Origin: Burkholderia sp. BCC1644
GTDB lineage: Bacteria > Pseudomonadota > Gammaproteobacteria > Burkholderiales > Burkholderiaceae
NCBI RefSeq assembly: GCF_902833225.1
Contig: NZ_CADFEI010000004.1
Location: 186,001-250,000, forward strand
Length of the DNA stretch: 64,000 bases
Reading direction: 5' to 3'
This document shows positions 1-64,000 of the stretch, piece after piece; position 1 is the first letter of the stretch, and each line of letters begins with the position of its first letter. The notes below the pieces were generated by a model. The model had not been told where the DNA came from. It did not search any database and worked only from the letters and a program-made list of their open reading frames with translations. The position numbers and the translations under genes were made by a program.

Positions 1-511
1 CGCTCGACGGATCGAGATAACCGACCATGCCCTTGTATTCGGGCTTCAGCAGATCGGCCCACGAACGCGGCACCGGCTTGCCGTCGAGCGCGTCCTTGTT
101 CACGAAGAAGCCGAGCGTGCCCGAGTGAATCGCGAACCAGTAGCCTTGCGGATCCTTCAGGTTCGCGGGAATGTCGTTCCAGTGCGCGGGCTTGTACGGC
201 GCGATCACGCCCTTGTCCTTCGCCTGGAATGCCGACGACACGCCGAGGTAGACGATGTCGGCCACCGGGCTCTTCTGCTCGGCGATCAGCTGCGCGATCG
301 ACTGGCCCGAGTTCTTGTTGTCGAACGGCACGCGGATGCCCGTCTTCTGCTTGATCGCCGCGATCTGCGCGGCCCAGTCGGCCCATTCGGGCGGGCAGTT
401 GTAGCAGATCGCCGTTTCGTCGGCGTGGGCGGCGGGCGCGCCGGCGATGAGCGCGGCGCAGGCTACGGGAGCTGCGAGCGCGCGCAGCAGCGAGGTCAGG
501 CGAAAGGACAC
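1..511 (-). CDS. ABC transporter periplasmic substrate-binding protein (3' end beyond left edge)
   Basis: At least 170 codons, continuing beyond base 1, so the C-terminal part is missing. I start it at a GTG (509-511) preceded by a GGAGA stretch. The first ~33 residues are a Sec signal (Arg near the start, then a long Ala/Leu/Val run ending at AHA). The mature start carries CYNCPPEWADW, followed by the lobe typical of iron/polyamine-type solute-binding proteins, with FDNKNSGQSIAQLIAEQ and YLGVSSAF. It should bind a small solute in the periplasm and hand it to an ABC permease encoded to the left, outside the window. The substrate cannot be told. The C-x-x-C pair at the mature N terminus is unusual for a binding protein. 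The LacI gene lies 74 bases upstream in the same direction, so the two are probably co-transcribed. Confidence 0.85.
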   Translation of the reverse strand, partial: MSFRLTSLLRALAAPVACAALIAGAPAAHADETAICYNCPPEWADWAAQIAAIKQKTGIRVPFDNKNSGQSIAQLIAEQKSPVADIVYLGVSSAFQAKDKGVIAPYKPAHWNDIPANLKDPQGYWFAIHSGTLGFFVNKDALDGKPVPRSWADLLKPEYKGMVGYLDPSS

Positions 512-585
512 GGCGGGTCTCCGGGCGAGTGGGGGTAGCGCTGGGATGGTGTGGTGGTCGGGGGGCGCGGTGGCGCGGCCTGCGT

Positions 586-1611
586 TCAGGCCTCGCGCAA
601 TTGCAGGTCGGTGGCCGGCGGTGCGACCGTCGCCCCTTCGCGCACCGCATGCGGCAGGATCAGCGACGTGCGTTCGATCGCCGCGCCGCCGATGCATTCG
701 ACGAGACGCTGCCACGCGTGGCGGCCGATGTCGCGGTTCGGCGTCGCGACGCTCGCGAGCGGCGGCGCAAGCAGTTCACCGATCGCGATCCCGTCGAAGC
801 CGAGCACCGACAGGTCGTCCGGGATCGAGAAGCCGGCGCGGCGCAGGCCGCGCATCACGACCATCGCGAGCAGGTCGTTGCTGCAGAAGAGGGCGGTCGG
901 GCGCGTCGCGTGCGCGGTCAGGTGCGCGAGCACGGCATCGGGCAGCTCGGGGGCGTTGAAGTCGACTTCGACGGGCGGCAACGTGGCGACGCCGTTTTCC
1001 TCGAGGGCCTGCGCATAACCGAGGTGGCGCTGACGCGCGCGATCCGACGCGGCGAGCGAGCCGGCCAGCATCAGCACGCGGCGGTGACCGCGCGCGGTCA
1101 GCAGCCGCACGCCGTCATACGCGGCACTGCGGTTGTCGACCGACACCGACGGGCGGCGCTGCGTGTCGTTGTGCATCAGCACGTAGTGCGGGCCGTCGCG
1201 GTCGAGCATGTCGAGCAGCGGGTGCGTGTCCGCATCGGCGACGGTGAGGATCAGCCCTTCGACGCGCTGCTCGCGCAGCGTCTCGATCGCGTGGCGCTCG
1301 CGCGCCGCGTCGTACTCGGTCGTCATCAGGATCAGCTTGAAGCCGGCCGCGGTCGCGAGTTCGTCGATGCCTTGCAGGCAGTCGGCGAACACGGGGTTCG
1401 ACAGCGTCGGCACGACGACGCCGACGAGCCGCGTGCGCTCGCCGCGCAGTTGCCGGCCGAGCGGGCTCGGGCGGAACTGCAGCGTATCGATCGCGGTGCG
1501 GATCGTCTGCAGCGTGGCGGGGCTGACGGTATGCGGGGCGTTGATCGCGCGCGAGACGGTGGCGATCGAGAAGCCCGCGAGGGCAGCGACATCCTTGATG
1601 GTCGAGGTCAT
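586..1611 (-). CDS. LacI family transcriptional regulator
   Basis: 341 residues, the usual LacI length. I start at MTSTIKDVAALAG; a longer frame exists, but its 34 extra residues precede the HTH and have no counterpart in the family. The N-terminal helix-turn-helix (about residues 3-25, DVAALAGFSIATVSRAIN) and hinge are classic, followed by a periplasmic-binding-protein-like effector domain (VVVPTLSNPVFADCLQGI; CSNDLLAMVVMRGLRRAG; DLSVLGFDG). It presumably senses the ligand of the transporter encoded just downstream and represses both genes through the two AAACGTTT operators immediately upstream of its own start. Effector unknown. Confidence 0.93.
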   Translation of the reverse strand: MTSTIKDVAALAGFSIATVSRAINAPHTVSPATLQTIRTAIDTLQFRPSPLGRQLRGERTRLVGVVVPTLSNPVFADCLQGIDELATAAGFKLILMTTEYDAARERHAIETLREQRVEGLILTVADADTHPLLDMLDRDGPHYVLMHNDTQRRPSVSVDNRSAAYDGVRLLTARGHRRVLMLAGSLAASDRARQRHLGYAQALEENGVATLPPVEVDFNAPELPDAVLAHLTAHATRPTALFCSNDLLAMVVMRGLRRAGFSIPDDLSVLGFDGIAIGELLAPPLASVATPNRDIGRHAWQRLVECIGGAAIERTSLILPHAVREGATVAPPATDLQLREA

Positions 1612-1626
1612 GAAGTAGCGCGATGT

Positions 1627-1661
1627 AAACGTTTTCGGCGAGGAAATTATCGAAAACGTTT
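1627..1661. promoter_or_regulatory. Paired LacI-type operators upstream of the LacI gene
   Basis: Two exact copies of the palindrome AAACGTTT, at 1627-1634 and 1654-1661, centres 27 bases apart. They sit inside a larger perfect inverted repeat (AAACGTTTTCG facing CGAAAACGTTT). AAACGTTT with a central CG is the classic LacI/GalR-family core. The first site lies 16 bases before the start codon of the adjacent lacI-type gene, which suggests autoregulation. Confidence 0.7.
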
Positions 1662-1825
1662 GTGACTTCGCGATGACGCAAGCGACGCTTGTTTCGCAAA
1701 AAGCACGATACAAACGTCAGACGGTTGGTGCCGTCGGACGACGCGGGCTCGATTGTATCGGGGATGTTGCGGCGCGGGAGGAAATTGGTGGGCGGCGTGT
1801 CGCGCGTGTGCCGCCCGCCGGCGTG

Positions 1826-2473
1826 TCAGACGAGCCGAGGCAGCAGCGTGCGGACTTCGTCGAGCAGGTGGGCAATCGCGTCGGGCTGGTTCGACACGTG
1901 CAGCAGCAGGTGTTTCTGGAACAGCCCGTCGAGCAGCGCATAGGCTGCGCCCGGCGTGATCGACGGCTGCCGGCCGCCGAGTTCGGCATAGCGCGTGACG
2001 ACGCGCCAGACCATTTCCTCGAGGCTCTTGTCGATCTCGTTCACCACGTCGCGGAACGCGTCCTCGAACAGCGCCTGCGCGCGCAGGTCGTACCAGAGGC
2101 AGTGCATCTGCGGTTCGTCGCGGATCGTTTCCGCGAGCTTGTCGAGGAAGCCGTTCGTCAGTTCCTCCTGCGACTGCGCGGCGGCCGTCACGACGTCGTA
2201 GCGCGTCGCGCACTGCGCCTTGAATTGCCGGATGCTGCAGCGGATCAGGTCGAGCTTGTCCTCGAAGTAGTAATGCAGGACCGCATGCGTGTACTCCGAC
2301 TTCTGCGCGATTTCGCGCAGGCTCGTCTTGGCGTACCCGAGCTCCGCGAGCGTGTTCAGCGCGGCTTCCGCGAGTTCGACGCGACGCGCTTCGTATTTGT
2401 CCACAGGATCGCGCCTCGAGCGCGCGGAACGTTGCCGCGTGGCAGTGGGCGCGGTGTCGTGCTGCTTCGTCAT
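1826..2473 (-). CDS. TetR family transcriptional regulator
   Basis: 215 residues from the ATG at 2473 (MTKQHD). This start has an AGGAG 11 bases upstream and is preferred over an upstream in-frame ATG giving 12 more residues. The N-terminal HTH (about residues 30-75) contains KTSLREIAQKSEYTHAVLHYYFEDKLDLI, a typical TetR DNA-recognition segment with the conserved Y-F-x-x-K. The C-terminal two-thirds is a helical ligand/dimer domain. The gene is divergent from the SDR-led catabolic operon, with two strong dyads between them, so it most likely represses that operon and is relieved by an intermediate such as an acyl-CoA. The last point is inference. Confidence 0.92.
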   Translation of the reverse strand: MTKQHDTAPTATRQRSARSRRDPVDKYEARRVELAEAALNTLAELGYAKTSLREIAQKSEYTHAVLHYYFEDKLDLIRCSIRQFKAQCATRYDVVTAAAQSQEELTNGFLDKLAETIRDEPQMHCLWYDLRAQALFEDAFRDVVNEIDKSLEEMVWRVVTRYAELGGRQPSITPGAAYALLDGLFQKHLLLHVSNQPDAIAHLLDEVRTLLPRLV

Positions 2474-2573
2474 CCTGCTGTCGTCTCCTGTCGATCGGTT
2501 GCGCCGCACGACGCCGCGCGGCTTGCGTGGCGCCGTCGTGAGCCGGCCATTGCATTGTGCGAAGCAGCGAAAC

Positions 2574-2621
2574 GACTGTCAAGAAAAAACCGGACGGTTG
2601 TAAAAATAAATCTTGACAGTC
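2574..2621. promoter_or_regulatory. Nested inverted repeat, candidate TetR operator 1
   Basis: GACTGTCAAGA (2574-2584) is matched perfectly by TCTTGACAGTC (2611-2621). Inside it is a second dyad, AACCG-GA-CGGTT (2588-2599). It lies in the AT-richer gap between the divergent TetR and SDR genes. TTGACA within the right arm could also serve as a -35 box reading towards the SDR gene. Confidence 0.6.
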
Positions 2622-2631
2622 GGAAAGACAT

Positions 2632-2673
2632 ATCTAACCATTCGTAAAAAATTATCTTTCCAGTTGGTTAGAT
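2632..2673. promoter_or_regulatory. Inverted repeat, candidate TetR operator 2
   Basis: Perfect 9-base arms ATCTAACCA (2632-2640) and TGGTTAGAT (2665-2673), separated by an AT-rich spacer of 24 bases. It lies 63 bases before the SDR start and downstream of the first dyad. It could be a second operator or a site for another regulator. Confidence 0.5.
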
Positions 2674-2736
2674 GCTGTCGGGCCCGACGGCCGTTCCGGC
2701 TGTCGCCCGGCGCAACGTTGAAGCGTGGAGGGAGAC

Positions 2737-3540
2737 ATGGAGAACGGCAGGCTGGCAGGACGCAAGGCATTGGTAACGGGCGGCGCCCGCGGGATCGGCG
2801 CCGCGGTGGCGCACGCGCTCGCGCAGGCGGGGGCGGACGTGATGATCGGCGACGTGCTTGCCGACCTCGCCGCACAGACCGCGCGCGACATCGCGCAGAA
2901 GGGCGGGCGCACGGGGGCGGTGGTGCTCGATGTCGGCAACGACGAGCAGTGGGCGCATGCCGCCGGCGCCATGCTCGACGAGCTGGGTGGCTTCGACATC
3001 CTGATCAACAACGCGGGGATCGAGATCACGTCGCTCGTCGCGGATCTGCAGGCGGCCGATCTGCGCCGTATGTGCGACATCAACATCGTCGGGGTCGGTC
3101 TCGGCCTGAAGCATGCGTTTCGCGCGATGCGCCCGGGCGGTGCGGCGGGGCGCGGCGGTGCCGTCGTCAACGTGTCGTCGGTGGCGGCCACGATCGCCTT
3201 CCCGGCCATCGCCGGCTATTCGGCCACCAAGTCAGCGGTGGATCGCCTGACGCGCGTCGCGGCGATGGAAGCCGGCAAGCTCGGCTACGGCATCCGCGTC
3301 AATTGCGTGTACCCGGGCCTCACGCCGACCGAGATGGGGATGAAGCTCGCCACCGACATCGTCGCCAACGGGCTCGCGCCAGACGTCCAGGGGGCTGTGT
3401 CCGCCGTCGTCGAGCAGACGCCGCTCGGGCGCCTCGCGACGGTCGACGAGATCGCCGACGCGATCGTTTTCCTGTGTTCCGACGATGCCCGCTTCATCAC
3501 CGGCGCCGGCATGCCGGTCGACGGCGGCATGGGCATGTAA
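2737..3540 (+). CDS. SDR family NAD(P)-dependent oxidoreductase
   Basis: 267 residues from the ATG at 2737, which follows GGAGGGAGAC; a GTG four codons earlier is in frame but sits inside this ribosome-binding site. Classical short-chain dehydrogenase: cofactor motif TGGARGIGAAVA (residues ~14-25), NNAG, catalytic Ser in VNVSSVAA, and the Y-S-A-T-K active-site signature, ending with FITGAGMPVDGG. It oxidises or reduces a hydroxyl/keto group on a hydrophobic or CoA-bound substrate. First gene of a five-gene operon; the next gene starts 42 bases downstream. Substrate unknown. Confidence 0.93.
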   Translation: MENGRLAGRKALVTGGARGIGAAVAHALAQAGADVMIGDVLADLAAQTARDIAQKGGRTGAVVLDVGNDEQWAHAAGAMLDELGGFDILINNAGIEITSLVADLQAADLRRMCDINIVGVGLGLKHAFRAMRPGGAAGRGGAVVNVSSVAATIAFPAIAGYSATKSAVDRLTRVAAMEAGKLGYGIRVNCVYPGLTPTEMGMKLATDIVANGLAPDVQGAVSAVVEQTPLGRLATVDEIADAIVFLCSDDARFITGAGMPVDGGMGM

Positions 3541-3582
3541 CGAGCGGCGGGAGCCGGATTTTTCTTTGATCAAGGAGGAGAC

Positions 3583-4704
3583 ATGAGCGACAAGAAGCCC
3601 GTGGTCGTCTACGGCGTGTCGGGGTACACCGGCCGCCTGGTATGCGAATACCTGCGCGAGTACAACATCCCGTTCATCGCGGCGGGGCGCGACCGCAAGC
3701 GCATTGCGGAAGTCGTCGAGCGCATTCCCGGCATCGAGACCGCAGACTACGAAATCGTCGAGGTCGAGCATTCGGTGGACGCGCTGACCGAGCTGTTCAG
3801 GGGAGCGAAATTCGTCAGCAACATGGTCGGGCCGTTCATCAAGTACGGGCCGGAAGTCGTCGAGGCGTGTCTGGCGGCCGGCTGTCACTACTCGGACACG
3901 ACGGGCGAGCAGGACTGGGTGCTGCTCGCGAAGGAGCGTTGGGGCGACGCGTTCGCGAAGAAGGCGTTGCTGCTCGCGCCGAACCTCGCGCAGATGTACA
4001 CGACGGGGGAGATCGCGGCGAACCTGTGTCTCGAGACGCCGGGGCTCGACACGCTCGATATCCTGGTGTTGTGGAAAGGCTTCCCGACCTATGCGTCGAC
4101 GCAGACGATCTTCACGATCCTGAAAGCCACCTGGTACTACCTCGAACAGAACAAGTACGTCGCCTGGGAGCCGACCGCGCATGCGGAGGTGGTGGTGCCG
4201 GGGCAGCATGAAACGGCGATCGCGATGCCGTGGGGCGGAACGGCGCACCCGGTGTGGTTCAAGGACGATCCGCGCGTGTCGAACTGCCGTGCGATCGGCG
4301 GCGTGATGGCGCGCGCCGTGATGGAGGGCGTACAGAAGACGACGCGGATGTTCGACGAGAAGATCCGCCCGCTGCCGCCGGCCGAACAGGAGGCCGCGCT
4401 CGCCGAGATCGCGAGCAGCATGCAGGCGAGCATGCCGCCGCGCGAGAACCCGCGCGTGAACACGACGATCGACTCGGTGCATGCGTCGGGCCCGCTCGGC
4501 CGCGCGCACTGCGTGATCCATGGCGTCTGCAACTACAAGCAGACCGGCCTTCTGCAGGCGTATGCCGCGTTCTCGCTGCTGCAGACACCGCCGAAGCGGG
4601 TCGGCTTCGCGTCCGGCTGCCAGGCGTTCGGCCATCACGCGCTGCTCGGCCAGTTGCGCAGCTTCGGCCTCGTGATGAAGCCCGTGCTGACGGTACAGGA
4701 CTGA
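3583..4704 (+). CDS. Saccharopine dehydrogenase-like NAD(P)-binding protein
   Basis: 373 residues, with AAGGAGG-type ribosome-binding site just upstream. The N terminus VVVYGVSGYTGRLVCEYL is a Rossmann GxxGxxG fold as in the saccharopine dehydrogenase/trans-acting enoyl reductase family. FVSNMVGPFIKYGPEVVEACLAAGCHYSDTTGEQDW is the family's conserved block. Members of this wider group act on lipids or polyketide-like chains rather than lysine, and the setting (acyl-CoA ligase, thiolase, SDR) supports such a role here. The exact reaction is not known from sequence. Second gene of the operon; 28 bases to the next. Confidence 0.82.
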   Translation: MSDKKPVVVYGVSGYTGRLVCEYLREYNIPFIAAGRDRKRIAEVVERIPGIETADYEIVEVEHSVDALTELFRGAKFVSNMVGPFIKYGPEVVEACLAAGCHYSDTTGEQDWVLLAKERWGDAFAKKALLLAPNLAQMYTTGEIAANLCLETPGLDTLDILVLWKGFPTYASTQTIFTILKATWYYLEQNKYVAWEPTAHAEVVVPGQHETAIAMPWGGTAHPVWFKDDPRVSNCRAIGGVMARAVMEGVQKTTRMFDEKIRPLPPAEQEAALAEIASSMQASMPPRENPRVNTTIDSVHASGPLGRAHCVIHGVCNYKQTGLLQAYAAFSLLQTPPKRVGFASGCQAFGHHALLGQLRSFGLVMKPVLTVQD

Positions 4705-4732
4705 CGGGTCGCACTCTTTCAGGAGAATCTTC

Positions 4733-6274
4733 ATGCGCTTGACTCGCTATCTCGACAAGGGCGCGTCGCTCGGCGCCGACCGGCCGTGCCTCGTCGCCGA
4801 CGACGAGACGCTGACCTACGCGCAGGTGCAGCGCCTCACCTACCGCGTCGCGCGCGGGCTGGCCCGCTCGGGCGTGGCCGCCGGCGACAAGGTGGCGATC
4901 CTGTCGGGCAACGATCCGGTCGCGTTCGCGTGCGTGTTCGGTATCGCGCGGGCGGGCAACGTCTGGTGCCCGGTCAATCCGCGCAATGAAGTCGCGGAGA
5001 ATCGCTTCGTGCTCGCGACCTTCGACTGCCGCGCGCTGCTGTTTCACAGCGCGTATGCCGCGATGGTCGAAAAGATGCTGCCCGGGCTGCCGGCGTTGAG
5101 CGTGGCGGTGTGCCTGGATGCGACGCTGCCGTTTGCGCCGAGTCTCGACGACTGGCTGGACGGTTTGCCGGACGCGCCGTACGAACGCGAGCCGGTGAAC
5201 GACGTCGCGATGCTGCCGGGCACCGGCGGCACCACGGGCGTGCCGAAGGGCGTGATGCTGTCGGAGCGCAACCTGGAGACGATGACGGCGCTCACGCTGA
5301 TGAGCTATCCGTTCGACGGTCGGCCGGTGTACCTGGCGTTCGCGCCGCTCACGCATGCGGCGGGCGTGTTGTGCCTGCCGGTGATGACGCTGGGCGGCAG
5401 GATCGTCGTGATGCGTCACCCCGAGGTCGGCGCGTTTCTCGCGTCGATCGAACGGGAGCGTGTCACGCATACGTTCCTGCCGCCGACGGTGATCTACATG
5501 CTGCTCGACCATCCGGCGCTGCCGGCGACCCGCCTCGATTCGTTGCAGTGCTTCTGGTATGGCGCCGCGCCGATTTCGGTCGAGCGTCTTGCCGAGGCGC
5601 TCGTGCGCCTCGGCCCGATGGCGCAGTTGTTCGGCCAGACCGAGGCCCCGATGATGGTGTCGACGCTGGCGCCGGCCGATCACTATCGCCCGGACGGTTC
5701 CATCGCGATCGAGCGGCTGTCGTCCGCCGGCCGGCCGACACCGCTCGTCGAGGTCGGCATCATGGACGAACAGGGACGCCTGCTGCCGACGGGCGAGCGC
5801 GGCGAGATCGTCGTGCGCGGGTCGCTGGTCATGAAAGGCTATTACGGGAATCCCGAAGCGACGGCCGAGGCATCGGCATTCGGCTGGCACCACACGGGCG
5901 ACATCGGCTACCTCGACGCCGAGAACTTCCTGTACATCGTCGATCGAGCGAAGGACATGATCATCACCGGCGGATTCAACGTCTACTCGATCGAAGTCGA
6001 GCAGGCGCTGCTTGCGCACCCCGACGTGCGCGACTGCGCCGTGATCGGTCTGCCCGACGACAAGTGGGGCGAGCGGGTGGTAGCCGTCGTGCAGCCGCGC
6101 GACGGCAAGCGCATCGATACCGCGGCGCTTGCCGCGTTCGTGAAGGAGCGGATCGGCAGCGTCAAGGCGCCGAAGCAGATCGAGGTGTGGAGCGACCTGC
6201 CGCGCTCGAAGGTCGGCAAGGTGTCGAAGCCGGAGGTGAAGAGCAGGTTGCGCGACGGCGCGTCGGCCGGGTAG
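4733..6274 (+). CDS. Class I adenylate-forming acyl-CoA ligase
   Basis: 513 residues. The ANL superfamily motifs are all present: phosphate loop PGTGGTTGVPKGVMLS (about residue 160), FGQTEAPMM (A5 region), GWHHTGDIGYLD (A7), KDMIITGGFNVYSIEVEQ (A8) and the C-terminal catalytic lysine in RSKVGKVSKPEV. It activates a carboxylic acid to an acyl-AMP and then a CoA thioester in the cytoplasm. The substrate acid is not evident; aromatic, alicyclic or fatty acids are all possible. Its place in the operon makes it the likely entry step of the pathway. Confidence 0.93.
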   Translation: MRLTRYLDKGASLGADRPCLVADDETLTYAQVQRLTYRVARGLARSGVAAGDKVAILSGNDPVAFACVFGIARAGNVWCPVNPRNEVAENRFVLATFDCRALLFHSAYAAMVEKMLPGLPALSVAVCLDATLPFAPSLDDWLDGLPDAPYEREPVNDVAMLPGTGGTTGVPKGVMLSERNLETMTALTLMSYPFDGRPVYLAFAPLTHAAGVLCLPVMTLGGRIVVMRHPEVGAFLASIERERVTHTFLPPTVIYMLLDHPALPATRLDSLQCFWYGAAPISVERLAEALVRLGPMAQLFGQTEAPMMVSTLAPADHYRPDGSIAIERLSSAGRPTPLVEVGIMDEQGRLLPTGERGEIVVRGSLVMKGYYGNPEATAEASAFGWHHTGDIGYLDAENFLYIVDRAKDMIITGGFNVYSIEVEQALLAHPDVRDCAVIGLPDDKWGERVVAVVQPRDGKRIDTAALAAFVKERIGSVKAPKQIEVWSDLPRSKVGKVSKPEVKSRLRDGASAG

Positions 6275-6352
6275 GGCGGACGTACCGGGCGATCCGGGAT
6301 TCGGTCGTCTCGCGCATTAAAAATAGGTGTACTGAACAATAAGGATGGAGAC

Positions 6353-7228
6353 ATGAAGGCAAAGACGTTGCAGCCTGCCGCGCTGGCGGGTGTTTTGCTG
6401 GCACTCTCGACCTCGGCGTCGGCGATCGACATCTACCCGGGGGACTACACGGTCGTGCCCCCCGGTACGACGCTTGCGCTCGGCTATCTCGGCTATACGC
6501 CAAGTAGCGACTTCCGGCTCGACGGCGTGGGCAAGGTGCCGGATTCGAGCCTCGACCAGACCGTCGGCATTGCGCGGGTGCTGCACTACACGCAGATCGG
6601 CGGAATGCCGGTGGCGTTCCAGGCATTCCTGCCGTTCGCGAAGCTGACCGACGTCAAGGTCGGCGGAAGCCCGCTGCCGACCAACAACGGGCTCGGCGAC
6701 CTCACGCTCGGTGCGACCGCGTTTTTCGTGAACCGTCCCGATCCGCAGTACGGCACGGTCGTCGGGTTGACCGCGTACATCTCCGTGCCGACCGGGAAAT
6801 ACGATTACGGCCGGGTCGGCGCCGGTGCCGGCACCGTCGTGTTTACGCCGCAACTCGGCGTGATCCAGGGGCTGGGGCGCAACCTGTTCCTCGACGCCGC
6901 GCTGGACGTGGCAGCCCAGCCGGGGCACGACGACGCGGGGCACCACATCTCGGTGCGGCCGTCCGTCGAGCTGCAAACGTACCTGCGCTATCAGTTCACG
7001 CCGGCCACGTCGGTTTCATTCGGCTATGCGGGCACCTTCGGCGGCAAGCAGTACGTCGACGACGCCTATACTGGCCAGAAGACGGACACGAACCAGTTGC
7101 GATTGTTCGCGAGTCACATGCTGACCCCGACCTGGCAGGTATCGGGGATGCTGGGCAAGGCGCTCTCGGCCGAGGGCGGCTTCAAGAACAGCTACAGCGT
7201 CCAGTTGCGCGTGATGAAGATATTCTGA
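6353..7228 (+). CDS. Outer-membrane MetA-pathway (phenol degradation) family protein
   Basis: 291 residues starting MKAKTLQPAALAGVLLALSTSASA, a clear Sec signal, followed by a beta-strand-rich protein of alternating aromatic/polar residues ending in Phe (KIF), typical of an outer-membrane barrel. Segments such as LGDLTLGATAFF and ISVPTGKYD are characteristic of the Phenol_MetA_deg family found in catabolic clusters for hydrophobic or aromatic compounds. It probably lets the substrate cross the outer membrane. Ribosome-binding site AAGGATGGAG lies just upstream. Fourth gene of the operon; 78 bases follow the ligase. Confidence 0.85.
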   Translation: MKAKTLQPAALAGVLLALSTSASAIDIYPGDYTVVPPGTTLALGYLGYTPSSDFRLDGVGKVPDSSLDQTVGIARVLHYTQIGGMPVAFQAFLPFAKLTDVKVGGSPLPTNNGLGDLTLGATAFFVNRPDPQYGTVVGLTAYISVPTGKYDYGRVGAGAGTVVFTPQLGVIQGLGRNLFLDAALDVAAQPGHDDAGHHISVRPSVELQTYLRYQFTPATSVSFGYAGTFGGKQYVDDAYTGQKTDTNQLRLFASHMLTPTWQVSGMLGKALSAEGGFKNSYSVQLRVMKIF

Positions 7229-7247
7229 ATCCACGAAGGAGACCAGC

Positions 7248-8432
7248 ATGAGTCGTCGAGTCAACGTCATCGGTGTCGGGATGATCCCGTTCATGAAGCC
7301 GGGCGCGAGCCCGCAGTACCACGAGATGGCCGCGGAAGCCGCGCGTATTGCACTCGCGGATGCCGGCATCCCGTACGACGCGATCGAACAGGTGTACGCC
7401 GGGTATGTGTACGGTGATTCCACCTGCGGGCAGCGGGCGATCTACGAGGTCGGCATGACGGGCGTGCCGGTCGTCAACGTGAACAACAACTGCTCCACCG
7501 GTTCGACCGCGCTGTGGCTCGCGCGCCAGGCGATCGAAAGCGGCGCGGCCGAATGCGTGCTGGCACTCGGGTTCGAGCAGATGGCGAAGGGCGCGTTGAC
7601 GACCTGGTTCAACGACCGCGCATCGCCGCTCGAGCTGCATCTCGACGTCGCCGATGCCGTGCAGGGCGAGACGGACGCGCCGCTGGCCGTGCGGATGTTC
7701 GGCGGCGCCGGGCGCGAGTATATGGAACGCTACGGTGCCGAGCGGGAGACATTCGGCATGATCGCCGTCAAGGCGCGCGAGCACGCCGCGCGTAATCCGT
7801 ACGCGCTGTTTCGCGAGCCGCTGGACCTCGCGCAGGTGATGGGGTCGAGCGAGGTGTTCGATCCGCTCACGCGCTTCCAGTGCTGTCCGCCGACCTGCGG
7901 CGCCGGTTGCGCGGTGCTGTGCTCGGATGACTTCGCGAAACGTCACGGTCTGGCGCGGCGGGTGCACATCGCCGCGCAGGCGATGACCACCGACTACCCG
8001 GGCAGCTTCGAGCCGGCGTCGATGATCCGGATGGTCGGCTACGACATGTCGGCCGAGGCCGCGCGCCAGGTGTACGAGCAGGCCGGGATCGGGCCCGAGG
8101 ATCTCGATGTCGTCGAATTGCACGACTGCTTCACGAGCAACGAGTTGCTCAGTTATGAAGCGCTCGGGCTGTGTCCCGAAGGCGGTGCCGAGCGGTTCGT
8201 TCGCGATCGCGACAACACGTACGGCGGCAAGGTCGTCACCAATCCATCGGGCGGCCTGCTGTCGAAAGGCCATCCGCTCGGTGCGACCGGGCTGGCGCAA
8301 TGCGCGGAGCTGGTCTGGCAACTGCGGGGGGAGGCGGGCGCAAGACAGGTCGAGGGCGCGCGCCTGGCGTTGCAGCACAACATCGGACTGGGGGGCGCCT
8401 GCGTCGTGACGCTGTATCGTCGTGACGCATGA
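7248..8432 (+). CDS. SCP2-type thiolase / lipid-transfer protein
   Basis: 394 residues with AAGGAG ribosome-binding site. Thiolase fold with the nucleophile Cys in NNNCSTGSTALW, the C-terminal SKGHPLGATGLAQ block (conserved His) and a central VVELHDCFTSNELL segment typical of the SCP-x/lipid-transfer subfamily rather than degradative FadA. It probably cleaves or condenses a beta-ketoacyl-CoA. Last gene of the operon; its stop lies 48 bases before the tRNA gene. Together the operon reads as uptake, CoA activation, oxidation and thiolysis of an unknown hydrophobic acid. Confidence 0.88.
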   Translation: MSRRVNVIGVGMIPFMKPGASPQYHEMAAEAARIALADAGIPYDAIEQVYAGYVYGDSTCGQRAIYEVGMTGVPVVNVNNNCSTGSTALWLARQAIESGAAECVLALGFEQMAKGALTTWFNDRASPLELHLDVADAVQGETDAPLAVRMFGGAGREYMERYGAERETFGMIAVKAREHAARNPYALFREPLDLAQVMGSSEVFDPLTRFQCCPPTCGAGCAVLCSDDFAKRHGLARRVHIAAQAMTTDYPGSFEPASMIRMVGYDMSAEAARQVYEQAGIGPEDLDVVELHDCFTSNELLSYEALGLCPEGGAERFVRDRDNTYGGKVVTNPSGGLLSKGHPLGATGLAQCAELVWQLRGEAGARQVEGARLALQHNIGLGGACVVTLYRRDA

Positions 8433-8459
8433 CGCCGTCGTACGGGGCCGGACCGGTGG

Positions 8460-8465
8460 TAGAAT
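8460..8465 (+). promoter_or_regulatory. -10 box of the tRNA-Leu gene
   Basis: TAGAAT sits 15 bases before the mature tRNA 5' end, a normal distance for a tRNA promoter with a short leader. I see no good -35 hexamer at 17 bases upstream. Confidence 0.45.
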
Positions 8466-8480
8466 GCGGTCCGCCCTCTT

Positions 8481-8815
8481 GCCGGGGTGATGAAATTGGT
8501 AAACATAGCGGACTTAAACGATTGAGTGCCCGGCCGGAAACGGTCGGTGCAGAACCCTTCAAATTCGGTGAAACCCCTGATGCGCGCATCGAGGCAACGC
8601 CGAGCCAAGCCTCGCGGTTTTCGCGAGGAAGGTGTAGAGACTAGACGGGGGGCGCCTAAGGCGCACGGGCAGCGGTCACGCCCGCGCGCGACGGTGAAGG
8701 CATAGTCCAGCGCACGAACGGCGTCGCCCACGCGACGCCGGCTTTGAAAGAAGCAGTGTGACGAAAATCCGCCGCCTTAACTGGCTTGCCGGTTCAAGTC
8801 CGGTCCCCGGCACCA
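8481..8815 (+). tRNA. tRNA-Leu(UAA), interrupted by a group I intron
   Basis: The exons are 8481-8515 and 8764-8815. Joined, they fold as a class II tRNA: acceptor stem GCCGGGG (8481-8487) with CCCCGGC (8805-8811), D arm ATG/CAT, anticodon stem GCGGA/TCCGC, seven-base loop CTTAAAA giving anticodon UAA, a long variable arm with GCC/GGC, a T arm with TTCAAGT, discriminator A and encoded CCA (8812-8815). The loop is broken after U34, before A35, exactly where cyanobacterial tRNA-Leu(UAA) introns sit. Without splicing no functional tRNA can form. tRNA-Leu(UAA) is usually a single-copy gene. Confidence 0.93.
8516..8763 (+). ncRNA. Group I intron (IC3-like, Azoarcus type) in tRNA-Leu anticodon loop
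   Basis: 248 nt with no room for a homing endonuclease. Core signatures: AAATTCGGTGAAACC (8561-8575), GGCAACGCCGAGCCAAGC (8593-8610), GGTGTAGAGACTAGACGG (8631-8648) and AAGGCATAGTCC (8697-8708). P7 is GACTA (8639-8643) with TAGTC (8703-8707). P2 is closed by a GAAA tetraloop (8527-8548). A 7-bp hairpin CCTCGCG/CGCGAGG (8610-8628) and an 8-bp P9 hairpin CGGCGTCG/CGACGCCG (8719-8740) are perfect. The 5' exon ends in U (8515) and the intron ends in G (8763), as group I splicing needs; GAGT at 8524-8527 can pair with the exon ACTT with a terminal U-G. From memory the core nearly matches the Azoarcus tRNA-Ile intron. It should self-splice. Confidence 0.92.
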
Positions 8816-8850
8816 CGATCGCTTTCATGGCGATGCGACGACGGTTCGAA

Positions 8851-8887
8851 AACCCGCGAGAAATAAAGCGCTCGCGGGTTTTTTGTT
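8851..8887 (+). terminator. Rho-independent terminator after tRNA-Leu
   Basis: Perfect 10-bp stem AACCCGCGAG (8851-8860) / CTCGCGGGTT (8871-8880), followed by TTTTGTTT. It ends the tRNA transcript and may also stop the upstream catabolic operon. Confidence 0.9.
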
Positions 8888-8949
8888 TGTACGGCGCCTG
8901 GGCCCGCGCAGGTGCGGAAGGTTGCCTATGTCGCTTGGCCCGAGCCCGA

Positions 8950-9954
8950 TCATTCGACGCGCAGTATCAGCTTGCCCGTCGTTCGACCTGATTCGAGCGC
9001 TCGATGCGCGTCCGCAATCGCATCGAACGCATAGCTGCCGCCGATCAGCGGCTTCAGTGCGCCGGTCGCCAGCAGGCCGAACAGTTCGCCCAGCGTCCGG
9101 CGCACGACCTCGTCGGTGAGGAACGCGTACAGTGCGAAGCCGGACAGCGAGCGACAGCCGAAGATGAGCGCGTTCATCAGGTATTCGTCGACCGTGAGTA
9201 GTTGGCCGCTCGCCGCGCCGTAGCTGACGAAACGTCCGAATGTCGCGAGGCCGGCGGCAAGCGTGCGGGCCGCCGTCCCGCCGATCGAATCAAAGACGAC
9301 GTCGGGGCCGGCGCCGCGCGTGACCGTGCTCAACTGACCGGCCCAGTCCTCGTCGCGATAGCTGATGGCGTGATCGGCGCCGAGTGTCGTCACGGTATGC
9401 AGTTTGTCCGGCGCGCCTGCGAGGCCCACGATGGCGCGAGCGCCGTCGAGTCTTGCCAACTGGATCAGCATCGAGCCGACGCCGCCGGCCGCGGCGGTAA
9501 TGGCGACCGTACTTCCGGCCACGCGCGTTTCGCGAAGCAGCATCCTGGCCACCAGTCCTTGCAGCATCACGGCGACTGCATCGTCGTCGGACACCGCGTC
9601 GGGAATCGCGGTGATCAGTGCTGCGCCGAGCGTCACGTATTCGGCGTAGCCACCGGTCGAACGCATTGCGCCGAACAGTGGCGCCGCGACACGCTCGCCG
9701 ATTCGAATGTCGCGGACATTCGCGCCCACGGCGGCAACGGTGCCGACGACTTCGGAGCCGGGCACCGCCGGTAACGCCAGGGCCGGGCCCGGATAGGTGC
9801 CGGCCCGTTGCAGCGTTTCCGGGAAGTTCAGTCCGACGCGCGTGACGCGCACCAGGACCTCGTCGGCGGCAGGTGTCGGACGCTCGATCACGACTGGACG
9901 AAGGACGGAAGGATCGCCGACACGCGCGATCTGGATGGCATGCATGGTGCTCAT
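8950..9954 (-). CDS. Zinc-independent quinone oxidoreductase (MDR family)
   Basis: 334 residues from MSTMHAIQIARVGDPSVL; an upstream in-frame ATG adds 46 low-complexity Arg/Ser residues and overlaps the next gene, so I reject it. Medium-chain dehydrogenase/reductase fold with GroES-like N domain (VRVTRVGLNFPETLQRAG), VPGSEVVGTVAAVG and Rossmann motif AAAGGVGSMLIQLARL. There are no zinc-ligand cysteines, so it belongs with NADPH:quinone reductases. It likely reduces quinones or enals. It is followed in the opposite order by DoxX and Old Yellow Enzyme genes on the same strand, suggesting a redox/electrophile detoxification operon transcribed leftward. Confidence 0.9.
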   Translation of the reverse strand: MSTMHAIQIARVGDPSVLRPVVIERPTPAADEVLVRVTRVGLNFPETLQRAGTYPGPALALPAVPGSEVVGTVAAVGANVRDIRIGERVAAPLFGAMRSTGGYAEYVTLGAALITAIPDAVSDDDAVAVMLQGLVARMLLRETRVAGSTVAITAAAGGVGSMLIQLARLDGARAIVGLAGAPDKLHTVTTLGADHAISYRDEDWAGQLSTVTRGAGPDVVFDSIGGTAARTLAAGLATFGRFVSYGAASGQLLTVDEYLMNALIFGCRSLSGFALYAFLTDEVVRRTLGELFGLLATGALKPLIGGSYAFDAIADAHRALESGRTTGKLILRVE

Positions 9955-10048
9955 GGAAGCATCTCGCTTGAAACGGGGTGTTCGCCCCCGGAATGAATGG
10001 CGCGCGGGCCTGGATCGGCCGCGCGGCAATTGGGTGCTGCCTGATGGA

Positions 10049-10477
10049 TCAGTCCGCCTGCGTGCGATCGAACGCGACGCGGCCGGCGCCATTCAGGACG
10101 AGCGCAAGCAGGCCGCCTGCCATCGACAGATTCATCATGAAGAATGTCTGCTGCGTCTGATCGCCACCGCTGTGGAAGATCACCGCGGCGACGACCGAAA
10201 AGATCGCGAGCCCGAGCGCCGCGAGACGCGTCATGAATCCGGCGATCAGCGCGAGACCTCCGGCGACCTCGACGACGATCACGAGCGGAAGCAGCGCGCC
10301 CGATACGCCCATGTGCGCCATATATTGCTGGGTTCCCGCGTAGTTGAATAGCTTGCTGATGCCTGCGCCGAGATACACGCCGGCGATGAGGAGCCGTACG
10401 AGGACCGATAGCACGATGTTGACGGCGGGAACGCGGACGGCCGTTCGGTAAAGTGCACGGTTGATTGACGTAATCAT
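10049..10477 (-). CDS. DoxX family membrane protein
   Basis: 142 residues from MITSINRALYRTAV; upstream in-frame codons give a non-membrane N-extension that I do not accept. Four hydrophobic segments (about residues 18-38, 55-75, 80-100, 108-128) and the DoxX hallmark LLIAGVYLGAGISKLFNYAG are visible. DoxX proteins are small inner-membrane proteins linked to redox and thiol stress, with function still poorly defined. It sits 76 bases after the Old Yellow Enzyme gene and 94 bases before the quinone reductase, in the same direction, so the three are likely one operon. Confidence 0.88.
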   Translation of the reverse strand: MITSINRALYRTAVRVPAVNIVLSVLVRLLIAGVYLGAGISKLFNYAGTQQYMAHMGVSGALLPLVIVVEVAGGLALIAGFMTRLAALGLAIFSVVAAVIFHSGGDQTQQTFFMMNLSMAGGLLALVLNGAGRVAFDRTQAD

Positions 10478-10553
10478 TTGGATTCCAAAATAAAAGGTTG
10501 GGTGGATTGCCGATACGGTTTCGTGTCTTGCAATCTGTCGGGTGAATGCCTGC

Positions 10554-11675
10554 TTACGCGTCGAACGTCGGATAGTCGGTGTAACCGGCTTCGCCGCCGC
10601 CGTAAGCCGTCGACATGTCCGCATGCGCGAGCGGGCGGTCTTGTCGGGTGCGCGTCACGAAGTCGGGGTTCGCGATGAACGGGTAGCCGAATGAAACGAG
10701 ATCGGCATTTCCGTCGTGCAGTGCCTGTTCCGCGCGTGCTTTCGTGTAGCCGCTGTTCGCGACGTAGAACCCGCCGAACGCACGGCGCAATGCCCGGTAG
10801 TCGAATGGCGCTGCTTGATCGGACGCCACCTGCGGAATGCCTTCGACGACATGCAGGTAGATCGCGAGACCGGTCAGCCGGTCGGCGAACCGTTCGAACA
10901 GTGCCTGCGGATTGCTGTCCGAGATGCCGCCGAAATGGGGGGTGACCGGAGAAATGCGAACACCCAGGCGATCGGGGCCCACGACACGCCCGACCGCCCG
11001 GACGACATCCAGCGGCAATCGAATACGGTGGTCGATCGTGCCGCCGTACTCGTCCGTGCGCCGGTTCGTCCCGTCGCGCAGGAACTGATCGAGCAGATAG
11101 CCGTTCCCCGCGTGGATCTCGACACCATCGAAACCTGCCTCCAGCGCGGCGTGCGCCGCATGCACGTATTGCTCGACGATGCCGGGCATTTCATTCGTGT
11201 CGAGCGCACGTGGTACCGGATGCGGTTTCGGTCCGGTCGGCGTGAATGCGTTCCCGTCCGGCTGAATCGCCGATGGTGCGACGGGCAGCGCGCCGTCGCT
11301 CTGCAGATCCGGATGGCCGATGCGGCCGACGTGCGCGAACTGGACGAAAATGCGGCCGCCTTCACGATGCACTGCGTCGGTTACCTGCTTCCAGCCCGCA
11401 ATTTGCGCGTCGCTGTAAATTCCCGGCGTGAACGGATAGCCCTTGCCCTGCGGCGAGATCTGCGTGCCTTCCGTGACGATCAGACCTGCCGACGCTCGTT
11501 GCGCGTAATAGCGGGCATTGACCGCGCCGGGCGCGTCGCCGGCGCCGGCGCGGCTGCGCGTCATCGGGGCCATCACGATGCGGTTGTCGAGCGTGATCCG
11601 ACCGAAATCGAGCGGTTCGAACAGCGCGGAGCCGGTCGTTTCCGGCCGCGGCGGAGGGGAGTGGTGAGTCGTCAT
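10554..11675 (-). CDS. nemA: Alkene reductase, Old Yellow Enzyme family
   Basis: 373 residues. FMN-dependent OYE fold: LFEPLDFGRITLDNRIVMAPMTRSRA at the N terminus, substrate-binding region with FAHVGRIGHP, GFDGVEIHAGNGYLLDQFLRDGTNRRTDEYGG (the His/Asn pair) and FGYPFIANPDF near the end. It reduces activated C=C bonds, nitro-esters or N-ethylmaleimide with NADPH. First gene of the leftward redox operon and divergent from a LysR gene that probably controls it. The symbol nemA is by family; substrate range is not known. Confidence 0.92.
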   Translation of the reverse strand: MTTHHSPPPRPETTGSALFEPLDFGRITLDNRIVMAPMTRSRAGAGDAPGAVNARYYAQRASAGLIVTEGTQISPQGKGYPFTPGIYSDAQIAGWKQVTDAVHREGGRIFVQFAHVGRIGHPDLQSDGALPVAPSAIQPDGNAFTPTGPKPHPVPRALDTNEMPGIVEQYVHAAHAALEAGFDGVEIHAGNGYLLDQFLRDGTNRRTDEYGGTIDHRIRLPLDVVRAVGRVVGPDRLGVRISPVTPHFGGISDSNPQALFERFADRLTGLAIYLHVVEGIPQVASDQAAPFDYRALRRAFGGFYVANSGYTKARAEQALHDGNADLVSFGYPFIANPDFVTRTRQDRPLAHADMSTAYGGGEAGYTDYPTFDA

Positions 11676-11784
11676 GATTCCATCTTCCTGGTTGCGTTCA
11701 GTGGGCGTCGAAGCGCGTGCCGGAAGGCCGGGAGTGCAGGCTTCGAACGCTGCTGAGCAGGAATTTAGGAGAATGTCGTGATCT

Positions 11785-11832
11785 AAACAATCGTCTAGAA
11801 TTGATCGTTAAAATCAACTTTCTTGATTGTTC
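11785..11832. promoter_or_regulatory. LysR-type operator region between nemA-like and lysR genes
   Basis: AACAATC (about 11787-11793) faces GATTGTT (about 11825-11831) across an AT-rich stretch with TCTAGA. The gap between the divergent genes is only 157 bases, so both promoters and the regulator's sites must lie here. Confidence 0.4.
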
Positions 11833-12732
11833 ATGGATCGAAGCCCCAATCTGGATCAACTGCGCGCGTTCATCGCGGTGGTCGAAGCCGGCAGCTTTTC
11901 CGGCGCGGCCCGGCGGCTCGAGCGTGCCCAGTCCGTCGTCAGTTACGCGGTTGCCAATCTGGAATCGTTGCTTGGCGTGCCGCTGTTTGAACGTGGCAAG
12001 CGGCGGCCGACGTTGACGGCTGCGGGCGAAATCGTCCTGGCGGATGCGCGTCGGCTCGACATGCTGGTGGGCCAGCTTCAGGCAAAGACCGCCGGGTTGC
12101 GTGGCGGAGTGGAAGCGGAGCTGTCGCTGGCGGTGGACGTGATGTTTCCGTTGACGAAGCTCGTCGAGGGATTGAGCGCGTTCGCCGAAGCATTCCCCAC
12201 GGTCGCGCTCAACCTGACGATCGAAGCGCTCGGCGGCGTGATGAAGCTGGTGCTCGACGGAGGGTGCTCGCTCGGCATCAGCGGGCCTGCTCAAAGCTGG
12301 CCGGACGTGATCGATGCGACGTCCATGGGCTCGATCGAACTGGTCACGGTCGCCGCGCCCACGCATCCTCTCGCGCAGCGTAGGGGAACCGTGCCGCTGT
12401 CCGACGCGCGCGAATATACGCAGCTTGTGCTGACCGACAGAAGCAAACTGACCGAAGGGCAGTCGTACGGCATCTACGCGACCCGCACATGGAAGACCGC
12501 GGACCTCGGCGCGAAGCACCGTCTGTTGCTCGAAGGGCTAGGGTGGGGATCCATGCCGACACACCTGATCGACGATGATTTGCGGCAAGGCAGGCTGGCC
12601 GTCGTGCGGTTGTCCGATCGTGACGTGTTTCGCTACGGCGTGTCGTTGATTCGACGAGCCGACCGTGCCTGCGGACCCGCGACGCAATGGCTGATCGACT
12701 ATCTGACCCGCCTTGGCGGATCGGGTACCTGA
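11833..12732 (+). CDS. LysR family transcriptional regulator
   Basis: 299 residues from the ATG at 11833 (MDRSPNLDQLRAFIAVVEAGSF); a TTG two codons upstream is possible but unneeded. N-terminal winged HTH with SGAARRLERAQSVVSYAVANLESLLGVPLFERGKRRPTLT, then the two-lobed effector domain. The divergent Old Yellow Enzyme/DoxX/quinone reductase operon is the obvious target, with the inducer probably an electrophile. That link is inferred from position. Confidence 0.92.
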   Translation: MDRSPNLDQLRAFIAVVEAGSFSGAARRLERAQSVVSYAVANLESLLGVPLFERGKRRPTLTAAGEIVLADARRLDMLVGQLQAKTAGLRGGVEAELSLAVDVMFPLTKLVEGLSAFAEAFPTVALNLTIEALGGVMKLVLDGGCSLGISGPAQSWPDVIDATSMGSIELVTVAAPTHPLAQRRGTVPLSDAREYTQLVLTDRSKLTEGQSYGIYATRTWKTADLGAKHRLLLEGLGWGSMPTHLIDDDLRQGRLAVVRLSDRDVFRYGVSLIRRADRACGPATQWLIDYLTRLGGSGT

Positions 12733-12929
12733 AACGCGATGCCGGGTTCGCCCGTGCAACGCGGATGACGGGGCATGACGCGCCCACCGTGCCCTTGCCA
12801 CGTCGCTGCGACGAAATCAACGCCATGTGATACTGGCGCGCACGTCGTACCGGACGCCTCGCCGCGATCCGCACACGCGCTCCCGCCGATAGACTTCAAC
12901 GCAATTTGCCTCTCGCCAGACCCACTGTC

Positions 12930-13556
12930 ATGACCGACTCGACCTATCACTATTACGAACCGTCGCAAGGCCACGGCTTGCCGCACGATCCCTTGAATGC
13001 AATCGTCGGCCCGCGTCCGATCGGCTGGATCTCATCCCGCGGCAGTGACGGCACGGTCAACCTCGCGCCCTACAGCTTCTTCAACGCATTCAACTACCGG
13101 CCGCCGATCATCGGCTTTTCGAGCACCGCCGCCAAGGACAGCCTGCGCAACGTGCAGGAGACCGGCGAGTTCGTCTGGAACCTCGCGACGCGCGAGCTCG
13201 CCGAGCGGATGAACCAGACGTGTGCCGCGGTGCCGTACGACGTGGACGAGTTCGAACTCGGCGGCCTGACCGCCGTGCCGTCGCGCCTGGTCGACGTGCC
13301 GCGTGTCGCGGAAAGCGGCGTCAACTTCGAGTGCAAGGTGACCGACGTGATTCGCCTGCGCGATCACCATGGCGTGGAAACGCCGGCGTCGCTCGTACTG
13401 GGCGAGGTCGTCGCCGTTCATATCCGGAAGGATCTGCTGAAGGACGGCATCTTCGACACGTTCGGTGCGGGCATCATTCTTCGCGCGGGCGGCCCGTCGG
13501 CCTATGTGCATGTCACGCCCGACAGCCGTTTCGACCTCTTTCGCCCCGACGCATGA
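12930..13556 (+). CDS. Flavin reductase-like FMN-binding protein
   Basis: 208 residues starting at MTDSTYHYYEPSQGHGL; the open frame begins eight codons earlier at a TTG with no ribosome-binding site. The split-barrel flavin-binding fold is shown by NAIVGPRPIGWISSRGSDGTVNLAPYSFFNAF and IIGFSSTAAKDSLRNVQETGEFVWNLAT, hallmark blocks of the family. It binds FMN and may act as a flavin reductase or an uncharacterised flavoprotein. It stands alone and is followed by a bidirectional-type hairpin. Confidence 0.88.
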   Translation: MTDSTYHYYEPSQGHGLPHDPLNAIVGPRPIGWISSRGSDGTVNLAPYSFFNAFNYRPPIIGFSSTAAKDSLRNVQETGEFVWNLATRELAERMNQTCAAVPYDVDEFELGGLTAVPSRLVDVPRVAESGVNFECKVTDVIRLRDHHGVETPASLVLGEVVAVHIRKDLLKDGIFDTFGAGIILRAGGPSAYVHVTPDSRFDLFRPDA

Positions 13557-13612
13557 TTCAACGTGCGCCGGGACAACCGGCAAGCGGGCGCTGACGCGCC
13601 CGAACGGACAGC

Positions 13613-13655
13613 AACAGGCCCCGCGGAAATCCGGGATTTCGCGGGGCCTGTTGTT
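13613..13655 (+). terminator. Rho-independent terminator after flavin reductase gene
   Basis: Long hairpin AACAGGCCCCGCG...CGCGGGGCCTGTT (one bulged base) closing on CCGGG, followed by TGTTTT. The arms are symmetric enough to work in either direction. Confidence 0.8.
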
Positions 13656-13837
13656 TTCGTGGCGTTCGAGCGGATGCGTCGACCGTCCGCGGGACTCGGC
13701 GTCGGTCTGCCAAGTTTTGGATATTTGCCCATAAAACAGCCGCCGATCTCGTGAAAAATCGTGCATCTTGACGATGAGTCGGCCGGCCGGACTGCGTACC
13801 ATGCGCAGATCAAAATACCGAATATCCGGAGACAAGT

Positions 13838-15166
13838 ATGGGCATCGCCCCCGCCACCGCGCCCCTCGCGACCGACGCATTGAGCAGCGGTTATCGGAAG
13901 GTCACGTCACGCGTGATTCCGCTGATCTTTATCTGTTACCTGTTCAATTACCTCGACCGCGTCAACGTCGGGTTCGCGAAGCTGCAGATGCTCAGCGATC
14001 TCAAGATGAGCGAGACCGTCTACGGACTGGGCGCGGGCGTGTTCTTCATCGGCTACGTGCTGGCCGGTGTGCCGAGCAACCTGATGCTCAGGCGCGTCGG
14101 CGCGCGTATCTGGATCGCGATCATCATGTGCCTGTGGGGCGCGCTTTCCGCGTCGCTGCTGCTCGTGAGAACCCCCGAATCGTTCTACGCGCTGCGATTT
14201 CTGACGGGTATCGCCGAGGCCGGGTTCTTTCCCGGCATGGTGCTGTTTCTGACGCAGTGGTATCCGTCGGCGCGTCGCGGCCGTGCGATTGCACTCTTCA
14301 TGTCGGCGATTCCGGTTTCCGGCGTGCTCGGCGGCCCGCTGTCGGGCTGGATGCTGACGCATTTCGCGGCCGGGCAGAGCGGGCTCGCCGCCTGGCAATG
14401 GCTCTTTCTGCTGCAGGGTGTGCCGACCGTCCTGCTCGGTGTCGCCGTGTTCTTTCTGCTGCAGGACCGGATTGCCGACGCCACGTGGCTGAACGAAAGC
14501 GAGAAAGCCGCGCTCGCGCAGGCGCTGGCAGATGACGCCGCGGCGCACGGGTCTGCCGCCGGCAAGCCGCAAAGCGCCACGCCGGTGCGCGACATCGTGT
14601 GCAACCTCGCGGTATGGAAGTTCGGCCTCGTGTACTTCAGCATTCAGATGGGGGTGTACGCGATCAACTTCTGGCTGCCGACCATCATCAAATCGCTCGG
14701 GATCGGCAACGACGGCATGGTCGGATGGCTGAGCGCGGTTCCGTACCTGTTCGCGGCGATCGCGATGATCGTCGTGGGACGATCGGCGGATGCGCGCCGG
14801 GAACGCCGCTGGCATCTGAGCGTGCCGATGGCAATCGGCGTCGCCGGCCTGCTGATCGCGGCCCGGTTCGACAACCAGATCGCTCCCGCGATGATCGGCC
14901 TGACGCTCGCGACCTCCGGCGCGCTGACCGCGCTCGCGATGTTCTGGCCGCTGCCGACCGCGGTACTCGCCGGTACGGCCGCGGCGGGTGGCGTCGCACT
15001 CATCAATTCGCTCGGGCAGATCGCGGGTTTCGTGAGCCCCTACATCGTCGGCTGGATCAAGGACGCCACGCATCGTACCGATATCGCGCTCTATCTGCTG
15101 TCGAGCGCGATGGTGGTCGGTTTCGTGCTCGTCATGCGAACGCCGGCCCGTCAGGTCAACCGTTGA
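13838..15166 (+). CDS. MFS transporter, anion:cation symporter family (sugar-acid type)
   Basis: 442 residues, about 12 membrane spans. VIPLIFICYLFNYLDRVNVGFAKLQM is the ACS-family signature of glucarate, galactonate, tartrate and phthalate importers, and GIAEAGFFPGMVLFLTQWYPSARRGRAIALF is the loop after TM4. It imports an organic acid with protons. The next genes, glycerate kinase, pyruvate kinase and a CdaR activator, point to a sugar diacid, tartronate or glycerate as substrate. Start chosen for GGAG eight bases upstream. The next gene begins 70 bases on. Confidence 0.92.
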   Translation: MGIAPATAPLATDALSSGYRKVTSRVIPLIFICYLFNYLDRVNVGFAKLQMLSDLKMSETVYGLGAGVFFIGYVLAGVPSNLMLRRVGARIWIAIIMCLWGALSASLLLVRTPESFYALRFLTGIAEAGFFPGMVLFLTQWYPSARRGRAIALFMSAIPVSGVLGGPLSGWMLTHFAAGQSGLAAWQWLFLLQGVPTVLLGVAVFFLLQDRIADATWLNESEKAALAQALADDAAAHGSAAGKPQSATPVRDIVCNLAVWKFGLVYFSIQMGVYAINFWLPTIIKSLGIGNDGMVGWLSAVPYLFAAIAMIVVGRSADARRERRWHLSVPMAIGVAGLLIAARFDNQIAPAMIGLTLATSGALTALAMFWPLPTAVLAGTAAAGGVALINSLGQIAGFVSPYIVGWIKDATHRTDIALYLLSSAMVVGFVLVMRTPARQVNR

Positions 15167-15236
15167 CACAGGGCCACGTCGCGCGCACGGCGCGCGACAC
15201 TGCCCGACGTGCCGGCAAAGGCATGAGGATACCTAA

Positions 15237-16385
15237 ATGAAAATCGTTATCGCACCCGATTCCTTCAAGGAAAGCCTGAGCGCCATCGACGTTGCGCGGC
15301 AGATCGAGGCCGGCTTCCGCGAGATATTCGCCGACGCGGCGTATCTGTGCCTGCCGATCGCCGATGGCGGCGAGGGCACGGTGGACGCATTGATCGCCGC
15401 CGTCGGCGGGGACCGGCGCAGCGCCACGGTCGAGGACCCGCTCGGCCGGCCGGTCGCCGCCGCTTACGGCTTGCTGAGCGACGGCACGGCCGTCATCGAA
15501 ATGGCGGCCGCGAGCGGCCTGCATCTCGTCGCGCCGATGGAGCGCAACCCGCTCGTCACGTCGAGCCGCGGTACCGGGGAACTGATTCGTGCGGCGCTCG
15601 ACGACGGCGCGCGGCGATTCATCGTCGGCATTGGCGGGAGTGCGACCAACGACGGCGGCGCCGGCATGCTGCAGGCGCTCGGCGCGAAACTGACCGACGC
15701 CGACGGGCGGGAGATCGGCCGCGGCGGCGGTGCACTGGCGGCGCTCGCGCACATCGACACAGCCACGCTCGATGCGAGGCTCGCATCATGCCGCTTCGAA
15801 ATCGCGTGCGATGTGGACAACCCGCTCGTCGGCCCGAACGGCGCATCCGCGGTTTTCGGCCCGCAAAAGGGGGCGACGCCGGCGACGGTTGCCTGTCTCG
15901 ACGACAACCTGCGGCATTTCGCCGACGTGATCGCGCGCGATCTGAACCGTCCGGTCGCGGCGCTGCCGGGTGGCGGGGCCGCGGGCGGCATGGGGGCGGC
16001 GATGCTGGCCTGCCTGAACGCGACGCTGCGTCCCGGCGTGCAGATCGTGACGGAAGCCGTGGGCTTGCATGAAGCGATTCGCGACGCGCAACTCGTGGTG
16101 ACGGGGGAGGGATGCCTCGACGGCCAGACCGTGCACGGCAAGGCGCCGATCGGCGTCGCGCGGATCGCGGCCGAGCACGGCGTGCCGGTCATCGCAATCG
16201 GCGGCGCCGTGTCCGGAACCGCGGGCGCGATCTACCAGCATGGTGTCGACGCGATGTTCGCGTCGGTCAGACGCGCGTGCTCGCTTGGCGAGGCATTCGA
16301 GGAGGCCGCATCCAACGTGCGCTTCGCCGCACGCAACATCGCCGCAGCCATTCGGCTCGGTCATCGCATCGCGCAACGGAGTTAA
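15237..16385 (+). CDS. garK: Glycerate 2-kinase (GarK/GlxK family)
   Basis: 382 residues. The N terminus MKIVIAPDSFKESLSA, PIADGGEGTVDALI, IGIGGSATNDGGAGML and VTGEGCLDGQTVHGKAP are signature blocks of the class II bacterial glycerate kinases. It phosphorylates D-glycerate with ATP, feeding glycolysis from tartronate semialdehyde. It lies between the organic acid importer and pyruvate kinase, with only two bases to the next gene, which indicates tight co-expression. Confidence 0.94.
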   Translation: MKIVIAPDSFKESLSAIDVARQIEAGFREIFADAAYLCLPIADGGEGTVDALIAAVGGDRRSATVEDPLGRPVAAAYGLLSDGTAVIEMAAASGLHLVAPMERNPLVTSSRGTGELIRAALDDGARRFIVGIGGSATNDGGAGMLQALGAKLTDADGREIGRGGGALAALAHIDTATLDARLASCRFEIACDVDNPLVGPNGASAVFGPQKGATPATVACLDDNLRHFADVIARDLNRPVAALPGGGAAGGMGAAMLACLNATLRPGVQIVTEAVGLHEAIRDAQLVVTGEGCLDGQTVHGKAPIGVARIAAEHGVPVIAIGGAVSGTAGAIYQHGVDAMFASVRRACSLGEAFEEAASNVRFAARNIAAAIRLGHRIAQRS

Positions 16386-16387
16386 TC

Positions 16388-17854
16388 ATGTCCATCGAGA
16401 ACAGGGCAAACGGCGGCCAGCGCCGTTCGACGAAGATCATCGCAACGCTCGGGCCGTCGAGTTCGAGCGAAGCGGCCATCGAGGCGATGGCGCGTGCCGG
16501 CGCCGACGTGTTTCGCCTCAATTTCAGTCATGGCACGCACGACGACCATGCGGCGCGGCATACGGCAATCCGGACGGTCGAGGCTCGCCTGGGCCGGCCG
16601 ATCGGCATTCTGATCGACCTCCAGGGCCCCAAGCTCAGGGTCGGCAAATTCGCCCAGGGGCGAGAGCGCGTGGTCAAGGGGCAGACTTTCGTCTTCGACG
16701 CCGACGAAGCGCCGGGCGATGCGCACCGTGTGCACTTGCCGCATCCGGAGATTTTCGCGGCCGTACAGCCCGGCCATCAACTGCTGGTCGACGACGGCAA
16801 GCTCCGTTTCAAGGTGCGGAGTGCCACGCCGGGACGCATCGAAACGGAAGCGCTCGTCGACGGTGCGATCTCCGATCGCAAGGGCGTGAGCGTGCCGGAC
16901 GCGCCACTCGCGATACGGGCCATGTCACGCAAGGATCGCGACGATCTCGCGTTCGGGCTGTCGCTCGGCATCGATTGGGTCGCGCTCTCGTTCGTGCAGA
17001 CCGAAGCTGACGTGCGCGACGCGCGCAGCCTGATCGGTTCGCGGGCGAACATCGTCGCCAAGATCGAGAAACCGCAGGCCGTCGCGAACATCGCGGGCAT
17101 CATCGACGCGGCCGATGCGTTGATGGTGGCGCGCGGGGATCTTGGCGTGGAAATGTCGATCGAAGACGTGCCGGGCGTGCAGAAGCGGCTCGTGCGCCTC
17201 GCTCGCGCGGCCGGCAAGCCGGTCATCGTCGCCACGCAAATGCTCGAATCGATGACGTCGTCCCCGACGCCGACGCGCGCCGAGGCTTCCGACGTCGCCG
17301 CGGCCGTCTACGAAGGCGCCGATGCGGTGATGCTGTCGGCCGAATCGGCGTCGGGCGAATATCCGATCGACGCGGTGACTTTCATGCGGAAGATCGTGTC
17401 GACCGTCGAGGCCGATCCGCTGCGGCGTGAGCTCATGAAGGCGAACGCGACCGCGCATGCGCCGAATGCGACCGACGCGATCGGCGCGGCGATCGAGGCG
17501 GTGTCGGATACGCTGACGCTGGACGCAGCGGTGACCTATACGACGTCGGGCGCCACGGCGCTCCGGCTGTCGCGCCTTCGGCCGCGGGCCGCGATCCTGA
17601 GCCTGACGCCACACGTCGACGTCGCGCGACGGCTCACGCTGGCGTGGGGCGTGCATTCGCGCGTCGGCGCCGAGGCGGTCGGAATTGAAAACGTCGTCGA
17701 GATCGCAATCGCGGCGGCGCGCGAGGAAGGATTGTCGACGGGAGAACGGCCCGTCGTCGTCGCGGCCGGCGTGCCGTTCGGCCATCCCGGCTCGACCAAC
17801 CTGATGCGCATCGTCTGGCCGACGGAAATCGTTCAGGGCGGCTCGCCGGCCTGA
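16388..17854 (+). CDS. pyk: Pyruvate kinase
   Basis: 488 residues from the ATG at 16388, two bases after the glycerate kinase stop; the longer open frame to the left overlaps that gene and is a shadow. Domains in order: TIM barrel with TKIIATLGPSSSSEAAIEAM, LNFSHGTHDDH, small B domain (~75-170), active site AKIEKPQAVANI and MVARGDLGVEMSIEDVP, ATQMLESM, then the C-terminal allosteric domain. It converts PEP and ADP to pyruvate and ATP. Placed with glycerate kinase it completes the route glycerate to 2-phosphoglycerate to PEP to pyruvate. Probably a second, pathway-dedicated isozyme. Confidence 0.94.
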   Translation: MSIENRANGGQRRSTKIIATLGPSSSSEAAIEAMARAGADVFRLNFSHGTHDDHAARHTAIRTVEARLGRPIGILIDLQGPKLRVGKFAQGRERVVKGQTFVFDADEAPGDAHRVHLPHPEIFAAVQPGHQLLVDDGKLRFKVRSATPGRIETEALVDGAISDRKGVSVPDAPLAIRAMSRKDRDDLAFGLSLGIDWVALSFVQTEADVRDARSLIGSRANIVAKIEKPQAVANIAGIIDAADALMVARGDLGVEMSIEDVPGVQKRLVRLARAAGKPVIVATQMLESMTSSPTPTRAEASDVAAAVYEGADAVMLSAESASGEYPIDAVTFMRKIVSTVEADPLRRELMKANATAHAPNATDAIGAAIEAVSDTLTLDAAVTYTTSGATALRLSRLRPRAAILSLTPHVDVARRLTLAWGVHSRVGAEAVGIENVVEIAIAAAREEGLSTGERPVVVAAGVPFGHPGSTNLMRIVWPTEIVQGGSPA

Positions 17855-17915
17855 GCGCGTCCGTGCGCCGGCCTGCCGTCGGGGCGGTTATTTCCTGATA
17901 GACTCGCCAGCCGTG

Positions 17916-19067
17916 ATGATCGATTCCCGCCTCGCGACAGCGATCGTGGAACGCACGCTCGACGTGATTCCATTCGATGTCAATGTCATGGACGCGCACG
18001 GCTCGATCCTCGCGAGCAGCGACGCGAAGCGCGTCGGCGAACTGCACGCGGGGGCGCAGCTCGCGCTGGCCGGCGCGCGCACGGTCGAGATCGATGCGGA
18101 CATGGCACAACGCCTGCACGGCGTGCGGCCGGGCGTCAATCTGCCACTCAGCGTGCGCGGGCAGCTGTGCGGGGTGATCGGCGTAACCGGCGATCCGGCC
18201 GAGGTTCGCCGGTTCGGCGAGCTGCTGAGAATTACCGCGGAAATGCTCCTCGAACGCGAACAACTGACGCACGAGCTGCGCCAGAACGCGCGCCACCGCG
18301 AGGCGTTCGTGCTGCAGCTGATCGAGCGCCGGGGCGCGGCCGCCGAACTGGATGCGTGGGCGCAGCGGCTCGGCATCGACTGCGGGCTCCCGCGGGTCGC
18401 GATCGTCTGCCGTCTCACTCATGTCGATGCGAATCCCGAGGCCGGGGTGGCGCAGATCGAGCGGATGCAGTCGCAGCTCGCCGACGAGCGGCCACACCAG
18501 CTGACCGCGAAGACATCGTTCCGCGAACTCGTGATCTTCGATCCGATCGACGCGCGTGCGGTCGAACTCGACGCGGTGGCCGATGCCGCCCGCAAGGCGC
18601 TGGACGCGCTCGAGACGATCCTGGGCCAGAAGGCGACGCAGCCGTTCAAGCTGGCACTCGGCATCGCAATGGACGGCGTCGCCGGCTTCGAGCGTTCCTA
18701 CCAGTGCGCACTGACGACGCTCCGCGTCGGCATCGAGCGCATGCCGCAGCGGACGACGTTCTCGTATTACGAATTCAGTCTGCCGGTCCTGCTGTCGGGT
18801 ATGTCGCAGAGCTGGCAGGCTCAGCAATTGCAGTTGCCGCTCAAGCGGCTGCTTGCGTTGGGCCGGCGTTCCGGCCCGTTGCTCGATACCTTGCGGGCAT
18901 GGTACGCGTCGGACGGACACCTTGGGGCGACCGCCGCGCTGCTCGGCATCCACCGCAATACGCTCGACTATCGGCTGCAACAGGTTTGCGACGCGACCCG
19001 TCTCGATCTGTCGGTGATGGACGATCGACTCCTGCTGTATATCGCGCTGCAGATCAGCGAAAAATGA
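17916..19067 (+). CDS. cdaR: CdaR-type sugar diacid utilisation regulator
   Basis: 383 residues from the ATG at 17916; a GTG immediately before it is in frame. N-terminal sugar-diacid-recognition domain (residues ~1-130: FDVNVMDAHGSILASSDAKRVGELH; VRGQLCGVIGVTGDPAEVRRFGELLRIT), a central GGDEF-like linker domain, and a C-terminal HTH (LGATAALLGIHRNTLDYRLQQVC) of the PucR/CdaR type. In Escherichia coli CdaR activates glucarate/galactarate/glycerate genes, and the garK, pyk and MFS genes just upstream fit. It is 61 bases from pyk and may be co-transcribed. Confidence 0.92.
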   Translation: MIDSRLATAIVERTLDVIPFDVNVMDAHGSILASSDAKRVGELHAGAQLALAGARTVEIDADMAQRLHGVRPGVNLPLSVRGQLCGVIGVTGDPAEVRRFGELLRITAEMLLEREQLTHELRQNARHREAFVLQLIERRGAAAELDAWAQRLGIDCGLPRVAIVCRLTHVDANPEAGVAQIERMQSQLADERPHQLTAKTSFRELVIFDPIDARAVELDAVADAARKALDALETILGQKATQPFKLALGIAMDGVAGFERSYQCALTTLRVGIERMPQRTTFSYYEFSLPVLLSGMSQSWQAQQLQLPLKRLLALGRRSGPLLDTLRAWYASDGHLGATAALLGIHRNTLDYRLQQVCDATRLDLSVMDDRLLLYIALQISEK

Positions 19068-19076
19068 CTGCGGCCG

Positions 19077-19093
19077 CGCGCCGGACCGGCGCG
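19077..19093. other. GC hairpin after cdaR
   Basis: CGCGCCGG-A-CCGGCGCG, perfect 8-base arms nine bases after the cdaR stop but with no T tract. It may stabilise the mRNA end or support factor-dependent termination. Confidence 0.35.
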
Positions 19094-19220
19094 TGTGCCT
19101 GAACCGCGCTGGTCACGACACACCTTTCCTCTCTCCTCGCCAGACATGGCAAATCTGCTCACCGTGGTCGAGCGGGTTGGTCATCGACGCCAGTCGCCGC
19201 AAGGCATAAATTTCCAAGGT

Positions 19221-19242
19221 TGACGTGCTTATCCGCACGTCA
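19221..19242. promoter_or_regulatory. Perfect inverted repeat upstream of the bkd operon
   Basis: TGACGTGC-TTATCC-GCACGTCA, perfect 8-base arms, 74 bases before the E1 alpha start and just downstream of an AT-rich patch (CATAAATTTCC). It is a good candidate operator. The regulator is not next door, since no bkdR-like gene flanks the operon here. Confidence 0.5.
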
Positions 19243-19289
19243 GCCCGCGCGCAGGCCGGCAACCGGCCGCGCGTCCCCAAACAGCGTGA

Positions 19290-20549
<1,260 letters not shown>

Positions 20550-20551
20550 TC

Positions 20552-21592
20552 ATGGCGCAACAAGAGACAGGCACGGCGACGCAGCCGATGACGATGATCC
20601 AGGCGTTGCGCTCCGCGATGGACGTGATGCTCGGGCGCGACAGCGACGTGGTCGTGTTCGGGCAGGACGTCGGTTATTTCGGCGGCGTGTTCCGCTGTAC
20701 CGAAGGACTGCAGAACAAATACGGCAAGTCGCGCGTGTTCGATGCGCCGATCTCCGAAGGCGGGATCGTCGGCGCGGCGGTCGGGATGGGGGCGTACGGG
20801 CTGCGCCCCGTGTGCGAGATCCAGTTCGCCGACTATTTCTACCCGGCGTCCGACCAGATCGTGTCGGAAGGCGCGCGGCTGCGCTATCGCTCGGCCGGCC
20901 AGTTCATCGCGCCGATGACGATCCGGATGCCGTGCGGCGGCGGCATCTACGGCGGCCAGACGCACAGCCAGAGCCCGGAGGCGATGTTCACGCAGGTGTG
21001 CGGGTTGCGCACGGTGATGCCGTCGAATCCGTACGACGCGAAAGGGCTGCTGATCGCATCGATCGAGAACGACGACCCGGTGATCTTCCTCGAGCCGAAG
21101 CGGCTGTACAACGGGCCGTTCGACGGCCATCACGAACGGCCGGTCACGTCGTGGCTCAAGCATCCGGCGAGCGCGGTACCCGAGGGCTATTACACGGTGC
21201 CGCTCGATACGGCCGCCATCGTGCGGCCCGGCAACGATGTGACGGTGCTGACGTACGGTACGACCGTGCACGTGTCGCTCGCCGCGGCCGAGGAGACGGG
21301 CATCGACGCGGAGGTGATCGACCTGCGCACGCTGTGGCCGCTCGATCTCGACACGATCGTCGCGTCGGTCCGCAAGACCGGGCGCTGCGTCGTGGTGCAC
21401 GAGGCGACGCGCACCTGCGGCTATGGCGCGGAACTCGTGTCGCTGGTTCAGGAACACTGCTTCTACCACCTCGAAGCGCCGGTCGAGCGCACGACGGGCT
21501 GGGACACGCCGTATCCGCATGCGCAGGAATGGGCGTACTTTCCGGGCCCGACCCGGGTCGGTGAAGCGTTGCGACGCGTGATGGAGGCCTGA
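20552..21592 (+). CDS. bkdA2: Branched-chain 2-oxoacid dehydrogenase E1 beta
   Basis: 346 residues from the ATG at 20552, which has GGGAG seven bases upstream; an ATG at 20546 overlapping the E1 alpha stop is the alternative and adds two residues. Transketolase-like fold: VVVFGQDVGYFGGVFRCTEGL, FDAPISEGGIVGAAVGMG, QIQFADYFYPASDQIV and DLRTLWPLDLDTIVASVRKTGR are E1 beta hallmarks. It forms the alpha2beta2 E1 tetramer. The stop is one base before the E2 start. Confidence 0.96.
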   Translation: MAQQETGTATQPMTMIQALRSAMDVMLGRDSDVVVFGQDVGYFGGVFRCTEGLQNKYGKSRVFDAPISEGGIVGAAVGMGAYGLRPVCEIQFADYFYPASDQIVSEGARLRYRSAGQFIAPMTIRMPCGGGIYGGQTHSQSPEAMFTQVCGLRTVMPSNPYDAKGLLIASIENDDPVIFLEPKRLYNGPFDGHHERPVTSWLKHPASAVPEGYYTVPLDTAAIVRPGNDVTVLTYGTTVHVSLAAAEETGIDAEVIDLRTLWPLDLDTIVASVRKTGRCVVVHEATRTCGYGAELVSLVQEHCFYHLEAPVERTTGWDTPYPHAQEWAYFPGPTRVGEALRRVMEA

Positions 21593-21593
21593 G

Positions 21594-22904
21594 ATGGGGA
21601 TTCATGTCATCAAGATGCCGGATATCGGCGAAGGGATCGCCGAGGTCGAGCTGGTGGCCTGGCATGTGGAAGTCGGGCAGGTGATCAAGGAAGACCAGCC
21701 GCTCGCCGACGTGATGACCGACAAGGCGGCGGTCGAGATTCCGTCGCCGGTGACGGGCAAGGTGATCGAGCTCGGCGGCCGCATCGGCGAGATGATGGCG
21801 GTCGGCAGCGAGCTGATTCGCCTCGAGGTCGAAGGCGCCGGCAATCTGAAGGCCGGCGCACCGGTGCGGGAATCTAAGGTAGAAACCGCACCGGTCGCGG
21901 TGGCGCCGTCGAAGCCGGCGGCCGACCTGCCGGCCGAGCCGCCTGCACGGCCGGCGGCGAGTCACGCGCCGGCGAAGCCGCGTCGCGAGGAACCTGCGAC
22001 CCGGCCGCGTGCGGCGCTCGCGCCGGGCGAACGGCCGCTCGCGTCGCCGGCTGTGCGTCAGCGCGCGTGGGACATAGGCGTCGAGCTGCGCTATGTGCGC
22101 GGCACCGGTGAAGCGGGGCGGATCCTGCATGCGGACCTCGATGCGTATGCGGGCGCCGGTGGCGGTGCTGCGCGCCCGTCGCACGCGCACGGTTACGACG
22201 AACGCCACGACGAAACCGAAGTGCCGGTGATCGGCTTGCGGCGTGCGATCGCGCGCAAGATGCAGGAAGCGAAGCGCCGCATTCCGCACTTCAGCTACGT
22301 CGAGGAAATCGACGTCACCGAACTCGAATCGTTGCGCGCGGAACTGAACCGCCGCTACGGCGACACGCGTGGAAAGCTCACGCCGCTGCCGCTGCTGATC
22401 CGCGCGATGGTGATCGCGCTGCGCGATTTTCCGCAGATCAACGCGCGCTTCGACGACGAAGCGGGTGTCGTCACGCGCTACGGCGCGGTGCACATGGGCG
22501 TCGCGACGCAGACGGACGGCGGCCTCACGGTGCCTGTGCTGCGTCATGCGGAAGCGAAGGACGTGTGGTCGATTTCCGCCGAGATCGCCCGGCTCGCCGA
22601 TGCGGTACGCGCGAACCGCGCGCAGCGCGACGAGCTGAGCGGTTCGACGATCACGATTTCGAGCCTCGGCGCGCTCGGCGGCATCGTGTCGACACCGGTG
22701 ATCAATCATCCGGAAGTCGGCATCGTCGGCGTGAACCGGATCGTCGAGCGGCCGATGATCCGCGACGGCGCGGTCGTCGCGCGCAAGATGATGAACCTGT
22801 CGTCGTCGTTCGACCATCGCGTCGTCGATGGCGCGGATGCGGCCGAATTCATCCAGGCCGTGCGCGCGGTGCTCGAACGCCCGGCCATGCTGTTCGTGGA
22901 GTGA
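21594..22904 (+). CDS. bkdB: Branched-chain 2-oxoacid dehydrogenase E2 (dihydrolipoyl acyltransferase)
   Basis: 436 residues. Lipoyl domain at 1-80 with the lipoylated Lys in [14 protein letters not shown], a Pro/Ala-rich linker (~90-140), the peripheral subunit-binding domain ([30 protein letters not shown], ~145-180) and the catalytic domain ending in [18 protein letters not shown] with the active His-Arg-x-x-Asp-Gly. It transfers the acyl group to CoA and forms the complex core. One lipoyl domain only. Confidence 0.96.
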
Positions 22905-22909
22905 GCACG

Positions 22910-24301
22910 ATGAAGAACGAACACACCACACTGCTCGTCGTCGGCGGCGGCCCGGGCGGCTACGTCGCCGCGATTCGCGCCGGCCAGCTCGGCATCCCGA
23001 CCGTGCTCGTCGAACGCGACCGGCTCGGCGGCACCTGCCTGAATATCGGCTGTATTCCGTCGAAGGCGCTGATCCACGTGGCCGATGCGTTCGAACAGGC
23101 GTGCGGTCACGCGGGCGAAGGCGCGCTCGGGATCCGCGTGCGCACGCCCGAGATCGACATTGCGAAAAGCGTCGCGTGGAAGGACGGCATCGTCGACCGG
23201 CTCACGCGCGGCGTCGGCGCGCTGCTCAAGAAGAACGGCGTGCGCGTGCTGCATGGCGACGCACACGTAGTCGACGGCAAGACCGTCGATGTCGTCACCG
23301 GCGGCCACTCGGTGCGGATCAGTTGCGAACACCTGTTGCTCGCGACGGGCTCCGAGCCGGTCGAGCTGCCGACGATGCCGTTCGGCGGGCACGTCGTGTC
23401 GTCGACCGAAGCGCTGTCGCCCGCGACGTTGCCGAAGCGGCTGGTCGTCGTCGGCGCCGGGTATATCGGGCTCGAACTCGGGATCGTCTATCGCAAGCTC
23501 GGTGTCGACGTCAGCGTCGTCGAAGCGGCCGAGCGCGTGCTGCCCGCGTACGATGCCGAACTCTCGCGGCCGGTGGCCGACTCGCTCGCGCGGCTCGGTG
23601 TCCATCTGCGGCTCGGCCACAAGGTGCTCGGGCTGGCGGAGAAGGGCGCGGTGCGCGTGCAGGCCGCCGACGGCGCCGAGCAGACGCTGCCGGCCGATCG
23701 CGTGCTGGTGGCCGTCGGCCGCCGGCCGCGCGTCGACGGATTCGGGCTGGAGACGCTGCAGCTCGATCGCAACGGCCGTGCGCTGCGGATCGACGACGAA
23801 TGCCGGACGTCGATGCGCAACGTGTGGGCGATCGGCGACGTCGCCGGCGAGCCGATGCTCGCGCATCGTGCGATGGCGCAAGGCGAGATGGTCGCCGAGC
23901 TGATTGCCGGCCGGCGCCGCCAGTTCGTGCCGGCGTCGATTCCGGCCGTGTGCTTCACGGATCCCGAGATCGTGACGGCCGGCTGGTCGCCGGACGACGC
24001 GCACGCGGCCGGCGTCGATTGCCTGAGCGCATCGTTCCCGTTCGCGGCGAACGGGCGCGCGATGACGCTGCAGGCGACCGACGGGTTCGTGCGGGTCGTC
24101 GCGCGGCGCGACAACCACCTGATCGTCGGCTGGCAGGCCGTCGGGCGCGGCGTGTCGGAGCTGGCTGCCGCGTTCTCGCAGTCGCTGGAGATGGGCGCGC
24201 GGCTGGAGGATATCGGCGGCACGATCCATGCGCACCCGACGCTCGGCGAGGCGCTGCAGGAAGCGGCGTTGCGTGCGCTCGGGCATGCGTTGCATGTCTG
24301 A
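22910..24301 (+). CDS. lpdV: Dihydrolipoyl dehydrogenase E3
   Basis: 463 residues from the ATG at 22910, five bases after the E2 stop. FAD motif [19 protein letters not shown] at the N terminus, the redox disulfide [18 protein letters not shown] motif [39 protein letters not shown] and the C-terminal active-site His in [19 protein letters not shown]. It reoxidises the lipoamide of E2 with NAD. Last gene of the bkd operon, ended by a strong terminator. Confidence 0.96.
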
Positions 24302-24321
24302 CGGGCGCTTGTGACACGGAG

Positions 24322-24360
24322 CCGCCGATGCGCAACGCACGCATCGGCGGTTTTCCGTTT
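24322..24360 (+). terminator. Rho-independent terminator of the bkd operon
   Basis: Perfect 11-bp stem CCGCCGATGCG (24322-24332) / CGCATCGGCGG (24340-24350), seven-base loop, then TTTTCCGTTT. Confidence 0.92.
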
Positions 24361-24397
24361 GCGGCACCGGTTTCCGTGCCGGCGCGTGCGCTGCTCG

Positions 24398-25498
24398 TCA
24401 AGACGGCGCGCGGTGGTCGACGTATTCCGCCGTCACCTCGCGATAGAACGCGTCGATCGCATCGACCATCTGCGACAGCCCCGGCTGTTCGAGCGGATAG
24501 TGGCCCGCGTTCTCCAGCATCGTCACCTTGACCGGCACGCGGCGAATGCGCGCAAGGAACGGTTCGCTCAGGTGCAGCGGCGTCCAGCGGTCCGCGGCCG
24601 GTTGCGTGAGCAGGACCGGACATACCGCGAAATCCTCCGGCTCGACCGCGGGCCGGTACGACATGTAGGAATCGAGAAACGCGATCGTCATCGCGTTGCC
24701 GGCGGAGGTGCGATCGGACAGCCACACCTTCAGCGCATCCGGGTCGTTGACGAGCGCGGACATCTTGCTGGCGAGCGTCATCGGCACGCGCATCGATTTA
24801 AGCGGGGTCATCGCGGTGAGATGCATCATCGGCCCGCCGACGCGGCTCATGAACACGTTGCGCGCGGTTTCGTCGCGCACCTGCTGAAGGCGCTGGTCGA
24901 GGAAGGTCATGCCGACGATGCCCTTGACCTTGCCGTTCAGCGCGGCCACGTGATACGTGAGCATGCCGCCCGCGCTCAGCCCGTACAGCACGATCGGCCG
25001 GTCGTCCTTCGCGCGCTCCGCGTCGATCAGGTCGCTGCCGGCGCGCACCCAGTCGTCGTAGCGAACCAGTGCGCCGTTGGCCACCTCGGTCATCCCGTAT
25101 TCGGGCATGTCGACCGCGATCGTTTCGTAGCCGCGGCGCGCCAGCTGCTCGCCGAGGATCATCGACATCTGCCGGCCGTTGGTGCCCACGCCATGGAACA
25201 GGATCACCTTCACCCGCGCCTGCGGGTTGCGGTACGTGTCGAGATGCATGCGATGGCCGTGCCAGGACCACCATTCTTCCGTCGGTTGCCGGCCGTTCTT
25301 CCACTGGAAGTCGGCCGGAAGGAATTTCTGCATGTCGCGCCAGACGGGCTGGTCTGCGTAGGTCCTGGGCATGGTGGCGGGCTCCGGTGGGGTGGGCGAA
25401 ACGGCATCGTCGGCCAGCGCCGGTGCGAGCGGTGCGCCCGACAGGCCGGCGGCCAGCAGTAGCGTGCGGGCCGGACGAAAGAGCGAGGAGAGCTTCAT
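24398..25498 (-). CDS. Exported alpha/beta hydrolase
   Basis: 366 residues from MKLSSLFRPARTLLLAAGLSGAPLAPALA, a good Sec signal; an upstream in-frame ATG gives 19 residues that would mask it. The nucleophile elbow is GLSAGG in VLYGLSAGGMLTYHV, the oxyanion region LFHGVGTNGRQMS, and a late His in LENAGHYPLEQPG. It hydrolyses an ester or similar bond, probably in the periplasm. Divergent from an AraC-type regulator 121 bases away, which may control it. Natural substrate unknown. Confidence 0.87.
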   Translation of the reverse strand: MKLSSLFRPARTLLLAAGLSGAPLAPALADDAVSPTPPEPATMPRTYADQPVWRDMQKFLPADFQWKNGRQPTEEWWSWHGHRMHLDTYRNPQARVKVILFHGVGTNGRQMSMILGEQLARRGYETIAVDMPEYGMTEVANGALVRYDDWVRAGSDLIDAERAKDDRPIVLYGLSAGGMLTYHVAALNGKVKGIVGMTFLDQRLQQVRDETARNVFMSRVGGPMMHLTAMTPLKSMRVPMTLASKMSALVNDPDALKVWLSDRTSAGNAMTIAFLDSYMSYRPAVEPEDFAVCPVLLTQPAADRWTPLHLSEPFLARIRRVPVKVTMLENAGHYPLEQPGLSQMVDAIDAFYREVTAEYVDHRAPS

Positions 25499-25619
25499 GG
25501 TGATCGACGCCGTGCGGGTTGCGATGTCGTCCATCATCGGCGCCCCGGCTCGCACGATCCATGCTGCGGCAGGCCAACCGCTTTAGAATCTAGGCCAACC
25601 CCACGTCGCGAGGCGTCTG

Positions 25620-26645
25620 ATGAATGTCTGGAACTTTGCCCGCAGCCCGGCTTCCGTCCTGCTGATGATCGAGTTCGGGCGTGACCGGAAGATCGCGTCA
25701 TCGGCATTGCTCAAGGGCTCGCAGCTCACGCTGAAGCAGCTTGCCGACCCCGATTTCACGGTGCTGGCCGCGCAGGAGCTGGCTGTTGCGTCGAACCTGC
25801 TGGATCTGACGTCCGGCGAGGCCGGCATCGGCCTGAAAGTCGGCCTGTCGTACCAGCTGTCTGCATACGGGCTGCTCGGTTACGGGCTGCTGAGCAGCGC
25901 GACGGGCATGGACGCGGTCGCGCTCGCCGGCCGCTACCTGGCGCTGACCTACACGTTCGTCGGGATGACGTTCCGCCGAATCGGGCCGCACGACGCGATT
26001 CAGTTCGACGCGTCGCCGGAGCTTGCCGCGAACGTGCAGCGTTTCTTCGTCGAACGCGCGATGGGCGCGACGTGCCGCGTGCTGCGCGACGTGATCGGCA
26101 GCGCGTTCGAACTCGCGACGTTCGACCTGGCGTGCGACGCCGGATCCGGTTCCGAAGCGAAACAGACGGTGCTCGGCGCGAAGATCCGGCATGGCCAGCC
26201 TGCCAGTACGCTCACGTTCGAACATGCGCATCTCGAGCGGCCGTTGCCGCAGGCGAATGCCGCGACCGCGGCGATGTGCGAGCGCATGTGTGCGGAGCTG
26301 ATGACACGCCGGCGCACGCGCGTCGATCTCGTGTCGTTCCTGAACGAGTACCTCGCCACGCGCCCGTTCGACCGGCCGCCGCAACTGAAAGACATCGCGA
26401 CGCTGCTCAACACGAGCGAGCGCACGTTGAAGCGCCGCCTGCAAGAAGAGGGTGCGTGCTTCCGCGACATCTCGAACGCGGTACGCAAGGCGCGTGCGCA
26501 GGCGCTGATCGCCGAGGGAAGCTTGTCGATCAAGGAGATCGCGGAGGAGCTGGGCTTCAGCGACATGTCGTCGTTCTCGCAGGCATACAAGCGCTGGACG
26601 GGTGTTGCGCCGAGCGTGTCGCGACAGGAAGCGACCGCTTCATAG
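25620..26645 (+). CDS. AraC family transcriptional regulator (Arabinose_bd type)
   Basis: 341 residues. The N-terminal ~200 residues fit the OruR/ArgR-like Arabinose_bd domain (GEAGIGLKVGLSYQLSAYGLLGYGLLSSATGMDAV), and the C terminus has the double HTH of AraC (LKDIATLLNTSERTLKRRLQEEGACFRDI and LSIKEIAEELGFSDMSSFSQAYKRWTGVAPS). It probably activates the divergent exported hydrolase. The ligand cannot be deduced. It ends just before a bidirectional terminator shared with the autotransporter gene. Confidence 0.92.
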   Translation: MNVWNFARSPASVLLMIEFGRDRKIASSALLKGSQLTLKQLADPDFTVLAAQELAVASNLLDLTSGEAGIGLKVGLSYQLSAYGLLGYGLLSSATGMDAVALAGRYLALTYTFVGMTFRRIGPHDAIQFDASPELAANVQRFFVERAMGATCRVLRDVIGSAFELATFDLACDAGSGSEAKQTVLGAKIRHGQPASTLTFEHAHLERPLPQANAATAAMCERMCAELMTRRRTRVDLVSFLNEYLATRPFDRPPQLKDIATLLNTSERTLKRRLQEEGACFRDISNAVRKARAQALIAEGSLSIKEIAEELGFSDMSSFSQAYKRWTGVAPSVSRQEATAS

Positions 26646-26673
26646 CATGTGAACCGCCACGACTTCGCCGATA

Positions 26674-26712
26674 AAAAAGCCCGTGGGCGACCTGACGCTC
26701 ACGGGCTTTTCC
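26674..26712. terminator. Bidirectional terminator between araC-type gene and autotransporter
   Basis: AAAAGCCCGTGGGCG (26675-26689) pairs with CGCTCACGGGCTTTT (26696-26710) with a single G-U, and both flanks are A/T-rich. It serves the two convergent genes. Confidence 0.88.
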
Positions 26713-26761
26713 GTTTCCACAGCGGGGCGGGCCGGCACGATCCGCGCCGGCCTGCGCGGCA

Positions 26762-29700
26762 TCACCACGAATGCCCGATGCCGCCGTTGACCATCATGCG
26801 CGAGCCGTTCACCGTGCCGACACCGAGCTTGATCACGGTGTTCTGCGTGATCCGCGCGCTGCCGCCGACCGCGATTGCCGTATAGCCGCCGTAGTTGCCG
26901 AACCCGGCGCCGACCGAGACGACCTTGCCCGGATCGACCTGCGGCATCCCCGCGAGCGCGCCGGCGATCGCGATCCCCGAATAGGCGTTGCGTGCGAGAT
27001 CGTTCACGCCTTGCTGAATCGCGCCGACCCGCTGGTCGGTGTAGCGGTTCGCCGATTCGGTCGCCATCGTCAGCTGATTCAGGTTGACCGCGTCGGTGCC
27101 CTGCGTGCCCGGTGCGACGTTGACGATCTGGCGCTGCTGCTCCGCGGTGCCGACCGAGACCACGTTCGAGCGGCCGCCGTCGTTCGAGTTCGCGCCGATC
27201 GCGACCGAGTTGGAGCCGGCCGTGACGGTCGGCGCATCGGTGCCCGAACCGTTCATGTCCGCGGTGATGCCCGTGTTGCGCGACGCCGACGTCGACAGGT
27301 TGTTGATCTGCGTGTTGATGTTCGTCACGCTGGTCGACAGCGACGACACGCGGTCGTTGGTCGTCGACAGGCCGGTGGACAACGACGTCACGCTCGTCGA
27401 CGTAGAGGTCGACAGCGAGCCCAGCGCTTCGTTGGTCGACGACAGGCCGGTCGACAGCGAACCGATGCTGGTCGACGTCGACGTGGACAGCGAGGCGAGA
27501 TTGCTGTTCGTCGAGCTCAACCCGGTCGACAGCGATGCGACGTTCAGGTTGGTCGCGTGCAGCTGGCTGCCGTTGATCGCATCGGTGCTGTCGGCACTGA
27601 CGCGGCCAGCCGCGACGTTCTGGATCTGGCGTTCCTGGCCCGGCGAGCCGACGCTGAACACGCCGAACGGGTTCGCCCCCGCATATCCGCCGAAATGCAG
27701 GTCGCCGATGCTCGACGACGACACGCCGACCGCGGCGCCGGTGACCGAGCGGTTGCCGATCGCCACCGAGTTGTCGAGGTTCGCGACCGCGTTCGGGCCG
27801 ATCGCGACGCTGTTCGCGCCGGTGGCCTGGCTGTCGGCCTCGGTCGAGTTCGCGTGGAAGTACTTCGCGCCCTTCGCGTTGAGGTTGTCGATCGCGTCGC
27901 CTACGTTGGCGTGGGTCGTCGTCGTGCCGTCGTTGTTGTACGTCACGTACGACGGCGCGGTGATCTTCCCGGTTACCGGATCGTATGTGGCGCCGCCGCC
28001 GAGCGCGTCGGCCGTGCTGTTGCCGAGGTTCGTCGTGTTGACGGTGACCGAGCTGATGCTCGTCGACAGCGAGCTGAGGCCCGACGACGTCGACGTGGAC
28101 AGCGACGTCATCGTGCTGTCGGTCGCGCTGAGGCCGGTCGACAGCGAATGGATGCCCGTCGAGGCCGACGTGGACAACGACGCGAGCGTGCTGTTGGTCG
28201 TCGACAGCCCGGTCGACGTGGAGGTCGACAACGACGTGACCGTGTCGTTGGTCGTGCTCAGGCCGGTCGACAGCGACACGAAGCCGGTCGACGTCGAGGT
28301 CGACAACGAGACCAGATTGTCATTCGTTGTACTGATCGTGGTGGACAAGGAACCGACGGTCGTCGACGTGGCGGTCGACAGCGACGTCAGGTTCTTGCCG
28401 AGCGTATCGATGCCGGTCGATGTGGACGTGGACAGCGAAACCAGCGTGTTGTGGGTGGTCGACAGGCCGGTGGACGTCGCGGTCGACAGCGATGCGACGG
28501 CGTTGTCGGTCGTGCTCAGGCCGGTCGACAGCGAGGCCATGTTGCTGTCGACGATGCGCAGGCTGTCGGCGGTCGACGTCGACAATGACGTGAGCGTGTC
28601 GTTCGTCGTGGAGAGGCCGGTCGACGTCGAGGTCGACAGGCTCGTGAGGTTGGAGCCTACCGTGCCGAGTTCGACGTTGGTCGCGTTCAGCTGCGAGCCG
28701 TTGACGGCGTCGGTGCTGTTCGCGTTGAGCTGACCGGCCGCGACGTTGGTGATCGTCCGTTCGCGATTCTGGTTGCCGACGCTCACCGTCCCGACGGGCG
28801 CGGTGCCTTTGAAGTCGTATGCGCGGCCGTTGATCGTCGCGCCGCTCGTGCCGGTGGCAGCCGCGGTGACCGCGCCGCCGCCCAGCGCGACCGAGTTCGC
28901 GTCGGCAGCCGTTGCGCTCGCACCGATCGCGACCGCACCCGCGCCCGACGCGACCGCACGCGGCCCGATCGCGCTAGCGGCCTGTGCGCTGGCGTTGGCC
29001 TGTGCGCCGATCGACACGCTGGTGGCGGCCGAACTCGTCGCGCGGTCGCCCAGTGCGATCGCGCTCGTTGCAGTGGCGGCGGCGGACGAGCCTGCGCCCA
29101 GCGCGCCGCGAGCGGTCGCTTCCGCCGCGCGGCCGAGCGCCGTGCCGGTATGGCTCGACGACGCGTTCGCGCCGATCGCCGTGCTGTTTTCCGTGGCCGA
29201 GCTGTTGTAGCCGATCGCGGCGGCGCCCGTGTAGCCACCCGTGCCGGCCTTCGCGCCCGCGCCGAGCGCGATCGCGCCGAAGCCGCCGCCGGTGGTGATC
29301 GCGCGGGCGTCCTGGCCGATCGCGACGTTGCCGGCGCCGGTCGAGCCGCTGCTGCTGGCCGCACCCGCACCGATCGCAACGTCGCCATGGCCGGTCGCCG
29401 ATGCGTTCACGCCTGCCGCGAGTGCGTTGTTGCCGGTGGCGCCGTCGTTGTTGTAGTTCGCGCCGGCGGTGCCGCCGTCGTTGACGCTGTAATAACGCGT
29501 GGTCGCGGCATCGATCGCGGCCGACGTGGCGGTCGACAGCGACGCGAGACCGTTCGATGCGGCGGTGTCGACGGCGGCCAGCTGCCGGACGTTCACGGCA
29601 TCGGTGTCCTGCGTGCCGCCGGCGACGCGGGTGATCTGGCGTTCCGCGCCGGCGCTGCCGACGGACACGACGCCGTTCGATGCGACGGCTGCATTGGAGA

Positions 29701-30244
29701 AGCGCTCCGTGCCCGAACCGGTGCGGTCGGCGACCGAGCCCTGGCCGAGCGCGACTGCATTGGCGACGCTCGCGTTCGAGCGGTAGCCGACGGCCACGCC
29801 GCTTGTACCGGTTGCGGTGGATTTCCCGCCCATCGCGAGCGAGCCTTCGCCGGTCGCGTTGGCTTCGGCTGCAAAGGCCGCCGCATAGGTGCCGCCCGTC
29901 GCCTTCGAGCGCGAGCCGACCGACGTCAGGAAGCTGGCCGTCGTCGCACCGGCGCGGTTGCCGGTTTGCGTCGCCGTGGCTTCATCGCCGATCGCGACGG
30001 ACCAGTAGTCGGCGCAGGCGGCCCACGTGCCGGAGCACTGGTAGCCGGTATCGCCGCCGACGGACACGTAGGCGAGGCTGTCGAGGGGAATCAGGGTCGC
30101 GGCGGCGGCGGAGAGGGTGGCAGCAACGCGTGCGGAAGCCGATACCTTGCTCGACGTTTTCTTGCCGTTGGCGCGGGTGGTTTCGGAGGTGGCGACCCAG
30201 GCGCCCAGTGCGTCGTTCCAGATCGTACGGAAAGTGCGGTTCAT
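26762..30244 (-). CDS. Trimeric autotransporter adhesin (YadA-like)
   Basis: 1160 residues. N terminus MNRTFRTIWNDALGAWVATSE is an extended signal peptide region (ESPR); cleavage is likely near residue 60 (SLAYVSVGG). Head with left-handed YadA/Hep_Hag repeats (~70-480, units such as AIGDEATATQTG and AVGYRSNASVANAVALG). Neck motifs (DAVNxxQL) near 201-221, 495-518, 868-891 and 1031-1055. A first stalk (~518-725) and a second (~895-981) are made of LST(S/T)-type repeats, about 27 in all. The C-terminal YadA anchor spans ~1061-1160 (GAIQQGVNDLARNAYSGIAIAGALAG...GIGHSW). It is a surface adhesin secreted by type V. Solitary gene with a long AT-rich upstream region. Confidence 0.95.
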   Translation of the reverse strand: MNRTFRTIWNDALGAWVATSETTRANGKKTSSKVSASARVAATLSAAAATLIPLDSLAYVSVGGDTGYQCSGTWAACADYWSVAIGDEATATQTGNRAGATTASFLTSVGSRSKATGGTYAAAFAAEANATGEGSLAMGGKSTATGTSGVAVGYRSNASVANAVALGQGSVADRTGSGTERFSNAAVASNGVVSVGSAGAERQITRVAGGTQDTDAVNVRQLAAVDTAASNGLASLSTATSAAIDAATTRYYSVNDGGTAGANYNNDGATGNNALAAGVNASATGHGDVAIGAGAASSSGSTGAGNVAIGQDARAITTGGGFGAIALGAGAKAGTGGYTGAAAIGYNSSATENSTAIGANASSSHTGTALGRAAEATARGALGAGSSAAATATSAIALGDRATSSAATSVSIGAQANASAQAASAIGPRAVASGAGAVAIGASATAADANSVALGGGAVTAAATGTSGATINGRAYDFKGTAPVGTVSVGNQNRERTITNVAAGQLNANSTDAVNGSQLNATNVELGTVGSNLTSLSTSTSTGLSTTNDTLTSLSTSTADSLRIVDSNMASLSTGLSTTDNAVASLSTATSTGLSTTHNTLVSLSTSTSTGIDTLGKNLTSLSTATSTTVGSLSTTISTTNDNLVSLSTSTSTGFVSLSTGLSTTNDTVTSLSTSTSTGLSTTNSTLASLSTSASTGIHSLSTGLSATDSTMTSLSTSTSSGLSSLSTSISSVTVNTTNLGNSTADALGGGATYDPVTGKITAPSYVTYNNDGTTTTHANVGDAIDNLNAKGAKYFHANSTEADSQATGANSVAIGPNAVANLDNSVAIGNRSVTGAAVGVSSSSIGDLHFGGYAGANPFGVFSVGSPGQERQIQNVAAGRVSADSTDAINGSQLHATNLNVASLSTGLSSTNSNLASLSTSTSTSIGSLSTGLSSTNEALGSLSTSTSTSVTSLSTGLSTTNDRVSSLSTSVTNINTQINNLSTSASRNTGITADMNGSGTDAPTVTAGSNSVAIGANSNDGGRSNVVSVGTAEQQRQIVNVAPGTQGTDAVNLNQLTMATESANRYTDQRVGAIQQGVNDLARNAYSGIAIAGALAGMPQVDPGKVVSVGAGFGNYGGYTAIAVGGSARITQNTVIKLGVGTVNGSRMMVNGGIGHSW

Positions 30245-30701
30245 AGTCTGTCTCGGAAAAAAGAGGACGCCGCACCGCGATACGATGACTTGAGGAATTA
30301 AGGCAGCTGGATGGGCGTTCCCGGGTGAATTAAGAGATAACGAATGAGACGAATCTTACAGATTGAAATGTGTTTGTAATGTAAAACAACGAAAAATGAA
30401 TGCACTTTCTTGCATTGTTTGACATTAAAAGTCGTACAAATGTCTAGAAAATCGACATTTTGAGAGATAGGGTGCGATGAAAATGACAAAAATGCGTGAA
30501 AAGGTGCGGCGAAATGCTGCATGCGTGCGTGTCCGGGCAGAAGCCGGTTTCTGCAAATTCGAGATATGTAATGAGCGCCGTCTGTAATTTTTCGAGATGC
30601 AGGAAGGTTGTCGGCGCGAGGTCGGCCGACGATCATGTCGAAAGCCGGAAACCGGGCCGCATCGGACCCGCCAACGCAGGCTTCACACGGAAGAACCGGA
30701 C
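30245..30701. other. AT-rich intergenic region, autotransporter promoter region
   Basis: 457 bases between divergent genes. About 30290-30480 is much richer in A/T than anything nearby and contains GACATT (30421-30426) facing AATGTC (30439-30444), plus further GACATT/TGTC words. It probably holds the regulated promoter of the autotransporter and perhaps silencer (H-NS-type) binding. No convincing gene seen in it. Confidence 0.5.
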
Positions 30702-31331
30702 ATGAAACTGCTGCTCGTCGGCGCGACGGGACTCGTCGGGCGCCACGTCCTCGAAGTCGCGCTCGCCGATTCGCGGGTCGATCAGGTGGTCGTCCTCGCG
30801 CGCCGGCCGTTGTCGCCGCATCCGAAGATGCGCGCGCTGGAGGTCGATTTCGATCAACTGCCCGACGCGGCCGACTGGTGGCAGGCCGATGCGGTCATTT
30901 GCACGCTCGGCACGACGATGCGGGCCGCCGGCTCGCAGGCGGCCTTCCGGCGCGTCGATCACGACTATCCGCTGGCGGTTGCGCGGCTCGCGCACCGGCA
31001 CGGCACGCCGGCCTACGCGCTGAATTCCGCACTCGGCGCGGATGCTGCATCGCGCATCTTCTACAACCGCGTGAAGGGCGAGGTCGAGCAGGCGCTGGCC
31101 GGCGTCGGGTTTGCGTCGCTCACCTATGTGCGGCCGGGCCTGATCGGCGGCAGCCGTGACGAATTCAGGCTCGGCGAGCGGCTGTTCGTGTTCGCGTTGA
31201 ACGCTGTCGGGCCGGTGCTGCCGGCGAAGTGGCGCGTGAATCCGGCATCGCGGATCGCGCGTGCGCTGGTCGATGCCGCGATCGACGCGCGGCCGGGCGT
31301 GCACGTCGTCGCATCGGACCGGCTCGTCTGA
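30702..31331 (+). CDS. NAD(P)-binding Rossmann-fold protein (HTATIP2/YwnB-like)
   Basis: 209 residues from the ATG at 30702 (MKLLLVGATGLVGRHVLEVALAD); the open frame extends upstream without another good start. NAD(P)-binding motif GATGLVGRHV at the N terminus, then DAVICTLGTTMRAAGSQAAFRRVDHDYPL and FYNRVKGEVEQAL with the atypical-SDR Y-x-x-x-K (YNRVK). It resembles small oxidoreductases of the NmrA/HTATIP2 kind. Substrate unknown; no obvious partner gene. Confidence 0.85.
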   Translation: MKLLLVGATGLVGRHVLEVALADSRVDQVVVLARRPLSPHPKMRALEVDFDQLPDAADWWQADAVICTLGTTMRAAGSQAAFRRVDHDYPLAVARLAHRHGTPAYALNSALGADAASRIFYNRVKGEVEQALAGVGFASLTYVRPGLIGGSRDEFRLGERLFVFALNAVGPVLPAKWRVNPASRIARALVDAAIDARPGVHVVASDRLV

Positions 31332-31358
31332 CGCGCAGCGGGCTGCCCGCGTACCCGG

Positions 31359-32255
31359 TTATCCGCCCGACAATCCGTCGAGCCCGCCGAACTGTTCGGC
31401 GAGCGCCGCGGTGAACGCATCCAGCGCTTCGCTGCCGTCGCAGTTCCGCGGCGTCGCGAGCTGGAATTCGACCGTATGGCTCAGCTTGCTCGCGAGCAGC
31501 CGGCGCATCTTTCCGGCGGCGATCCACGGCGCCGCGACGTGGTCGGGCAGGAAGCCGACATGCGCGCCGGACAGGATGAAGATCACGTCGGCATCGACGT
31601 TCTCGGAGAATGCGGTCGGCTGCGCGTTGCGCGGCGCGGCGCCCGACGTATTCGTCTTGTAGAGCCGCGCGACGTTGCTCGTGCGCGCGATGTCGTTCAC
31701 CGACACGTTTTTCTTCGCAAACAGCGGATGTCGCGCGCCGCAATGCAGCGACTGGTGTTCGACGAACAGCGGCGCATGGTGCAGGCCGGCCTGGTGACCG
31801 GAGAAATAGCCGATCGCGAGCTGCAGTTCGCCTTTCAGCAGCCTGCGCTCCAGTTCGTCGGGCGGTATCGCGATCATCTCGATCAGCACGTCCGGCGCCT
31901 GTTCGCGAAAACGGCCGACGGCCGCCGCGATCGATTCGACGACGTCGGGCGCGAGCCGCTCGGACAAGCCGATGCGCAACTCGCCGAGCAACGTGCCCGA
32001 CACGTGCTGCGTGTCGCGCGTGAACACGTCCATCGCCTGCAGGAGCCGCCGCGTCGACTGCAGCACGCGTTCGCCTTTCGGCGTCAGCCGGAAGCCGCTT
32101 TTGCCGCGATCGCACAGCCGGAACCCGAGCCGCGTCTCGAGCTTGGCCATTTGCGTGCTGATGGTGGACGGCGCCATCCCGAGCGTGCCCTGCGCGGCGC
32201 TGAAGCCGCCGCTTTCGACGATCGTCAGAAAGAGCCGCAGCAATTGCAAATCCAT
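31359..32255 (-). CDS. LysR family transcriptional regulator
   Basis: 298 residues from MDLQLLRLFLTIVESGG; an ATG seven codons earlier is the alternative. HTH region GGFSAAQGTLGMAPSTISTQMAKLETRLGFRLCDRGKSGFRLT, followed by the effector domain (LLGELRIGLSERLAPDVVESI). Divergent from agmatinase and the GNAT gene, so it probably controls agmatine or guanidino-acid catabolism. The regulatory gap is 150 bases. Confidence 0.92.
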   Translation of the reverse strand: MDLQLLRLFLTIVESGGFSAAQGTLGMAPSTISTQMAKLETRLGFRLCDRGKSGFRLTPKGERVLQSTRRLLQAMDVFTRDTQHVSGTLLGELRIGLSERLAPDVVESIAAAVGRFREQAPDVLIEMIAIPPDELERRLLKGELQLAIGYFSGHQAGLHHAPLFVEHQSLHCGARHPLFAKKNVSVNDIARTSNVARLYKTNTSGAAPRNAQPTAFSENVDADVIFILSGAHVGFLPDHVAAPWIAAGKMRRLLASKLSHTVEFQLATPRNCDGSEALDAFTAALAEQFGGLDGLSGG

Positions 32256-32405
32256 GTCTCGGAGTCGGGTCAGCATGGCGATACATCGCGTTTCGTGAAG
32301 TCGGCTTATGTTAGTTCATATTTTTCGTTGGATGCCGTGCCGGCAGAATCGGGCACGAGGTCGCCCCCCGCGCGGCCGTGTTCCCCTTCAGACAGGACTC
32401 CGACG

Positions 32406-33374
32406 ATGAGCCAGAACGATTTCGCGTTCACGCGCGACAGCCTCTACGGCACGCAGGCCGAACCAACCTTCGCAGGCGCGACGAGTTTCATGCGGCGGCG
32501 CTTCAGCCGTGATCTCGACGGTGTCGACCTTGCGATCACCGGCGTGCCGTTCGATTCCGCCGCATCGCACCGGCCCGGCACGCGTTTCGGCCCGCGCGGA
32601 TTGCGGATCGCGTCGACGGGCATCGCGTGGGCGCGCCCGTGGCCGTGGTCGTTCGATCCGTTCGACGTGCTGGCTGCCGTCGATTACGGCGATTGCGCGT
32701 TCGATCTCGGGCAGCCCGAATCCGTGCCGGGCGCGATCGAGCGGCATGCCGATGCGATCCTCGCGCGCGGCTGCGCGATGCTGACGCTCGGTGGCGATCA
32801 CTTCATCACGTATCCGCTGCTGAAGGCGCATGCGAAGGTGCACGGGCCGCTGTCGCTCGTGCATTTCGATGCGCACACCGACACGTGGCCCGACCGCGAC
32901 GTGAAGCGCATCGATCACGGGACGATGTTCTATCACGCGGCGCGGGAAGGGTGGGTCGTGCCCGAACGGTCGGCGCAGATCGGCATCCGGACGACCAACG
33001 ACGAGCCGATGGGATTCGACATCCAGGATGCGCGCCGCGTGCATGCTTCGACGCCGGCCGCGATTGCCGCACGGATTCGCGAGCGCGTCGGCGATCATCC
33101 GGTGTACCTCACGTTCGACATCGACTGTCTCGATCCGGCGTTTGCGCCGGGCACGGGTACGCCGGTGTCGGGCGGATTGTCGAGCCACCAGGCGTTCGAG
33201 ATCCTGCGTCATCTGGACGGCATCAACCTGGTCGGCATGGACGTGGTGGAGGTGTCGCCGCCGTATGATCATGCGGAAATCACGTCGCTGGCCGGTGCGA
33301 CGATCGCGCTGGAACTGATCTGCCTGCATGCATCGCGCCGGCGGCAGGCAAAGGAAAAATCGATCGATGGATGA
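32406..33374 (+). CDS. speB: Agmatinase
   Basis: 322 residues from the ATG at 32406; the frame is open far upstream over the LysR gene, which is a shadow. Ureohydrolase fold with both metal-binding signatures: LTLGGDHFITYPLL, SLVHFDAHTDTW (Asp-x-His-x-Asp) and LTFDIDCLDPAFAPGTGTPVSGGL. It hydrolyses agmatine to putrescine and urea with two Mn ions in the cytoplasm; a guanidino-acid relative is possible. The final eight bases overlap the next gene. Confidence 0.93.
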   Translation: MSQNDFAFTRDSLYGTQAEPTFAGATSFMRRRFSRDLDGVDLAITGVPFDSAASHRPGTRFGPRGLRIASTGIAWARPWPWSFDPFDVLAAVDYGDCAFDLGQPESVPGAIERHADAILARGCAMLTLGGDHFITYPLLKAHAKVHGPLSLVHFDAHTDTWPDRDVKRIDHGTMFYHAAREGWVVPERSAQIGIRTTNDEPMGFDIQDARRVHASTPAAIAARIRERVGDHPVYLTFDIDCLDPAFAPGTGTPVSGGLSSHQAFEILRHLDGINLVGMDVVEVSPPYDHAEITSLAGATIALELICLHASRRRQAKEKSIDG

Positions 33375-33831
33375 ACTCGGCTGGCGCAAGGCCGTGCCCG
33401 GTGACGCGGCCGCGTGCATCGCACTGCGCGGAAAGACCCGCGAGAACGCGTTCACCGAAGCGCAGTTGCGCGATCTCGGCATCACCGTCGGAAGCTGGGA
33501 CGACGGGATTCGCGACGGCCTGTTCTCGGGCCATGTGTGCTGCGCGAACGGACGCATGGTCGGCTACTGCTTCGGCGATACGGCTTCGGGCGAGATCGTC
33601 GTGCTCGCGATGCTGCCCGAGTACGAAGGCGCGGGGATCGGCAAACGGCTGCTGCGGCACGTAATCGACGATTTCGCGGCGAACGGTTTCACGTCGCTGT
33701 TTCTCGGCTGCTCGACCGATCCCGCGTCGCGCTCGTATGGGTTCTACCGGCACCTCGGCTGGATACCGACCGGCAAGCTGGATGAAGCGGGCGATGAAAT
33801 TCTCACGCTTCACGTCGGGCAGCACGCGTGA
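33367..33831 (+). CDS. GNAT family N-acetyltransferase
   Basis: 154 residues from the ATG at 33367, overlapping the agmatinase stop by eight bases, so translation is probably coupled. Acetyl-CoA binding motif A is visible as IVVLAMLPEYEGAGIGKRLLRHVIDDFAANG, followed by LFLGCSTDPASRSYGFYRHLGW. The overlap suggests it acetylates a product of agmatine breakdown, such as putrescine, but this is inference from position. Confidence 0.9.
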   Translation: MDELGWRKAVPGDAAACIALRGKTRENAFTEAQLRDLGITVGSWDDGIRDGLFSGHVCCANGRMVGYCFGDTASGEIVVLAMLPEYEGAGIGKRLLRHVIDDFAANGFTSLFLGCSTDPASRSYGFYRHLGWIPTGKLDEAGDEILTLHVGQHA

Positions 33832-33925
33832 CCGCATGCGTTGCCGCGGATCGCGACGCTTCGCGATCCGTAAAACTGTTTCGTCATACAAAACAACGAT
33901 GCAATTGCGGCACGCGCGCTGATCT

Positions 33926-33950
33926 ACGATGGAAGCATTGCTTCCATCGT
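33926..33950. promoter_or_regulatory. Perfect hairpin/palindrome just upstream of the SRAP gene
   Basis: ACGATGGAAGC (33926-33936) and GCTTCCATCGT (33940-33950) are perfect 11-base arms around ATT. The element ends 11 bases before the GTG start at 33962, where no clear Shine-Dalgarno is seen. It may be an operator or an RNA stem controlling translation. Confidence 0.6.
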
Positions 33951-33961
33951 CGGCACGAATC

Positions 33962-34639
33962 GTGTGCACTCACTACCGCGCCCCCGGCGAAGACCCGGGC
34001 ATCAGCGAACTGAAGATCGGCATCGGCGATCTGTATCGCCGCGACCCGTGGGCGCCCGACGTGTATCCGGACTATGCGGCGCCGGTCGCATGCGCCGACG
34101 GCGACGGCCTTGCAGTCGCGGCGGCCGTGTTCGGCTTCTGGCCGAAATTCATGCAGCCCGAGCGGCTCGACGAGCATGGCCGGAAAAAGAAGAAGCTCGA
34201 TACGGTGAACGCGCGTACGGAAACGGTCGGCGCGTCGCGTCTCTACGCGAACGCCTGGCGCAACGGCCAGCGCTGCCTGATCCCGGTGCGCTGGATCTGC
34301 GAGCCGTGCTACGAGACCGGGCGCAACGTATGGCACCGGATCGGCGTCGACGGCTGGCAGCCGTACTGCGTCGCCGGTATCTGGCGCCGCTACGGAGACA
34401 CCGACGGGCGCGTCTGCATCGGCATGGCGATGCTCACGGTGAACGCCGACGATCATCCGCTGTTCGCGCGGATGCATCGGCCGGGTGACGAGAAGCGCGG
34501 CGTCGTGATCCTGCGCCGCGACGATTACGACGAATGGCTGCATACGCGCGACATCGAGACCGCGCGGCGCATGCTGACCCTGTTCCCCGCCGATGGCATG
34601 ACGGCCGAGCCCGACCAGGCACCGCCGGCCGGCGCGTGA
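33962..34639 (+). CDS. SRAP (YedK/HMCES-type) DNA-protein crosslink protein
   Basis: 225 residues if started at GTG 33962, giving M-C-T-H-Y-R-A-P. SRAP enzymes need Cys at position 2 as the residue that crosslinks to abasic sites in single-stranded DNA, so this start is favoured over an upstream ATG that would bury it at residue 13. Other family marks: GFWPKFMQPERL, NARTETVGASRLYANAWRNGQRCLIPVRWICEP (conserved Asn and Glu) and LTVNADDHPLFARMHRP with the active His. It protects abasic sites during replication. The MCTHYRAP start (rather than MCGR) marks a divergent SRAP subgroup. Confidence 0.88.
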   Translation: MCTHYRAPGEDPGISELKIGIGDLYRRDPWAPDVYPDYAAPVACADGDGLAVAAAVFGFWPKFMQPERLDEHGRKKKKLDTVNARTETVGASRLYANAWRNGQRCLIPVRWICEPCYETGRNVWHRIGVDGWQPYCVAGIWRRYGDTDGRVCIGMAMLTVNADDHPLFARMHRPGDEKRGVVILRRDDYDEWLHTRDIETARRMLTLFPADGMTAEPDQAPPAGA

Positions 34640-34942
34640 CCTTTCATTTTTCCGACGCGTGACTTGCGGCGAAATTGCCCGGCCGTGCACCGATTATTCG
34701 GACGATTTCGAAAATCGATCGATACCGGGTAATCACCGATATCTCGCAAGTTGTATATACAAGATCATCCGCTGGCAATGTCGGCACACGTCGTGCCGCT
34801 TGCGCGCCAGCGTGCAAACCGTGCGTGCGTGGCGCATGCCGGCGATCCACGGCGCCCCGCACCCGCAGAGCCGAAAGGGCGGCTCGCTGCATCCTGTCCC
34901 GTTCAAACCATGTGTGGTCCTGAGTATTTTGGAGATTGACCC
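34640..34942. other. Intergenic region upstream of NCS1 permease
   Basis: 303 bases. The first half is AT-rich and holds the palindrome listed separately. The second half is GC-rich and has no open frame with a ribosome-binding site. GGAG at 34931-34934 serves the permease start. Confidence 0.5.
34751..34762. promoter_or_regulatory. TTGTATATACAA palindrome, candidate GntR-type operator
   Basis: Perfect 12-base palindrome in the leader of the NCS1 permease gene, 180 bases upstream of its start. TTGTATA/TATACAA half-sites are typical of GntR-family repressors, though no GntR gene is in the window. Confidence 0.45.
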
Positions 34943-36373
34943 GTGTCAACGAATTCCAGTGGAAAAGCCGGCGGACTGATCGAGGTACGCTCGATCGACT
35001 TCATTCCCGACGCCGAGCGCCACGGCGGCCTGCTGAGCCAGTTCACGCTGTGGCTGTCGGCGAACATGCAGATCACGGCCATCGTCACGGGCGCGCTCGC
35101 GGTCGTGCTCGGCGGCGACGTGTTCTGGTCGCTGGTCGCGCTGTTGCTCGGCCAGTTCGTCGGCGGCGCCGTGATGGCGCTGCATGGCGCGCAGGGGCCG
35201 CAGCTCGGGCTGCCGCAGATGATCTCGAGCCGCGTGCAGTTCGGCGTGTACGGCGCGATGATTCCGATCGTGCTTGTGTGCCTGATGTATATCGGCTTTT
35301 CCGCAAGCGGCTCGGTGCTGGCCGGGCAGGCCGTGGCGCAGCTGCTGCACGTCGATGACGCAGCCGGCATCCTGCTGTTCGCGGCCGTGATCGTCGTGCT
35401 GACCGTGTTCGGCTATCGTGCGATCCATGCCGTCGGCCGGATCGCGAGCGTGGTCGGCATCGCCGCGTTCGTCTACATGTTCACGCAGCTGTTCGCGAAC
35501 CACGACGTCGGCGCGCTGCTCGCCAACCGGCATTTCTCGCTCGCGAGCTTCCTGCTGTCGATGTCGTTGTCCGCGTCGTGGCAGATCGCGTTCGGTCCGT
35601 ACGTCGCCGACTATTCGCGCTACCTGCCGCGCTCGACGTCGTCGGTCGCGACGTTCCTCGCAGTCGGCCTCGGCTCGGTGATCGGCGCACAGGCGGCGAT
35701 GGTGTTCGGCGTGTTCGCGGCCGCGCTGGCCGGCAGCCAGTTCGCGCACCATGAAGTGTCGTATATCGTCGGCCTCGGCTCGACGGGTGCCGTGGCTGCG
35801 CTGCTGTACTTCAGCATTGCGTTCGGCAAGGTGACGGTGACGGCGCTCAACGCGTACGGCAGCTTCATGTCGATGGCGACGATCGTCAGCGGCTTCCGCG
35901 GCAAGGGCGCCGTGTCGTCGAAGAGCCGCCTCGTGTACATCTTCGGGATGATCTGCGTGTCGACGCTGATCGCGCTCGCGGGCCGTCATTCGTTCCTGAA
36001 GGAATTCACCGCGTTCATCCTGTTCCTGCTCGCGTTCTTCACGCCGTGGAGCGCGATCAACCTGGTCGACTACTACTGCTTCACGCGCTCGCGCTACGAC
36101 GTGCCGGCGCTGTCCGATCCGGACGGCCGCTACGGCCGCTGGAACGTGATGGCGATCACGATCTACGTGGTCGGCATCCTCGTGCAGTTGCCCTTCATGT
36201 CGACGCACATCTACACGGGGCCACTCGTCGATGCGCTCGGCGGCACCGACATCTCGTGGATCCTCGGGCTGATCGTGCCGGCCGTGCTGTATTACATCGG
36301 CGCACGCGCGTCGCGTCGCAGCATCCCTGAACGCCTGATCCTGCCGATCGAACGCGGCGAAGTTCACCACTGA
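34943..36373 (+). CDS. NCS1 nucleobase:cation symporter (cytosine/purine permease family)
   Basis: 476 residues from GTG 34943 with GGAG eight bases upstream. Twelve predicted spans; family blocks include FTLWLSANMQITAIVTGALAVVLGGDVF near TM1 and GLPQMISSRVQFGVYGAMIP, ASWQIAFGPYVADYSRYLPRSTS, and TPWSAINLVDYYCFTRSRYDVPAL, all typical of NCS1 transporters for cytosine, allantoin, hydantoin or thiamine-like bases. The downstream M20 amidohydrolase operon could use such a compound. The specific solute is not known. Confidence 0.92.
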   Translation: MSTNSSGKAGGLIEVRSIDFIPDAERHGGLLSQFTLWLSANMQITAIVTGALAVVLGGDVFWSLVALLLGQFVGGAVMALHGAQGPQLGLPQMISSRVQFGVYGAMIPIVLVCLMYIGFSASGSVLAGQAVAQLLHVDDAAGILLFAAVIVVLTVFGYRAIHAVGRIASVVGIAAFVYMFTQLFANHDVGALLANRHFSLASFLLSMSLSASWQIAFGPYVADYSRYLPRSTSSVATFLAVGLGSVIGAQAAMVFGVFAAALAGSQFAHHEVSYIVGLGSTGAVAALLYFSIAFGKVTVTALNAYGSFMSMATIVSGFRGKGAVSSKSRLVYIFGMICVSTLIALAGRHSFLKEFTAFILFLLAFFTPWSAINLVDYYCFTRSRYDVPALSDPDGRYGRWNVMAITIYVVGILVQLPFMSTHIYTGPLVDALGGTDISWILGLIVPAVLYYIGARASRRSIPERLILPIERGEVHH

Positions 36374-36390
36374 CGGTGCCTCTCGCGCAT

Positions 36391-36413
36391 CGGGCCGGCT
36401 CGTTGCCGGCCCG
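36391..36413. terminator. GC hairpin after the NCS1 permease gene
   Basis: CGGGCCGGC-TCGTT-GCCGGCCCG, perfect 9-base arms, 17 bases after the stop, without a T tract. Possible terminator or transcript-stabilising stem. Confidence 0.45.
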
Positions 36414-36530
36414 AGCGCCGAGCCGGGCGCCGTCTGCGCCAGGCTGACCCGACCGATTCCCATTCCCGCGATACCGGTGCGGCGCGATTGCCGCGCCCGG
36501 TGTCGTTTCATTCTCTGCCTATTGAATAGT

Positions 36531-37601
36531 ATGACTAAATATATGAAAGCGCGCGGCGGCGATGGCCGGGCGCGGCCGGCGCACACCGGTCTTCGCACGA
36601 CGGTCGCAGTTGCGTGCCTCGCCGCATCGGGCACCGTGCTCGCGCAGGACGGCGTCACGTTGTACGGCGTGATCGACGAATTCGCGCAGTACGTGAATAC
36701 GGGTAACGGCTATACGGCGGCGATCAACTCGGGCGGCCAGTGGGGTAGCCGGTTCGGCTTGAAGGGCGGCGAGGATATCGGCGGCGGGCAGAAGATCGAG
36801 TTCGCGCTGGAAAACGGCTTCAATCCGAACGACGGTTCGCTCGCGAGTTCGGGCAGCATGTTCAACCGGCAGGCGTGGGTCGGCATCGCAGGGCAGTGGG
36901 GCAAGGTGCGTGCAGGCCGCCAGAATTCGCCGCTGTTCAACGACCAGGGCGGGCAGGATGCGTTCGGCGGCGTCACGCAGGCGTCCGGCATGGACAACCT
37001 GACCGTGTTCGCGTTCCGCACGAGCAACACGCTGTCGTACCAGAGCCCGGAGATCGCGGGTTTCCAGGGCGGGCTGTACTTCGGGTTCGGCGATGCGGGC
37101 GGCGTGCGCTCGGCCGGTTCCAGCCAGCAGTTCGACCTGACCTACGAACATGGGCCGTTCGGCGCGTTCGTCGCGGGGCAGTGGCTGAAGAACGCGACGG
37201 CGACCACGACCGATCGCACGATCATGGCCGGCGCATCGTACGAGATCGGCAAGGCCACCGTGTACGGCGGTTTCTCCGCGGTGAAGTGGGCCGACTTCGG
37301 GATCGATTCGCGCGTGTACGGGCTGTCGGTCAAATACCAGTTCAATCCGGCGAATTACGTCGCGCTCGGCTACGCGTATCTGCACGACCAGTCGTCGCAG
37401 GGCAACAACGCGGACCAGCTCGGGCTGATGTACGAGTACGACCTGTCGAAGCGCACGAGCTTCTACGGCGCGCTGTCGTACCTGCGCAACCGCAACCAGG
37501 CCGGCTACACGCTCGCTGGCGCGGCGAACCCCGGCCTGCCGCTCGCGTATCCGGGCGCGAATGCGCGCGGCGTGCAGCTCGGCATCGTGCATCGCTTCTG
37601 A
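36531..37601 (+). CDS. Gram-negative porin (OpcP/Omp-type)
   Basis: 356 residues if started at MTKYMKARGGDGRARP; the signal peptide is TTVAVACLAASGTVLA and the mature protein begins QDGVTLYGVIDEFAQYVNTGNG, the classic betaproteobacterial porin opening. NRQAWVGIAGQWGKVRAGRQNSPLFNDQGG is the conserved eyelet region and the last residues VQLGIVHRF end in Phe, as outer-membrane barrels do. It is a trimeric diffusion pore. The start is uncertain by a few codons, as ATGs at 36531 and 36543 and an upstream open frame are all available. Confidence 0.92.
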   Translation: MTKYMKARGGDGRARPAHTGLRTTVAVACLAASGTVLAQDGVTLYGVIDEFAQYVNTGNGYTAAINSGGQWGSRFGLKGGEDIGGGQKIEFALENGFNPNDGSLASSGSMFNRQAWVGIAGQWGKVRAGRQNSPLFNDQGGQDAFGGVTQASGMDNLTVFAFRTSNTLSYQSPEIAGFQGGLYFGFGDAGGVRSAGSSQQFDLTYEHGPFGAFVAGQWLKNATATTTDRTIMAGASYEIGKATVYGGFSAVKWADFGIDSRVYGLSVKYQFNPANYVALGYAYLHDQSSQGNNADQLGLMYEYDLSKRTSFYGALSYLRNRNQAGYTLAGAANPGLPLAYPGANARGVQLGIVHRF

Positions 37602-37659
37602 CGAGCGCGCCGCGCCGGGCCGCGTGTGCCCGGCGCCTTCCGCCGGCGCATGCGCGCCG

Positions 37660-38616
37660 TCACTTCCCCAGCCGCTCCGCGAGGGAATAGCGCTGCATGC
37701 AGCGCTCCATCGCGTCGAGAAACGCATGCTCGGCCGCGTTCATCTTGCGGTCGCGATGCCACAGCAGGAACACGTCGACGTCGACGAGCCCGTCGTCGGG
37801 CGGCAGCCGCCACAGCCGCTGCTGCGCGATGTCGTCGCGCACGATGTGCTCGGGCAGGCAGCCGATTCCGTAGCCTGCGAAGATCAGCCGCCGCACCTCC
37901 TCGAGGCTCGGCGACGACGCGACGATGCGGCCCGTGAAACCCTTCTGGTCGCGAAACACGGTGAGCGGCGACAGGCTGTCGCCGATCTGGTCGCTCGTGA
38001 ACGAGACGAAATTCTCCGCGAGCAGATCGTCCATGCGCAGTTGCGTCTGCCCGAACAGCCGGTGGTGGCGGCCGCAGTAGATCGCATAGCGCTGACGCAG
38101 GAAGCAGCGCATCTCCAGCTTGTCGTGCGGCGTGCGGCACAGGCCGAGCCCGGCCGTCGCCGTCTTCTGCAGCAGCGACGACAGGATGTCCGACGAGCGC
38201 ATCACCTCGATCTGCAGGTCGATGCGCGGATACGCGCGATGGAATTCCGCGAGGAACTCGTCGTAGACGGGCGATTCGATGCGGCTCACCGTCAGCAGCC
38301 GGATCGAGCCGGTCAGGTCGGCCGTGCTGTCGTCGATTTCGGTTTCGAGGCGCGAGATGCCGCCATAGATGTCGCTCGCGATCCGGTACACGGCTTCGCC
38401 GGCCGGCGTCGGCGCGAAGTGCGCGCCGCGCCGCTCGATCAGCCGGCGTTCGAGCGTCTCCTCGAGCCGACGCAGCGCCTGGCTCACGGCCGGCTGCGTC
38501 ACGTGCAGGCGCGCGGCCGCACGGCTCACGCTGCGCTCCTGCATGATCACCAGGTAGGTGCGCAACAGGTTCCAGTCGAGGCGGTCGTTCAGGAACGGGG
38601 CGAGGTCGGGGCGCAT
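37660..38616 (-). CDS. LysR family transcriptional regulator
   Basis: 318 residues. HTH region RSVSRAAARLHVTQPAVSQALRRLEETLERRLIERRGAHFAPT with a ~16-residue N-terminal extension (MRPDLAPFLNDRLDWN), then the two-lobed effector domain. Divergent from the MHS transporter/M20 hydrolase/HDAC-like operon, which it presumably activates. The gap carries a TCATTAG/CTAATGA inverted repeat. Confidence 0.92.
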   Translation of the reverse strand: MRPDLAPFLNDRLDWNLLRTYLVIMQERSVSRAAARLHVTQPAVSQALRRLEETLERRLIERRGAHFAPTPAGEAVYRIASDIYGGISRLETEIDDSTADLTGSIRLLTVSRIESPVYDEFLAEFHRAYPRIDLQIEVMRSSDILSSLLQKTATAGLGLCRTPHDKLEMRCFLRQRYAIYCGRHHRLFGQTQLRMDDLLAENFVSFTSDQIGDSLSPLTVFRDQKGFTGRIVASSPSLEEVRRLIFAGYGIGCLPEHIVRDDIAQQRLWRLPPDDGLVDVDVFLLWHRDRKMNAAEHAFLDAMERCMQRYSLAERLGK

Positions 38617-38643
38617 CGGGTCTCCGGGCGAGGCGTCAGGTGG

Positions 38644-38693
38644 TCATTAGCTGAATTTATACGGCGAATAATAACTTGAAATTTGACTAATGA
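38644..38693. promoter_or_regulatory. Inverted repeat between lysR and MHS transporter operon
   Basis: TCATTAG (38644-38650) and CTAATGA (38687-38693) are perfect 7-base arms 36 bases apart in an AT-rich stretch. The spacing suits two DNA contacts by a LysR tetramer. Confidence 0.45.
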
Positions 38694-38806
38694 TTTGCGG
38701 TCGCCGATAAAGGAGGGGTGCCGCAGCGTGCGGCGCGAGGCCGCGACAGACGGCCGTCGTCACGATATTGCGCGTCGCTCCGCGGCGGCGCGCGTCAGGA
38801 GCCCGC

Positions 38807-40117
38807 ATGACCCAGTCCCTTCCTTCCGCCCGCCAGCCGGGACGCGCCGCGACGGCCGCGTTCATCGGCACGATGATCGAGTGGTATGACTTCTACATCT
38901 ACGCGACGGCCGCCGCGCTCGTGTTCGGCGAACTCTATTTCCCGTCGCATGACCGCTTCGTCAGCACGATGGCGTCGTTCGCGACGTTCGCGGTCGGCTT
39001 CTTCGCGCGGCCGCTCGGCGGCGTGATCTTCGGCCACCTCGGCGATCGCATCGGCCGCAAGAAGGCGCTGATGACGACGCTGATGATGATGGGTGTCGCG
39101 ACCGTGTGCGTCGGGCTGCTGCCCGATTATTCGAAGGTCGGCATGCTCGCACCGGTGCTGCTCGTCGCGCTGCGCGTGGTGCAGGGCATCGCGGTCGGCG
39201 GCGAATGGGGAGGCGCGGTGCTGATGGCGGGCGAGCATGCGCCGCAGGGGCGCCGCACGTTCTTCGCGTCGTTCGCGCAGCTCGGCAGCCCGGCCGGGCT
39301 GATCCTGTCGCTGATCGCGTTTCGCGCGGTCACGTCGATGGACAAGGCCGACTTCCTCGCATGGGGCTGGCGCCTGCCGTTTCTTGCGAGTTCGGTGCTG
39401 CTCGTGGTCGGGATCCTGATCCGGCTCGGCGTGAACGAATCGCCGGAGTTCGCGCGGGTGAAGGAGACGAACCGCACGGTGAAGCTGCCGGTCGCGGAAG
39501 TGTTCCGCTCCGCATCGGGGCTCGTGGCGCTTTGCATCGGCGCGAACACGATCGGCATCGCGGGCGTCTATTTCACGAACACGTTCATGATCGCGTACAC
39601 GACGCAGTACGTCGGCGTGTCGCGTTCGCTGATTCTCGACAGCCTGTTCGCGGTCGCGATCATCCAGTTCATCGCGCAGCCGATCGCGGCCTGGACCGCC
39701 GAACGGATCGGCGGCGCGCGCTTCCTGAAGCTCGCGGCGCTGCTCGCGATGCTGTCGCCGTATCCGATGTTCATGCTCGTGCAGGGCGGCACGTCCGCAT
39801 CGCTGATTGCGGGCATCGCGCTCGCGGTCGTCTGCATGGCCGGCTTCTATTCGGTGATCGCGGGCTTCGTCAGCGACGTGTTTCCCGCGCACGTGCGCTA
39901 TTCGGCGATCTCGCTTGCGTATCAGATCTGCGGCGCGATCGCAGGTGGCCTGACGCCGCTCGTCGGCACATGGCTCGCGCATCGCTTCGCCGGTCAGTGG
40001 TGGCCGCTCGCGGTGTTCTACACGTGTCTTGCCGGCATTTCGCTGCTCTGCATCGTCGCGCTCGACGCGCGCCGCGCGGCGCAACCGGCCGCCGCCGAAG
40101 CGCTCGGCTCGCACTGA
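38807..40117 (+). CDS. MHS family MFS transporter
   Basis: 436 residues from the ATG at 38807 with AGGAG just upstream; the longer frame adds 13 Arg-rich residues. Twelve spans; AAFIGTMIEWYDFYIYATAAALVFGELYFP is the metabolite:H+ symporter (ProP/KgtP/ShiA) signature, and FARPLGGVIFGHLGDRIGRKKAL is the loop between TM2 and TM3. It imports a small organic or amino compound with protons. First gene of a three-gene operon; 31 bases to the hydrolase. Confidence 0.93.
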   Translation: MTQSLPSARQPGRAATAAFIGTMIEWYDFYIYATAAALVFGELYFPSHDRFVSTMASFATFAVGFFARPLGGVIFGHLGDRIGRKKALMTTLMMMGVATVCVGLLPDYSKVGMLAPVLLVALRVVQGIAVGGEWGGAVLMAGEHAPQGRRTFFASFAQLGSPAGLILSLIAFRAVTSMDKADFLAWGWRLPFLASSVLLVVGILIRLGVNESPEFARVKETNRTVKLPVAEVFRSASGLVALCIGANTIGIAGVYFTNTFMIAYTTQYVGVSRSLILDSLFAVAIIQFIAQPIAAWTAERIGGARFLKLAALLAMLSPYPMFMLVQGGTSASLIAGIALAVVCMAGFYSVIAGFVSDVFPAHVRYSAISLAYQICGAIAGGLTPLVGTWLAHRFAGQWWPLAVFYTCLAGISLLCIVALDARRAAQPAAAEALGSH

Positions 40118-40148
40118 ACCTCAACGAACGAATTCATCCGGAGTGCAC

Positions 40149-41420
40149 ATGAAAGACCTGCTGGAAATCAACGGCGCCCGCCTGTGGCAGAGCCTGGCCG
40201 ACATGGCGCGCGTCGGCGCGACGCCGCGCGGCGGCGTGCGGCGCCTCGCGCTCACCGATGACGACCGGCGCGGGCGCGACCTGTTCGCGCAGTGGTGCCG
40301 CGACGCGGGGATGACGGTGAGTGTCGATACGGCCGGCAACCTGTTCGCGCGGCGCGACGGCACCGACGCGCAGGCCGCGCCGGTGCTGATCGGCAGCCAC
40401 CTCGACACGCAGCCGGAAGGCGGCCGCTTCGACGGCGTCTACGGCGTGCTCGCCGCGCTCGAACTCGTGCGCACGCTGAACGACGCCGGCGTCGCGACCG
40501 GCAAGCCGCTCGAGATCGTGTCCTGGACCAACGAGGAAGGCGCGCGTTTCGCGCCGGCGATGCTCGGTTCGGCCGTGTTCACGGGCGCGTTGCCGCTCGA
40601 CGATGCGCTCGCGAAGCAGGATGCCGACGGCGTCACGCTCGGCGCCGCACTCGACGCGTGCGGCTATCGCGGCACGCGTGCGACGGGCGGCGCGGTCGAT
40701 GCGTATTTCGAAGCGCATATCGAACAGGGGCCCGTACTCGAGGCGAACGGCACCACGATCGGCATCGTCACGGGCGGGCAGGCGATCCGCTGGCTCGACG
40801 TGACGGTGACGGGCGTGGCCGCGCATGCGGGCACGACGCCGATGCCGTATCGCAAGGACGCGTATTTCGCGAGCGCGCAGATCGCGCTCGAACTCGAACG
40901 GATCGTCGCCGGCTATGCGCCGCGCGGGCTCGCGACGATCGGGCAGGTCGGGATCCGCAATGCGTCGCGCAACACGATTGCCGGCGACCTGACGTTCACG
41001 GTCGACCTGCGCCATCACGACGATGCCGAAGTCGATGCGATGGAGCGCGACTTGCGCGACGCGTGCGCACGCATCGCCGCCGCGCGTGGCGTGCAGGTCG
41101 CGATCGAACCCTGCTGGCGCAGCCCGGCGACGCCGTTCGACCGCGACTGCGTCGAACTGGTCGCGCAGGCGGCAGCCGCGTTCGGCTACACGAACGAGCG
41201 GATCGTCAGCGGCGCCGGCCACGACGCGATCCTGCTCGCGCGCCGTTTCCCGACCGCGATGGTGTTCATCCCGTGCGTCGACGGCCTGTCGCACAACGAG
41301 GCCGAGGACGCGCTGCCCGACGACGTGACGCACGGCACGAACGTGCTGCTTCATGCGGTGCTGGCGCGCGCCGGCATGGCGGCGCGCGTCGAAGCGGCGG
41401 CCGCCGCGCACGATGCGTGA
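40149..41420 (+). CDS. M20 family Zn-dependent amidohydrolase (N-carbamoyl/ureido hydrolase type)
   Basis: 423 residues from the ATG at 40149. Allantoate/N-carbamoyl-L-amino acid hydrolase subfamily: GSHLDTQPEGGRFDGVYGVLAALELV (metal-binding His and Asp), SWTNEEGARFAPAMLGSAVF (bridging Glu), YFEAHIEQGPVLEANGTTIGIVTG, VAAHAGTTPMPYRKDA (dimer-domain His) and SGAGHDAILLARRFPTAMVFIPCVDGLSHNEAED. It cleaves a carbamoyl or amide C-N bond, releasing ammonia/CO2 or an acid. Substrate probably brought in by the preceding MHS transporter. Possible alternatives are beta-ureidopropionase and allantoate amidohydrolase. Confidence 0.92.
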   Translation: MKDLLEINGARLWQSLADMARVGATPRGGVRRLALTDDDRRGRDLFAQWCRDAGMTVSVDTAGNLFARRDGTDAQAAPVLIGSHLDTQPEGGRFDGVYGVLAALELVRTLNDAGVATGKPLEIVSWTNEEGARFAPAMLGSAVFTGALPLDDALAKQDADGVTLGAALDACGYRGTRATGGAVDAYFEAHIEQGPVLEANGTTIGIVTGGQAIRWLDVTVTGVAAHAGTTPMPYRKDAYFASAQIALELERIVAGYAPRGLATIGQVGIRNASRNTIAGDLTFTVDLRHHDDAEVDAMERDLRDACARIAAARGVQVAIEPCWRSPATPFDRDCVELVAQAAAAFGYTNERIVSGAGHDAILLARRFPTAMVFIPCVDGLSHNEAEDALPDDVTHGTNVLLHAVLARAGMAARVEAAAAAHDA

Positions 41421-41445
41421 CGTGACGAATCGACGAGGACGAACG

Positions 41446-42468
41446 ATGAGAACCTATTTCCATCCGGAACAACTGCTGCACCATCCGCGCAGCTACCTGT
41501 CGCGTGGCCAGATGCGCGAACCGCAGGAAGTACCCGAACGCGCGGCGCGGCTCGTCGCGGCCGTGCGCGCGCTCGATTTCGACGTGCGCGAACCGGCCGA
41601 CCGCGGCGCCGCGCCGATCGCGGCCGTGCACGACATGAACTACCTGCGCTTTCTCGAGGACGCGCATCGCGACTGGAAACAGATGCCCGACGACTGGGGC
41701 GACGAAGTGATGTCGAACGTGTTCGTGCGCGACCCGAACCCGTTGCGCGGCGTGCTCGCGAAAGCCGCGCGCTACCTCGCCGACGGCAGTTGCCCGGTCG
41801 GCGCGAACACGTGGCGCGCTGCGTACTGGTCCGCGCAGGGCGCGCTCGCGGCCGCGGCCGACGTCAACGACGGCGCGCGCGAGGCCTACGCGCTGTGCCG
41901 GCCACCCGGCCATCACGCGCGTCGCGATGCGGCCGGCGGCTTCTGCTACCTGAACAATGCGGCGATCGCCGCGCAAACGCTGCTCGGCCGCCATCGTCGC
42001 GTCGCCATTCTCGACACCGACATGCATCACGGGCAGGGCGTGCAGGAGATCTTCTACGGCCGGGACGATGTGTTGTACGTCTCGATCCACGGCGATCCGA
42101 CCAACTTCTATCCGGTCGTCGCGGGCTACGAGGAAGAGACGGGCGCGGGCGCCGGCGCCGGCTTCAACCTCAACCTGCCGATGCCGCACGGTTCGCCGGA
42201 ATCGGCATTCTTCGAGCGGCTCGACGACGCGCTGCGCGCTGTCGCGCGATTCCAGCCCGATGCGCTCGTGCTCGCGCTCGGCTTCGACATCTACAAGGAC
42301 GATCCGCAATCGCAGGTTGCCGTCACGACCGACGGGTTCGGGCGGCTCGGCGGGGCGATCGGTGCGCTCGGGTTGCCGACGGTGATCGTGCAGGAGGGCG
42401 GCTATCACCTTGAAAGCCTTGACGCCAACGCTCGTGCGTTCTTCGGCGGGTTTGCCGCCGCACGCTGA
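41446..42468 (+). CDS. HDAC-like deacetylase (acetylpolyamine amidohydrolase family)
   Basis: 340 residues from the ATG at 41446, 25 bases after the hydrolase. Zn hydrolase of the arginase/deacetylase fold: LCRPPGHHARRDAAGGFCYLNNAAIAA with the catalytic His-His pair, AILDTDMHHGQGVQEIFYGRDDVLYVSIHGDP with the metal Asp/His, LALGFDIYKDDPQSQ with the third Asp, and a late Gly-Gly-Tyr (EGGYH). Bacterial relatives remove acetyl groups from polyamines. With the M20 hydrolase it likely works on an acylated amine. Substrate assignment is inference. Confidence 0.92.
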   Translation: MRTYFHPEQLLHHPRSYLSRGQMREPQEVPERAARLVAAVRALDFDVREPADRGAAPIAAVHDMNYLRFLEDAHRDWKQMPDDWGDEVMSNVFVRDPNPLRGVLAKAARYLADGSCPVGANTWRAAYWSAQGALAAAADVNDGAREAYALCRPPGHHARRDAAGGFCYLNNAAIAAQTLLGRHRRVAILDTDMHHGQGVQEIFYGRDDVLYVSIHGDPTNFYPVVAGYEEETGAGAGAGFNLNLPMPHGSPESAFFERLDDALRAVARFQPDALVLALGFDIYKDDPQSQVAVTTDGFGRLGGAIGALGLPTVIVQEGGYHLESLDANARAFFGGFAAAR

Positions 42469-42572
42469 CCGATTCGGCGGGGCCGGATCGCGCGTGCGCG
42501 GGTTCAAGTTTTCCGTGTGCATGCCGATAATTCGTGCATATGCTGGATGGATGCACGAAGGAGGGCCGCACG

Positions 42573-42860
42573 ATGACAGCCGGCCAAATCAGACGCGGTG
42601 CGATCGCGCTCGCCATGCTGAGCGCAGGGTCGCTCGCGGGTGCAGCGGAACCCTCGATTCCGCTGCGCGTCAGTCTCACCATTCCGGAAACCTGCACGAT
42701 CGGTACCGACGTTCGACAGGCCGCCGACGCCGACATGCCGAGCGTCAGCTGCGCGCACGGCACGCCGTTCGTGCTGAGCCACGCGCCGCTGCCCGATCTG
42801 CGATCGGCGCCGCGTAGCGTCGGCGCGGGTGCGCCGCCCGCATGGACCGTCACGTTCTGA
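42573..42860 (+). CDS. Small exported protein resembling a truncated SCPU pilin
   Basis: 95 residues from the ATG at 42573, preceded by GGAGG. Signal peptide GAIALAMLSAGSLAGAA then EPSIPLRVSLTIPETCTIGTD, VSCAHGTPFVLSH and a last strand WTVTF. These match the start of the major pilin encoded at 46978-47502 (LTLQPNCTIGA; VTCTNTTPYNVGL; final TVTATVYF), including the two Cys that form the SCPU disulfide, but the middle ~70 residues of the domain are missing. It converges on the tip-pilin gene, 31 bases apart. It could be a cut-down pilin, a chain capper or a decaying gene. Confidence 0.7.
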   Translation: MTAGQIRRGAIALAMLSAGSLAGAAEPSIPLRVSLTIPETCTIGTDVRQAADADMPSVSCAHGTPFVLSHAPLPDLRSAPRSVGAGAPPAWTVTF

Positions 42861-42891
42861 ACGGCAGGCCCGCGCGGGCCCGCGATTTCCG

Positions 42892-43854
42892 CTAGAAACT
42901 GATCGTCGCGGTGATCGTGTCGCTGTAGTTGCCGGGCGCGGGGGTGGTCTGCGCCGGCACCGCGCCGTACACGGTCACGACCTGCGACGTACCCGTGCCG
43001 ACACCCGTGACGGTCGAGCTGCCGCTCGTGCCGTCGCCCCACGCGATCGAGCGTGCGGCATCCGTATAAAGCCCGTAATTGATCGTGCCGCCCCCGCCGC
43101 TGCGCTGCATCTGGCGCGCGGTCACGCTGCCGGCGCCGCCGCCGTTCAGCGCGATTTTCCACGCGTCGCCGTTCGTACACTGCGCGGTGATCGAGCCGGT
43201 CGCCGTGAGCGCGCCGGACAGCACGCTCGCGGTGCCGAAGCTGACGTTGGTCGCACTGATGTTGCAGTTGTTGATCACGTTCGCCGTTGCGCTGAACGGG
43301 AAGGTGCCGTTCGACGCCGTCAACGACGGGCAGGTCGGCGCACCGAGCAGGTAGAACCCCGCGTTGATCGATGTCGTGTTGCCGCCGAACGTCTGCGAAT
43401 AGGTCGTCGTGTTGTTGCCCGTCGTCGGCACGGTCGGCTGGTTCGACGTGATCTGTCCGTAGATCGTGACCGTCGCGCTCGCGCTCGTTCCGAGCGCGGG
43501 CTTGACGAGCGTGACGGACGCGGGCGTCGTGCCGGAATACACGGAGCCCCATGCGACCGAATGGGCGGCGTCCAGGTACAGGTCGTACTGCATCGAGTTG
43601 GTGCCGTTGACGAGGCTGCGCGGGCTCGTGCCGCCGAGATTCAGGCACACGAGCACGTTCGGCGTCAGCGTGATGGCCGACCACGTGCACGTGATGCTGA
43701 CGGTGCCGGTCGCGGCGACCGATGCGCGCGAGATCGGGCTGACCGAGCCGAAGCTCACCGTCGACGCGGTGGCCGTGCACGACTCGGCCTGTGCGTGACG
43801 CGGCACGCCGCACCACACGGCGAGCGCCAGGACGAGCAGCAGCACGACCCTCAT
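42892..43854 (-). CDS. Csu-type fimbrial tip protein, two SCPU domains
   Basis: 320 residues from the ATG at 43854, overlapping the usher stop by four bases (ATGA). Signal MRVVLLLVLALAVWCGVPRHAQA, then two spore-coat-U domains: ~24-165 (ESCTATASTVSFGSVSP; ITCTWSAI) and ~175-320 (CPSLTASNGTFPFSATANVINNCNISATNVSFG; ending DTITATISF). A two-domain SCPU protein as last gene matches the archaic CsuE tip adhesin. It is exported through the usher to the pilus tip and likely mediates attachment to surfaces. A long in-frame extension over the usher gene is a shadow. Confidence 0.88.
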   Translation of the reverse strand: MRVVLLLVLALAVWCGVPRHAQAESCTATASTVSFGSVSPISRASVAATGTVSITCTWSAITLTPNVLVCLNLGGTSPRSLVNGTNSMQYDLYLDAAHSVAWGSVYSGTTPASVTLVKPALGTSASATVTIYGQITSNQPTVPTTGNNTTTYSQTFGGNTTSINAGFYLLGAPTCPSLTASNGTFPFSATANVINNCNISATNVSFGTASVLSGALTATGSITAQCTNGDAWKIALNGGGAGSVTARQMQRSGGGGTINYGLYTDAARSIAWGDGTSGSSTVTGVGTGTSQVVTVYGAVPAQTTPAPGNYSDTITATISF

Positions 43855-46235
43855 GGCGCCGCCCGGCAGGTGAGCGGGCCGATGGTCGGCAGCGTGCCGT
43901 TGCCGGGTGCGGCGAACGCGAATTCCGCGGCGCAGCGTTGCGTGCCGTAGTCGATCACGAGATGGTTGTCGTCCTTCAGCCCGTCGATGAACGTGAGCCC
44001 GTCGTAGCCGACGATCGTGTCCGCGCCGCTTTCGGCGTGATGCACGCGTGCGCCGGCCGGCAGCGGATTCCCGGCAGCATCGCGCAGGATCACCGATGCA
44101 GCGCGGTAGCGCGACACGCCGAAATGCGCGACGACGCCCGATTGCGCCTGCGGCACGATCGTCATCGACGTGCGGGCGATCCGCGCATCGGCCGGCAGTT
44201 TCATCGAATCGATCGCGACCTGGTTGTTCTGGTACGCGTTCAGGTCGGGCACGAGCAGATGGCCCGCGCGATCGGTCGTGCCGATCACGCGGTTCTCGTG
44301 CAGCACCGGGATGCCCGCGACGCCGTCGGTCGACACCAGTGCGAAGCCGTCGTCGATGCGGCGCGACAACTGCAGGCTGCTGTCCATCAACACGAGTGCG
44401 CCGCTGACGTCGAGCGACGCACCGGTCTGCCGGTCGATGTTCTGCGCGGCGGCGATGACCTCGCCGGCACGGCCGAGATAGCGCAACTGCGCCTGCCGGT
44501 AGGGCACCGCGCCCGTGCCGCCGGTCTGCACGCCCCAGCCCCAGCCGCCGTCGTAGTCGGGCGGGCGGCTCGCGTCGACGCTGTAGTTCGACTGGCCGCG
44601 CTGGCGGCCGACGGTCGCGTTGATCGACGTGTTGCGGCCGAGCCCGATGTTCAGCGACACGAAGGCGCCACTCGCGCCCTGCTGCGCGAAATCGCGGTAT
44701 GCGCTGACGCTCAGCGACGCGAGATCGCCGAAGCTCAGCGTGTACGACACGGTGCCGATCCGCGCACTCGGGCCTTGCGGCAGCCGGTAGCCGATATAGC
44801 TGAGCGACAGGGTCTGACGGTGCATGAACGGCAGCGCGAGCGTCGCCTGGTCGGTCGCCGACGGCACCGGCGCGCCGTCGCGCGATGCCAGATCGCCGTA
44901 GCGGCCGAATGCGCGGATCGTCTGCGCGTTGATCGAGAAGCGCGGTTCGATCAGCTGGTAGCCGACGCTCACCTGCGTGCCCGGATAGCGGCCGGCGCTG
45001 CCCGCGACCGCGCCGCTCACGACGCCCGCGTAGCCGAGCCGCATCAACGCGCCGACGCCGGCATTGAGCACGCCGCCGGTCGCTTCCGCATGCCCCTCGA
45101 CGGTCAGCGCGTCGCTCACGCCGCGCCGCATCGAGCCGCTGACGGCCGGCCGCGCGTCGTAGTCGAACGACTGCAGCGCATAGTTGCGGCGCAGGAAGCC
45201 GGCTTCGAACGAATAGCTCGACAGCCCGGCCGACAGCATGCGTGTATCGACGTAGAGCGGCACCGACGTCGCGACCGTGCGCCCGAGCGCGTCGCGCGTG
45301 ATGACGGTCGCCTGGCCGGCGCCGGTGATGCCCGGCACGTCGTGGATGATGAACGGGCCGCTCGGCACGTTGCCGGTGTACTGCCGCACGTTGTTGATGT
45401 ACAGGTCGACCGCCGACGGCACCGCGGCGGAGCCTGCGAGCGACGGAATCGGGAACGTCACGAGGTCCGGCCGCAGCGCGAAGTTGCTGCGCCACTGGAA
45501 GCCGCCGAAGCGCACCGAGCGCGTCCACGCGAGCGATCCCGAGATCGCGTCGCCGATCTGCGTCGTGCTCGGCCGCGCCGGGTCCGAGCGGCTCCACGAC
45601 GTATCGAAGCGTGTGTAGCGCTGCTGGCCGTTGTAGAAATACGCGGTGCCGGTGGTGTTGAACACGCCGTTCGGATCGAAGTAGCGCACGTCGGTGTAGA
45701 GCGAGAACTGCCGGTCGCCGATCGTCTGGGCATACGCCTCGTAGTTGATCGCGAGCCCGCGCGACGCGGTGGCCGCCTGCGTGGCCGGCAATGCGCGGCT
45801 GTCGACCGCGTACGGGCGGCGCAGCGTGTCGGTCATCTGCAGGTCGACGCTCTGGCGTGCGGCGTCGTAGCGATAGTGCAGGCCGGGAATCGTGTCGAGC
45901 TCGACCGTCGCCGCGTCGGCGATGCCGAGCCGGTCGGTCGCGAAGCCGATCGTGCGCAGGTCGGCGCCGCTCGCGGACAGGTGGCCGTCGCGTTCGCGGA
46001 AATGCGCGAGCAGCGCCGTGTTTTCGCCGTTGACGCTGACTTCGAGGATCACGTCGTGTGTGCTGTCGGTCATCACGAGCGCCGCCGGTTCGTCCGCGCG
46101 AGCACCGCAGGGCACGAGCAGGCGGCCAGCCACGACGGCCGCGAGCACGATGCGCCGGGTGCGTCGCGACGTTCCGCGTCCGTTGGCCGGGAGCGCGCCG
46201 GCGCGTGGCGAGGGGGAAGAGGCCGGGCGGCGCAC
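43851..46235 (-). CDS. Archaic chaperone-usher outer-membrane usher (CsuD-like)
   Basis: 794 residues if begun at GTG 46235, eight bases after the chaperone stop; the true start could be a few codons inward. Signal region RIVLAAVVAGRLLVPCGARA. Usher N domain (VILEVSVNGENTALLAHFRERDGHLSASGADLRTIGF), a large barrel (RYFDPNGVFNTTGTAYFYNG; FGGFQWRSNFALRPDLVTFPIPSLAGSAAVPSAVDLYINN), plug-like PSGPFIIHDVPGITGAGQATVITRDALG and C domains. It forms the secretion pore and assembly platform for SCPU pilins. Confidence 0.92.
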   Translation of the reverse strand: MRRPASSPSPRAGALPANGRGTSRRTRRIVLAAVVAGRLLVPCGARADEPAALVMTDSTHDVILEVSVNGENTALLAHFRERDGHLSASGADLRTIGFATDRLGIADAATVELDTIPGLHYRYDAARQSVDLQMTDTLRRPYAVDSRALPATQAATASRGLAINYEAYAQTIGDRQFSLYTDVRYFDPNGVFNTTGTAYFYNGQQRYTRFDTSWSRSDPARPSTTQIGDAISGSLAWTRSVRFGGFQWRSNFALRPDLVTFPIPSLAGSAAVPSAVDLYINNVRQYTGNVPSGPFIIHDVPGITGAGQATVITRDALGRTVATSVPLYVDTRMLSAGLSSYSFEAGFLRRNYALQSFDYDARPAVSGSMRRGVSDALTVEGHAEATGGVLNAGVGALMRLGYAGVVSGAVAGSAGRYPGTQVSVGYQLIEPRFSINAQTIRAFGRYGDLASRDGAPVPSATDQATLALPFMHRQTLSLSYIGYRLPQGPSARIGTVSYTLSFGDLASLSVSAYRDFAQQGASGAFVSLNIGLGRNTSINATVGRQRGQSNYSVDASRPPDYDGGWGWGVQTGGTGAVPYRQAQLRYLGRAGEVIAAAQNIDRQTGASLDVSGALVLMDSSLQLSRRIDDGFALVSTDGVAGIPVLHENRVIGTTDRAGHLLVPDLNAYQNNQVAIDSMKLPADARIARTSMTIVPQAQSGVVAHFGVSRYRAASVILRDAAGNPLPAGARVHHAESGADTIVGYDGLTFIDGLKDDNHLVIDYGTQRCAAEFAFAAPGNGTLPTIGPLTCRAAP

Positions 46236-46242
46236 CGGCGGG

Positions 46243-46962
46243 CTAGCCCGGCGGCTCCACCGCGACGACCGCGCTGGCCGGCTGCGAATTGACGGCCGCT
46301 CGCACCGTGACCTTGCCGCCGAGCGTGACGCCGGCCGGCAGCGGCACGCTCCACTGGCCCGTGCGGCCGGCGAGCGCATAGCCGAGCAGCCCGTGCGTGA
46401 GCGGGTACGCATGGCCGTCGCCGGTCACGAGCTCGACCGATGCCAGTTGCGCGCGCCGCGCACCGCCGTTGCGCACGCGCAGCACCCAGCCGCCGTTGCT
46501 GCGCGCGAGCGCCCAGTCGAGTTGCGGCGCGCCGTTGGTCGGCGGTTCGACGAATACCGGAATCGAATAGCGCAGCCGGATCGACACGCCGTTGGTCGGC
46601 GCCTCGCCGGGCTGCGGCAGTTCGTCGATCAGCAGCCGGTAGCTCTGCTCGACGCCGGACGGCGTGCGCGATGCGCGCACGACGCGGATCAGCTGTTCGG
46701 ACTGCGTGCCGACCTCGATCAGCGGCGGGCTCGCGACGAGATCCTGCGTGGGCGTCAGCGTGTCCTGGCCGTCGGCCTGGTCCCACCGGAACACGCGTAC
46801 CTGTCCGTAGACGGGCCGCTCGCCCGGATTGCGCAGCGTGATGCCGGTGGCCGTGTCGTCGGTGCCGAATTCGATCGTGACGGGGGAAATCTGCAGCGAC
46901 GCGGCGTGCGCGGCGCCGGCCGCGCACAGCAGCGCGGCGAGCGTTCGACGTAATACGGTCAT
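46243..46962 (-). CDS. Archaic pilus periplasmic chaperone (CsuC-like)
   Basis: 239 residues with signal MTVLRRTLAALLCAAGAAHA. PapD-type immunoglobulin fold: LQISPVTIEFGTDDTATGITLRNPGERPVYGQVRVFRW, strand G1 motif GTQSEQLIRVVRA and SYRLLIDELPQPGEAPTNGVSIRLRYSIPVFVEPP, typical of the archaic (sigma) class. It caps SCPU pilins by donor-strand complementation before they reach the usher. Sits between the major pilin and usher genes. Confidence 0.93.
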   Translation of the reverse strand: MTVLRRTLAALLCAAGAAHAASLQISPVTIEFGTDDTATGITLRNPGERPVYGQVRVFRWDQADGQDTLTPTQDLVASPPLIEVGTQSEQLIRVVRASRTPSGVEQSYRLLIDELPQPGEAPTNGVSIRLRYSIPVFVEPPTNGAPQLDWALARSNGGWVLRVRNGGARRAQLASVELVTGDGHAYPLTHGLLGYALAGRTGQWSVPLPAGVTLGGKVTVRAAVNSQPASAVVAVEPPG

Positions 46963-46977
46963 GCGATGCGGCGCCGG

Positions 46978-47502
46978 TCAGAAGTAGACGGTTGCGGTGA
47001 CGGTCGTCTGATAGGTGTCCGGCTTCGGCGTGGCTTGCGCGGGCACCTGGCCGTAGACGGTCAGCGCCTGCGCGGCGCCCGTGCCGGTGCCGGCCACGGT
47101 GTTGGTGCCTTGCGTGTTGCCCCAGATCGTCGTGCGCCCGGCATCCTGGTACAGCTGGAAGCCGACGGTCGTCGTCGTGTTGCCGGTCGAGGTGCCGGCC
47201 ATCAGGCGGCTCGCGACGCTCGACCCCGTGACCGTACCGGCATCGAGGCCGACGTTGTACGGCGTCGTGTTGGTGCAGGTGACGCTGACGGTCGTCTGCT
47301 GGTTGATCGCGGTGGCCAGCACGCCGTTGGTCCCGAAGGCCAGCGGGTTCGCGCCGATCGTGCAGTTCGGCTGCAGCGTCAGCGTGACGTTGAAGGTGGC
47401 GGTCGCAGTGCCGTTCGAATAGGTAGCGGCGTCGGCGGCCGGCGTCGAAAGGCCGATTGACAGCGCGAGCGACAATGTCGTTGAAGCGATGGCGACTTTC
47501 AC
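46978..47502 (-). CDS. Major SCPU pilin (CsuA/B-like)
   Basis: 174 residues from GTG 47502 with GAGGGAT upstream. Signal MKVAIASTTLSLALSIGLSTPAADA, then one spore-coat-U domain: ATATFNVTLTLQPNCTIGANPLAFG, VSVTCTNTTPYNVGLDAGT and the closing beta strand TTVTATVYF. First gene of the minus-strand operon (pilin, chaperone, usher, tip), so it is likely the main shaft subunit. The minor pilins CsuA and CsuB of the Acinetobacter operon have no counterpart here. Confidence 0.9.
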   Translation of the reverse strand: MKVAIASTTLSLALSIGLSTPAADAATYSNGTATATFNVTLTLQPNCTIGANPLAFGTNGVLATAINQQTTVSVTCTNTTPYNVGLDAGTVTGSSVASRLMAGTSTGNTTTTVGFQLYQDAGRTTIWGNTQGTNTVAGTGTGAAQALTVYGQVPAQATPKPDTYQTTVTATVYF

Positions 47503-48032
47503 CCTGATCCCTCATCGGTCGGTATTTCATTGGATTTATGCCGCGCTCCGCCTGCCGCGGCATGGTAAATGCTGATACGAATCGATGAGTCTTTCAATCT
47601 TAAAGTTTAGGCTGTTTCATCTTGTTACAGTTTGGTCGAATAATGATTGAACAAAGCCGGAAAACATTACGCTTTTCGATTTTGTCTTGTGTGCGCCAGG
47701 CGAAAGATTTTCCTGCGCAGCGGAAATTGCTGCGCGCCCGATGCAGGGTGTGAATCGATTTTTCCGATTGGCGTGACGGATTGAATCGGCTGATACGGAA
47801 TGGATAATTAGCGCGCGTGGTGAAATGAGAGTGACGAAAGATGAATCATTTCGGAAGACTGAATCGATTCCGGTAATCCGTTAAGGGACTCAATTCGAAT
47901 GCTGAATGAGAAGGGCGATATTCTGGATTTTTCCCGATTGAAGAATCGGCGAATCCGGATTGGCGGCTGAAAAAGAAAACGGCCGCATGGCGCGGCCGTG
48001 GGAGTCGGTACTGCGTGTTGCGTGGCCAGCGA
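47503..48032. other. AT-rich control region upstream of the pilus operon
   Basis: 530 bases without a credible gene. The part 47560-47970 is clearly AT-richer than its surroundings, as expected for a tightly regulated pilus promoter. Its right end carries the terminator of the exporter gene. I find no strong inverted repeat or clear -35/-10 pair. Confidence 0.5.
47968..47999 (-). terminator. Rho-independent terminator of the DHA1 exporter gene
   Basis: On the minus strand ACGGCCGC-GCCAT-GCGGCCGT is followed by TTTCTTTTT. It lies 34 bases after the stop at 48033. Confidence 0.88.
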
Positions 48033-49238
48033 TTACGAATTCGCGGTAGCCGGTGCGCGGCGGCGTTGCACGATCTGCAGCATGACGAGCGCAAGTCCGG
48101 CCGCGGCGATCAGTCCGCCGACGAGTGGCACGGCTGCGTAACCGAAGCCTGCGGAGATCGCTGCACCGCCGGCAGCCGCGCCAACCGCATTGCCGAGGTT
48201 GAACGCACCGATGTTGACGGCCGACGCGAGCCCTGGCGCTTCATGGGCGGCACGCATCACGCGCATTTGCAGCGGCGGCACGACCGCGAACGTGGCGACA
48301 CCCCACACGAGCAGCGTGACGGCGGCGCCAACCTGCGTGCTGGCGAGCAGCGGGAACGCAGCCATCGTCGCGATCAACAGCAGCAGGAAGCCGATCAGCG
48401 TGCCGTCGAGCGAACGGTCGGCGAGGCGGCCGCCCGCGATGTTGCCGATCGAGAAGCCGACGCCGATCAGCACGAGCATCGCGGTCACGAAGCCGGGCGT
48501 CGCGCCCGTCAGGTGTTCGAGCGTCGGTGCGACATACGTATAGAGCGTGAACATCGCGCCGGCGCCGAGCACCGTCGTCCCGAGTGCGCCGAGCACGACG
48601 GGGCGCGTCAGCACCGAGAGTTCGGCGCGCAGGTTGGGCATCTTGCCGGCGTCGCCCTTCGGCAGCGCGGCGAACAGGCCGGCGATCGCGATCAGGCCGA
48701 GGCCCGCGGTTGCCGCGAACGACATCCGCCAGCCGATGATCTGGCCGAGCCAGGTCGCGGCCGGCACGCCGCCGACGTTCGCGATCGTGAGGCCCATGAA
48801 CATCGTCGCGACTGCGCTCGCCTGCTTTTCGCGCGGCACGAGGCTGGCCGCGACCACCGAGCCGAGCCCGAAGAACGCGCCGTGGTTGAGGCTCGTTACG
48901 AGGCGGGCGAGCAGCAGCGTCGTGTAGCCGGGTGCGATAGCCGACAGCAGGTTGCCGATCGTGAAGATCGACATCAGCGCGATCAGCGCCGAGCGGCGCG
49001 ACCAGCGCGCGAGCAGCAGCGTCATCAGCGGCGCGCCGACCATCACGCCGATCGCATACGCGCTGATCAGCATGCCGGCCTGCGGAATCGACACGTGCAC
49101 GCCGTCGGCGATCACGGGCAGCAGGCCCATCGGCGAGAACTCGGTCGTGCCGATGCCGAACGCACCGGCGGCGAGCGCCAGCAGCGGCAGTGCGGCGCTG
49201 CCGCCCGGGCGGGAAGGAGAAGAAGTCGTGGCGTTCAC
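48033..49238 (-). CDS. MFS transporter, DHA1 family (AraJ/NepI-like exporter)
   Basis: 401 residues from GTG 49238, which has GGAG eight bases upstream; the longer frame adds 23 residues without a ribosome-binding site. Twelve spans; LLALAAGAFGIGTTEFSPMGLLPVIADGVHVSIPQAGMLISAYAIGVMVGAPL is the AraJ/arabinose-efflux and purine-nucleoside-efflux type N terminus. It probably exports sugars, nucleosides or drugs by proton antiport. Single gene, ended by a terminator. A 757-base gap with a candidate small RNA lies upstream. Confidence 0.9.
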   Translation of the reverse strand: MNATTSSPSRPGGSAALPLLALAAGAFGIGTTEFSPMGLLPVIADGVHVSIPQAGMLISAYAIGVMVGAPLMTLLLARWSRRSALIALMSIFTIGNLLSAIAPGYTTLLLARLVTSLNHGAFFGLGSVVAASLVPREKQASAVATMFMGLTIANVGGVPAATWLGQIIGWRMSFAATAGLGLIAIAGLFAALPKGDAGKMPNLRAELSVLTRPVVLGALGTTVLGAGAMFTLYTYVAPTLEHLTGATPGFVTAMLVLIGVGFSIGNIAGGRLADRSLDGTLIGFLLLLIATMAAFPLLASTQVGAAVTLLVWGVATFAVVPPLQMRVMRAAHEAPGLASAVNIGAFNLGNAVGAAAGGAAISAGFGYAAVPLVGGLIAAAGLALVMLQIVQRRRAPATANS

Positions 49239-49995
49239 GCGATGGGCTCCGGTAGTCGAGTGGCAACGGCACGGGACCGTTGAGGACAGGGCGAAGTGTG
49301 CCTGCATTACTTTTGCCGAAAAAGCCGCATGCGGACGAAATTATCTTGATTTCATGTCAACAATGCGGAGCGCGGGCCGTGTGCCTGCGGGGCCCGTGGG
49401 CGTTGTACCGCCACGGCGGGCGACCGACGGCGCCTTTTGCGAAAGGTATTGGTAATGCGGAAACCGGATTCGCAGGCCGCGAGCCGCGATTCGGTGGCGG
49501 CCTGCGGAGGATGGGGAGGCGTGTCCGGGATGGCACGCCGGACGTTGTCCGGCGACCGTGCGGAGACATGCAGCCGGGTGGTTCGGGCCCGCTGCCCGGG
49601 CGCCTCCCATCACGTGAACAGATATCGCGCGACGACTGGAAACCCTTTTCCGGCAAGGCGCAAGCGCAAAAAAGCCCCGACCACAGGGGGACCGTGACCG
49701 GGGCGGAAACGCATCCTCTCTTTGGCACGAGGGTTGGATGCGGGCGCAGTATATTTCGACCCGCGACAATTCGAATCGGCGTTAAACGACCGTTTTTGGT
49801 GCCAATTTAAAGATTCCGGCGCCGCGGCATGAGTCGTCGGGCTTTTGAAAGATTTTTCGCTGGACCGTCAGTCTTGTTTAGTGCGCTGGAACAGCCAAAA
49901 CGACGAGTCGGCAGAGAGTGGATTCCGTTCATCAGCCGGTGGTGCGGATTGCATTGCCTGACCGGATGCCGGACGCCCCGTCGCCCGGTACTCGA
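49239..49995. other. Long non-coding gap with candidate small RNA
   Basis: 757 bases between the exporter start and the stop of a LysR gene. Several overlapping frames are open but none has a plausible start, codon bias or family motif. TTGACA on the minus strand (49355-49360) inside an AT-rich patch could belong to the exporter promoter. The structured element at 49668-49742 is listed separately. Confidence 0.5.
49668..49742 (-). ncRNA. Candidate small RNA (two hairpins and a U tract)
   Basis: Read on the minus strand: TATACT at 49753-49748 fits a -10 box; seven bases on begins a hairpin CGCATCC (49742-49736)/GGATGCG (49716-49710) with an inner CCTC/GAGG; then a 13-bp hairpin GCCCCGGTCACGG/CTGTGGTCGGGGC (49704-49674, some G-U pairs) followed by TTTTTT (49673-49668). 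The transcript would be about 75 nt. The -35 box is poor. It may equally be a distant terminator for the LysR gene or an attenuator of the exporter gene 430 bases downstream. Confidence 0.5.
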
Positions 49996-50907
49996 TCAGC
50001 CCGCGTCGCCGGCCGCATCGCGCACCGCCGCGAGAAATTGCGCGACGATCGGCGACTGTGCCGCTGCCGCGCCGTCGAACACGAATTCGATGTCGAAGCG
50101 GCTCGCGAGCTCGTCGAGCGCGACGAGCCTGACCGTGCGCGGGCAGGTCGGCGATGCGCTTTCCGGCACGAACGCGCAGCCCATCCCGGCCGCGACGAGG
50201 CCGATCAGCGTCGGGATGTCGCTGCCGACCTGCGCGATGCGCGGCGTGAAGCCGGCCTGCTGGCACTGCGCCATCAGGAACCGGTGGTGCGCGGCCGAGC
50301 GCTGCGCGTCAAACCAGACGAACGGTTCGTCCGCGACGTCGGCCAGCATGCGCGGCGCGTTGAAGCGACCGCCCGGCGGCGCGGGCATCGCGAGCACGAA
50401 GCGGTCGCTCAGCAGCCGCACGCCCGACAAGTGCGGCGCCTCGTCGCGACGCCATGCCATGATCCCGGCGTCGAGCTGGCCGCGCATCAGCGCGCTCGCC
50501 TGTTCGGCCGACAGCATCGGCGCGATCGACAGCTTCACGTCCGGGCACGCGTCGCGAAACGCCTTGAGCACGTTCGCGACGATCGGCAGCGGCAGGCAGT
50601 TCGGCAGCGCGCCGAGCCGCAGTTCGCCGAGCTGGCCGGCCGCGCTGCGCAACGCGCGTTCGCGGCTGTCCTGCAGCGTCGCGAGCAGGCTGATCGCATC
50701 CTTCAGGAAGCTCGCGCCGGCCGCCGTGAGCGTGACGCCCGTCGCGCGGCGGATCAGCAGCGGCGTGCCGATCGCGTCCTCGAGTTCGCGGATCTGCCGC
50801 GACAATGCGGGCTGGACGATGCCGGCCGCACGCGCGCCGGCCATCACGCTGCCGGCTTGCGCGACGGCCACGAAGTAGCGCAGGTGACGCAGTTCGATCT
50901 GGCGCAT
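49996..50907 (-). CDS. LysR family transcriptional regulator
   Basis: 303 residues from MRQIELRHLRYFVAVAQAGSV; an ATG 15 codons earlier is possible but lacks support. HTH region VMAGARAAGIVQPALSRQIRELEDAIGTPLLIRRATGVTLT, then effector domain. Divergent from the PLP-dependent lyase gene; an operator-like palindrome lies between them. It probably responds to the amino acid substrate. Confidence 0.92.
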   Translation of the reverse strand: MRQIELRHLRYFVAVAQAGSVMAGARAAGIVQPALSRQIRELEDAIGTPLLIRRATGVTLTAAGASFLKDAISLLATLQDSRERALRSAAGQLGELRLGALPNCLPLPIVANVLKAFRDACPDVKLSIAPMLSAEQASALMRGQLDAGIMAWRRDEAPHLSGVRLLSDRFVLAMPAPPGGRFNAPRMLADVADEPFVWFDAQRSAAHHRFLMAQCQQAGFTPRIAQVGSDIPTLIGLVAAGMGCAFVPESASPTCPRTVRLVALDELASRFDIEFVFDGAAAAQSPIVAQFLAAVRDAAGDAG

Positions 50908-50952
50908 GCGGTGTTCGTCCGGGGTCGTTGATATACCTGTAAAGCATAGCAA

Positions 50953-50969
50953 ATGCCATCAGATGGTAT
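50953..50969. promoter_or_regulatory. LysR-type operator between lysR and PLP lyase gene
   Basis: ATGCCATC-A-GATGGTAT is a 17-base dyad with one mismatched pair and has the T-N11-A form used by LysR proteins. It lies 46 bases upstream of the lysR start. Confidence 0.5.
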
Positions 50970-51068
50970 TGGAAAGCATGGCCTGCCTGCCGTACGATGA
51001 CCGTCATTACCGCATGCGCTTGCTCGCGAGTCGCGTGCGTTTCCTCCGTTTCCACTGCGCCCCGTCTC

Positions 51069-51989
51069 ATGCCGCTTCATATCCCGACCCCTTATATCCG
51101 CTCGCAAATCGCGTCCCGCCGGCTCGGCAGGACCATCCGGCTGAAGCTCGATGCGCTGCAGCCGTCGGGCTCGTTCAAGCTGCGCGGCATCGGCGCCGTC
51201 TGCGAAGCGCGGCACGCGGCCGGCGCGCGGCGATTCGTGTCGTCGTCGGGCGGTAACGCGGGTATCGCGGTCGCGTATTGCGGTCGCGAACTCGGCGTGC
51301 CGGTGCTCGTCGTCGTGCCGGAAAGCGCGTCGGCCCGCGCGCGCGAACTGATTCGTGTCGAAGGCGCCGAGGTGGTCGTGCACGGCGCGAGCTGGGCCGA
51401 GGCGAACGCGTTTGCACAGTCGGCGCTCGGCGAGCACGACGCGTTCGTTCACCCGTTCGACGATCCCGTGCTGTGGCAGGGCCACGCGACGATGATCGAC
51501 GAGATGGCAGCGACCGGCCCGAAGCCCGGGGCGGTCGTGCTCGCGGTTGGCGGCGGCGGGCTGCTGTGCGGCGTGCTCGAAGGGTTGACGCGCAACGGCT
51601 GGCACGACGTGCCGGTCGTCGCGGCCGAAACGGAAGGCGCCGACTGTTATGCGCAGTCGGTCGCGCAGGGGCGCCCTGTGGAATTGGCCGCGATCGCGAG
51701 CATCGCGACGTCGCTCGGCGCGAAGCGGCCTTGCGATGCAGCGGTCGAATGGGCGACGCGGCACGAGATCCATCCCGTCGTCGTGTCCGATGCGGAGGCG
51801 GTGGCGGCGTCACTGCGGTTTGTCGATGAACACCGGATCGTCGTCGAACCCGCGTGCGGTGCGGCGCTGGCAGCGCTCGAGCGGCCCGTGCCGGTGCTCG
51901 AGGCGGCGTCGGACATTGCGGTGATCGTTTGCGGCGGCGTGACGGCGTCCATCGAGCATCTGCAGACGCTGCGCGCGACATTGCGGTAA
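51069..51989 (+). CDS. PLP-dependent threonine/serine dehydratase-like enzyme
   Basis: 306 residues from MPLHIPTPYIRSQIASRRLG; a frame 24 codons longer exists but precedes the conserved start of the fold. Fold type II PLP enzyme: the Schiff-base lysine is in QPSGSFKLRGIGAV (S-F-K), the Asn-binding loop SSSGGNAGIAVAYCGRELG, and the phosphate cradle AVGGGGLLCGVLEG. It deaminates serine or threonine-like amino acids to 2-oxoacids. No ACT domain, so it is catabolic in type. Controlled presumably by the divergent LysR. Confidence 0.9.
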   Translation: MPLHIPTPYIRSQIASRRLGRTIRLKLDALQPSGSFKLRGIGAVCEARHAAGARRFVSSSGGNAGIAVAYCGRELGVPVLVVVPESASARARELIRVEGAEVVVHGASWAEANAFAQSALGEHDAFVHPFDDPVLWQGHATMIDEMAATGPKPGAVVLAVGGGGLLCGVLEGLTRNGWHDVPVVAAETEGADCYAQSVAQGRPVELAAIASIATSLGAKRPCDAAVEWATRHEIHPVVVSDAEAVAASLRFVDEHRIVVEPACGAALAALERPVPVLEAASDIAVIVCGGVTASIEHLQTLRATLR

Positions 51990-52119
51990 GGCGGGGGAGC
52001 CAGCGGGCAGGGCGGTCACGCCCTCGGATGGCGGAAACTGCTGCGGTGAACGACGTGGAGGGTGTGCGTTTCGTCGCGCCGGGCCGTGTGTGGCCGGCCG
52101 CGACGATACCGATGTTCGG

Positions 52120-53217
52120 TCAGTTCGCGGCCGGTGCGCTTGCGCCGGACGGCGCCGACGATGCGACAGGGTTGGCCGTGGCCGGCGCGGGCGCTGCGCT
52201 CGACGGTGCGGATGCCGATGCGGGTGCGGAGGTGGCGGATGCAGGCGCGGGCACGGCCGATGCCGGTTTGGCAGCGGCCGGAACCGAAACGGCGGGGGCC
52301 GATGCCGTGGCGGCAGGCGTTGCCGCCGGGCTGGGAGCCGATGCAGGCGCGGAAGCCGATGCGGCAGCCGAAGCCGGTGCGGGCACGGAACCGGAAGCCG
52401 CCGCCGGTGCGGCAGCCGACTGCGAACCGGACGCCGCCGCCGGCGCGGCAGCACGCATCGCAGCCGGTACGGCGACAGCCGACGCCGCGCCAGGCACGGC
52501 ATTCGCACCCGACTCGGGCGCGACACCCGGCACCGACAGCGGTACTGGTGCCGCAGGCGGCGTCGGCACGACCGGCGTCGTCATCTTCATCGGTTCGCCT
52601 TGCGGCGTCGGCGCGGGTTCGGGCAGCGGCGTGACGGCTTCCTTCTCGGCTGCCTTCACGGTCGCACGATCGCGGCGTGCCGGGTCGATCTTCAGGAAAT
52701 GGTCGACGAGATTGAAGAAGCGTTCATAGAACACGCCGGCCGGAATGGTCTCGCTCGCGGTCTTGACGAGCGCATCGTCGCTCGATCCGATCGGCAGCGA
52801 CAGCGAGCCGAACACGCTCAAGCCCACGCTGGCCGACGTATTCGACTTCTTCAGCGTGTAGCGGTCCTGCACGGCGTTCACGTACGCGATGCTCGACGTG
52901 CCGTCGGCATTCGCATCCGCGCACACGACGTGAAATTCGATCACGACGTGCATGTCGTTGTTCGGCTGGAAGTTCTTGCTGCCGTCGACCGCGTCATTGC
53001 GCGATGACGACACCACATAACCCTGGCTCAGCAGCGCGCGCCGTGCGGCCTCGCAGGCCGCGTCGGATTTCGAGTGGAACGTATGCGCATACGGGCTGCT
53101 GGTCGCGTCGAACTGTTCCTGCTGATAGATCGGCTTGGGCGGCGACGAGCACGCCGCCAGCACGGTCGCGGCCGCGAGCGCGCACGAAACGGAAAACAGG
53201 CGAAATCGGTTGTGCAT
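52120..53217 (-). CDS. DUF2242 lipoprotein with long Ala/Pro/Ser tail
   Basis: 365 residues from MHNRFRLFSVSCALAAATVLAACSSPPKPIYQQE; the lipobox L-A-A-C predicts lipidation at residue ~22, with outer-membrane placement. The globular part (~25-200) has the DUF2242 features AHTFHSKSDAACEAARRALLSQGYVVSSSR and VSASVGLSVFGSLSLPIGSSDDALVKTASETI. After ~residue 225 the chain is nearly all Ala, Pro, Ser, Val (~140 residues), possibly spanning the periplasm or peptidoglycan. Function unknown. The upstream in-frame extension has no signal and is rejected. Confidence 0.85.
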   Translation of the reverse strand: MHNRFRLFSVSCALAAATVLAACSSPPKPIYQQEQFDATSSPYAHTFHSKSDAACEAARRALLSQGYVVSSSRNDAVDGSKNFQPNNDMHVVIEFHVVCADANADGTSSIAYVNAVQDRYTLKKSNTSASVGLSVFGSLSLPIGSSDDALVKTASETIPAGVFYERFFNLVDHFLKIDPARRDRATVKAAEKEAVTPLPEPAPTPQGEPMKMTTPVVPTPPAAPVPLSVPGVAPESGANAVPGAASAVAVPAAMRAAAPAAASGSQSAAAPAAASGSVPAPASAAASASAPASAPSPAATPAATASAPAVSVPAAAKPASAVPAPASATSAPASASAPSSAAPAPATANPVASSAPSGASAPAAN

Positions 53218-53332
53218 GGCGTCTTTCAGAAGGCTTGGCGAGAGGCCGCGCAACGGCGGCGCCTGGACGAGGCGTGCGGCAATCTCGTAAGGCCGGGGCG
53301 TCATTATAGTTTCGTTTGATGTCGCGCTCGCT

Positions 53333-54226
53333 TCAGTCGGCCGGCGCAACGCGCGCCGCGGCCAGCAATTGCGACGTCAGCGGATGATGTTCGCCGCGCC
53401 GCGAGCGGATCGCGTGGATCTCTTCGGTCACGTCGCCCGCGCGCCCGAGCCGCCGCAGCCCGCGCAGCAGCGACGCATCGTTCGCGCCAAGTTCGCTCAG
53501 CGGAAACACGCCGAGGCCGCGCGCCGCGAACACGGCCATCAGCGCGCTGTCCTCGAATTCGCCGGCCACGCGCGGCACGATCCGCTCGCCCTCCAGCCAC
53601 AGATCCAGGCGTGCGCGCAGCGCCGAATGCGCGGTCGGCAGCAGCACGGGCAGGTCGGCCAGGCAATGCGGAAAGCGCTGCCGTGCGGCCGGCGTGACGA
53701 GCGCCGCGGGCCCGTACCAGTCGACCGGCGACGCGACGAGCCGCTCGCTCGTCACGCGCAGGTTCGACCCCGACGGCGCCCCCTGGCCGGCCAGCACGAG
53801 ATCGAGGTGATGCAGCGCGAGTTCCGCCAGCAGCGCATCGTGCTCGCCCTCGTGGCACAGCAGTCGCAGCGTGGGCGTGTCGAGCACGGGGGCAAGGATC
53901 GCGTGCGCGGCGAGCTTCGAAATGCCGTCGGCGAGCCCGACCGCGAGCCTCACGGTCGGCTGGCTGGCCGCCGCGCGCACTTCGTCGGGAATCAGCCGCC
54001 CCATCTCGAAGATGACCTCCGCCCGCGCAAACGCGGCCTGGCCCGCGTCGGTCATCGTGACGCCGCGTCCCGCCGGGCGCAGTAATTGGTGCCCGAGCGA
54101 CTTCTCGAGCTCGCGCACCTGCGCGCTGATCGTCTGCACGGCCATGTCGAGCCGGCCGGCCGCGCGCGCGAAGCCGCCTTCCTTCACGACGACCCAGAAG
54201 TAGTACAGATGTCGGAAATTGAGCAT
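53333..54226 (-). CDS. nhaR: LysR family activator of the NhaR type
   Basis: 297 residues. The opening MLNFRHLYYFWVVVKEGGFARAAGRLDMAVQTISAQVRELEKSLGHQLL is the NhaR-type HTH (YYFW and VQTISAQV are distinctive). The effector domain contains LAVGLADGISKLAAHAIL, also NhaR-like. NhaR in Escherichia coli senses Na+ and high pH and activates nhaA. Here it is divergent from a TerC gene, so it may regulate an ion or metal response. The target is inferred from position. Confidence 0.9.
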   Translation of the reverse strand: MLNFRHLYYFWVVVKEGGFARAAGRLDMAVQTISAQVRELEKSLGHQLLRPAGRGVTMTDAGQAAFARAEVIFEMGRLIPDEVRAAASQPTVRLAVGLADGISKLAAHAILAPVLDTPTLRLLCHEGEHDALLAELALHHLDLVLAGQGAPSGSNLRVTSERLVASPVDWYGPAALVTPAARQRFPHCLADLPVLLPTAHSALRARLDLWLEGERIVPRVAGEFEDSALMAVFAARGLGVFPLSELGANDASLLRGLRRLGRAGDVTEEIHAIRSRRGEHHPLTSQLLAAARVAPAD

Positions 54227-54231
54227 CGGAT

Positions 54232-54290
54232 CGATATATCGTAAAAACCGAACCTAAAGTCAGATTCTCTCTGATTTTTCCGAAGTTCGG
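54232..54290. promoter_or_regulatory. Dyads between nhaR and terC-like gene
   Basis: CGATATATCG (54232-54241) is a perfect palindrome five bases upstream of the nhaR start. Next to it is a nested dyad: CCGAAC (54248-54253) with GTTCGG (54285-54290), enclosing TCAGA (54260-54264) and TCTGA (54270-54274). These are likely regulator sites or a leader stem for the terC transcript. Confidence 0.5.
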
Positions 54291-54334
54291 GGCGGCATAT
54301 CATCTGGCTTTCCACTTTCGTATCGGCCCATTTC

Positions 54335-55090
54335 ATGGACTACCTGCTGACGCTTGCCGCCGACCCCGCCGTCTGGGCCGCGCTCCTGACGCTCGTCGTG
54401 ATGGAAGTCGTGCTCGGCATCGACAACCTGATCTTCATCTCGATCCTCAGCAACAAGCTGCCCGAAGCGCAGCGCGCCCGCACGCAGCGCCTCGGCATCG
54501 CGCTCGCGCTGGTGATGCGCCTGGCGCTGCTCGGCAGCGTCGCGTGGATCGCGAGCCTCACCGAACCCGTGTTCACGCTGTTCGACCATGCGTTCTCGTG
54601 GCGCGACATGATCCTGCTGTCCGGTGGCCTGTTCCTCGTGTGGAAGGCGACCACCGAGATCCATCACCACGTGTCGCACGACGGCGACGGCGCGGGCGGG
54701 TCGGGCGGTGCGGCCGGCCTGACGGTGTGGGCCGCGATCGGCCAGATCGTGATGCTCGACATCGTGTTCTCGATCGACAGCATCGTGACCGCGATCGGCA
54801 TGACCGAGCACATTCCGATCATGTTCGTCGCCGTGATCGTCGCCGTGGCCGTGATGCTGTTCGCTGCACAGCCGCTTGCACGCTTCATCGACCGCAACCC
54901 GACGATCGTGATGCTGGCGCTGTCGTTCCTGGTCGTGATCGGCATGACGCTGATCGCCGAAGGTTTCGGTTCGCACGTGCCGAAGGGTTACATCTACGCG
55001 GCAATGGCGTTCTCGGCGTTCGTCGAGGGCATGAACATGCTGGCGCGGCGTGCGAAGGCGAAGCGCGCGGCACACGTGGAAGGCGACTGA
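54335..55090 (+). CDS. TerC family integral membrane protein
   Basis: 251 residues. Seven to eight hydrophobic spans with the TerC signatures [24 protein letters not shown] and [22 protein letters not shown], each with a conserved acidic residue inside the membrane, and [29 protein letters not shown]. TerC relatives are linked to tellurite resistance and manganese export. The polar His/Asp/Gly loop ([17 protein letters not shown]) may bind metal. Divergent from nhaR; a zinc-finger protein gene follows 90 bases on. Confidence 0.93.
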
Positions 55091-55180
55091 CCCACCGCGC
55101 GTGACGCCGGCTGCCGCGGCGGCCGGCGCGCGCGCCTCATACGGAATCCAGACGAAATTCGCCCGGAAAGGAGAAACGCG

Positions 55181-55516
55181 ATGAAATGCCCTGTCTGCAA
55201 GACACCCGACCTGCTGATGGCCGAGCGCCAGTCGATCGAGATCGACTACTGCCCGACGTGCCGCGGCGTGTGGCTCGATCGCGGCGAGCTCGACAAGCTG
55301 ATCGCCCGCGAAACCGGTGATGCGCCGGTACGTCGCGATGAGACACCCGTGCGGCACGATGCGCAAGCGCCGCGCGGCCACGACGGCGGGTGGGGGCGCG
55401 ACGCTCGCGCTTACGACGACCGCGACAGACACGACGGCCGCTCGCACGACGATCGCTACAAGCACGACGGCCAGCGTCGCAAGAAATCGGTGTTCGACCT
55501 GTTCGACTTCGACTGA
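55181..55516 (+). CDS. Zinc-ribbon (zf-TFIIB) protein with charged tail
   Basis: 111 residues, GGAAAGGAG ribosome-binding site. Residues 1-42 form a zinc ribbon with two C-x-x-C knuckles (MKCPVCKTPDLLM; YCPTCRGVWLDRGELDKLI), the zf-TFIIB family. The rest is rich in His, Asp and Arg with repeated R-H-D / D-D-R groups and ends in KKSVFDLFDFD, an aromatic-acidic tail. It may bind metal or partner proteins; function is unknown. Downstream of terC in the same direction and followed by a terminator. Confidence 0.88.
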   Translation: MKCPVCKTPDLLMAERQSIEIDYCPTCRGVWLDRGELDKLIARETGDAPVRRDETPVRHDAQAPRGHDGGWGRDARAYDDRDRHDGRSHDDRYKHDGQRRKKSVFDLFDFD

Positions 55517-55533
55517 TTGCGCAGCACATCGTA

Positions 55534-55572
55534 AAAAAGCCCCGCCGGGTATACGCCCGGCGGGGCTTTTTC
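55534..55572. terminator. Bidirectional terminator between zf-TFIIB and hsp20 genes
   Basis: GCCCCGCCGGG (55539-55549)-TATACG-CCCGGCGGGGC (55556-55566), perfect 11-bp arms with AAAAAA on one side and TTTTT on the other. It ends two convergent transcripts. Confidence 0.93.
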
Positions 55573-55603
55573 ATGCGTGCGGAATGACGGTACGCGCCAA
55601 CGC

Positions 55604-56014
55604 TTACGCGTTGCCGGCCGTGACGTCGATACGGCGCGGGCGCGTTTCTTCACGGCGCGGAATCGTCAGCGTCAGCACGCCGTCGCGCAGGTTCGCGTCG
55701 ATCCGCGACGTGTCGAGGTCGGGACTCAGCACGAATGTGCGTGCATAGCGTGTCGCGCGTACTTCGGCATGCCGCACGCGCAGGTCGGACGGCGTGTCGA
55801 TGTGCGTGTCGGCTTCGATCGTCAGCGTGTTGTCGTGCACCTTCACGTCGAGGCTCTCGCGCGGCACGCCGGGCAAGTCGGCCCGCAGCGTGACGCCGCG
55901 ATTGTTCTCGACGATGTCGACGCTCGGCGTGATCGCGGGCCGGCGCGCGGCCTCGGCGGCGGCAGGGTGAACGGTATTCGTTTGGCGTTCGGCCAGGGTC
56001 GGGTTCGTATTCAT
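55604..56014 (-). CDS. Small heat-shock protein Hsp20 (second of a pair)
   Basis: 136 residues from MNTNPTLAERQTN; the upstream ATG overlaps the preceding gene. Alpha-crystallin domain with ITPSVDIVENNRGVTLRADLPGVPRESLDVKVHDNTLTIEAD and YARTFVLSPDLDTSRIDANLRDGVLTLTIPRREETRPRRI (the G-V-L-T-L motif). An ATP-independent holdase that binds unfolding proteins. Sixteen bases after the first hsp20 gene, so co-transcribed. Confidence 0.93.
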   Translation of the reverse strand: MNTNPTLAERQTNTVHPAAAEAARRPAITPSVDIVENNRGVTLRADLPGVPRESLDVKVHDNTLTIEADTHIDTPSDLRVRHAEVRATRYARTFVLSPDLDTSRIDANLRDGVLTLTIPRREETRPRRIDVTAGNA

Positions 56015-56030
56015 GTCGGTATCCTGAAGA

Positions 56031-56477
56031 TTACTGAACGGTGATCGCACGCGGCTTCGAGGCTTCGCGCCGGCCGACGCGTATCAGCAGGCAGCCGTTT
56101 TCGTAGCGCGCGCTGACCTGGTCGGGATCCGCGTCGCGCGGCAGTTCGACGACGCGGCGGAATGCGCCGTGAAAGCGCTCCTGCGCGTAGGTGCGTACGT
56201 TTTCGTCTTCGCCTTCGGCACGCGGCGCCGGTTTGCGCTCACCGCTGATCGTCAGCAAGTCCTTGTCGATCGACACGTCGAAGTCGCCCGCGGCCATGCC
56301 GGGTGCGAACGCAACGATCTCGATGGCTTCGTCGGTGGCGCCGACGTTGAGTGCCGGGAACGCGCCATGCCGCACCGCACGGATGCCGGTCGGGCGTTCG
56401 CCGAGCAGAGTGGCCACTTGCCGCTGCACGCGGGCGAAATCGTCGAACAGGTCGTTGCCGAAATGGATACCGCTCAT
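56031..56477 (-). CDS. Small heat-shock protein Hsp20 (first of a pair)
   Basis: 148 residues from MSGIHFGNDLFDDFARVQRQ with AGGAGGA upstream; the longer frame adds 37 unrelated residues. Alpha-crystallin domain: FPALNVGATDEAIEIVAFAPGMAAGDFDVSIDKDLLTISGERK and RFHGAFRRVVELPRDADPDQVSARYENGCLLIRVGRRE, closing with I-T-V-Q. Two unlike Hsp20 subunits in tandem are common in betaproteobacteria. A sigma-32-like promoter lies upstream. Confidence 0.93.
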   Translation of the reverse strand: MSGIHFGNDLFDDFARVQRQVATLLGERPTGIRAVRHGAFPALNVGATDEAIEIVAFAPGMAAGDFDVSIDKDLLTISGERKPAPRAEGEDENVRTYAQERFHGAFRRVVELPRDADPDQVSARYENGCLLIRVGRREASKPRAITVQ

Positions 56478-56604
56478 GTTGGTCCTCCTGAACAGGGAAC
56501 GCGGGAGACGTGACGGCGCGACGCCTGCGGCGGGCGCGACGGGTGGCTCCACGGGATCGAAACGGGGGCAGTGCAACGGATGAAGCACGGCCCGACGACG
56601 AGTA

Positions 56605-56632
56605 ATTAGTGGCCGTCATCACGCATTTCAAG
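56605..56632 (-). promoter_or_regulatory. Sigma-32-like heat-shock promoter for the hsp20 pair
   Basis: On the minus strand CTTGAA (56632-56627) and CCACTAAT (56612-56605) are 14 bases apart, close to the heat-shock consensus CTTGAA-N13/14-CCCATnT. It lies about 130 bases before the first hsp20 start. Confidence 0.55.
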
Positions 56633-56724
56633 AGGGAATCCGCAATCTGCGTCAACGCATGCGCACAGGATTCGATGCGACAATCGCCGCAGAGCTATCT
56701 GCAGACCAACCACACGGGACAACC

Positions 56725-57642
56725 ATGGACATTCGACGTATCGCGATCGTCGGCGCCGGCGTGATCGGCGCGAGCTGGGCGGCTTTCTATCTGACGCAGG
56801 GTTTCGACGTCGTCGCGACCGATCCGGCGCCGCAAGCCGACGCGCGACTGCGCGACGCGCTGGCCGCGTTTCTCGGCGAGCGGGCCGCCGAACTAACCGC
56901 GCGACTGTCGTTCGACGCCGATCTCGTGCGCGCGCTCGACGGCGTCGACTTCGTGCAGGAGAACGGCCCCGAACGGCTGGACCTGAAGCGTGCGCTGTAC
57001 CGCCAGATGGACGACGTGCTGCCCGCGCACGTCCCGATCGCATCGAGCTCGTCGGGCCTGAAGATGTCCGACATCCAGACCGCGTGCGCGAAGCATCCGG
57101 AGCGCTGCCTGATCGCGCATCCGTTCAATCCGCCGCACCTGATTCCGCTCGTCGAACTGGTTGGCGGCGACGCGACCGGCCAGGACGTGATCGCGCGCGT
57201 GAAGGCGTTCTACGACGCGCTCGGCAAGCAGACGATCGTCCTCAACAAGGAGATGACCGGCCACGTCGCGAACCGGCTCGCGGCCGCGCTGTTCCGCGAG
57301 GTGTATCACCTCGTCGGCGAAGGCGTCGTGAGTGTCGCCGATGCGGACAAGGCCGTCGCATGGGGGCCCGGCCTGCGCTGGGGGCTGATGGGGCAGTGCC
57401 TGACCTATCACCTCGGCGGCGGCGCGGGCGGGATCGAGCACTTCCTCGAACACCTGTCGGGGCCGATCACGAGCTGGTGGGACGACCTCGGCACGCCTTC
57501 GTTCGATCCGGACGTCGATCGCAAGCTGAACGAAGAATTGCGCGCAATCCAGGGCGAGCACTCGATGCAGGAGCTGGCGGCCGAGCGCGACCGTTTGCTC
57601 GTCGAGCTGATCGACGCGCGGCGGCGCAGCTTCCTGCCCTGA
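56725..57642 (+). CDS. 3-hydroxyacyl-CoA dehydrogenase family NAD-binding protein
   Basis: 305 residues from the ATG at 56725. NAD motif RIAIVGAGVIGASWAAFYLTQGFDVVATDP, then IASSSSGLKMSDIQ, IAHPFNPPHLIPLVELVGG with the catalytic His, and NRLAAALFREVYHLVGEGVVS from the C-terminal helical domain. The HPFNPPHL/VGEGV pattern fits the carnitine 3-dehydrogenase/gulonate dehydrogenase branch rather than fatty-acid FadB. No carnitine genes flank it, so the substrate is open. Confidence 0.9.
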   Translation: MDIRRIAIVGAGVIGASWAAFYLTQGFDVVATDPAPQADARLRDALAAFLGERAAELTARLSFDADLVRALDGVDFVQENGPERLDLKRALYRQMDDVLPAHVPIASSSSGLKMSDIQTACAKHPERCLIAHPFNPPHLIPLVELVGGDATGQDVIARVKAFYDALGKQTIVLNKEMTGHVANRLAAALFREVYHLVGEGVVSVADADKAVAWGPGLRWGLMGQCLTYHLGGGAGGIEHFLEHLSGPITSWWDDLGTPSFDPDVDRKLNEELRAIQGEHSMQELAAERDRLLVELIDARRRSFLP

Positions 57643-57651
57643 GCGCGCAGG

Positions 57652-57930
57652 CTATTGCTGCGACGTCGCCTGCGGTGCGGGCGGCGTTTGCGCGAGCCAC
57701 GAGGGGCTCGCGGCCTGCACGAGTTCGCGGTTGCGCGCGCGCGTGGCGGCATTCGGCGGGTAGTTGCCGTCGTTCGTCGGCAGTTCGCCGTCGAGATAGG
57801 CCTGCTTGAGCTGGGCGATGACTTCCGCGCGCGTCAGGCCCTGTTCAGGCGCAGCGGTATCGGTCTGCGCAAAGGCGGGGGACAGCAGGGCGGCTGCAGC
57901 GGTCGCGACGACGAATCGCAAAACGTTCAT
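57652..57930 (-). CDS. Small exported DUF4148 protein
   Basis: 92 residues with signal MNVLRFVVATAAAALLSPAFA. The mature part LTRAEVIAQLKQAYLDGELPTNDGNYPP is the DUF4148 core, a family expanded in Burkholderia. Function unknown; periplasmic. Convergent with the dehydrogenase gene, nine bases between stops. Confidence 0.88.
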   Translation of the reverse strand: MNVLRFVVATAAAALLSPAFAQTDTAAPEQGLTRAEVIAQLKQAYLDGELPTNDGNYPPNAATRARNRELVQAASPSWLAQTPPAPQATSQQ

Positions 57931-58098
57931 GGCGGGCTCCGATCAAGGGGACGGGGAACCGGATGCGCGCGGCGATCTGCCGAGCGTTCCGATGGGTCCC
58001 ATTGTCGCGAGCGGGTGCTGCGCGGACGATGACGCGTTCCGGGCAAAGCTGTCAGGTGCGGGCACGGCCGTGCATGCGTGCGGGCGCGCCCGGTGCGG

Positions 58099-58947
58099 TT
58101 ACAACTCGGCCGCCGCCGTGATCAGCGTCGCTTCGAGCGCGAGCGTCGAACGCGACGCGGCCGCCGGCCGGTCGATCACGTATTCGAGTTCGCCGAGTTC
58201 GGGCAGTCCCGCGTCGAGCCGCGCGAGCCCTGCCGGGATCACGTAGCCGGCGAACGCGCTGACGCCGAGCCCCGCGCTCGCGGCCGCACGCAACACCGCG
58301 ACGCTGCTGCTGACCACCGCGATCCGGTATGGCCGCCCGACGGCCTCGAGCGATTCGAGCACGCGGCGGCGCGACACGCTCGGCTCCGGATGCATCGCGA
58401 GCGGCAGCACGGTTTCATGGCCGGTGATCCGCGATTCGGGGCCGGTGCACCAGTACAGCGGTTCACTGCGGATCACGCGGCCGCGCCGGCTGCCCGCGAT
58501 GCGCTTCGCGAACACGAGATCGTGCCGGCCTTCGTCGAGCGCATCGAACAGGTCGCCCGACAGCCCGGTCGAGATCGCGAGCTCGACCTCCGGATTGCGC
58601 TGCACGAAGCTTGCGAGCGCGGCCGTCAGGTGCGCCGACGCGAAATCCTCCGACATCGCGAGCCGCACCTTGCCCGACAGCGGCGGCCCGCACACCGACG
58701 TGACGGCTTCGTCCATCAGTTCGAGGATGCGCACTGCGTAGCGGAACAGCGCGTCGCCGTGCTGCGACAGGTGCACGTTGCGCGTGTCGCGCTCGAACAG
58801 CGGCCGGTCGAGCAGCTCCTCGAGGCGGCGGATATGCTGGCTGACGGTCGACTGCGACAGGTTCACGCGCTCGGACGCGGCGGTGAAGCTGCCGGACTGG
58901 GCGACGGCGACGAAGCTGCGCAGCAGCTCGGGCGGTAACGGACGCAT
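58099..58947 (-). CDS. LysR family transcriptional regulator (likely of malonate genes)
   Basis: 282 residues from MRPLPPELLRSFVAVAQSGSF; a start four codons earlier is possible. HTH region FTAASERVNLSQSTVSQHIRRLEELLDRPLFERDTRNVHLS, then effector domain. Divergent from madL-madM-mdcA, the position of MdcR-type activators in other malonate operons. It likely responds to malonate or malonyl-CoA. Confidence 0.9.
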   Translation of the reverse strand: MRPLPPELLRSFVAVAQSGSFTAASERVNLSQSTVSQHIRRLEELLDRPLFERDTRNVHLSQHGDALFRYAVRILELMDEAVTSVCGPPLSGKVRLAMSEDFASAHLTAALASFVQRNPEVELAISTGLSGDLFDALDEGRHDLVFAKRIAGSRRGRVIRSEPLYWCTGPESRITGHETVLPLAMHPEPSVSRRRVLESLEAVGRPYRIAVVSSSVAVLRAAASAGLGVSAFAGYVIPAGLARLDAGLPELGELEYVIDRPAAASRSTLALEATLITAAAEL

Positions 58948-59275
58948 TGCTAAATCCACTGAATCGGTTTCGACAACTTCATAAATGGCCGGATGGTGCG
59001 GCGCTAGTATCGGATCACGCGCCGGTGCGTGCCCGCAACGGGGCGCACCGGACGCGTAGCCCGCGTCGTGCCGGCGGCTGCATCGTTCAGTCTACGGCAT
59101 CCGGCGTCCGGCCCGAAACCGCATCATCCCATCGACCGCCCGAGAACAGGCCCGCCAGACGGGCCGCCGGGCCGCGGCGCACCGCCGCAGGAGACAAGTC
59201 CGCGCACGGGATCGGCGTGCGGGGCCGGCTCCTGCACGCGTCCGGCGCCCGTCACGAAGAGACTGGAGACGACTC
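58948..59275. other. Regulatory gap between lysR and the malonate operon
   Basis: 328 bases. The part next to lysR (58960-58990) is AT-rich and probably carries both promoters. The rest is GC-rich with no credible gene. I find no strong dyad. GGAGAC just before 59276 is the madL ribosome-binding site. Confidence 0.45.
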
Positions 59276-59671
59276 ATGATCATCTACGGAACCGCGCTGC
59301 TGGCGTTCTGCCACCTGGCCGGACTGTTTCTCGGCGACCTGCTGGGCAGCGCCATCGGCGTGAAGACCAACGTCGGCGGCGTCGGCATCGCGATGCTGCT
59401 GCTGATCTGCCTGCGCCTGTGGCTGCACCGGCGCGGCTGGATGCCGAAGGAAACCGAGGCCGGCGTCGGTTTCTGGGGCGCGATGTACATTCCCGTCGTC
59501 GTCGCGATGGCCGCGAACCAGAACGTCGTCGCCGCGCTGAAGGGCGGCCCCGTCGCGCTGCTGGCCGCCGTCGGCGCGGTTGCGATCTGCGCATGCTGCA
59601 TTGCGGTACTCGTGCGCACCGGGCGCGACGAAACGGCCTTCGCGGGCGTGCCGCAATTCGAAGAACAGTGA
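59276..59671 (+). CDS. madL: Malonate transporter subunit MadL
   Basis: 131 residues, four hydrophobic spans. MIIYGTALLAFCHLAGLFLGDLLGSAIGVKTNVGGVGIAMLLLI is the MadL hallmark and VGFWGAMYIPVVVAMAANQNVVAAL the second. With MadM it forms a two-subunit malonate:cation symporter in the inner membrane. Twelve bases before madM. Confidence 0.95.
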   Translation: MIIYGTALLAFCHLAGLFLGDLLGSAIGVKTNVGGVGIAMLLLICLRLWLHRRGWMPKETEAGVGFWGAMYIPVVVAMAANQNVVAALKGGPVALLAAVGAVAICACCIAVLVRTGRDETAFAGVPQFEEQ

Positions 59672-59682
59672 CGGAGGCCGCC

Positions 59683-60450
59683 ATGCTGCAGATGCTCGAA
59701 AAAACCGTCGCCCACAACGGGCTCGTCGCGTCGTTCGCCCTGGTCGGCCTGATCATGTGGCTGTCGTCGATCGCGTCCCGCAAGCTCACGTTCGGCCGCG
59801 TGCACGGCTCCGCGATCGCGATCGTGATCGGTCTCGCGCTCGCGTACGTCGGCGGCGCGTTCACCGGCGGCGAGAAGGGGATCGCCGACGTGCCGCTGTT
59901 CGCGGGCGTCGGCCTGATGGGCGGCGCGATGCTGCGCGATTTCGCGATCGTCGCGACCGCGTTCGAAGTGCAGCCGACCGAGGCGCGCAAGGCCGGGCTC
60001 GTCGGCGTCGTGTCGCTGCTGCTCGGCACCGTGCTGCCGTTCATCGTCGGTGCGTGCATCGCGCGCGCATTCGGCTACACCGATGCGGTCAGCATGACGA
60101 CGATCGGCGCGGGCGCCGTCACCTACATCGTCGGGCCCGTCACCGGCGCGGCGATCGGCGCGAGCTCCGACGTGATCGCGCTGAGCATCGCGACGGGGCT
60201 CGTGAAGGCGATCATCGTGATGGTCGGCACGCCCGTCGCGGCGAACTTCATGGGCCTGAAGACGCCGCGTTCCGCGATGATCTTCGGCGGCCTCGCGGGC
60301 ACCGTCAGCGGCGTGAGCGCGGGGCTTGCCGCGACCGACCGCCGGCTCGTCCCGTACGGCGCGCTGGTCGCGACCTTCCACACGGGCGTCGGCTGCCTGC
60401 TCGGGCCGTCGGTGCTGTACTTCGCGACGCGCGCGCTGGTCGGCGCGTAG
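59683..60450 (+). CDS. madM: Malonate transporter subunit MadM
   Basis: 255 residues from the ATG at 59683 with GGAGG upstream; the longer frame overlapping madL is a shadow. About nine spans; RKLTFGRVHGSAIAIVIGLALAYVGG, GGAMLRDFAIVATAFE and TTIGAGAVTYIVGPVTGAAIGASSDV are MadM blocks. Main membrane subunit of the malonate importer. The gap to mdcA is 134 bases. Confidence 0.95.
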   Translation: MLQMLEKTVAHNGLVASFALVGLIMWLSSIASRKLTFGRVHGSAIAIVIGLALAYVGGAFTGGEKGIADVPLFAGVGLMGGAMLRDFAIVATAFEVQPTEARKAGLVGVVSLLLGTVLPFIVGACIARAFGYTDAVSMTTIGAGAVTYIVGPVTGAAIGASSDVIALSIATGLVKAIIVMVGTPVAANFMGLKTPRSAMIFGGLAGTVSGVSAGLAATDRRLVPYGALVATFHTGVGCLLGPSVLYFATRALVGA

Positions 60451-60584
60451 CGCGCTGCGAGGGGGCCCGCGCATACGGGCCGCATCCATCGCGGCGTCCT
60501 CTGAGTCGCATTCGTCAACATCATCAATCGGCGGCGGCGCCAGGCTTAGAATGCCGCTGAACCATCGAAGCGGGAGAACTGTTC

Positions 60585-62231
60585 ATGACGGGATGGAATC
60601 ACGCGCGGCAGGCGCGCGATGCACGGCTCGCGGCCGGCGCGGCTTACGCGCAGGGCAAGCGGGTCGATGCGCGCGACACCGTCGCGTTGCTCGAAGCGGT
60701 GCTGCGGCCCGGCGACCGCGTCTGCCTCGAAGGCGACAACCAGAAGCAGGCCGACCTGCTCGCGACGGCGCTCGCCGACGTCGACAGCGCGAAGGTCCAC
60801 GACCTGCACATGGTGCAGTCGGGTGTCGTGCTGCCCGAGCATCTCGACGTGTTCGAGCGCGGCATCGCGAAGCGTCTCGATTTCGCCTATTCGGGCCCGC
60901 AGTCGCAGCGCATCGCGAAGCTGCTGTTCGGCGGCAAGATCGCGCTCGGCGCGGTGCACACCTATCTCGAGCTGTTCGCGCGCTACTTCATCGACCTCAC
61001 GCCGCAGGTCGCGCTGATCGCCGCGGTCAGCGCCGATCGCGACGGCAACCTGTACACGGGCCCGAACACCGAAGACACGCCGACCGTCGTCGAAGCCACC
61101 GCGTTCAAGGATGGCGTCGTGATCGCGCAGGTCGACCGCATCGTCGACAAGGTGCCGCGCGTCGACATCCCGGGCGACCGCGTGCATTTCGTCGTCGAGG
61201 CCGGCCGGCCGTTCTACGTCGAGCCGTTGTTCACGCGCGATCCGGCCGCGATCACCGAAACGCAGATCCTCACCGCGATGCTCGCGATCAAGGGCATCTA
61301 CGAGCCGTACGGCATCAAGCGCCTGAACCACGGGATCGGCTTCAACACGGCCGCGATCGAGCTGCTGCTGCCGACCTATGGCGAGAAGCTCGGGCTGAAG
61401 GGCAAGGTCTGCACGCACTGGGCGCTCAATCCGCACCCGACGCTGATTCCCGCGATCGAGTCGGGCTGGGTCGAGCAGATCCACTGCTTCGGCTCCGAGG
61501 TCGGGATGGACGATTACATCCGCGAACGTTCCGACGTGTGGTTCACGGGCCCCGACGGGTCGCTGCGCTCGAACCGCGCGTTCTGCCAGACGGCCGGCCT
61601 TTATGCATGCGACATGTTCATCGGCTCGACGCTGCAGATCGACCTGTCCGGCCATTCGTCGACGGTCACGGCCGAGCGGATCGCCGGCTTCGGCGGCGCG
61701 CCGAACATGGGCAGCGACGCACGCGGCCGGCGCCATCCGAGCGAGCCGTGGCTGAAGGCCGGTGCGGAAGCCGACCCCGATACACCGGCGGCGCTCAGGC
61801 GCGGCCGCAAGCTTGTCGTGCAGATCGGCGAGACGTTCGGCGACAAGAACGTGCCGATGTTCGTCGAGAAGCTCGACGCGCTGAAGCTCGCCGACAAGCT
61901 GCAGCTCGACCTCGCGCCGATCATGGTCTACGGCGACGACGTCACGCACATCGTCACCGAGGAAGGCATCGCGAACCTGCTGATGTGCCGCGACAAGGAC
62001 GAACGCGAGCACGCGATCCGCGGCGTCGCCGGCTATACGGAGATCGGCCGCGGCCGCGACCGGAAGATGGTCGAGCGGCTGCGCGAGCGCGGCGTGATCC
62101 GCCGTCCGGAGGATCTCGGCATCGATCCGCTCGACGCCGACCGCCGCTGGCTCGCCGCGCGTTCGATCAAGGATCTCGTGCACTGGTCGGGCGGCCTCTA
62201 TGCGCCGCCGGCCCGGTTCCGCAACTGGTGA
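60585..62231 (+). CDS. mdcA: Malonate decarboxylase alpha subunit (acyl carrier transferase)
   Basis: 548 residues. MdcA family: RKSAWFGARQ-type opening in NHARQARDARLAAGAAY, LCLEGDNQKQADLLATAL, VSADRDGNLYTGPNTEDTPT, GIGFNTAAIELLLPTYGEKLGLKGK and FGGAPNMGSDARGRRHPS. It swaps acetyl for malonyl on the MdcC carrier, starting the biotin-independent decarboxylation of malonate. Ten bases before mdcC. Confidence 0.95.
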   Translation: MTGWNHARQARDARLAAGAAYAQGKRVDARDTVALLEAVLRPGDRVCLEGDNQKQADLLATALADVDSAKVHDLHMVQSGVVLPEHLDVFERGIAKRLDFAYSGPQSQRIAKLLFGGKIALGAVHTYLELFARYFIDLTPQVALIAAVSADRDGNLYTGPNTEDTPTVVEATAFKDGVVIAQVDRIVDKVPRVDIPGDRVHFVVEAGRPFYVEPLFTRDPAAITETQILTAMLAIKGIYEPYGIKRLNHGIGFNTAAIELLLPTYGEKLGLKGKVCTHWALNPHPTLIPAIESGWVEQIHCFGSEVGMDDYIRERSDVWFTGPDGSLRSNRAFCQTAGLYACDMFIGSTLQIDLSGHSSTVTAERIAGFGGAPNMGSDARGRRHPSEPWLKAGAEADPDTPAALRRGRKLVVQIGETFGDKNVPMFVEKLDALKLADKLQLDLAPIMVYGDDVTHIVTEEGIANLLMCRDKDEREHAIRGVAGYTEIGRGRDRKMVERLRERGVIRRPEDLGIDPLDADRRWLAARSIKDLVHWSGGLYAPPARFRNW

Positions 62232-62241
62232 GGAAGAGGGC

Positions 62242-62556
62242 ATGGAACAGTTGAACTATCGCTTCACCGCGCGCGAACGCGCGAAGGGCGAACTGGCCGC
62301 GGCGCTCGTCGGCGTGGTGGCATCCGGCAATCTCGAAGTGCTCGTCGAGCGCGTGCTGCCGGGCAACGAATGCGAGATCGACATCCGCACCGCGGCGGTC
62401 GGTTTCGGTGCGGTGTGGCAGGCGGTCGTCACGGATTTCGTCGAACGGCGCACGCCGGGCGGCCTGAAACTGTCGATCAACGATGGCGGCGCTCGGCCCG
62501 ACATGGTGTCGTTGCGGCTTGCCCAGGCCGTGCGCGCGATCGAGGGGGACGCATGA
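62242..62556 (+). CDS. mdcC: Malonate decarboxylase acyl carrier subunit delta
   Basis: 104 residues from the ATG at 62242. The segment VVASGNLEVLVERVLPG carries the conserved Ser (about residue 28) that holds the phosphoribosyl-dephospho-CoA arm; CEIDIRTAAVGFGAVWQAVVTDF follows. It shuttles acetyl and malonyl thioesters between MdcA and MdcDE. Its stop overlaps the mdcD ATG (ATGA). Confidence 0.94.
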   Translation: MEQLNYRFTARERAKGELAAALVGVVASGNLEVLVERVLPGNECEIDIRTAAVGFGAVWQAVVTDFVERRTPGGLKLSINDGGARPDMVSLRLAQAVRAIEGDA

Positions 62557-63488
62557 TGAGCGACGTGATCCACGACGCACCGGCGTTCGTCGCGAACGGC
62601 GCGAGCTGGTACGAAGCATCGGCGCGGCAGCGCATCGACGGGCTGCTCGACACGGGCAGCTTCGATGAATTCCTCGGGCCGGCCGAACGCGTGACGAGCC
62701 CGCACCTGCCGCTGTTCGACCTGCCGCAGCAGTTCGACGACGGGATGGTGGTCGGCCACGGCCGGCTCGACGGCCGGCCGGTGTTCGTCGCCGCGCAGGA
62801 GGGCCGCTTCATGGGCGGCGCGTTCGGCGAAGTGCACGGCGCGAAGCTCGCCGGGCTGCTGCGCGCCGCGCGCGAAGTCGGCAAGCCGGTGCTGATCCTG
62901 TTCGATACGGGCGGCGTGCGGCTGCAGGAAGCGAACGCGGGCGAGCTCGCGATTGCCGAGATCATGCGTGCGCTCGTCGACGCGCGTGCGGCCGGCGTGC
63001 CGGTGATCGGGCTGATCGGCGGGCGCGCGGGCTGCTACGGCGGCGGCGGGTTGCTCGCCGCGTGCTGCTCGGCGCTCGCCGTGTCGGAGCAGGGGCGTAT
63101 CAGCGTGTCGGGCCCCGAAGTGATCGAGACCAATCGCGGCGTCGAGGAATTCGATTCGAAGGATCGTGCGCTGATCTGGCGCACGATGGGCGGCAAGCAC
63201 CGGCGCCTGATCGGCGGCGCGGATCGTTACGTGGCCGATACGCCCGATGCGTTCCGTGCGGCGGCGCTCGAGCTGATCGGCCGCGCGCCGACGTTCGACG
63301 CGGCGATGCTGCGCGCGGAGCAGGCGCGCCTTGAAGCGCGTGTCGCCCGATTCGGCGAATGCAAGGATGCGCTCGACGTGTGGCGCACGCTTGGGGCCGA
63401 CAAGCCGGAAGCGATTCCGGGCATGCCCGACGACGAATTCGCGAAGCTCGCCGACCAGTTACAGGAGCCGCAGCATGACGCTCGATGA
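62553..63488 (+). CDS. mdcD: Malonate decarboxylase beta subunit
   Basis: 311 residues; start at ATG 62553 overlaps the mdcC stop, and a second ATG follows at once. Carboxyltransferase-like crotonase fold: SWYEASARQRIDGLLDTGSFDEFLGP, FMGGAFGEVHGAKLAGLLRAA, LFDTGGVRLQEANAGE and LIGGRAGCYGGGGLLAACCSALAVSEQGRISVSGPEVIE. With MdcE it decarboxylates malonyl-S-carrier to acetyl-S-carrier. Overlaps mdcE by 14 bases. Confidence 0.95.
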   Translation: MMSDVIHDAPAFVANGASWYEASARQRIDGLLDTGSFDEFLGPAERVTSPHLPLFDLPQQFDDGMVVGHGRLDGRPVFVAAQEGRFMGGAFGEVHGAKLAGLLRAAREVGKPVLILFDTGGVRLQEANAGELAIAEIMRALVDARAAGVPVIGLIGGRAGCYGGGGLLAACCSALAVSEQGRISVSGPEVIETNRGVEEFDSKDRALIWRTMGGKHRRLIGGADRYVADTPDAFRAAALELIGRAPTFDAAMLRAEQARLEARVARFGECKDALDVWRTLGADKPEAIPGMPDDEFAKLADQLQEPQHDAR

Positions 63489-64000
63489 AGTACTGAATTC
63501 GCTGTTTCCCAAGGGCCATGCGATCGCGCGTAGTGGCGGGCTGTTGACGGGCCATGCGGAACTGGCCGGTACGCGCGTCGACGTGATCGGCGTCACCGGC
63601 CGCTTGCCGTTCGGCATCGACGAAGCGCTGACGCTCGCGTCGCGCGTGCTCGACACGATCGCGCGCGGCGGCGACACGCCGATCGTCGTGCTCGTCGACA
63701 GCGACAGCCAGCGGATGAGCAAGCGCGACGAACTGCTCGGCCTGAACGAAGGGCTGTCGCATCTCGCGAAGTGCCTGATGCACGCGGATCTCGCCGGGCA
63801 CCGGACGATCGGCGTGCTGTACGGCCACACGGCAGCAGGCGCGTTCATCGCGACCGCGCTCGCGACGCGCACGCTGCTCGCGGTGCCGGGCGCCGAGCCG
63901 GAGGTGATGGACCTGCCGTCGATGTCGCGCGTGACCAAGCTGCCGATCGACGTGTTGACGGAGATGGCGCGTTCGACGCCGGTGTTCGCGCCGGGGCTCG
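63475..64000 (+). CDS. mdcE: Malonate decarboxylase gamma subunit (cut by right edge)
   Basis: At least 175 codons from the ATG at 63475, running past the window. MTLDEVLNSLFPKGHAIARSGGLLTGHAEL, IGVTGRLPFGIDEALTLASRVLDT, VLVDSDSQRMSKRDELLGLNEGLSHLAKCL and LYGHTAAGAFIATALA match MdcE. Partner of MdcD in decarboxylation. The accessory genes mdcB, mdcG and mdcH needed to make and attach the cofactor and load malonyl should lie just outside. Confidence 0.94.
   Translation, partial: MTLDEVLNSLFPKGHAIARSGGLLTGHAELAGTRVDVIGVTGRLPFGIDEALTLASRVLDTIARGGDTPIVVLVDSDSQRMSKRDELLGLNEGLSHLAKCLMHADLAGHRTIGVLYGHTAAGAFIATALATRTLLAVPGAEPEVMDLPSMSRVTKLPIDVLTEMARSTPVFAPGL

Follow-up and report, generated by a model that had tools for sequence, protein, structure and literature searches.

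An interrupted tRNA-Leu(UAA) gene

The window analysed here is a stretch of 64,000 nt from a contig of Burkholderia sp. BCC1644. When introns were allowed, ARAGORN placed a tRNA-Leu(taa) gene at 8481-8815 on the forward strand, with a mature tRNA of 87 nt and a 248-nt insert after tRNA position 35, that is, between U34 and A35; without the intron option, the program called zero tRNAs in the window. A scan without introns therefore misses the gene, and genomes of the genus can seem to be without tRNA-Leu(UAA). The 5' exon (8481-8515, +) ends with U34, and its 35 nt are identical in five of the seven intron-free alleles of relatives that were fetched. It is followed by an IC3-like group I intron of 248 nt ending in G (8516-8763, +), placed by Rfam, ARAGORN and covariation, and by the 3' exon (8764-8815, +) with A35, A36, the long variable arm, the T arm and an encoded CCA, as called by ARAGORN. 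These results agree exactly with an earlier sequence-only reading, which had given the same coordinates and insert length, had joined the exons into a class II tRNA-Leu(UAA) with the insert after U34, and had rightly taken the host for Burkholderia-like. Its insertion site, U34/A35, places the intron among the tRNA-Leu(UAA) U34 introns.

A U.G pair in P1 at the 5' splice site is an established rule for group I introns. By reading the sequence, P1 (8512-8527, +) was assigned to ACUU at 8512-8515 with an internal guide GAGU at 8524-8527, giving a wobble between U34 and G8524 at the 5' splice site, while a P10 between UU at 8522-8523 and A35-A36 is possible. This U.G pair and the last intron base, G8763, both conform to membership of group I. 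Two other candidates in the window were judged to be due to chance, namely a tRNA-Arg with a 1143-nt intron called by ARAGORN at 52546-53783 and an Rfam mir-9250 match at 9611-9660 (22.4 of 90 bits).

The gene lies between two reading frames named by reading their translations, a putative thiolase-like gene (7248-8432) and a putative oxidoreductase-like gene (8950-10092), in the region 7248-10092. These neighbours are unusual among the genus loci compared: the upstream DNA is common to L022 only, the upstream protein is absent from all other loci compared, and the downstream protein was found only in L398, at 30% identity. As the neighbours are so rarely common to the loci, they are of little use for synteny at this locus.

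A covarying group I core

The Rfam group I model RF00028 matched 8506-8731 over its whole length with 33.9 bits (E 2.6e-6), below its gathering score of 50, which is a curated score and not a structural feature. The covariance search proposed in the sequence-only reading thus gave a match, but one that by itself is only suggestive.

We therefore rely on compensatory change. The core alignment comprised 10 sequences from four tRNA kinds (Leu 7, 4 of them from the same genus; Thr 1; Arg 1; Ile 1), in which 26 named pairs across P3, P4, P5, P6, P7 and P8 were tested. Results showed standard pairs in 252/252 scorable cells and two-sided change at 11 of the 26 pairs, with 30 cells changed on both sides where shuffles gave 7.4; 0/500 shuffles reached any of five measures, and when partners were slid by 1-3 columns pairing fell to 34-42%. 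Drawing the structure from the aligned sequences themselves biases the test somewhat towards pairing, but not towards so much compensatory change.

In particular, P3 (8555-8560 with 8644-8645 and 8649-8652; +) shows two-sided change at 3/6 pairs, P7 (GACUA/UAGUC, 8639-8643/8703-8707; +), which crosses P3, at 3/5 pairs, and P8 (8653-8656/8693-8696; +) at 2/4 pairs. One pair each shows such change in P4 (8565-8570/8598-8603), P5 (8574-8575/8593-8594) and P6 (8604-8606/8631-8633), all within 8565-8633 (+). By analogy, P7 would be the guanosine-binding helix; its variants are GAGCA/UGCUC in L032-L034, GACUU/AAGUC in L036 and GACUG/CAGUC in L038. The P2 tip with a GAAA loop (8534-8543, +) was positioned by sequence and its helix taken from the fold of the pre-tRNA, and the putative P9 region (8721-8753, +), named by analogy, comprises a hairpin at 8721-8738 and a GAAA-capped hairpin at 8742-8753. 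P7, the capped P2 and the terminal G had all been pointed out before, and each was recovered at the positions given here. The whole pre-tRNA folds better than 100/100 shuffles (z -3.04). The covariation of P3, P5, P7 and P8 argues for selection for splicing.

The intron thus has the P3/P7 pseudoknot and the P3-P8 and P4-P6 domains of group I introns. Subgroup IC3 consists of small ORF-less introns of tRNA anticodon loops with GAAA loops at P2 and P9; the window intron is small, ORF-less and in the anticodon loop, has a homologous core, and has GAAA loops at both places. The IC3 intron of Azoarcus BH72 is inserted after U36 of tRNA-Ile(CAU) and has GAAA loops at P2 and P9. The two are alike in core, P3/P7 layout, insertion in the anticodon loop and GAAA loops, and differ in the tRNA and in the site. 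A crystal structure of the Azoarcus intron is mentioned in the accessible text of PMC3984707.

Alleles with and without the intron

The full-length interrupted gene was present in 37/37 genomes of the genus in the first survey, at 84-100% identity. ARAGORN called an interrupted tRNA-Leu(taa) in all 37. The full-length match was also present in 15/15 genus genomes listed in the family survey; the two surveys together sampled 41 distinct genus genomes, all intron-bearing. The family survey gave a match of any kind in 126/150 genomes. Among the genomes listed there, full-length matches occurred in g616 (11/11), g605 (3/3), g610 (3/3), g603 (8/8), g30 (6/13) and g29 (2/14), and contiguous intron-free exons in g27 (14/14), g29 (11/14) and g30 (7/13); one further g29 genome had the first exon alone. 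All seven fetched intron-free alleles are intact tRNA-Leu(taa) genes of 85 nt.

We compared an intron-free allele (L512) with an intron-bearing one (L497) from one genus. Their 5' exons are identical and their 3' exons differ by one base. The DNA upstream of L512 aligns to that of L497 (1050 of 1400 bases) and of Burkholderia L481 (912), and the downstream DNA of L512 and L497 gave no match. As far as the upstream side shows, the two appear to be one locus with and without the intron. The survey for intron-minus alleles that the sequence-only reading had called for therefore found them within the family, one of them at an upstream-matching locus.

For wider surveys, a covariance model was trained on 10 cores, 7 of them from tRNA-Leu(UAA), with a match threshold of E 0.001. 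Matches were found in at least 63/399 genomes of the order, at least 74/369 of the class and at least 41/398 of the phylum; 7-8 candidates per genome were scored, making these counts lower bounds, and many class matches were weak. The class survey also contained weak close-paired matches (G527:C175:74254-74874, G696:C481:4954-5558 and G673:C1:1911986-1912493), which are perhaps introns in rRNA genes.

We assigned hosts to 70 of the 76 order-survey matches, the six weakest being left out. The hosts were Leu(UAA) in 25 cases, Ile(CAU) after U33 in 18 and after U36 in 10, Arg(CCU) in 5, Ser(UGA) in 3, Leu(CAA) in 3 and Thr(UGU) in 2, with 4 loci receiving no host call; 14/18 of the Ile(CAU) calls after U33 rest on the 3' exon motif alone and 8 other calls on ARAGORN. 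Leu(UAA) after U34 is thus the commonest single site class (25/70), with 28 loci in Ile(CAU) when both sites are taken together. As ARAGORN sometimes mis-spliced hosts (L120, L142, and L356, read as tRNA-Stop(tta)), a stricter exon-pairing script was also used; it left 16/245 rows and 22/71 class and phylum loci without a host. In addition, a Leu(UAA)-specific pattern matched at least 118 named stretches, of which 86 pass the exon-pairing test; these stretches carry no information on host frequency. They place introns after U34 of tRNA-Leu(UAA) in alpha-, beta- and gamma-proteobacteria and in cyanobacteria, the taxa including Bradyrhizobium, Caulobacter, Sphingomonas, Achromobacter, Variovorax, Pseudomonas, Stutzerimonas, Paraburkholderia and Burkholderia guangdongensis. 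The Leu(UAA) site, which had at first been thought surprising in proteobacteria, is instead the commonest single site class among the order-survey loci and extends across all three proteobacterial groups.

Other tRNAs of the genus are interrupted as well. G024 carries a second, related intron after U34 of tRNA-Thr(UGU) (L035:300-584), near an apparent tRNA 3' fragment and in DNA whose G+C is lowered to 56.7%, a setting that resembles a mobile island; G010 carries one after U36 of tRNA-Arg(CCU) in a region of 49.8% G+C (L036:181-468), and G030 one after U33 of tRNA-Ile(CAU) (L038:180-517). In the order and class surveys, tRNA-Ile(CAU) is interrupted after U33 or U36 by introns from different parts of the tree (e.g., L120, L135).

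Origin of the Burkholderiaceae lineage

Two unrooted core trees were compared. The quick tree had 190 rows and excluded hostless rows, identical cores, cores outside 110-260 nt and most members of the genus; the careful tree had 101 hand-picked rows and 152 columns. With about 150 columns, many forks are without support and the backbone differs between the two. In the 190-row tree the window falls in a 15-row group of Leu(UAA) introns from Burkholderia, Mycetohabitans, Vallotia and Paraburkholderia (SH-aLRT 87), and in both trees Leu(UAA) introns of other Burkholderiales branch near this group. In the 101-row tree the window stands with the same rows, but a long branch of introns from another class, presumably alpha-proteobacterial, is nested in the group, and the Burkholderiaceae lineage is therefore not a single clade in that tree. 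Ile(CAU) introns after U36, at what we take to be the Azoarcus-type site, form one clade apart from the window (100/100), and cyanobacterial Leu(UAA) introns another (100/98; 101-row tree). Ile(CAU) introns after U33 form one clade in the 101-row tree (5 rows, 100/99) and require 3 changes in the 190-row tree (7 rows), owing to the long-branch rows L144 and L175 standing apart, both of which are missing from the 101-row set.

Host labels are clustered on the trees, with 9 changes against 28.3 in shuffles (101 rows) and 17 against 39.4 (190 rows). A single clade of all 72 Leu(UAA) rows was nonetheless rejected (p-AU 2e-5); Ile, Arg, Ser, Thr and Leu(CAA) introns fall among them. Judged from these core alignments, the Leu(UAA) U34 introns are a site class and not a closed clade. 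On the unrooted tree this means either that introns of the other hosts descend from Leu(UAA) ones or that the Leu(UAA) site was colonised more than once.

We asked whether the window intron itself came from another tRNA, in that an Azoarcus-type intron of tRNA-Ile(CAU) would have reverse-spliced into the anticodon loop of tRNA-Leu(UAA) in a Burkholderia ancestor. The core type and P7 are the same as those of Azoarcus, movement between tRNAs is known in the family from the trees, and single genomes of the genus also carry the Ile(CAU), Arg(CCU) and Thr(UGU) introns described above. Moreover, a clade uniting the Burkholderiaceae lineage with the Ile(CAU) introns after U36, groups that were chosen after the 190-row tree had been seen, was not rejected (p-AU 0.099). 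However, forcing the two together lowered lnL by 21.9, and the nearest relatives are Leu(UAA) introns: mean core identity to the window is 80% for six Leu(UAA) introns from other Burkholderiales, chosen as near ones on the tree, against 65% for Ile(CAU) introns after U36, which form their own fully supported clade. Between these values lie nine other-class Leu(UAA) introns (73%; four named alpha-proteobacteria and five presumed), a second Leu(UAA) type of beta- and gamma-proteobacteria (14 introns, 71%), the single Thr (71%), Leu(CAA) (68%), Ser (67%) and Ile(CAU) after U33 (66%), with Arg at 65%. As the nearest relatives sit in the same tRNA, a site switch is unnecessary for the window lineage, and we regard it as unlikely. 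Of the switch or transfer between tRNAs put forward in the sequence-only reading, the part that stands is that such movement occurred in the wider family; for the window lineage it is disfavoured.

Direct acquisition of the classic trnL intron from cyanobacteria is less probable still, indeed barely so at all. The cyanobacterial loci have the same tRNA and the same U34/A35 site, and a clade joining them with the Burkholderiaceae lineage, again defined after the quick tree, was not rejected (p-AU 0.077); but mean identity to 8 cyanobacterial introns is 57%, they form their own clade, lnL is 28.3 lower when the two are held together, and proteobacterial Leu(UAA) introns are closer to the window. 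The alignment to known introns proposed earlier was thus made directly for cyanobacteria, and for the Azoarcus site through stand-ins, the Ile(CAU) introns after U36.

Very probably, then, the sole tRNA-Leu(UAA) gene found houses a self-splicing intron of group IC3 type that is old and mainly vertically inherited. An old intron of the Leu(UAA) site would have descended within Burkholderiaceae, as opposed to a recent jump from tRNA-Ile, and precise loss (gain being less likely) would account for the intron-free alleles of some lineages. A second Leu(UAA) type is also present in Burkholderiaceae (L526, L529 and Pararobbsia alpina L443), near introns of Pseudomonas and Variovorax. With two unlike types in one family, inheritance was not purely vertical, and the position of these three loci indicates some transfer between orders.

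Intron-bearing tRNA genes on plasmids and viral contigs

The longest stop-free runs within the intron are 59 codons (+) and 82 codons (-), leaving no room for the usual homing endonuclease gene; the intron thus lacks the endonuclease gene of its own that marks mobile (homing) group I introns. Whole intron-bearing tRNA genes carried on plasmids and phages were probably one means of spread in the family, as may be gathered from the following records.

In the three records examined (L356:2990-3288 of pCTX-M3, L360 and L361), a tRNA-Leu(UAA) gene with an intron, itself left without annotation, is found close to aac(3)-II resistance genes. In L356 and L360 an annotated AAA-ATPase gene, presumably tmrB-like, stands between the tRNA gene and aac(3)-II; in L361 an aac(3)-IId call lies about 1.1 kb from the tRNA gene and no ATPase is annotated. 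Megablast with the pCTX-M3 copy matched 1,280/72,556 plasmid records (1,257 at ≥80% cover and 1,273 at ≥99% identity) and 635/5,426 complete E. coli genomes (624 at ≥80% cover). ARAGORN mis-spliced the gene as tRNA-Stop(tta), and the exon-pairing script read it as Leu(UAA). The plasmid intron core scores 124.6-124.9 bits with the core model, and its neighbours on the trees are Leu(UAA) introns from other classes of the phylum (L199, L202; supports 80-84), presumably alpha-proteobacterial. This placing hints at the source of the aac(3)-II resistance module. In Candidatus Vallotia and Mycetohabitans (L357, L359), the interrupted tRNA-Leu(UAA) gene is on a record deposited as a plasmid.

In viral contigs, at least 120 stretches carry the core motif. 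Of the 120 listed (L236-L355), ARAGORN assigned 60 to tRNA-Leu(taa) and called no tRNA around 37, and the stricter script gave 45/115 Leu(UAA) and 55/115 without a host. Tail genes lie close by in one of these contigs, L243, whose tRNA was read once as Leu(taa) and once as Tyr(ata). In Gordonia phage Daredevil (L530), a tRNA-Lys(ttt) interrupted by 238 nt was called. The window gene itself gave zero matches to phage records. According to the accessible text of a 2014 review, phage introns had been seen in protein-coding genes only (PMC3984707).

Presumed splicing of the sole gene found

The genome of the host is a draft of 8.25 Mb in 101 contigs with an estimated completeness of 100%. It contains 53 RF00005 matches, 13 of them of class II length: Ser 4, Tyr 1, Leu CAG 4, CAA 1, TAG 1 and GAG 2. 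No second tRNA-Leu(UAA) is among these 13, an intact anticodon arm is absent from the draft within 3 mismatches, and one intron of this kind was found in the genome. A second intact gene, which the sequence-only reading had said would, together with solely unspliced RNA, refute its proposal, was thus looked for in the 101 contigs and not found. As no other tRNA-Leu(UAA) gene was found, splicing is presumably essential. One genome of the same genus, G012, has an extra intron-free tRNA-Leu(taa) beside tRNA-Met (L049:117-207) in addition to the interrupted gene.

By analogy with other group I introns, we infer catalysis by the intron itself with guanosine as cofactor, splicing in vivo and a cell that depends on it. 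The precursor would fold into a ribozyme of P3-P9; an external guanosine held in P7 would attack after U34, at the U.G pair of P1, and U34 would then attack after the terminal G8763, joining U34 to A35 and releasing tRNA-Leu(UAA).

UUA is rare in the window: across 37 long, mechanically chosen ORFs rich in GC3, it accounts for 4 of 1386 Leu codons. In Streptomyces, bldA couples UUA-containing genes to the state of the cell, and group I splicing depends on guanosine and Mg2+. As UUA is almost unused in a genome rich in G+C and the sole tRNA found must self-splice with these cofactors, the intron might act as a gate on UUA decoding, its rate of maturation coupling UUA-containing genes to cell state. 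Such a role would account for the intron's presence in every one of the 41 genus genomes sampled. In vivo, however, guanosine levels are probably saturating, and relatives live without the intron, so we consider a gate very unlikely. It is scarcely credible that the insertion is dead, with the tRNA not made and UUA decoded otherwise: the rarity of UUA would be compatible with it, but exons, splice pairing and covarying core are conserved across the genus and no other tRNA with anticodon UAA was found in the draft.

Relation to known introns and implications

According to the accessible text of PMC4033280, which cites Paquin 1997 for the cyanobacterial and plastid tRNA-Leu(UAA) intron, tRNA genes carry group I introns in cyanobacteria and in alpha- and beta-proteobacteria. 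The part of PMC4853749 available describes tRNA-Leu-TAA of BOGUAY and Thiomargarita as having a putative group I intron. Group I introns of tRNA-Ile2(CAU) in Burkholderia and Acidovorax appear in the accessible part of PMC8450103, in which a Leu(UAA) intron is not named; they share with the window the kind of intron and, for Burkholderia, the genus, and differ in the tRNA. The open-access literature searched yielded no account of a Leu(UAA) intron in Burkholderia, which is weak evidence of novelty. Vepritskiy is said to have reported, in 2002, a Leu(UAA) intron in a gamma-proteobacterium, the Pseudomonas-like isolate D0715. The introns of BOGUAY, Thiomargarita and D0715 have the same tRNA and are proteobacterial but belong to other lineages, and are set beside the window intron by description.

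In conclusion, the intron is real and functional-looking, and although its kind is already known, it is the study of intron evolution that gains from it. The family holds one locus with and without the intron, a comparison rarely available in group I intron evolution. Moreover, one intron family occupies Leu, Ile, Arg, Ser and Thr tRNAs, in which loss, gain and movement become countable.
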